Positions 1 through 22,096 of a stretch of DNA of 22,096 nt are shown here, piece by piece. The stretch is taken from positions 1-22,096 of the IMG/VR virus record IMGVR_UViG_3300048930_000079; one strand, 5' to 3'. Position 1 is the stretch's first letter. Every line of letters begins with the position of its first letter. Source of the DNA: a virus. The notes under the pieces are model-generated. The model worked only from the letters and a program-made list of their open reading frames with translations, did not search any database and was not told the DNA's origin. The position numbers and the translations under genes were made by a program.

Positions 1-283
1 CCAAGCGAATACGCTTGCATACTCGCTTGTGATCTGCTCCTGGTTTCGTCGGCAGGTCGAGAATCTGCTCCGCTTCAACTTTCCAGATTCGTGTTTCAGG
101 GTCGCTGTAGTAGGCCCACGGCCCGCTCGGATGGTCACAGAAATGAAAACCGGAACCGCACAGCTCGATTTCACCTTCGTGTTCATGCCACTCGCCGGGA
201 ACGAATTGGAAACTGAGGCAACGCAAGTTCTTGTCAGTTGCCTTGTAGCCTGTCATTCGTTCGATAAATTTCTGTTCGCTCAT
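1..283 (-). CDS. DUF7666-like protein, 3' end cut by window edge
   Basis: An open minus-strand frame runs from an ATG at 283 to the left window edge without a stop, giving 94 visible residues. It begins MSEQKFIERMTGYKATDKNL and continues with a FQFVPGEWHEHEGEIELC segment, a GFHFCDHPSGPWAYY segment and an IWKVEAEQ segment. This follows a pattern I know from phage and bacterial proteins (Gly-Tyr/Phe-Lys-Ala, then C-x-G-F-H-F/A-C, then an aromatic-rich stretch and a VEA strand) that I recall being labelled DUF7666; the label is from memory. No biochemical function is known to me. The ATG overlaps the csrA stop as ATGA, so the two are probably translationally coupled in one operon. A second Met at codon 10 (position 256) is possible but less likely. 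Confidence 0.75.
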   Translation of the reverse strand, partial: MSEQKFIERMTGYKATDKNLRCLSFQFVPGEWHEHEGEIELCGSGFHFCDHPSGPWAYYSDPETRIWKVEAEQILDLPTKPGADHKRVCKRIRL

Positions 284-483
284 GCCGATTCACGCTCCTT
301 TCTTTGCTCGCCATCACGCTGGATCGCGTCGTACACTTCTTCGCGATGGATCGGCACGCTGGCGGCTGCTTCCAGGCCGATGCGCACCTTGTCGCCTTTG
401 ATGTTGGTGATGACGAGACGTACTTGATTGGCGCCTTCGCCGATGATGATCTTCTCGTTTCGCTTCCTGCTCAAAACTAACAT
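280..483 (-). CDS. csrA: CsrA/RsmA-family translational regulator
   Basis: This 67-aa protein is a clear CsrA. It starts MLVLSRKRNEKIIIG, has the central KGDKVRIGLEA strand and ends the conserved core with PIHREEVYDAI. Established knowledge: CsrA dimers bind GGA motifs in mRNA leaders, often over the ribosome binding site, to repress or sometimes stabilise transcripts. The RNA-contacting residues can be seen: L4 and R6 near the N-terminus, and R47 in HREEVY, matching R44 of the E. coli protein. The loop after strand 2 is about three residues longer than in E. coli. A strong Shine-Dalgarno (GGAGG, 491-495) lies 7 bases before the ATG. The gene follows an 81-aa Cys-rich protein and overlaps the next gene by 4 bases. 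I infer that it helps the phage redirect host or phage mRNA translation; targets cannot be read from this window apart from its own leader. Confidence 0.96.
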   Translation of the reverse strand: MLVLSRKRNEKIIIGEGANQVRLVITNIKGDKVRIGLEAAASVPIHREEVYDAIQRDGEQRKERESA

Positions 484-547
484 GCGTTTTCCTCCGTGCT
501 TGGTGCTGTTTGCGTTTCCTCAAAACCTCCGGCGCGTTTCCGCGCCG
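484..547 (-). promoter_or_regulatory. csrA leader with GGA-loop hairpin, candidate CsrA autoregulatory element
   Basis: Reading the minus strand, positions 547-530 form a stem CGGCGC / GCGCCG closing a loop GGAAAC, with GGA exposed in the loop. The motif GGAAACGC occurs there (541-534) and again unpaired at 519-512. A close variant, GGAAAACGC, lies at 492-484 and overlaps the csrA Shine-Dalgarno GGAGG. Known CsrA targets carry GGA in hairpin loops plus a second GGA over the ribosome binding site, commonly tens of bases apart, which matches this layout. Autoregulation is an inference. Confidence 0.6.
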
Positions 548-557
548 CCGCCGTGAG

Positions 558-803
558 CTATGCTTGACACTCTTGGCATTCGCATTTCTGAACGCCGCAC
601 TCGATGCGTTGCAGCATATCCATGTACACCACCGAGATTTTCTCGCGGCTATCCCACCTAGCGGAAACCAGGTAGTGACATCCGGTGGCGACTCGAAACG
701 TCATTCCATCGGGCGCGATTGCTTCCACTTCGTTTTGCGCAAATTCCAACGTGATACCTGTCGCCTTAGCTTTCTCGATCAGCTTTTCTTTTGTGCTGGT
801 CAT
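558..803 (-). CDS. Hypothetical protein with C-terminal cysteine cluster
   Basis: I do not recognise this 81-aa protein. Residues 1-66 alternate short helix and strand patterns (TKEKLIEKAKATGITLEF, then FRVATGCHYLVSARW and ISVVYMDMLQRIE), suggesting a compact alpha/beta fold. The last 13 residues hold C69, C74, C76 and C79 (spacing C-x4-C-x-C-x2-C), with one more Cys at 42. Such a cluster could bind zinc or form disulfides; no nuclease or ribbon family can be named. The Shine-Dalgarno is weak (GAAAG region before the ATG at 803). It lies between a 114-aa unknown and csrA in a predicted single transcript, so a regulatory or anti-host role is possible but unproven. Confidence 0.65.
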   Translation of the reverse strand: MTSTKEKLIEKAKATGITLEFAQNEVEAIAPDGMTFRVATGCHYLVSARWDSREKISVVYMDMLQRIECGVQKCECQECQA

Positions 804-827
804 TTTAATTCTTTCGTGTGTTCCGAC

Positions 828-1172
828 TCACCCAGTCGGCGAGCGGCCGGCGTTTACGAAATTAACCCTGACCTGTATCTGCGCCGGCGAGCCATAGATG
901 TGGTAATGTACGTTTCGATGACTGGCGTGCAGGATGCCTCCAATCGGCCCGTGGTCGCTCACTCGGCAGAGTTCTCCGGCGCGAACTAAGTAGGTGCTGC
1001 CGACATGCGTTTTTGTGACCGACCAACCGTTCTCACGTAAGGACGCTACCGCCGCTAGCAGATCGTCTCGCGTGTCGAGGTCTGTGAATCCAGCACACCA
1101 TCCAGGCAACGACGCTTGGTAGGCCGTCCAGGCGGCTTGGGCAGCTTTACGCTCTTGGCGACTTTCTAGCAT
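828..1172 (-). CDS. Hypothetical protein, first gene of the csrA operon
   Basis: This 114-aa protein matches no family I know. It has a basic, Ala-rich N-terminal helix (ESRQERKAAQAAWTAY), then a segment with GWCAGFTDLDTRDDLLAAVASLRENGW that looks like strand-helix, and a C-terminal strand-rich half with several His residues (ILHASHRNVHYHIYG). AAGGGG sits 8 bases before the ATG at 1172, supporting this start. A near-consensus sigma70 promoter lies immediately upstream (1197-1225), so this is the promoter-proximal gene of the block leading to csrA and the DUF7666-like gene. The gap to the next gene is 24 bases. Confidence 0.68.
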   Translation of the reverse strand: MLESRQERKAAQAAWTAYQASLPGWCAGFTDLDTRDDLLAAVASLRENGWSVTKTHVGSTYLVRAGELCRVSDHGPIGGILHASHRNVHYHIYGSPAQIQVRVNFVNAGRSPTG

Positions 1173-1196
1173 TTTGTTTCCCCTTTGACTGTGTCC

Positions 1197-1225
1197 ATCA
1201 TATGCTTTCGTCCCGGCCAGGTCAA
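1197..1225 (-). promoter_or_regulatory. Sigma70-like promoter of the csrA operon
   Basis: On the minus strand TTGACC (1225-1220) and TATGAT (1202-1197) are separated by exactly 17 bases. Each matches five of six bases of the TTGACA / TATAAT consensus. Transcription would begin near 1190, leaving a leader of about 18 bases with the AAGGGG Shine-Dalgarno before the ATG at 1172. The promoter lies in the only intergenic gap of this block (1173-1266). No clear operator palindrome overlaps it. Confidence 0.7.
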
Positions 1226-1266
1226 TAGCATCAGGCTAAATATCGCAAGATTTTTTTGTGGGACTG

Positions 1267-1482
1267 TTACGTTCGCCCTAACTGCTTACGGTGACTAAAG
1301 TTAGGGTTTCCGGGAATTGTTCGGCAAACTTGTTTTAGCTGTCGAATTTCTGCCGGAGTGAAAAATAAGCACCCCAGGTATGTGCCGAGTTTTAGTCGGT
1401 CCGCGTGTCGCCGGACGGTGCGAGGGGAGCAGCCGATTAGCTCGGCTACTTGGTTCGTGCGGTATAGATCCGTGACATCCAT
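1267..1482 (-). CDS. Small MerR/excisionase-like helix-turn-helix regulator
   Basis: This 71-aa protein carries a helix-turn-helix at residues 8-30 (RTNQVAELIGCSPRTVRRHA), followed by a short wing and the FFTPAEIRQLK strand-helix typical of AlpA/excisionase and MerR-type DNA-binding domains. The basic tail (SHRKQLGR) could add DNA contacts. Such proteins act as phage transcription regulators or recombination directionality factors; no integrase is visible here, so a regulator is slightly favoured. There is no Shine-Dalgarno, and the ATG at 1482 coincides with the predicted start of transcription from the promoter just upstream, so the mRNA is probably leaderless. A 7-bp inverted repeat (1276-1306) lies inside the 3' end of the gene. 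The gene sits between the end of the late operon and the csrA operon, where a switch regulator would be expected. Confidence 0.8.
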   Translation of the reverse strand: MDVTDLYRTNQVAELIGCSPRTVRRHADRLKLGTYLGCLFFTPAEIRQLKQVCRTIPGNPNFSHRKQLGRT

Positions 1483-1487
1483 ACTGT

Positions 1488-1516
1488 ATTATTGTCCGCG
1501 AGAGGTCGGGCGTCAA
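1488..1516 (-). promoter_or_regulatory. Sigma70-like promoter giving a leaderless transcript
   Basis: On the minus strand TTGACG (1516-1511) and AATAAT (1493-1488) are spaced by 17 bases. Each matches five of six consensus bases. The usual start, 6-8 bases after the -10 box, falls at 1482-1480, exactly on the ATG of the 71-aa regulator, and no Shine-Dalgarno precedes that ATG. The -35 box is flanked upstream by a 16-bp tandem repeat. Confidence 0.68.
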
Positions 1517-1524
1517 GTTTGGCC

Positions 1525-1556
1525 CCAGATGCCGATCCCGCCAGATGCCGATCCCG
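1525..1556. repeat. Perfect 16-bp tandem direct repeat next to the regulator promoter
   Basis: CCAGATGCCGATCCCG occurs twice head to tail (1525-1540 and 1541-1556) with no mismatch. The block fills the space between the stop codon of the last late gene (1557-1559) and a point 8 bases from the -35 box of the regulator promoter. Direct repeats placed just upstream of a -35 box can be binding sites for an activator or an autoregulator. They could instead be a chance slippage duplication. Confidence 0.85.
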
Positions 1557-2432
1557 TTAGAAAAACATCGGGATGACTGTCAAATAACAATAAAAAATCG
1601 CACCATCGGCAGCGAATAACGACTTCTCCGCTTTAATGCGAATCTCCGAGGCGGCCGTAACGCTCAATATCTGTGACCACGACGCCGCCCACGGATCGCC
1701 GTCAGCCAAGCCTGACGTATTCACAATGACGGTTTCTGTGGTCGGATAATCGGTGAGCCCACCATAACCGCTCAAAGTGATTTGCATTCTCCCGCTGCCG
1801 TTCGCGCTAAACAGCCAGAGGTGCGAACCGTGAAACTTGTGATTGAACCAATAGTCGCCGCTGCTCTCCGAGATTTCCACCACATTGTAATTTCCCGTCC
1901 CAGACGGATAGACGAGATTGCTATTGTTGAGCATGTCTGCCATCGGGATCGTCGTCGCCGTGCCGTCCACGGTCATTGCGGACATGGAAGGAATGCCGCC
2001 CTTGAATGCCGCATGTGGACGGCCAAGAGCGATAGCACCGCTGGCCGCCTGCCGGGACATGCTGCTGTTGAGCGGCATGACATACTTTTCGCCGTTGATC
2101 TCGTGAAGCGTTCCCATCGCTCCAAGTGGTGCGTCAAATGCGGCACACCAGTACGCTTCAAAGGCAACGCCGCTGGAATCCAAGTCGCCATCGGTTGCGT
2201 CAATAGCGTCAGCGTATTTGAAATCCGCAGTGCTTAGTTCGCCATCGGTGGCCATCCCGGTTGCGGTCGTGTATACCTGGACAAGACGCGCGCCGCCGCC
2301 TGGATACCGCCAAGGCAGCCGCTTCCGTTGATGCGCGCCGCGCCCATGCAACGCCCCGCTTTCATAATCGCGGAGCATTGTCAGCAAGCGACGTATCGCG
2401 CCTTCATCGAGACCATAAATCCGACCTGCCAT
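1557..2432 (-). CDS. Putative virion structural protein, last gene of the late operon
   Basis: This 291-aa protein has a short basic N-terminal helix region (GRIYGLDEGAIRRLLTMLRDYESG, then HGRGAHQRKR) followed by about 240 residues rich in Gly, Ser, Thr and aromatic residues and poor in Lys, typical of beta-structured tail or capsid-surface proteins. I have the impression that the N-terminal pattern recurs in planctomycete prophages, but I cannot name a family. The ATG overlaps the upstream stop as TAATG, so it is coupled to the 273-aa structural gene. Right after its stop come the 16-bp tandem repeat and the regulator promoter. There is no intrinsic terminator, so late transcription probably runs on into the regulator. 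Confidence 0.72.
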   Translation of the reverse strand: MAGRIYGLDEGAIRRLLTMLRDYESGALHGRGAHQRKRLPWRYPGGGARLVQVYTTATGMATDGELSTADFKYADAIDATDGDLDSSGVAFEAYWCAAFDAPLGAMGTLHEINGEKYVMPLNSSMSRQAASGAIALGRPHAAFKGGIPSMSAMTVDGTATTIPMADMLNNSNLVYPSGTGNYNVVEISESSGDYWFNHKFHGSHLWLFSANGSGRMQITLSGYGGLTDYPTTETVIVNTSGLADGDPWAASWSQILSVTAASEIRIKAEKSLFAADGAIFYCYLTVIPMFF

Positions 2433-3253
2433 TATGTCACCGAGATAATGACGCTATCGGCCACCACAACGTCATTGGTAATGGTTACTGCTTGCGGGTT
2501 CATACGCATAGTGCTAAAGCCTTTGTAGATGGTCAGGTTCGTGATCGTGCGAGGAACGCCGCTTTGTGTCCAGTCGGCAGAACCGCCGTGCATGTTTACG
2601 TCGATCACCGTGCCTGTGCTGTTATGCACAAACGCCCCGCCGTTGACGTTTACTTTCGTCGCTGCCGCCGCCAAGAGAAGCGTCAGCGTGCCGCCGGAAA
2701 CGTCTGCGTCGATGATTGTGGCCTCACTCGTTACCGTGCCCGCTAGGATGTCGATACTCGTTCCAGTGAGTGTCACGCCCGAACCGATGCCGATAGTTGC
2801 CTGCCCGCCAGTCGTCCGTACCGCCGTCGTCACGGTCGATGTTTCGCCGGAGCGAATTGCCAGCCCAACGCGCCCGCGAGTGACTGATAGCACGGTAATT
2901 GCGGAGCCGATGAGGTACAGGCCGTAGTTGCCCGTTGTTGCGTTCGCCGTATTCCGAACGTCCAATGGGATGGCCGCAGCCCCAACGTCTATGTAGGCTG
3001 TTCCCTGCCCCGAAAAGGAAAAGGCATTGGGGTCGATTTCCAGAAACGCCGCCGACGTGCCGATGGTTCCCGTGTAGCCTTCCTCGACGATAAAATCACC
3101 GATGGCGACGGCCGACTGGTCTAAACTGGTGCTGATCGATCCGCCACCCGCTGGGATGCGGACGTTATCTCCGGTGCTCGGAACGCCAGACGGAGACCAA
3201 TTGCCAGCCGTGCCGTAGTTGCCATCCGCACCGACCCAAAGTTTTTCTGCCAT
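2432..3253 (-). CDS. Beta-solenoid-like tail or surface protein
   Basis: The 273-aa product starts MAEKLWVGADGNYGTAGNWS and continues SGVPSTGDNVRIPAGGG. That is the W-x-G-x-(P)-x-x-G-D-x-V-x-I pattern found at the start of right-handed beta-helix or strand-loop-strand adhesins and phage tail proteins. The rest is a long run of short strands separated by Gly/Thr/Ser turns (ATIIDADVSGGTLTLLL, VNVNGGAFVHNSTGTVIDVN), consistent with stacked rungs. A surface or receptor-facing role in the virion is likely. The ATG at 3253 has GAGGA 7 bases upstream, in a 12-base spacer shared with the divergent plus-strand gene. No promoter fits in the spacer, so expression depends on read-through from the tape-measure block across the antisense moron. 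Confidence 0.75.
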   Translation of the reverse strand: MAEKLWVGADGNYGTAGNWSPSGVPSTGDNVRIPAGGGSISTSLDQSAVAIGDFIVEEGYTGTIGTSAAFLEIDPNAFSFSGQGTAYIDVGAAAIPLDVRNTANATTGNYGLYLIGSAITVLSVTRGRVGLAIRSGETSTVTTAVRTTGGQATIGIGSGVTLTGTSIDILAGTVTSEATIIDADVSGGTLTLLLAAAATKVNVNGGAFVHNSTGTVIDVNMHGGSADWTQSGVPRTITNLTIYKGFSTMRMNPQAVTITNDVVVADSVIISVT

Positions 3254-3265
3254 AGGAGTATCCTC
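3254..3265. promoter_or_regulatory. Symmetric back-to-back ribosome binding sites
   Basis: The 12-base spacer between divergent starts contains the interrupted palindrome AGGA-GTA-TCCT (3254-3264). On the plus strand AGGAG (3254-3258) is 7 bases from the GTG at 3266. On the minus strand GAGGA (3265-3261) is 7 bases from the ATG at 3253. One palindrome therefore supplies both Shine-Dalgarno sequences. Confidence 0.75.
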
Positions 3266-3679
3266 GTGCGTCGTCGCAAATCATCGAATGCAATTTTGGT
3301 TGTACTTGGCGTCCTGACCGCTGCCGCCTTGTTGCTTGTCTGCGTTGTTGCCATCGTCGCTCTCGAAAATGGCGTGATTCGTCCGCCCTCAATTCCACCG
3401 TCCGCCGTTCCCTTCCATTCACTAGGACCAAGCTACCGATCAATAAAAACCGGAATGAGTCGCAGTCAGGTCGTTTCAGTTATGGGCAGTGACTTCATTA
3501 GCGAGGCGGAAATGGATTTTCAGTCAATTGTGATCGAGCCAGGCTTTGAACCAACGAACCACAATATCGAGGTTCTTGGCTGGCGTGATTCCGACCGTCT
3601 TATTGTGGTTGGCTTTCATAATGGCAAAGTAATAACGAAGGGGTTTTATCGTGGCGACTTAAAGGTCAGCGATTGGTAG
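3266..3679 (+). CDS. Membrane-anchored BamE/SmpA-like protein, phage moron
   Basis: This 137-aa protein is the only credible plus-strand gene. It has a basic N-terminus (MRRRKSSN), one hydrophobic segment at about residues 9-33, a Pro-rich linker (RPPSIPPSAVPF) and a C-terminal domain. That domain has IKTGMSRSQVVSVMG, the signature helix entry of BamE/SmpA/OmlA-like folds, and a final GFHNGKVITKGFY strand pair. The Cys at 26 lacks a proper lipobox (Val at -1), so a signal anchor is more likely than a lipoprotein, with the domain outside the inner membrane. The start is a GTG with AGGAG 7 bases upstream. No minus-strand gene covers 3266-3658. The 3' end overlaps the convergent 320-aa gene by 21 bases. 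Opposite orientation and non-virion character mark it as a moron; superinfection exclusion or envelope modification is inference. Confidence 0.85.
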   Translation: MRRRKSSNAILVVLGVLTAAALLLVCVVAIVALENGVIRPPSIPPSAVPFHSLGPSYRSIKTGMSRSQVVSVMGSDFISEAEMDFQSIVIEPGFEPTNHNIEVLGWRDSDRLIVVGFHNGKVITKGFYRGDLKVSDW

Positions 3680-4621
3680 GTTGAGCAACGCAAACGGCAG
3701 TTGATCGTACACCTGCAAAATCACGAAGTGCGGTAAGTCGGCAGGATGCAACTCGTCGCCGTCGGCATCAAGTAAACCGATTCGTGGCTGCGGCGGGTCG
3801 TCTTCAGTCACAAACGCCTTAATCTTGTTTTCGTCGCTGGCGTCAATATAGTACGTACCAATATCCAATACTTTGAGATTCCAATCTTCTTTCTCGAAAA
3901 CAAAATTGTATGTGACTCTCCAGGATTTGAATCCGTTTCTGTACACGCGGTCTGCTTCGATACGGCAACGCACCGTGTTGGGCGGAGCGCCTAAAAAGTT
4001 ATCAGAGTTGGTCGCGTCTTGATATGCTCGCACCGTCGCAAAGTCCAAAGCGATTTGATTGATGGTGATTGTCAGAATCGGGCGACTGGTTTCGTACTCC
4101 GGCGGCGGGTCGAATTTCTCTCCGGCGGAGTTTACAGCACCGGCACCGACCCATCCCTTGAGCGGATTCTGGCTAATGGGGTTCCTCGTGGACTCAACGG
4201 GCACAACCTTAGTCTCAAAGCCAAAATGTACCGCTGGCGATTCATCCTCAATATCTTCGTCGCCCTCAGCATCTGGTGCGTCTCCCTGATTACTGGCGGG
4301 GTCTGCGTGCTTGTTCGAGTAGACGATTTCCACGGCCCACGCGGTATGCGAACCGGGAATCTGCTGGGCACGCCGCTCGACCACTCTCACCAGCGGATCA
4401 TACTCAGTTACTTTGTTCTGCGAATCTCGCACCTCGTAGATGTGATTCAGCAGCGGGATCCCATCTGTGAGCGCGACGCGTAAAGCGCCGGAACGTGGTT
4501 CGTCGGTTTCCACGATATAGACGCGGCGATAGCGAATCTCAGTTCCGCCCTTTGCGTCAGTCGTCACGACTCGCTCGCGGTCTTGTGCTCTCTCGCCGAT
4601 TAGGGTTGTGCCGTTTGGCAT
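3659..4621 (-). CDS. Putative distal tail or baseplate protein
   Basis: This 320-aa protein directly follows the tape measure (TAATG overlap), the place usually held by distal tail or tail-hub proteins. I do not recognise a named family. Visible features are strand-rich N- and C-terminal parts (IRYRRVYIVETDEP, then WRVTYNFVFEKEDWNLKVLDIGTYYI) joined by an acidic linker with many Asp and Glu (DAPDAEGDEDIEDES, about residues 114-128). The last 45 residues include RIGLLDADGDELHPADLPHFVILQVYDQLPFALLNL, a pattern I associate with a recurrent protein after the tape measure in planctomycete phages, from memory only. It ends in a 21-base tail-to-tail overlap with the plus-strand moron. Confidence 0.75.
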   Translation of the reverse strand: MPNGTTLIGERAQDRERVVTTDAKGGTEIRYRRVYIVETDEPRSGALRVALTDGIPLLNHIYEVRDSQNKVTEYDPLVRVVERRAQQIPGSHTAWAVEIVYSNKHADPASNQGDAPDAEGDEDIEDESPAVHFGFETKVVPVESTRNPISQNPLKGWVGAGAVNSAGEKFDPPPEYETSRPILTITINQIALDFATVRAYQDATNSDNFLGAPPNTVRCRIEADRVYRNGFKSWRVTYNFVFEKEDWNLKVLDIGTYYIDASDENKIKAFVTEDDPPQPRIGLLDADGDELHPADLPHFVILQVYDQLPFALLNLPIADL

Positions 4622-6036
4622 TAGATAGGCGCCGCTTGTATAGGGTCGAGACGGTCCCGGATGTCGCGTAGCAACACGTTGCCTATCGCTAACTTCGCAC
4701 CTAAGTCTTTAACGGCAGGCAGAAGAGGCTTCATTGTATCGACTCGCGCTCGATTCTCAGCGCTAATGGCCTCGCTTGTCCCTTTCAGAAACGCGGCTGG
4801 CTTGAGATCTCGCATGGACTTGGCTAGACCTTTCATGGCGTCCTCTGCTCCTTGATTAATGCCGAGCTGCAACTCCATTTCGGCCTTTAGTCGAAGCACT
4901 TCCTCTGGCAGCTTATCACCTATCGCTTCGGCTTCCGCGCCTAAGTCTTCAGCGGATTTTGCCGTATCGTCGATTTGTTTTTCCAAGTCCTTGAATGCGT
5001 CCAAAACTAATCCGGTGGCCACTCCAGCGGCCACCATGCTAGTGGCGAGAATCGCCCAGCCTTTCGGCCCGCTGAGCGCTTGAGTGATTACCTGCGCCGA
5101 TGCCATCGCTTTCAAGGCGCCTACAATCGCTTTAATAATCGCTGGCATACGAGAGAGGATCGCTAACGCACCAACGAGCGTAATGCCGAATGTCATTACG
5201 GACGCACTAACCTTTAATTGTGATGCGTCCCACGACCTGAGCCAGTCGATCGTTTCTTTCGCCAAGTTCACGAACCGCCGCATGGTTGGCATTAGAAATT
5301 CGCCAATCTCAATACGCAGCAACCGAATTTCGTTGGTAAGTTTATTCCAGCGACCTTCCATTGTTTCAGATAGCTTTTCGAGGCGTCCATGAAACCGCCC
5401 TCCCGCTGCCGTTGCTGACTCAAAAGCTAACTCGACAAGACGAAGCGAGATTCCACCGTCTTCCATTTTCTTTATCAGGTCGCCCATATCTTCGCCGGTT
5501 AGCCGTGCGATTTCTTGCAGTGGATTAAATCCTGCTTCCGTCATCTGACGAAGATTCTGGCCTACCAGTTTTCCGGCGGCAACGGTTTGTCCGAATACGT
5601 TAGCCAACCGCATAAGCTTGTCGGAATCGTTGCCAGCGATAGCCGCAAGCTGCGTCATCACGGGAACAACCTTTTCCAAATCTGTATTGAATGCCAACAA
5701 GAGGCGGGAGGCATCGGATAGTTGCTCGAACCCGAACGGGCTTTTGACATCCAGATCACGCAGTCCCGCGATCATCTTGTTTGCGCCGGCCACACTGCCG
5801 GTCAGCACCTCGAAGTCCGCCTTGAGGGATTCCATTGAAGCGGCAAGTTTGACGCTGCCGGAAATCCATCCAGCGATGCCACGGCCAGCCATGACGCCAG
5901 CCCAAACACCTGCGATGCGTGATAGAGTGCCAGTTAATCCGCCGAGGTCAGACTGCAGACTTTTAATGCCGGTTCGCACACCTGACGTATCGGTGCCGAA
6001 TCGGATGGCGATATTAGAGATTGCATTTGCTGACAT
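4621..6036 (-). CDS. Tail tape measure protein
   Basis: This 471-aa protein begins with IAIRFGTDTSGVRTGIKSLQSDLGGL and has the tape-measure N-terminal domain: Leu-rich helices, KSPFGFEQLSDASRLLLAF, then a conserved GNDSDKLMRLANVFGQTVAAGKLVGQNLRQM segment. A hydrophobic stretch at about residues 275-345 follows (GITLVGALAILSRMP, GWAILATSMVAAGVATGLVL), as in many tape measures that contact the membrane, and then a helical C-terminus. The protein sets tail length and helps DNA entry. At roughly 1.5 angstrom per residue (a textbook rule), 471 residues would give a tail of about 70 nm, short for a siphovirus. It follows the two chaperone frames and precedes the distal tail gene. Confidence 0.92.
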   Translation of the reverse strand: MSANAISNIAIRFGTDTSGVRTGIKSLQSDLGGLTGTLSRIAGVWAGVMAGRGIAGWISGSVKLAASMESLKADFEVLTGSVAGANKMIAGLRDLDVKSPFGFEQLSDASRLLLAFNTDLEKVVPVMTQLAAIAGNDSDKLMRLANVFGQTVAAGKLVGQNLRQMTEAGFNPLQEIARLTGEDMGDLIKKMEDGGISLRLVELAFESATAAGGRFHGRLEKLSETMEGRWNKLTNEIRLLRIEIGEFLMPTMRRFVNLAKETIDWLRSWDASQLKVSASVMTFGITLVGALAILSRMPAIIKAIVGALKAMASAQVITQALSGPKGWAILATSMVAAGVATGLVLDAFKDLEKQIDDTAKSAEDLGAEAEAIGDKLPEEVLRLKAEMELQLGINQGAEDAMKGLAKSMRDLKPAAFLKGTSEAISAENRARVDTMKPLLPAVKDLGAKLAIGNVLLRDIRDRLDPIQAAPI

Positions 6037-6037
6037 A

Positions 6038-6376
6038 CTAAGCCCATACGTATTTGGCGCCGTCCCACTTTAGCGCTGCCTCGGTTCGGTTCCAGAGGTC
6101 TTCCGTTTCTTCTCGGCTCAGTTTCGGTTCCACGTACGGCCATGTCGCATTAGGCGGCGTGTTTCCTTGACTTCCAAAGAGTCCCGCCATCAATCTTTGG
6201 CGAAACACCTCTTGACGTATATCGTCTCTATCGTCTCCCCACGGTTGCAATTCATAGACCGCCATCCAATCGCAATACTGCTCCCATGTGAGGAATGGCA
6301 ACAGGAAGTCGGGGTGAGGCACTCCAATCGACTTGCACAATGTAAAAGCAAATTCCCACGATGGGTAGGCTGCTAG
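6038..6376 (-). CDS. Tail assembly chaperone T, made by -1 frameshift from G
   Basis: This frame has no good start of its own: the first start-like codon is a TTG at 6340 without a Shine-Dalgarno. It stays open upstream to the slippery site of the previous gene. Reading from CTA at 6376-6374 gives LAAYPSWEFAFTLCKSIGVP, then PDFLLPFLTWEQYCDWMAVYELQPWGDD. The CDWMAVYELQPWGDD part is the typical T-domain pattern of siphovirus tail chaperones (aromatic-rich, acidic, two short helices). The fusion of 120 G residues plus 112 T residues would be about 232 aa. T domains recruit tail-tube subunits to the tape measure during assembly. Position between G and the tape measure is canonical. Confidence 0.88.
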   Translation of the reverse strand, partial: LAAYPSWEFAFTLCKSIGVPHPDFLLPFLTWEQYCDWMAVYELQPWGDDRDDIRQEVFRQRLMAGLFGSQGNTPPNATWPYVEPKLSREETEDLWNRTEAALKWDGAKYVWA

Positions 6377-6735
6377 TTTTTTTTGGCGTCCTGTTTAGCG
6401 TCCCCAGCGAAGTTGTTCATCGCCAATGCTTTTTCACTGATCGCCATGATAGCCTCAGGGTCCAAGCTATTGAGCACTTCGGTTCCTTCCGCAGAATCAA
6501 ACACTTTCGCGCCGCTATCATCGACCACGGAATTCGCTACCAGGGCAAAGCAGAACTCAGCTTTCTTGTCGCCGGAAAGTTCTTGACCGTCTTCCTTCCC
6601 GAAACGGAGCAGCAATGCCAGTCGGTCTTGAGCGTTCAATTTGAGGATACGAACCGTGCCGAGCTCGGAAACTTCGATGTCCTGATGTTCTCGCGGCTTG
6701 GCGTATTTTTGGAAGTCTGCAAAGTTGAGTGGCAT
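6373..6735 (-). CDS. Tail assembly chaperone G
   Basis: This 120-aa protein lies between the tail tube and the tape measure, where lambda G and its relatives sit. The sequence fits: a strand-rich start (IEVSELGTVRILKLNAQDRLALLLRFGKE), conserved acidic patches, FCFALVANSVVDDSGAKVF, and a helical end (EAIMAISEKALAMNNFAG). It ends DAKKN at the slippery site. Most ribosomes would stop here and make G alone; a minority would slip and make the longer GT fusion. The protein is a chaperone and is not expected in the finished virion. The Shine-Dalgarno is weak, and the gene starts 5 bases after the tail-tube stop. Confidence 0.88.
   Translation of the reverse strand: MPLNFADFQKYAKPREHQDIEVSELGTVRILKLNAQDRLALLLRFGKEDGQELSGDKKAEFCFALVANSVVDDSGAKVFDSAEGTEVLNSLDPEAIMAISEKALAMNNFAGDAKQDAKKN
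6376..6382 (-). other. Programmed -1 ribosomal frameshift site
   Basis: The minus strand reads GCC AAA AAA AAC TAG in the G frame. The heptamer A-AAA-AAC (6382-6376) fits the X-XXY-YYZ slippery rule exactly and lies directly before the G stop codon. A -1 slip continues into the open T frame with no intervening stop. An 8-A run also allows other slips. Confidence 0.9.
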
Positions 6736-6740
6736 AGCGC

Positions 6741-7154
6741 TTATGTATAGGTAATGGGGGTAGAGCGGCGGACGGTAAACATGCGGGAGATAGTCGCACC
6801 GTTATTAACTTCATCCGGCACGATGGAAATCACGCGGCCACTAAAGGCTTGCGTGACGGGCGTCTCAAACGGATAGACAATTTGCCACGGCACGTTGTCG
6901 CCGCTATCTTTCAGCGTATCGATGATTTGGCAGTTAGAATCAGTAGGATCCCAAAACTGGCTAACGGTGAAGTCACTCGCTGTTTCCACGCCGTTAAGGA
7001 ATATTTCCAGCGTGTCGTCAATGCAAGTGGCGTCAGCCTGATTAGATGCTCGCGGTGGAGGCGTGAGCGTCCGAACGCAGGCAACAGTGGTGAACGTGGT
7101 GTCCTCGTCGTGATCGACTTTAACCAGTGTTCCGAGACCAATTTGCTTGTCCAT
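6741..7154 (-). CDS. Major tail (tube) protein
   Basis: The 137-aa product is small for a tail-tube protein but has the right pattern and place. It starts with IGLGTLVKVDHDEDTTFTTV, has a loop with RASNQADATCIDDT that resembles the loop before the conserved strand of tube proteins, and continues with FTVSQFWDPTDSNCQIIDTLKDSG and a final VTQAFSGRVISIVPDE sandwich. AGGAG lies 8 bases before the ATG. It sits between the tail terminator and chaperone G, as in lambda-like tails. It would form stacked hexameric rings around the tape measure. No C-terminal Ig-like domain is present. Confidence 0.87.
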   Translation of the reverse strand: MDKQIGLGTLVKVDHDEDTTFTTVACVRTLTPPPRASNQADATCIDDTLEIFLNGVETASDFTVSQFWDPTDSNCQIIDTLKDSGDNVPWQIVYPFETPVTQAFSGRVISIVPDEVNNGATISRMFTVRRSTPITYT

Positions 7155-7158
7155 CTTA

Positions 7159-7569
7159 TTAGCTCCTGATCTCGACTTGAGTTTCTATCGAGGCGTTGTA
7201 TTGGTTGCTGCCTGCTGGGATTTGCACGTAATCATCTGACTGGTCGGTACAGAACACGCCTTGGACGCGAAGGCTTCCCCACGTTCCACGGTATCCGTCT
7301 AGTAGGTCTCGCAGCTTGTCGGAAATCACCTCTGCTTCGTGCTGGTCGTTTCCTCTGCACTCAATATCTAAGTAGGTGTGATCCGGATCGCGTTCGTCTG
7401 TGTCGCCGGAAAGGCTTATTTCTCGGTTGCGCCCGTTTCTCATAAACACGATGTATGGAACCTGCATTAGTTCATGTGCCGGAGCCTGCCCGATTCGTCC
7501 GCCACATAGCTGGGCGACGCCATTAGCCTGGTCTTTCAGGAATGTCACGAATGATTCACTAACGCTCAT
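7159..7569 (-). CDS. Tail terminator / tail completion protein (DUF3168-like)
   Basis: This 136-aa protein resembles the lambda gpU / HK97 gp11-like tail completion family. It has an N-terminal helix (ESFVTFLKDQANGVAQLCGG), a PYIVFMRNG strand, a DHTYLDIECRGNDQHEAEVISDKLRDLLDGY strand-helix, and a C-terminal strand pair (GSLRVQGVFCTD, ASIETQVEIRS). Such proteins cap the growing tube and join it to the head. The start overlaps the gp10-like stop as ATGA. Its place just before the tail-tube gene supports the call. Confidence 0.85.
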   Translation of the reverse strand: MSVSESFVTFLKDQANGVAQLCGGRIGQAPAHELMQVPYIVFMRNGRNREISLSGDTDERDPDHTYLDIECRGNDQHEAEVISDKLRDLLDGYRGTWGSLRVQGVFCTDQSDDYVQIPAGSNQYNASIETQVEIRS

Positions 7570-8156
7570 GTCCGCACTGACTTTGCGAGGGCTTTCTTTC
7601 GTTCCTGTTCAATGCCGTCCGCCATTTTCTTGTTGTGCTTAGCTATCGCGGCCGGTCCTCTGCTTCTGACTGTCGGCTCAAGGAATGGCTTGGGTCTGGC
7701 GGATACTGTTACCTGCTTGCCAAAAATTGTTCCTGATCGCGCCAACACCTTGGCGTTCTTTGCTCGGACGACGTGTGCCTTCGTTCCCTTTTCGACCAGG
7801 TGGGCATAACGCGAAGGCGACTGGAAGCGAAGCTTTACGCCGCCGGCCTCCAATGCCGCTGCCTTCTGTTTTCCGATGCCAATAATCTTGCCTTTCTTCG
7901 TGAACCTAACCGCCCGCTTGAATCGTTTGCGCGCTCCAACAATCGCTGTTACGCCTCGCTTTCCGCCAACGAGTTTCACTCCCAATGACTTGCGAAGCTG
8001 CCCTGTGTCTTGCGTTACTCTCCTGCCCGCCTCTTCTTTTAGGATTCCCGCTCCGGCGCTAACAGCGTTTCTTGTGATCTTGTAAGCAACCGACTTACTG
8101 AATGTTTCCAGTGCGGCTCGTGCTTGCGGCACTCCGATGACTTTCATTTCGAGCAT
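7566..8156 (-). CDS. HK97 gp10-like head-tail/tail component
   Basis: The 196-aa product matches the HK97 gp10-like family: a short strand and helix start (KVIGVPQARAALETF), then the diagnostic TQDTGQLRKSLGVK motif, a GVTAIVGARKR strand, the RYAHLVEKGTKAH motif and the C-terminal RPKPFLEPTVRS. It is strongly basic, with a Lys/Arg-rich loop (KRFKRAVRFTKKGKIIG) and a Lys-rich end, and longer than many relatives because of that loop. The family acts at the head-tail joint or in tail completion. The ATG at 8156 lies 3 bases after the upstream stop. A second Met at codon 4 (8147) is an alternative. Confidence 0.9.
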   Translation of the reverse strand: MLEMKVIGVPQARAALETFSKSVAYKITRNAVSAGAGILKEEAGRRVTQDTGQLRKSLGVKLVGGKRGVTAIVGARKRFKRAVRFTKKGKIIGIGKQKAAALEAGGVKLRFQSPSRYAHLVEKGTKAHVVRAKNAKVLARSGTIFGKQVTVSARPKPFLEPTVRSRGPAAIAKHNKKMADGIEQERKKALAKSVRT

Positions 8157-8159
8157 CAG

Positions 8160-8648
8160 TTATCCCATCGCAATCGCCACCTGGAGCACTTGTGAACCTG
8201 TACCGCTAATGTCGATTTCGCTGGCATTTGCGGCAATATCTGGCGAACCTTCTGGCAAGTAGAACAACGCCGAACCACCTACCGGCAGCGTGAACGTGAA
8301 CGATCCCCCCAGCAGTTCGTAGCCGTTGCTCGCACCCTCGGCAATCGTGATGGCGTTCGCGTTCGTCGCCTTATTCGTGAACTTAATCATTTGCACTTTC
8401 AGGCCGGTCCCATCGACGATGCTGCCAAGTGCTCCGACGAGTGCCTGCATATCAATCGTGGCAGCACCGCCAGACATAGTTACTTCGAATGCGGCCTGCT
8501 TACTAACCGCTGGTGATGTGAGGCCAGTCAATGTTAGGCTTTGATTTGGGCCGACGTAGCTGATCGTGTTGTCGGTGGATTGAACCAAAGTTTCCGCCGA
8601 TGTTTCGGTGATCGTCAACGCACTAATAAAGGTTGCTGAAACACTCAT
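8160..8648 (-). CDS. Putative virion surface protein
   Basis: I do not recognise this 162-aa protein. It is Thr/Ser/Gly/Ala-rich and strand-rich, with almost no Lys or Arg (SATFISALTITETSAETLVQ, LTLTGLTSPAVSKQAAFEVTMSGG, FTFTLPVGGSALFYLPEG), and it ends LQVAIAMG. This resembles small jelly-roll-like or immunoglobulin-like decoration or minor tail proteins. Composition and probable fold recall the 163-aa protein after the capsid gene, but I see no clear sequence match. GGGA lies 8 bases before the ATG. Its place between the head-closure protein and the gp10-like protein implies a structural role. Confidence 0.7.
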   Translation of the reverse strand: MSVSATFISALTITETSAETLVQSTDNTISYVGPNQSLTLTGLTSPAVSKQAAFEVTMSGGAATIDMQALVGALGSIVDGTGLKVQMIKFTNKATNANAITIAEGASNGYELLGGSFTFTLPVGGSALFYLPEGSPDIAANASEIDISGTGSQVLQVAIAMG

Positions 8649-8659
8649 ATTTCAAATCC

Positions 8660-9019
8660 CTATCCAGGGTGCTCCGAACAAATCAAAACCAGTTCTTGAT
8701 TCGCTCTATCCGTGTTGTCTGGCGGCCCCACGATGTACAGCTTTCGCTCGCTGACAATCTCGCGAATCCGCCAAGTGCTTTTGATGTCCAAGTCGGGCCG
8801 AAAACGCATCTTCACGCGGTGGGTCGCAGTCGGATATTGTTGTTCGGCGAAAGTAAATTTCGTGCTGGTGATTTGTTCGATGCTGACCCACTCTTGCCCG
8901 CGTTCGTGCCACTGATCTTCCATCTGGCCATGCGTGTTTGCCTGTCCCGGCACGTTCTCTTCAAGGGCTACTCGCGTGCGGCATTCGGCGGCTGTGACAT
9001 AGCGAGACTTCTTAGACAT
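8660..9019 (-). CDS. Head closure / head-tail adaptor protein (SPP1 gp16-like)
   Basis: This 119-aa protein resembles the phage head-tail joining family of SPP1 gp16 and HK97 gp7-type stoppers. It has a polar N-terminus, then a beta-barrel-like series: DQWHERGQEWVSIEQI, HRVKMRFRPDLDIKSTWRIRE and RKLYIVGPPDNTDRANQELVLICSEH. The last stretch, with a strand, a short turn, N and R, and a final strand, is typical of the family. These proteins close the portal channel after packaging. The ATG overlaps the connector stop by 8 bases. The next gene downstream is the 162-aa surface-like protein. Confidence 0.87.
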   Translation of the reverse strand: MSKKSRYVTAAECRTRVALEENVPGQANTHGQMEDQWHERGQEWVSIEQITSTKFTFAEQQYPTATHRVKMRFRPDLDIKSTWRIREIVSERKLYIVGPPDNTDRANQELVLICSEHPG

Positions 9020-9572
9020 ATTCGGGGAGCATGTACGGTGCGACCAAACTCATCACGGACGAATCGACGTACTTGCTGGCCTCCATTGCTCGGTTCTCGT
9101 AAGCCTCACGAATCAACAGCAGCATGGCTTGCTTCAAAGGTGCCGGAACAAGTGCCACGCTCGCATAGCCTGCGGTGTACGTCACTGTCACGGCATCAAC
9201 TTGGTCGATTGTCTCTGGCCAAATAACATTGTCCGCAGGAACAATCACGCCGGGTTGATTGGCGATGCTCACCACGTACTGATCGCTGGCCAGTGTTTGC
9301 GAATCTCCGTTTTCGTCCAGGTAGGTTATCGAACTAACGGCAATGACCGGAGGGAATAGGAGCTTGATTTGTCCGGGGAAGCAATCGAGCTTGAGCACTC
9401 GTGTCGTCGTCAACATTGTTCGCCGCGTTAACTGCTCAACTTGAGTGCGAGCCACCGTTATCAGTCGCTTTAATTCCTCATCGTCCAGGGTGTGCAAAAT
9501 CCGGCATTGCTGCTTCGCTTGGTCAAGCGTTACAGGTTCGGCGGTCGGTTCGATGGTGGCATTGTTCGCCAT
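9012..9572 (-). CDS. Head-tail connector (HK97 gp6-like)
   Basis: This is a typical gp6-like connector of about 186 aa. It has EPVTLDQAKQQCRI followed by the DDEELKRLITVARTQVEQLTRR helix, then a strand-rich insert (KLLFPPVIAVSSITYLDENG and further), VTVTYTAGYASVALVPAPLK and the final AMLLLIREAYENR helix. The family forms the ring under the portal. I chose the ATG at 9572 because AAAGG lies 7 bases upstream. A GTG one codon earlier (9575) would be too close to that Shine-Dalgarno. The ATG shares one base with the stop of the preceding 68-aa gene (TGATG). Confidence 0.9.
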   Translation of the reverse strand: MANNATIEPTAEPVTLDQAKQQCRILHTLDDEELKRLITVARTQVEQLTRRTMLTTTRVLKLDCFPGQIKLLFPPVIAVSSITYLDENGDSQTLASDQYVVSIANQPGVIVPADNVIWPETIDQVDAVTVTYTAGYASVALVPAPLKQAMLLLIREAYENRAMEASKYVDSSVMSLVAPYMLPEYV

Positions 9573-9778
9573 CACTTCGCCTTTGGTTTGTCGTCTGTCT
9601 TGTCGGTTTTCGTTTCCTTGGCAGCCTTCGGGGACTCCACCTCTTCCGCCACCTGTCGCCGCAGCCAGCGGCGCCCGTGGTCGTCGGTCACTTCGTAGGT
9701 CTTGCCTGCTTCATAGCGCCGGTCATTCGGTGGCCCGCCCTGGTCGTAGAAAGCGTCGGCAGTGAACTTTATGAACAT
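9572..9778 (-). CDS. Small head-module protein with Lys/Asp-rich tail
   Basis: This 68-aa protein has a compact strand-rich part (MFIKFTADAFYDQG, RRYEAGKTYEVTDDHGRRWL) that resembles small proteins often found before the head-tail connector in HK97-like phages. It is followed by a charged, probably disordered tail (KAAKETKTDKTDDKPKAK). I cannot assign a function. It overlaps the glycosyltransferase-like gene by 10 bases and the connector start by a single base, so it is embedded in the late operon. Confidence 0.75.
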   Translation of the reverse strand: MFIKFTADAFYDQGGPPNDRRYEAGKTYEVTDDHGRRWLRRQVAEEVESPKAAKETKTDKTDDKPKAK

Positions 9779-10557
9779 GGGGCGGCCTCTTTCTCAAATC
9801 GAGCGTAGTACGTTTCATCCCGCTTCCACTCGCCCCAGGCTTGGTCGTTGGGGTAGTTGCTGTCGCCCTGGTGGTTGACGGGAATCTTGCGGGTGGCAAT
9901 GAGCTTGCAGCCCATCTCATTCATGCGGTGGCTGTTGAGCCAATCTTCCGGCACCGCTTCGGCAATCCATTCACCGTTGTCGAGTCGCCGCGTCCGGTTG
10001 AGGAAATCGAAACACACCTCGTCGGCCCAGGGCTTCGTGATGTCGGCCACCCACAATCCTGTGTTGAGCAAAAGCGGCCCGCCCACATCGTCTGCCGTGA
10101 ACGTCTCCGGCAAGTCCATTACCTCCGACATAGTTAATCGTCGAGGGTGCCAGATGTCGCCGGTGTAGATCGCGGTGGAAGTTGTACCGTACGGCCCCTT
10201 AATCGGAATCACGGTCGAGACTGCATCCGCTTGATGCGCGTCCAGTTCGTCAATGAGCGTATCGAGCCACCACTTCGCCGGAGCGAGGTCGTCGTGAATC
10301 TGTGCGTACAGGATTCGCGGGTTTTGTTCCTCCGGCAGTCCTTGCTCGCGATTCTCCGCAATCACCTTGTCTCGAAAGTTCAGTGCCCCACACCACGCCT
10401 TGTTGAAGCCGAGTGTGAGTAGCGTGGTGATCGGCTTCGTGAGGGCAGCAACCGTTCGCCGCTGGCAGGGGAAGAGATAGAACGCTTCCGCTGCCGCTTC
10501 GTTGATTTGCTGCCCTCGCTTGGCCATTGCCAACACGACTAGCGTATCTCGCTGCAT
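9769..10557 (-). CDS. GT-A fold glycosyltransferase-like protein in the head module
   Basis: This 262-aa protein has the layout of a small GT-A glycosyltransferase. RILYAQIHDD (81-90) gives a strand ending in HDD, in the place of the DxD sugar-nucleotide/metal motif. It continues with WWLDTLIDELDAHQADAVSTVIPI, then PLLLNTGLWVADI (acceptor loop, NTG at 165-167), VPEDW (203-206, the usual catalytic-acid region) and VNHQG (H229, metal-ligand position). I have seen this type inside phage structural operons. It probably transfers a sugar to a virion protein or, less likely, to a host surface component; the acceptor is inference. The start at 10557 has no strong Shine-Dalgarno, but the gene begins 3 bases after the preceding stop. 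Confidence 0.75.
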   Translation of the reverse strand: MQRDTLVVLAMAKRGQQINEAAAEAFYLFPCQRRTVAALTKPITTLLTLGFNKAWCGALNFRDKVIAENREQGLPEEQNPRILYAQIHDDLAPAKWWLDTLIDELDAHQADAVSTVIPIKGPYGTTSTAIYTGDIWHPRRLTMSEVMDLPETFTADDVGGPLLLNTGLWVADITKPWADEVCFDFLNRTRRLDNGEWIAEAVPEDWLNSHRMNEMGCKLIATRKIPVNHQGDSNYPNDQAWGEWKRDETYYARFEKEAAPCS

Positions 10558-10560
10558 GGG

Positions 10561-11052
10561 TTAATCCGTGATAGCGGTAAGTGGCGTTGCCTTGCCGTAC
10601 TTGGCTGGATACAGAATGGCCGTGACTTGATGCGTGGTGTTCGCACTGGTGGCGAGCTTCACCGCGAAACAGTCAAAGCCGTTCGTGATGTCCAAGTCGG
10701 TGGCCTTAATCTCAATCACGTTCATCAGCGACTTGGAGTTCGTCGTGTCGGTCGTGAAGGTGTTGGAAGTCACCGCTGTTTCGGCGAGCGCGTCACCAGC
10801 GGCGGTGTCGATGTTGGCGTACTGCGTGGCAAACCCCAGAGCCTTGCCGCTACCGTTGGCAACGGTCGTGGCCTGATTGAGCGTGATGGCCGAACCTGTC
10901 ACGGTCAAACCGTTGAGCGTGTTGATAATCACGCAGCAACGCTCGTAGCCTTTAAGGCTGATGAAATCAGACGTGCTGGTGGAAGCTCCGGCGGGGCCGA
11001 ACAGCGAAACCACCTTAGCTTGCTCAATGAGCATGGCATTCGGGGAAATCAT
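10561..11052 (-). CDS. Putative head decoration protein
   Basis: The 163-aa product follows the capsid gene, the usual place for a decoration protein. It has a short N-terminal helix (LIEQAKVVSLF) followed by a strand-rich Thr/Ala/Gly region (FISLKGYERCCVIINTLNG, SAITLNQATTVANG) and a final VTAILYPAKYG strand. The GYERCCVIINT strand and the C-terminal strand resemble small beta-sandwich proteins found after HK97-type capsids, but no named family is recognised. AAGGA lies 9 bases before the ATG. It is a possible substrate for the glycosyltransferase encoded immediately downstream; that is inference from position only. Confidence 0.7.
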   Translation of the reverse strand: MISPNAMLIEQAKVVSLFGPAGASTSTSDFISLKGYERCCVIINTLNGLTVTGSAITLNQATTVANGSGKALGFATQYANIDTAAGDALAETAVTSNTFTTDTTNSKSLMNVIEIKATDLDITNGFDCFAVKLATSANTTHQVTAILYPAKYGKATPLTAITD

Positions 11053-11082
11053 GGTAACGAGTCCTTATCGGGGTTTTACTGT

Positions 11083-12471
11083 TTAGCGAGCACCAAGAGT
11101 GACGAATGGGCTGTAGGTGGCCGAGCCGTTAGCGGCGGCCATCGTGGTGGACCACCAAGGCATTCCGCCAACACGAAGAACGAATCGGAACGCCGTAGCG
11201 TTTTGGTCGAACCATAAATGCATCGAGGTATCGACGCGAGGATTCGCACCGGCCTTCAAGAGCAGCATGTACTGGCTGAAGTCGGCAAAGAAAATATCTC
11301 CAACGTCGCCAGCCGTCTTGCAAGCCTGATGAGGAATGACCGGACGGCCAAGCAGCACGCCATAAGGCGAACCCGACAAACCACCAGGAGGGAAGTACAA
11401 CTGCGAACCCCATCCGCTGACGGTGTTGCCGTCGTTATCGAGGCCAGCCAGTGAAAGCTTCATCATCCAAGGTTCAAGTTCTGGATTGATGAGCCAGACC
11501 GCAGTGGAACGCGAAGGAGCGTACATGCGGTTGTACATCTTGATGATGTTATTCGCGATAAGCGAATCAGCGATCTGCGACGACTCTTTCGTCACGGAGA
11601 CGATGGAAGGACTGGCAGCAATGCCGAGTGGCATTCCATTGCCTGTGCCGTGCAAAATGGCGTCATCGACCTTGTGGGCGATCTTCTGCGGAGCCTTGCG
11701 TCGAAGGTAAGAATCCAACGCTGGAGCATCCTCAAGCAGTTCGTCCGTCATTGCCACCAGGGCAGTGATGCGATTGAGCTTCACTGTGCGATCTTGCAGC
11801 GATGGCTTGGTTTGCGTCATCGTGGACGCTTCGCCATCCCAGTACGCTTGGATGCCGCCGCTGGTCTGCCAGGGGGTCGTTTCATCCGCTGGGCAAGAGA
11901 AGTTATTGCTGCTGGTGCGAATCTGGTCACATCGACCAACAAGCGTATCGCCACCCATCACGGTTTCCATGATGGTGTTTCGGAAGTCCGGCGGGACAGC
12001 GAATCCGCCATCCGTGCCGCTGGTTTCGTTGCCGTAGGTCGTGGCGGCCGCCAGGCGTTCCAGTCGAGGATCGACAGACCCGCCGTTCAAGGCAGATCGG
12101 CGAACATGGAAGGCCATTTCTCCCAGCGAGTGAAAACCGCCGTTTTTAGCCAAGGTCGGATTTGGGAGAACGCGAACCGATCCGCCCTTGGGTGCTAGAC
12201 GCTGTGGAGGAGCGTCGTCGTCGGACTGTTGAGTCAACTGGTCAGGCTGTGTCTTTCGGCCACTGCCAGCGGTCAATACTTGCTGTTGCTCGCCCAGAGA
12301 TTGCAGACGCTCGATATTCGCCTTGGTGTGTTCAAAGGCTTCGAGGTTGCGGTCGAATTGCTCGCCTTCTTCGACCGTGAAGTCACGCTTCTCGGCTTCC
12401 GCTTTGGCGGTGAGTGCTTCGTTGTCGGTGAGCAATTCCTGCAATCGCTCTTGCAGTGCGTTGATGTCCAT
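11083..12471 (-). CDS. HK97-fold major capsid protein with N-terminal delta domain
   Basis: This 462-aa protein has a charged coiled-coil N-terminus (about residues 1-65, ALQERLQELLTDNEALTAKA) that would act as internal scaffold and be removed by the protease encoded upstream. After a linker, the HK97 fold is visible: FAVPPDFRNTIMETV, RITALVAMTDELLEDAPALD, DDAILHGTGNGMPLGIAASP (E-loop and spine region) and the C-terminal GDIFFADFSQYMLLLKAGANP with RFVLRVGGMPWWSTTMA. AAGG lies 9 bases before the ATG at 12471. No separate scaffold gene is present, in agreement with the delta domain. The gene is preceded by an unusual noncoding spacer with a terminator-like hairpin. Confidence 0.95.
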   Translation of the reverse strand: MDINALQERLQELLTDNEALTAKAEAEKRDFTVEEGEQFDRNLEAFEHTKANIERLQSLGEQQQVLTAGSGRKTQPDQLTQQSDDDAPPQRLAPKGGSVRVLPNPTLAKNGGFHSLGEMAFHVRRSALNGGSVDPRLERLAAATTYGNETSGTDGGFAVPPDFRNTIMETVMGGDTLVGRCDQIRTSSNNFSCPADETTPWQTSGGIQAYWDGEASTMTQTKPSLQDRTVKLNRITALVAMTDELLEDAPALDSYLRRKAPQKIAHKVDDAILHGTGNGMPLGIAASPSIVSVTKESSQIADSLIANNIIKMYNRMYAPSRSTAVWLINPELEPWMMKLSLAGLDNDGNTVSGWGSQLYFPPGGLSGSPYGVLLGRPVIPHQACKTAGDVGDIFFADFSQYMLLLKAGANPRVDTSMHLWFDQNATAFRFVLRVGGMPWWSTTMAAANGSATYSPFVTLGAR

Positions 12472-12669
12472 TGTGCGTTGCCTTATTCAGACAGCGCACA
12501 AAAAAGGCGCTGCTTGGTTGGTGGTTAGACCAACGGCAGCGCCCTAGTTAACTAAGTGCTAATCCGTTCTTTCGGCCATCGTTCCCGCAAGTAAACTCGC
12601 GGCACTTGTGGCCTGATGCTTTAACTATTCAGATTCTTCGTGCCATTACAAGGTGTTTGTACCAAACTT
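12472..12669 (-). ncRNA. Noncoding, probably structured leader or small RNA before the capsid gene
   Basis: These 198 bases hold no plausible gene. Reading the minus strand, the first structure is a two-part hairpin at 12613-12574: GGCCA pairs with TGGCC, and inside it CAAGT pairs with ACTTG around an 11-base loop. A short CCG...CGG hairpin and the palindrome TAGTTAACTA follow, and then a long terminator-like hairpin at 12543-12506 with a U run. A transcript ending there would be a small RNA. If read through, the region is a structured 5' leader for the capsid mRNA. A weak TTGTAA ... TAGTTA promoter-like pair lies near its start; I do not rely on it. Confidence 0.45.
12500..12543 (-). terminator. 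Intrinsic-terminator-like hairpin just before the capsid gene
   Basis: On the minus strand GGCGCTGC (12543-12536) pairs with GCAGCGCC (12513-12506), with an inner TTGGT/ACCAA pairing, and is followed at once by six T residues (12505-12500). This meets the rule for a rho-independent terminator. It ends only 28 bases before the capsid ATG, so full termination would block capsid synthesis. Partial termination, antitermination, or a role as an RNA processing or stability hairpin must therefore be considered. Confidence 0.75.
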
Positions 12670-12807
12670 CTATTTCGGCTTGTACTTCACAACGGTCGTT
12701 TTGCTGACGTTCAACTGCTTGGCAACCTCACGTACCGTCTCCGACTCACGACGAGATTTAATCTCCTCGCGAAGGTAGAACGGTAATGGTTTGCCACGTT
12801 CAGCCAT
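12670..12807 (-). CDS. 45-aa helix-turn-helix protein between protease and capsid
   Basis: A small minus-strand frame starts at ATG 12807, overlapping the protease stop by 8 bases, and ends at a TAG at 12672-12670. The product begins MAERGKPLPFYLREEIKSRR, continues with a charged helix (ESETVRE) and ends in VAKQLNVSKTTVVKYKPK. The last part is a clear homeodomain-like helix-turn-helix of the type seen in resolvases and transposases (V-A-x-x-L-x-V-S-x-x-T-V-x-x-Y). No catalytic domain follows. It may be a mini-regulator, a remnant of a homing or transposable element, or a DNA-binding accessory for packaging. The Shine-Dalgarno is weak, so expression may rely on coupling to the protease. Directly downstream lies the structured spacer. 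Confidence 0.7.
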   Translation of the reverse strand: MAERGKPLPFYLREEIKSRRESETVREVAKQLNVSKTTVVKYKPK

Positions 12808-13627
12808 TCTTCAACATCTTGGCGGTTCGTTTCATTTCTGCCAGCAAGTCAGCCTTAGCGGCTGCAATCGGTCGCGGTGTCGGCTCTGGTTGTTCGCCAA
12901 ACTTGCGATCTAAATATCGCCCCACGTAATCGTTCAAGCGTGCTTCCACCACTCCGCGGTCTTGTCCGTCGAAAACCGAATCAAGCAGCTTCTCGCCCTT
13001 CCACAGTTCGGCAAGCGGCATCCCCTCGATCGACAGCAGCCCGTCTACCGCATCGCCGGTGTCCACAATGTCTGAGGCGTGCAGTGCGGTCGGTCGCCAG
13101 AGCGGAGGCAGTTCGTTGCCTTCCTCGTCGGTTTCGTACTTGCCTTCCTTGGTCATACGAAACTCTTGGTCAGCTTGCACAACGATGGAAGAACTAAGGG
13201 CGTCGGGGTCGCTCTCGGCCAAGTCCATCACGTATTCACCTAGAGGCTTGCCTCCCTGCGGTGGCGTTTCGAGTGCCGTCTTGTCGAAGTACAAATCACC
13301 ACGGATCGCATTGACTCGCTTGCCGGTTCGCTCGTCCGTCGCCTTGTCCATGTAGAGATTCTTCGCACGGCCCAGGAACTTGCCGAGGCCGTCGTTGGAC
13401 ATATCGGGATGCGTGAAGCGTGACTTCAAGCCGCCCTCTTTGGCGTTGCCGAGTTTCACCAGCGTCATTAGCGCTTGCGTGTCGAATTCGCCCCGCCCGT
13501 CGCTCTTGAATGGTCCCTCCTGGGCGATGACGTAGCCCCGCAAGACTTTCTTCTCACGATCCACACCTACGGACTTGCCGGTAATGGTGGCACGCAGCCA
13601 GTCGGGGGTTTCTTTCATGGTTGGCAT
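12800..13627 (-). CDS. Prohead maturation protease (HK97-like serine protease)
   Basis: This 275-aa protein sits between portal and capsid, where the HK97 protease is found. It starts with RATITGKSVGVDREKKVLRG and GYVIAQEGPFKSDGRGEFD, then KSRFTHPDMS with a likely catalytic His at 73. This is followed by GKFLGRAKNLYM, AIRGDLYFDKTALETP and DPDALSSSIVV (Ser 145-147), which would hold the nucleophile. ALHASDIVDTGDAVDGLLS is a further conserved strand region. The order His...Ser fits the herpesvirus/HK97-type protease fold. The ATG at 13627 has AAGGA 9 bases upstream. A second ATG at 13618 would give an ATGA overlap with the 63-aa gene. It would cleave the capsid delta domain. Confidence 0.87.
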   Translation of the reverse strand: MPTMKETPDWLRATITGKSVGVDREKKVLRGYVIAQEGPFKSDGRGEFDTQALMTLVKLGNAKEGGLKSRFTHPDMSNDGLGKFLGRAKNLYMDKATDERTGKRVNAIRGDLYFDKTALETPPQGGKPLGEYVMDLAESDPDALSSSIVVQADQEFRMTKEGKYETDEEGNELPPLWRPTALHASDIVDTGDAVDGLLSIEGMPLAELWKGEKLLDSVFDGQDRGVVEARLNDYVGRYLDRKFGEQPEPTPRPIAAAKADLLAEMKRTAKMLKNG

Positions 13628-13806
13628 GGTTCGGTTTCCTTTCTGAATGTAACGCAGTAGCCATCACCACGAAGGTATGACCAGTGCGTGCTGACCGACT
13701 CAAAGTGATAGCCGTCGTGCGGTTTGCTTAGTATCTCGACGACTTCCGCGACGGTTGTAGCGTAGTAGTAAGTTGCACTGGCGTCGTTGATGGTAGTCGT
13801 TATCAT
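13615..13806 (-). CDS. Small hypothetical protein between portal and protease
   Basis: This 63-aa protein is not recognised. It begins with a Thr-rich strand (MITTTINDASATYYYATTVA), has a helix (EVVEILSKPHDG) and ends with a strand pair (YHFESVSTHWSYLRGDGYCVTFRKE), consistent with a small beta-alpha-beta fold. AGGA precedes the ATG by 9 bases. It starts 11 bases after the portal stop and overlaps the protease start by about a dozen bases. Coding-type composition and tight packing support a real gene; no role can be given. Confidence 0.65.
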   Translation of the reverse strand: MITTTINDASATYYYATTVAEVVEILSKPHDGYHFESVSTHWSYLRGDGYCVTFRKETEPCQP

Positions 13807-13817
13807 TGCCTTGCGTC

Positions 13818-15443
13818 CTATGCTGCCGTTGCAGCTAAAGCAGCTACAACTGAATTTCGTAATCGGGTCGATTCTTCCTCGCTGGTGCTGCTGCCCGCCT
13901 CATCTTCGAGGTGCGTATTGAGCCAGGCCAATACCGCCGCATTTACAACCGTTTGAGCCCCGTTTCCGTGTAGTTCTGCGAGCATTTGCACGCCAGCCGT
14001 GAGGTTTTTCAGGCAGTATTCGCGGTGCTTTACCACCCACTTTAGAAGGTCGTCGCCGGTTAAATGTTGGTTCGCCTTCTCCCTTGCAAGAATGCGACGG
14101 CAAGCATCTTCTAGGACTGCCAGGCACGCCGATTCCAGTCGCGACATGGATTCCTTCTGCGGCTCTGACTTCTCTTCCGTCTCGGCTTCCGGTTCGATTG
14201 TCGGCGGTGCCTTCGCTGGTGGCGGAACCTTGCCAGCATCTTCCAAGAGCTGCATGTTGAGCGGCACGAATCGCTTGTCGCCGTCGGGTCCAATGCCTGG
14301 CAGTCCGAGGTAACGCAAACCGTCGTTAATCGAGTACAGGCCACGGTCAACCATGTCTTTTACGTGAGCAGTGCGGGCTGCGGTGTCTCCGCGGATTCGC
14401 TCTCCCATGTCGATGACGGTAATCAGCTTACCCTGATTGTTGCGACCAAAGAGCTTCACATCGGCTTCTCCCTCGCCGCGTTCCGCCCACGGTCGCAAGG
14501 TATCGTTAACAAATTCGATGTCCTGGTGCTCGATGTTGTTATTGGTCGAACGGCTTAGGTCCGCGATCTTGTGCGGTGGCACTCGGAAGATACGGCAAAT
14601 CATGGCGGGGGTAAGCTGCATTTGCTCAATAAGCTGCACCTCTTCCGGTGGCAGTCCGGTTTGTTGCCATTTCAGATCTTCTTCCAGGATGGCCACACGT
14701 CGCCGATTCACTGAACCCTGATGGCGTGCTTCCCATGATTTTTGCAGATTCTCCCTTGCCGGTTCGGATAGCTGCTTAGGCGTCGTGAGAATGCCGCCAG
14801 GAGTAGAATCGTTGCCGTTAAAGGACGCCGCCGTCTCTTCCTGGGCAATGGCCAGCCCGATCGTGCGCGCGTGCATCCGAATCACTGACCAACCCATCAA
14901 CCCATCAGGAGACGGCCCCATGAGGTGAAACATATCGTTCTGGTAAAGGTAGCTCGGAGAATCGTTATGGTTGTCAACCTCGTACACTAGCCGCCCGTAC
15001 TCATCCCGTCTCATTTGGACGCGACTGGGGTGGATTTGCCACAGAGCCACAGGTTTTCCGGCGACGTTTCGTTCGATTTCAGCGAAGCCATTGCCCCAGC
15101 CAAGCGCCCATGCCCACAGTGTTTCACGAAAGGCAAAGGAGCGTGTCTCAGGATTTGAGTCGATGTCCAATATCCAGTTCAGTTCGTGGTCTGGTAGCAG
15201 GTCATGCGTGCCATCGTGGAGCTTGCGGGCCACTCGCCACGGCATACCCGCCAGCGTTTCCGAGATAACGCGAATGCACGCCCAGACTGCCGATTGCGTG
15301 AGTGCCGTGTCTTCATTGACACGCACGCCAGCCGATGAGCGAACAAAGATGAACTGCGGGGCACGGTCTACATCAGCAGGGGAAGTCTGCGGAGCGAGCG
15401 ACTGTTTCTTCCGAGGCTTTCGAGTTTGCTTAGGTGCTGCCAT
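13818..15443 (-). CDS. Portal protein (HK97 family) with long C-terminal extension
   Basis: This 541-aa protein has the HK97/SPP1-type portal core at about residues 30-400: VNEDTALTQSAVWACIRVISE, WGNGFAEIERNVAGKPVALW, then DMFHLMGPSPDGLMGWSVI, EARHQGSVNRRRVAILEEDLKW, RIFRVPPHKIADL and FVNDTLRPWAERGEGE. The N-terminus is basic (TRKPRKKQ). A Pro/Glu-rich linker (KVPPPAKAPPTIEPEAETEE) begins near 405, followed by about 110 helical residues that are not part of the core. The dodecameric portal is the channel for DNA packaging and exit. It starts 2 bases after the terminase stop; GAGG lies 10 bases before the ATG. Confidence 0.94.
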   Translation of the reverse strand: MAAPKQTRKPRKKQSLAPQTSPADVDRAPQFIFVRSSAGVRVNEDTALTQSAVWACIRVISETLAGMPWRVARKLHDGTHDLLPDHELNWILDIDSNPETRSFAFRETLWAWALGWGNGFAEIERNVAGKPVALWQIHPSRVQMRRDEYGRLVYEVDNHNDSPSYLYQNDMFHLMGPSPDGLMGWSVIRMHARTIGLAIAQEETAASFNGNDSTPGGILTTPKQLSEPARENLQKSWEARHQGSVNRRRVAILEEDLKWQQTGLPPEEVQLIEQMQLTPAMICRIFRVPPHKIADLSRSTNNNIEHQDIEFVNDTLRPWAERGEGEADVKLFGRNNQGKLITVIDMGERIRGDTAARTAHVKDMVDRGLYSINDGLRYLGLPGIGPDGDKRFVPLNMQLLEDAGKVPPPAKAPPTIEPEAETEEKSEPQKESMSRLESACLAVLEDACRRILAREKANQHLTGDDLLKWVVKHREYCLKNLTAGVQMLAELHGNGAQTVVNAAVLAWLNTHLEDEAGSSTSEEESTRLRNSVVAALAATAA

Positions 15444-15445
15444 GC

Positions 15446-17224
15446 TTAATAATCCTCATCGTCGTCTAGCCAATTAGGTGCGGTTGGCGGCGACTCGCTC
15501 ACGCCAAGGCTTAAAACGCCGCGTTTCTCATATACTGACGGTCGGTCGATGTTCGCAATCGTCCCAGCGAACGCCATTAACACCGCTACCATCCCGTCGA
15601 TCTTGTGCAACTTGTTGCCCTTGTCCGGCATCCATTCATCTTTGGCGTTGCGATTCACAGTCAAGTTGCCGGCCTGCCAGCCAAGGATTGGTTCGTTGCC
15701 GTGCCAAATGTTGCCAGCGTGCAATTCTCGCGTGAAGGTGCGGACGGGTTCGTTGTAGCTGCGGTGCGATTGGATGAACTTGTAGATTTCGAGGCCGTGT
15801 TCCTCTTGGAGTCGCTGGGCAATGACCGAAGCAAAGTTGGGATCGTATGCCCAGTTGCGAATGGCGTATTGATTCGACCACGCCACCGCTGTGCGTTCGA
15901 CAACAGAAAAATCCACTTGGTCGCCGTCGTGAACTTCTAACAGTCCGTCGCGAATCCACGAGCGAAACGGTTCCTGCGCGACCGGGAACGTGCCATCCTT
16001 GCAACACCACGCCTTGGCAATGACTTCCCAATGGTCAATGGCTCGACCTTCGTCCGTCTCGCGGTAGAAGGGGAACGCAGCTCCGATTGCACACCAGTCG
16101 TCGGAGCGTCCGAGGTCGAATCCGCCAAAGCCTTCCGAGCCTTGCTTGATGGTTAATGGCTGGCTGCCCTTCTTCCACATCTCAGATGAAATAGCACGCT
16201 CACTCGAACCCACCTTGACATTGCAGTGGTAGCGTAGGAATTGGTTCGTCGTCGTTGGCTTGTGCTTCGCTTCGTTGGCTTGCGTGCGGAGATATTCCGG
16301 CTTGACGCTAACGCCGTAGTTGGGGTTCGCCTTGGGCCAGACTTTCTCGTCGAACGGGTCGTCGCCGTCGTCGATGCGTGCCACAAATGCGAACGCTGTA
16401 TCGTCGATGATGTTGCCGTCGATCACCGATTCCAGCACCTTGACCGCGAATTCGTCCTCTTCCAGCCAGAGTTGGGATTTGTCGTCTCCGGCGGTGGTGA
16501 TAATCGCCATGAGCGGTTGTCGGCGCGAACCACTGCCGGTGTTCATCGTTTCGTGGAACGGCCGATGATGCTCTCGCCAGGCGTGCAATTCGTCCAACAC
16601 GATGCAATGCGGGTTGAGTCCGTCGAACGGCTTATCGCTACCAAGGGGACGAAACAGAGAATGCTTATCCTCCCAGCTAATTCGCTGCGGAGCCGACGCT
16701 CGCACTGTCGCCCGCTTCCTTAACGCCGGAGACGCTTGCACCATGCGAACCGCCTCACGATGAAGAATCTTGGCTTGGTCCTCTTTAGTCGCAGCACAAT
16801 ACACCTCCGCTCCCGGCTCGAAAGGCTCGTCTGCGAACATGCACAGCAGCGCGAGCCCAGAACACAGGGTTGTCTTGCCATTCTTTCTCGCGAACGTCAG
16901 ATACGCCTTGCGAAACCGACGCAAGCCCGTTTGAATGTTTCGCCAGCCGAACAAGCACCAGATGATGAACTTCTGGAACGGGGCAAGCTCGAATCGCTCG
17001 CCATCCCATTCGCCGATCGAGTGACGGCAGCACTTAGGAAAGAACAGCACCGCCCTGGTCGCAATATCCTTGTCGAACTTCCAGCCGCGAGAATGAGCGT
17101 GCTCAAGATCTTGGACGTGACGCTGAACCGCTAAGAGTACGAGTCGGCCCACAACGATCTCCCCGGAGAGAACGCCGTCGATGTAATCTTGAACGTCGTG
17201 TTGTGGGTTTGCGTGCGCGATCAT
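15446..17224 (-). CDS. Terminase large subunit
   Basis: The 592-aa product is a clear packaging ATPase-nuclease. Walker A is ARKNGKTT (112-119), preceded by the usual RFRKAYLTF strand. Walker B is CIVLDE (207-212), and a motif III-like ITTAG lies at 242-246. The nuclease domain carries acidic residues at D370 (GGFDLGRSDDW), D461 (WAYDPNF) and D543 (KIDGMVA), the three positions expected for the RNase H-like fold. The protein translocates DNA into the prohead through the portal encoded next. The ATG overlaps the small-subunit stop as ATGA. An Asp/Glu-rich tail (LDDDEDY) closes the protein. Confidence 0.97.
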   Translation of the reverse strand: MIAHANPQHDVQDYIDGVLSGEIVVGRLVLLAVQRHVQDLEHAHSRGWKFDKDIATRAVLFFPKCCRHSIGEWDGERFELAPFQKFIIWCLFGWRNIQTGLRRFRKAYLTFARKNGKTTLCSGLALLCMFADEPFEPGAEVYCAATKEDQAKILHREAVRMVQASPALRKRATVRASAPQRISWEDKHSLFRPLGSDKPFDGLNPHCIVLDELHAWREHHRPFHETMNTGSGSRRQPLMAIITTAGDDKSQLWLEEDEFAVKVLESVIDGNIIDDTAFAFVARIDDGDDPFDEKVWPKANPNYGVSVKPEYLRTQANEAKHKPTTTNQFLRYHCNVKVGSSERAISSEMWKKGSQPLTIKQGSEGFGGFDLGRSDDWCAIGAAFPFYRETDEGRAIDHWEVIAKAWCCKDGTFPVAQEPFRSWIRDGLLEVHDGDQVDFSVVERTAVAWSNQYAIRNWAYDPNFASVIAQRLQEEHGLEIYKFIQSHRSYNEPVRTFTRELHAGNIWHGNEPILGWQAGNLTVNRNAKDEWMPDKGNKLHKIDGMVAVLMAFAGTIANIDRPSVYEKRGVLSLGVSESPPTAPNWLDDDEDY

Positions 17225-17637
17225 CCTACAGCCTTAAAGTTCCTCACTTGGTCAAGCTCGTCCTCTTCCTCTTCCGGTTCAGGCTTGCCTCTCAATCGGG
17301 CATCGGCGGCTGGGGTCAAGCCAAGTTCTTTCTCGTACGCGAGCATCAATCGCTTCGCCGTGTTCAGTTGCTTGACCTGCGGACGGAGATATTCGATTCC
17401 GTTGTGGCCGCAAGTCGTTTGTCCGTGCTCGTCAATGTCTTTTTCGAGTGCCGCCATTTCGTCAGCGAGCTTGCAAGCCTGGGTCAGCGTGTGAACATGC
17501 AGGACCGTGAGCGATTGGGCGAGCAGTTTCCAAAGCTTCTTTCCGGCGGTCCCGATTTTCGCGGGACACTGCGGAAGTTTGCCCGACACGCCGTGAGTTT
17601 TTGCCGACTTCGATATTGGCCCGCGTTTTCCTGACAT
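17221..17637 (-). CDS. Terminase small subunit (P27-like)
   Basis: This protein of about 138 aa begins MSGKRGPISKSAKTHGVSG, a pattern typical of P27-type small terminases. It continues with a helical core (AGKKLWKLLAQSLTVLHVHTLTQACKLADEMAALEKDIDEHG), an IEYLRPQVKQLNTAKRLMLAYEKELGLTP helix and an acidic C-terminus (PEPEEEEDELDQ). I chose the ATG at 17637 because AGGGG lies 8 bases before it. An in-frame ATG at 17679 has no Shine-Dalgarno and would place 14 unusual residues in front. The small subunit recognises the packaging site. The candidate cos region lies immediately upstream. Confidence 0.9.
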   Translation of the reverse strand: MSGKRGPISKSAKTHGVSGKLPQCPAKIGTAGKKLWKLLAQSLTVLHVHTLTQACKLADEMAALEKDIDEHGQTTCGHNGIEYLRPQVKQLNTAKRLMLAYEKELGLTPAADARLRGKPEPEEEEDELDQVRNFKAVG

Positions 17638-17781
17638 GCCTCGTACCCCTAAAGTCAATACTCGCCTGAATTTATGCAAGGCTGCCGCGCGGTCATGGTG
17701 GGGGGGGGTGTACAGAAATATATCCCCCCCCCGCCTGGGCTATGTAGTCACCTTGACCTCACCACCCGTCGTCACTTTGAT
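17638..17781. other. HNH-terminase spacer with G9/C9 inverted repeat, candidate cos region
   Basis: This 144-base noncoding spacer lies between the HNH stop and the small-terminase start. It contains nine G (17700-17708) and nine C (17724-17732) around a 15-base AT-rich loop. The stem extends by GGT/GCC at the ends, giving 12 paired positions with one G-U. Homopolymer runs of this length occur nowhere else in the window. In HK97 the cos site lies between the HNH gene at one genome end and the small terminase at the other, the same arrangement. A cos role is inference. It is not an intrinsic terminator, as no T run follows on either strand. Confidence 0.5.
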
Positions 17782-18099
17782 TCACTCGCCTCGTGCCGTC
17801 CTCGCGTCGTGGTGCGGCCCACATAGCCCCACCACATTCGTCTCGTCCAGCCGCTTGGCCGGATCGTACTTGATCTTCACGAGGTGATGCACCTCAATAG
17901 CAGGCTCGACAATCCCTTCGCCTTCGCAATCCTCGCACAATGGATACTCACTCAAGTATCTCGCCCTGAACCGTTGCCAGTCCCACCCATAACCGCGCTC
18001 GCTCGTCTTGCGGTCATGCCTCGTCGGCACGCATTCACAGCGTGGGCCGGCGAAGGGACGATGACAGCGTGAACAGAGGCGTTTAGGTTTGACGGGCAT
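17782..18099 (-). CDS. HNH endonuclease of the packaging module
   Basis: This 105-aa protein is a compact HNH nuclease. The N-terminus has a zinc-site half (CSRCHRPF, then CECV), a RGYGWDWQRFRARYLSEYPLCEDC segment typical of phage HNH proteins, then the active site: EVHHLVKIKYD and NVVGLCGPHHDART. HNH proteins beside terminase genes are needed for cos cutting in HK97-type phages, so it probably works with the two terminase subunits. The ATG at 18099 lies inside the preceding 83-aa gene (17-base overlap); the Shine-Dalgarno is weak. The stop is followed by the G9/C9 spacer. Confidence 0.95.
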   Translation of the reverse strand: MPVKPKRLCSRCHRPFAGPRCECVPTRHDRKTSERGYGWDWQRFRARYLSEYPLCEDCEGEGIVEPAIEVHHLVKIKYDPAKRLDETNVVGLCGPHHDARTARGE

Positions 18100-18316
18100 A
18101 CAGGCATCTCACTTGCCAAATGTTCCTTGCAATCACGAACGCCTGAATCTCCCAGCACTTCCAACGCTGCGGTATCGTGTCGGGGTGACTTTCTCCAATG
18201 GCGGGAATGCCGCTCATGTTCATCACCTCAGATGATTGCATTAGCTCATCAGTCTTAACGATGAACGTGCGGTTCAGTTCGCCGGGCTTTCGTCGCACTT
18301 CCTTGATGTTCGCCAT
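18083..18316 (-). CDS. Small conserved-looking hypothetical protein with GIPxIGxxHP motif
   Basis: The product of about 77 aa is not assigned to a family. It begins MANIKEVRRKPGELNRTFIV, then SSEVMNMSGIPAIGESHP, PQRWKCWEIQ and ARNIWQVRCLY. The GIPxIGxxHP motif followed by a strand pair seems familiar from small phage proteins near baseplate genes, but I know no function. The ATG at 18316 is chosen because GAGG precedes it by 12 bases. An upstream GTG at 18334 gives a 4-base GTGA overlap with the BppU-like stop and is a reasonable alternative (83 aa). Compactness and spacing support a real gene. Confidence 0.7.
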   Translation of the reverse strand: MANIKEVRRKPGELNRTFIVKTDELMQSSEVMNMSGIPAIGESHPDTIPQRWKCWEIQAFVIARNIWQVRCLYARQT

Positions 18317-18330
18317 CGTTTCTGTCAACC

Positions 18331-18906
18331 TCACGCATTGGGACCATTCACAACATCAATCTTGAGCTTATTCCCATCATGTGGAAACGAATCACCGTTA
18401 CCACTCTCGATCACTCGGAACCACAGCCAGAACGTTCCCTCTGTATCAAGGTTTCCGGCCGTGAATGTGTAGGTGACGCTCCCAACAATGAACGCCGTAT
18501 GATTCCCGCTACCTGCTGACGCCAGGTCGATCGCAGGCCCGTCCTTGGTGGCTGCCACCCGAAACGAATTATCTTCCACGTCTCGAGCGAAGTACCTTGT
18601 TGCCGCGGTCAGCCCGCTTGGAAGCGTCCCGTCTGTGGCGAACACGACTTGCATTCCCTTGGTGACACGATGATCGTTGGCCGTGAGCCTGGCTCCTGTC
18701 GCACTTGCCACGACCGTAAACGTCGGGTGAATGCTCACACCGGTCGCTGTCGCTGCCTGCTTTGCTCCTCCTGAAGCCGTCTCGATAATCACGTTGACCG
18801 TTTTGCCGGCGAGGTCCACAGGCTTGCCGCCCTGCATGAGGACAGCAGCCAAGGGCGTGCGAATATCACCTTTGGTACGGACATCAGTTTGAAGCGTGTT
18901 GTTCAT
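18331..18906 (-). CDS. BppU-like baseplate protein with inserted beta module
   Basis: This 191-aa protein has the BppU N-terminal type layout: TDVRTKGDIRTPLAAVLMQGGKPVDLAGKTVNVIIETASGG at the start and FTAGNLDTEGTFWLWFRVIESG ... FPHDGNKLKIDVV at the end. These are the strands that normally follow each other directly in upper baseplate proteins. Between them, residues 60-140 hold a separate module with ANDHRVTKGMQVVFATDGTLP, AATRYFARDVEDNSFRVAATKDGPAIDLASAGSGNHT. That is a widespread phage-fibre beta domain that I recognise by pattern. The protein probably joins the host-recognition apparatus. The start overlaps the upstream stop as ATGA. Confidence 0.82.
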   Translation of the reverse strand: MNNTLQTDVRTKGDIRTPLAAVLMQGGKPVDLAGKTVNVIIETASGGAKQAATATGVSIHPTFTVVASATGARLTANDHRVTKGMQVVFATDGTLPSGLTAATRYFARDVEDNSFRVAATKDGPAIDLASAGSGNHTAFIVGSVTYTFTAGNLDTEGTFWLWFRVIESGNGDSFPHDGNKLKIDVVNGPNA

Positions 18907-19742
18907 CCGCCGCGTACCTCTCGAAAGGCTGTTTCGGGTCCATTGATTTGCGTGGCTGTCGTGTTTGGTCCGGCGAGTTTGGTGAATTGATTGTCTGGGC
19001 CACGGAGGACGTAGAAGGGGCCGGAGATGATTGGAGAACTTGCATCCACCATCACCCCGCTCACCGCAAACGTCAGTGTCGTCTCCCCGCTCATCGCCCC
19101 AGCACCAACCAGAACGCCGGCAGTCGTAAACGTCAGGTCGGTCGATCCAACTAACGCTCCCGCACCCTGGAGGCTTCCCGCCGTGCTAAACGTCAAGTCT
19201 GTCGCGCCACTCGCAAACGCGAATCCGTCCAAGTCTCCCGTTGTGCTGAACGTGAGCGAGGTCTCGCCTGCCAAGTCGCCAGCACCGAGGAGTAGCCCAG
19301 CCGTGCTAAACGTGAGCGACGTGCTGCCACTCATCGCGCCAGCCGTCAGATTTTCGAGCGTGCCAGCCAGGGTGAAGGTGAGCGAGGTCGATCCCTCTAA
19401 GACGCCCGCGCCAAGCAACGTCCCGCTGGGCGCAAATATGAGCGAGGTCGAACCCGCCATCGCCCCGGCCCCAGTCAGGCTGCCAGAGGGGGAGAATGTC
19501 AGTGAGGTCGTGCCGGCGAGTGTTCCCGCGCCGACCAGAACACCCGCCGTCGTGAATGTGAGCGACGATGCCCCCGCCAGCGCACCGGCGCCTACCAGCG
19601 TCCCCGATGGCGCGAACGTCAAATCCGTCGCACCTACCAACGCCCCTGAACCAACGAGCAGGCCCGCAGTCGAAAAGGTCAGCGATGTGCTGCCTACGAT
19701 GTCGCCTGAGACGTTCGGTTTGGAGAGCCAATATTGGAGCAT
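18903..19742 (-). CDS. Tail/fibre protein made of eleven 20-residue beta repeats
   Basis: This 279-aa protein has a 16-residue start, eleven tandem repeats (residues 17 to about 232) and a 47-residue C-terminus (ISGPFYVLRGPDNQFTKLAGPNTT ... FREVRGG). Each repeat reads like G-x-T-x-L-T-F-x-x-x-G-x-L-x-G-A-G-x-L-x. One copy carries two extra residues. Such repeats form stacked beta rungs in extended shafts. The C-terminus (FYVLRGPDNQFTKLAG) may trimerise or bind a partner. There is no strong Shine-Dalgarno. A 60-base spacer separates it from the upstream fibre gene. It is coupled to the BppU-like gene, so it is probably part of the same host-contact structure. Confidence 0.82.
   Translation of the reverse strand: MLQYWLSKPNVSGDIVGSTSLTFSTAGLLVGSGALVGATDLTFAPSGTLVGAGALAGASSLTFTTAGVLVGAGTLAGTTSLTFSPSGSLTGAGAMAGSTSLIFAPSGTLLGAGVLEGSTSLTFTLAGTLENLTAGAMSGSTSLTFSTAGLLLGAGDLAGETSLTFSTTGDLDGFAFASGATDLTFSTAGSLQGAGALVGSTDLTFTTAGVLVGAGAMSGETTLTFAVSGVMVDASSPIISGPFYVLRGPDNQFTKLAGPNTTATQINGPETAFREVRGG
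19047..19694 (-). repeat. Eleven in-frame tandem repeats of about 60 bp
   Basis: The 60-bp unit (20 codons; one unit of 66 bp) is repeated ten full times and once partly. Copies differ at many positions but keep the core T-x-L-T-F and the Gly turns. The divergence suggests old expansion with purifying selection on the fold. Number of copies could vary by recombination. Confidence 0.9.
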
Positions 19743-19802
19743 AGGTTTTCAGTCGGCGGTTGCGATTCCCTTCACATGGTAGCGATTAGTCAGCGTTTGC
19801 GA

Positions 19803-20243
19803 CTACGCGGCATTTACGTCCAACGCGCCAATTGCAAATGATGGCGTGATCCCGGCGCTCACATTAAGCGTTGCCGACAGCGCCCCCTTGAACAGCAAGT
19901 TCCCCGCGCCGCTGGAATCCGTGCCGATGCCGAAATGCGTAATCGCGTTCGTCCCACTGGCAGCTTCGGGAAACGTCACCGCGCCGGCGTTGCTGGCGTT
20001 GTCGCCTGAGACAGTCCAGGCCGCTCCGGTCCGCGCGATGGCCACGCGAGCGTAAGAGCCATAGTCGGCTTCGCTGGTCGTCTGGTCGCCGGTTTCGTCC
20101 GGGTCTGCCGTATGCAGCGAGACGTAGAGGTTGCCGTCAGTAGACGATCCTCGCAGGCCGGTCGCGTCCCCAATGTTCGCGATGTCGGCGTTGTTCAGAA
20201 TGTGGTTAAGAATGGCGGTTTCGAAAGCGTTGGTTGCGGACAT
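19803..20243 (-). CDS. Small phage tail fibre protein (mycobacteriophage gp80-like family)
   Basis: This 146-aa protein begins with a short helix (SATNAFETAILNHILNNADI) and has the diagnostic LYVSLHTADPDETGDQTTSEADYGSYARVAIAR, then GAVTFPEAASG, AITHFGIGTDSSGAGNLLFKGAL and a final strand pair. This pattern is common to small tail or fibre proteins of many siphoviruses; I recall the mycobacteriophage gp80 name from memory. AAGGA lies 9 bases before the ATG. It lies between the 448-aa fibre protein and the repeat protein, 32 bases after the former, and is probably part of the virion tip. Confidence 0.87.
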   Translation of the reverse strand: MSATNAFETAILNHILNNADIANIGDATGLRGSSTDGNLYVSLHTADPDETGDQTTSEADYGSYARVAIARTGAAWTVSGDNASNAGAVTFPEAASGTNAITHFGIGTDSSGAGNLLFKGALSATLNVSAGITPSFAIGALDVNAA

Positions 20244-20275
20244 GGAAATGGTTCCTTGTGATTAGACTGATCGCC

Positions 20276-21622
20276 TTAGACGATCCTGCCCAAGACGATG
20301 TACTTGCTGGTGTTGTCTGGCTGTGTCACCCACGGCGAATCGGTTGTTGCATCCTTCGTGGTCGTTCCGGCGTAGGCGGTGATTTGCCGAGACTGTCCCG
20401 CCCCTGCTCCGTCGTAGATTTTCACCACGGCGTCTTTGTAAAAATCATCTTCCGCCGATGCCCCGCTGCGTAAGCGAATCGTCGATGCTCCTCCCGCCTG
20501 AGCCGTACCAATGTCATCGACGAATTGAGCGACGACGGAATCTCGGATGGCGTCGATAGTCGCAGTTGCCAATCCGGTTGCCGTTAGTCCAGCCCCCGCT
20601 ACTCCGATATCATCGGTTTGCGATTCGATATCAACCAGGTTTGCGGCGATGGACGCGCCGCTGCCAAGGTCGGATGGCGAGCCGAGTGTGGTGGTGACAT
20701 AGCCATATAAAGTAGACAAGTCAGAAGCCGTTGCCAATCCTGATTGGATGGCACTGATCGCACTTCCAGCCAGCGACGAACTATCAATCGCACTCGCCGC
20801 AAATGACGATGAGGTAATTGCACCCGATGCCACCGTATACGCATTCGCGTCAACTCGTCCGCCCATTTGCTGGATCGTCGAGCCGCCTACGTGCGTCGTA
20901 TTAACCTCTGGCCGTCCGCCGCTGAACGTGCCGTTCGTGCCGCCGAATTGGGTGATGTTCGTGTCGGCCTGGCCTGACGTTCCGACGGCCAATGTTCGCC
21001 CGACAACCGCTGCCTGCAACGGTGCAAGGTCCATCAGGCAGAAGTTATCGCCAGCCGCCGCTGTGAATGTCGCGCCGGCCGCTAACGTGACGGTCTTCGT
21101 GCTCCCGGTGTAGTCGCTAATCAGGACTTTGGCGAACTGCACGGCGCTGGCGGCGTCGTGAATGATCGCGTACATACCATTGAGCGCGTCGTCTTCGGCA
21201 GGCCCAGTGGTGAGTGTGAATGATGTTTGGATCGCCAGCGACGCAATCGTAGTATTTAAGATCGCTGACGGATAGCCAATTGTGAACGTTGCAGCGGTGA
21301 AGCTGACTGTTTGCGTGTTGATCGTGACGCTATCAATCACCACGCGATAATGCGAACCGGCGGTGAAGAATCCAGTTGTCGTATTGTCGGCGAGGCTAAT
21401 GCTCAGGCCGTGAATGCCGGTCACGCTGTCGAAGTCGATGCCATCGGTATCGAGTAGTGTATAGCCGCTGGTCGATGCTCGCTCCGTGGTCCCGCCATCC
21501 TTATAGATTTTGACATCGCCGACGGCTAGCCCGGTGAGTGTGAGCGATTCGCCATCCGCGCCGAACGAATCGAATTCGATATAGATTGTAGAGCCGGGCC
21601 GAACGATGCCAAAGTCGATCAT
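20276..21622 (-). CDS. Fibre-like structural protein with duplicated module
   Basis: This 448-aa protein has an N-terminal adaptor region (MIDFGIVRPGSTIYIEFDSF, GLAVGDVKIYKDGGTTERAS, then HYRVVIDSVTINTQTVSF) that I recognise from many phage fibre or collar proteins. It has a central Ala/Ser-rich helical stretch (about 250-365, SSSFAASAIDSSSLAGSAIS) and a C-terminal domain. Two segments, 132-200 and 388-448, share AEDD, then I-x-D-x-A-x-A-x-Q, a Y-x-G-x-T-K strand and a final A-x-D, indicating an internal duplication. The start overlaps the upstream repeat gene as ATGA, and GAGG lies 8 bases before it. A role in host attachment is likely. Confidence 0.8.
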   Translation of the reverse strand: MIDFGIVRPGSTIYIEFDSFGADGESLTLTGLAVGDVKIYKDGGTTERASTSGYTLLDTDGIDFDSVTGIHGLSISLADNTTTGFFTAGSHYRVVIDSVTINTQTVSFTAATFTIGYPSAILNTTIASLAIQTSFTLTTGPAEDDALNGMYAIIHDAASAVQFAKVLISDYTGSTKTVTLAAGATFTAAAGDNFCLMDLAPLQAAVVGRTLAVGTSGQADTNITQFGGTNGTFSGGRPEVNTTHVGGSTIQQMGGRVDANAYTVASGAITSSSFAASAIDSSSLAGSAISAIQSGLATASDLSTLYGYVTTTLGSPSDLGSGASIAANLVDIESQTDDIGVAGAGLTATGLATATIDAIRDSVVAQFVDDIGTAQAGGASTIRLRSGASAEDDFYKDAVVKIYDGAGAGQSRQITAYAGTTTKDATTDSPWVTQPDNTSKYIVLGRIV

Positions 21623-22096
21623 GCGATGAGCCTCGCGCGGTTAAGGAGCTTGGATTCCAGCAGTGTGATTAGGCCGGTGGCTGGAGGTGCAGCCGCTGGA
21701 AAGGCGATGCCGTATCCGGTGCTTGGCGGCAAGGAACCGGGATCAGTCCATTTCGTTCCGAATGACGTGGTAATGCTGTAAATCGAAATGTAGGGGGAAT
21801 TGTTGTGCGCGAGTCCGACGATGCCGGAGGCGAAAGCGATGCCATATCCGGTGCCAGTCGGCAACGAACCTGGATCAGTCCATTTCGTGCCGAATGAACT
21901 TGTGATGCTGTAGATCGAAATGTAGGGAGAACCGATGTGAGCAAGGCCGACGATACCGGAGGCGAAGGCGATGCCAATTCCATAACTTGGCGGCAAGGAA
22001 CCGGGATCAGTCCATTTCGTTCCGAATGACGTGGTAATGCTGTAAATCGAAATGTAGGGGGAATTGTTGTGCGCGAGTCCGACGATACCGGAGGCG
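21619..22096 (-). CDS. Tandem-repeat tail protein, beta-propeller-like, 5' end cut by window edge
   Basis: The minus-strand frame is open from the right edge to a TGA at 21621-21619. A TTG at 21996 is an internal Leu rather than the true start, since the repeat continues upstream without a stop. About 158 residues are visible. They hold 44-residue units with YGIAFASGIVGLAH, then SPYISIYSIT, SFGTKWTDPGSLP. This resembles WD40-like propeller blades of phage tail proteins, where each unit has a hydrophobic strand pair, an AH-x-x-SPYI-x-IY strand and a closing turn. A short C-terminus (LITLLESKLLNRARLIA) follows a broken last unit. A host-adhesion role is inferred from fold type and neighbours. 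Confidence 0.8.
   Translation of the reverse strand, partial: ASGIVGLAHNNSPYISIYSITTSFGTKWTDPGSLPPSYGIGIAFASGIVGLAHIGSPYISIYSITSSFGTKWTDPGSLPTGTGYGIAFASGIVGLAHNNSPYISIYSITTSFGTKWTDPGSLPPSTGYGIAFPAAAPPATGLITLLESKLLNRARLIA
21740..22096 (-). repeat. 132-bp tandem repeats with alternating A-B-A similarity
   Basis: Equivalent points lie at 21740, 21872 and 22004, giving an exact 132-bp period. Over the 93 bases that can be compared, the first and third copies differ at one base, while the middle copy differs from either at about a dozen. The array continues past the window edge. Confidence 0.93.

Follow-up and report, generated by a model that had tools for sequence, protein, structure and literature searches.

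The window analysed here spans all 22,096 bases of its IMG/VR virus record and carries a genuine CsrA-family gene of an uncultured tailed phage, and this gene is probably repressed by its own product (probability about 0.6). In the favoured reading, which rests on sequence comparison, the phage CsrA is functional and would bind the ANGGA element within its own Shine-Dalgarno sequence, limiting its own level and probably that of the following DUF7666 gene, while a hairpin farther upstream in the leader is likelier to be ordinary RNA structure. What deserves attention is a bias towards ANGGA at the ribosome-binding site that extends across viral csrA genes, a modest group trait, rather than the hairpin; the csrA of the window is an ordinary phage csrA with a simple, plausible self-repression site.

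The csrA gene (280-483, minus strand) encodes 67 amino acids that match Pfam PF02599 (E=1.5e-19; 70.1 bits against a curated cut-off of 27), which places the product in the CsrA/RsmA family, and PHROG 9500, "CsrA-like regulator" (E=1.4e-15). The protein can be aligned from end to end with CsrA and RsmA proteins of known structure, E. coli CsrA (1y00) over residues 1-61, and the top PDB matches of an AlphaFold monomer model (pLDDT 85.7, pTM 0.56) are CsrA, RsmA and RsmE chains (best E 8e-4, TM 0.45-0.6). The RNA-contact roles of L4, R6 and R44 are established from CsrA/RsmE structures. These residues (E. coli numbering; R44 is R47 here, the arginine of HREE) are invariant across a 15-sequence alignment of relatives, and P37 of E. 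coli CsrA is replaced by A. The preliminary description of a full-length CsrA with the key RNA-binding residues is thus borne out.

Every convincing gene of the window lies on the minus strand. The order is small terminase (TerS; PF05119), terminase large subunit (TerL; 15446-17224; PF20441/PF03354; PHROG 9, E=7e-135), portal (PF04860), major capsid protein (11083-12471; PF05065, E=8e-44), an HK97-gp10-like gene, a tape-measure gene and then, as far as about position 1557, genes of no known family, with csrA downstream of these. Between the latter genes and csrA lies a small helix-turn-helix gene, excisionase-like (1267-1482), followed by a gene without known family (828-1172) and a small one of 81 amino acids (558-803, minus strand), likewise without known family, which directly precedes the csrA leader. 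With these phage genes on the same strand, the placement of csrA in a phage-like region holds, and the gene is phage-borne. On its other side, the csrA stop codon overlaps, as ATGA, the start of the DUF7666 gene (2-283, minus strand; Pfam PF24703, E=8e-21), which runs off the contig end; from this overlap, the two genes are probably translationally coupled. The Shine-Dalgarno of the DUF7666 gene, AAAGGAG, likewise contains ANGGA. Elsewhere in the window, repeat proteins are encoded at 18903-19742 (STSLTFSTAGxLxGAGAL repeats) and at 21619-22096 (43-residue IAFASGIVGLAHNNSPYISIYSI... repeats, cut short by the contig end).

The csrA leader, from the upstream stop codon to the csrA start, measures 74 nt (484-557, minus strand) and contains five GGA, where dinucleotide shuffles would give 2.2 (p=0.011). 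Its Shine-Dalgarno, CACGGAGG (region 488-497, minus strand, within CACGGAGGAAAACGC-ATG), includes ACGGA (493-497), the only ANGGA of the leader and the likely CsrA repression site; the A stands two bases before GGA, and the C directly before GGA does not extend ribosome pairing. The three leader features of the preliminary description are correctly located on the minus strand: a hairpin of sequence CGGCGCGGAAACGCGCCG (530-547), GGAAACGC (512-519) and GGAAAACGC (484-492). The last two are the second and third copies of a repeat; GGAAAACGC holds the second GGA of the Shine-Dalgarno, and GGAAACGC is mostly unpaired in the predicted fold and has GA before its GGA, so that it is not ANGGA. An Rfam search of the window gave no match.

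The Shine-Dalgarno type seen in the window recurs in viral csrA as a group. Viral csrA leaders (loci L073-L149 and L163-L242) were compared with those of further ORFs that have a Shine-Dalgarno and lie on the contigs of these csrA genes; a GenBank "Acinetobacter phage" record (MD-2021a, CAKLQH020000034, locus L158), whose alaS-thrA-csrA arrangement looks like bacterial DNA, was excluded. In the first viral set 36-37 of 45 csrA genes have an A two bases upstream of GGAG, whereas 90 of 271 control genes do (p=4e-9); in a second set, gathered with a different query, the counts are 27 of 40 for csrA and 83 of 243 for controls (p=8e-5). The controls were called mechanically, so that some of their Shine-Dalgarnos may be false, and the redundancy filter leaves some common ancestry among the leaders. 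Among csrA loci from bacterial and archaeal genome contigs, mostly bacterial and rich in Krumholzibacteria, the proportion was 16/17 (controls, 24/66). An A at this position could aid ribosome pairing only if the intervening base is also A. The bias persists where GGAG is directly preceded by a base other than A (pooled, 35 of 43 csrA against 96 of 323 controls, p=9e-11), which removes extended anti-Shine-Dalgarno pairing as its cause, and it is also seen with stricter controls (ORFs of at least 200 amino acids). Planctomycete chromosomal csrA copies display it weakly and not significantly (15/26 against 9/22), and their difference from viral csrA (37/45) has p=0.03.

Upstream of the Shine-Dalgarno, ANGGA occurs 0.68 times per leader in the window-like viral set against 0.31 in controls (p<5e-5), whereas GAG, AGG, CNGGA and GNGGA are not enriched there; several motifs were counted, ANGGA being the one set in advance by the literature. 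In the second viral set this enrichment was not reproduced (0.26 per leader, controls 0.23), and it was rejected as a rule for all viral csrA. The ANGGA bias across viral csrA speaks for self-repression of phage csrA genes, taken as a class, at the ribosome-binding site, and the GGA at the ribosome-binding site of the window, previously proposed as a CsrA motif, belongs to a trait common to that group. The csrA leader of another locus, L092, is built from tandem repeats of the GGGGACGGGGACG type, rich in GGA, and resembles either a CsrA sponge or a simple repeat.

The mechanism to which these data point is a simple one: CsrA dimers made from the phage gene would bind the ANGGA within its Shine-Dalgarno and keep the ribosome from it, so that csrA would be repressed and its protein level self-limited, and the repression would probably extend through the overlapping start codon to the DUF7666 gene. 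Ribosome exclusion at the Shine-Dalgarno is the best-supported mechanism, since CACGGAGG is of the group type and the leader upstream of it contains no ANGGA; the same lack of an upstream ANGGA makes textbook two-site bridging weak here.

A bridging model had nevertheless been implied by the preliminary description, which took hairpin 530-547 as a loop-GGA CsrA site: the dimer would be tethered by a high-affinity GGA in the loop and reach from there to the Shine-Dalgarno. The spacing of the GGA elements (22-27 nt) does fall within the bridging range of 10-63 nt, with an optimum above 18 nt (PMC7652899), and the GA of the loop GGA is exposed, so that CsrA may bind it weakly. Good CsrA sites, however, are ANGGAN hexaloops with GGA at loop positions 3-5, pairing of the GGA lowers affinity, and the stems of most CsrA SELEX ligands have no more than four pairs (PMC7652899). 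The hairpin of the window, stable by itself (-14.2 kcal/mol), has seven G-C pairs and a GAAA tetraloop closed by the first G of GGA, which is almost never unpaired (probability 0.01); opening this pair would cost about 3.2 kcal/mol and place GGA at loop positions 1-3. Because this G is nearly always paired and no A stands two bases before it, the hairpin is not accepted as a CsrA site on its anatomy, and the leader contains no upstream ANGGAN hexaloop of high affinity. A search of related csrA leaders for conserved GGA loops, proposed earlier as a check, told the same way: the exact hairpin sequence is absent from the 241 other loci examined, the closest viral relatives included, so that there is no hairpin in a relative to compare for covariation, and the leader structure is not conserved, relatives with 72% identical CsrA having a different leader. 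Tethering by the hairpin is thus quite unlikely. An intrinsic terminator was also considered for 530-547, and the scan found none there. The GAAA-capped stem would more probably be an ordinary intergenic RNA structure, contributing stability or spacing, than a docking loop for CsrA. Of the leader "shaped for CsrA autoregulation" and the self-limiting translational regulator proposed at the outset, the ANGGA at the ribosome-binding site fits and is retained as a prediction, and the hairpin as CsrA site and tether is dropped.

An account without any autoregulation, in which the GGA elements result from a strong csrA ribosome-binding site and from chance, draws on the leader statistics. Two of the five GGA belong to the Shine-Dalgarno, and without it three remain against 1.4 expected, which is not significant (p=0.10); the whole leader folds no better than its shuffles (z=-1.2). 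The motif GGAAA(A)CGC, which occurs three times, was reached in 0 of 5000 shuffles but was picked after seeing the sequence, and 6% of shuffles and 2.5% of the 74-nt segments of this contig contain some 6-mer three times. As the triple repeat is only mildly unusual, GGAAACGC was rejected as a specific protein-binding repeat; like the hairpin, the triple repeat did not turn up in any of the other csrA leaders that were compared. What this account leaves unexplained is the A two bases upstream of GGAG, which does not follow from Shine-Dalgarno strength and whose bias is specific to csrA in two viral sets; it is considered doubtful. A further possibility, compatible with self-repression, is that the phage CsrA titrates or replaces the Csr network of the host and that the leader features are incidental. 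Plasmid-encoded RsmQ takes over regulation globally in Pseudomonas fluorescens (PMC9928087), and, if the host is a planctomycete, a Csr network would be available to enter, since many planctomycete genomes encode CsrA (csrA in 43 of 119 sampled genomes), some of them multiply (9-17 copies). Against this, the assignment to planctomycetes comes only from the CsrA relatives, which point weakly to Planctomycetota (58% identity in Fuerstiella), and from TerL, matched at 25-40% in 15 of 294 genomes. Host-directed action is given an appreciable chance, well below even. Such multiplicity is seen in six Planctomycetota genomes with 9 to 17 CsrA-family matches each (G072, G093, G048, G111, G129 and G012), and a limited literature search found no paper on such a CsrA expansion.

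Among viruses, the closest CsrA proteins are those of two IMG/VR contigs (L073 and L074), which are 72% identical to that of the window and share its two-residue insertion, GEG(A/E)NQVRL; their csrA leaders have neither the GC hairpin nor GGAAACGC, and a TerL of the window type was not found on these contigs. By TerL and capsid (100%), one record only, L049, is the same virus, and it spans TerL to capsid, not csrA; there is no second contig that covers the csrA locus of the window. The other TerL and capsid relatives are 44-56% identical, and csrA was not found on their records, many of which are short. When the genes at 558-803 and 828-1172 were used as anchors for related loci, relatives were not found in IMG/VR, and tblastn revealed no neighbours, DUF7666 included, common to the window csrA and other csrA loci. 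Elsewhere, six viral contigs of 19-204 kb (L006-L011) carry csrA directly behind the same reading frame (ending in ...QLLNDSVQR in L007), seemingly a viral lineage that retains csrA in place.

CsrA controls many genes at once, so that a phage with its own csrA could redirect its host without touching transcription; most phage csrA genes have, to our knowledge, no known function. From the ANGGA that their ribosome-binding sites share, the prediction follows that the csrA genes of the cultured phages phi297 and VvAW1 are repressed by their own product, and perhaps by host CsrA; if host CsrA also represses phage csrA, the latter would be a sensor of the Csr state of the host. Viral csrA as a class might then have kept or evolved a Shine-Dalgarno that doubles as a CsrA site, more than its contig neighbours and possibly more than planctomycete chromosomal copies, the phage thereby reading host Csr activity. 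This is a speculative extension and rather unlikely; if true, phage csrA expression would be set by the total CsrA pool, including that of the host.

The presence of csrA on mobile elements, invoked in the preliminary description, is established (PMC7366521, PMC9928087), and its carriage by phages is not new, given a 2020 survey that found csrA in 30 of 2517 phages (PMC7366521) and many further records. A phage collection holds 49 records with a csrA match, at least one of them apparently bacterial DNA, and CsrA like that of the window occurs on at least 355 IMG/VR contigs, and a second CsrA query gave at least 378, two counts that may overlap and in which some viral contigs may contain host DNA. 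With the phage csrA/rsm alleles already described (RsmM of Pseudomonas aeruginosa phages such as phi297; Vibrio phages VvAW1 and D279; PHROG 9500), the window shares a CsrA-family gene on a tailed phage amid small genes of unknown function; the CsrA proteins of the phage collection are, however, at most 35-47% identical to that of the window, and in phi297 and VvAW1 csrA lies in the early or recombination region, whereas here it lies downstream of the tail genes. Of the four sites at which E. coli CsrA holds down translation of its own mRNA, one covers the Shine-Dalgarno (PMC7652899), and a CsrA site in this position is what is predicted for the window; the four E. coli sites have been mapped, whereas in the window only the Shine-Dalgarno site fits ANGGA and is read from the sequence. 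RsmQ of pQBR103 is, like the phage protein, a CsrA homologue on a mobile element, but it is plasmid-borne and its global effect has been demonstrated (PMC9928087), whereas the gene of the window is known from its sequence.
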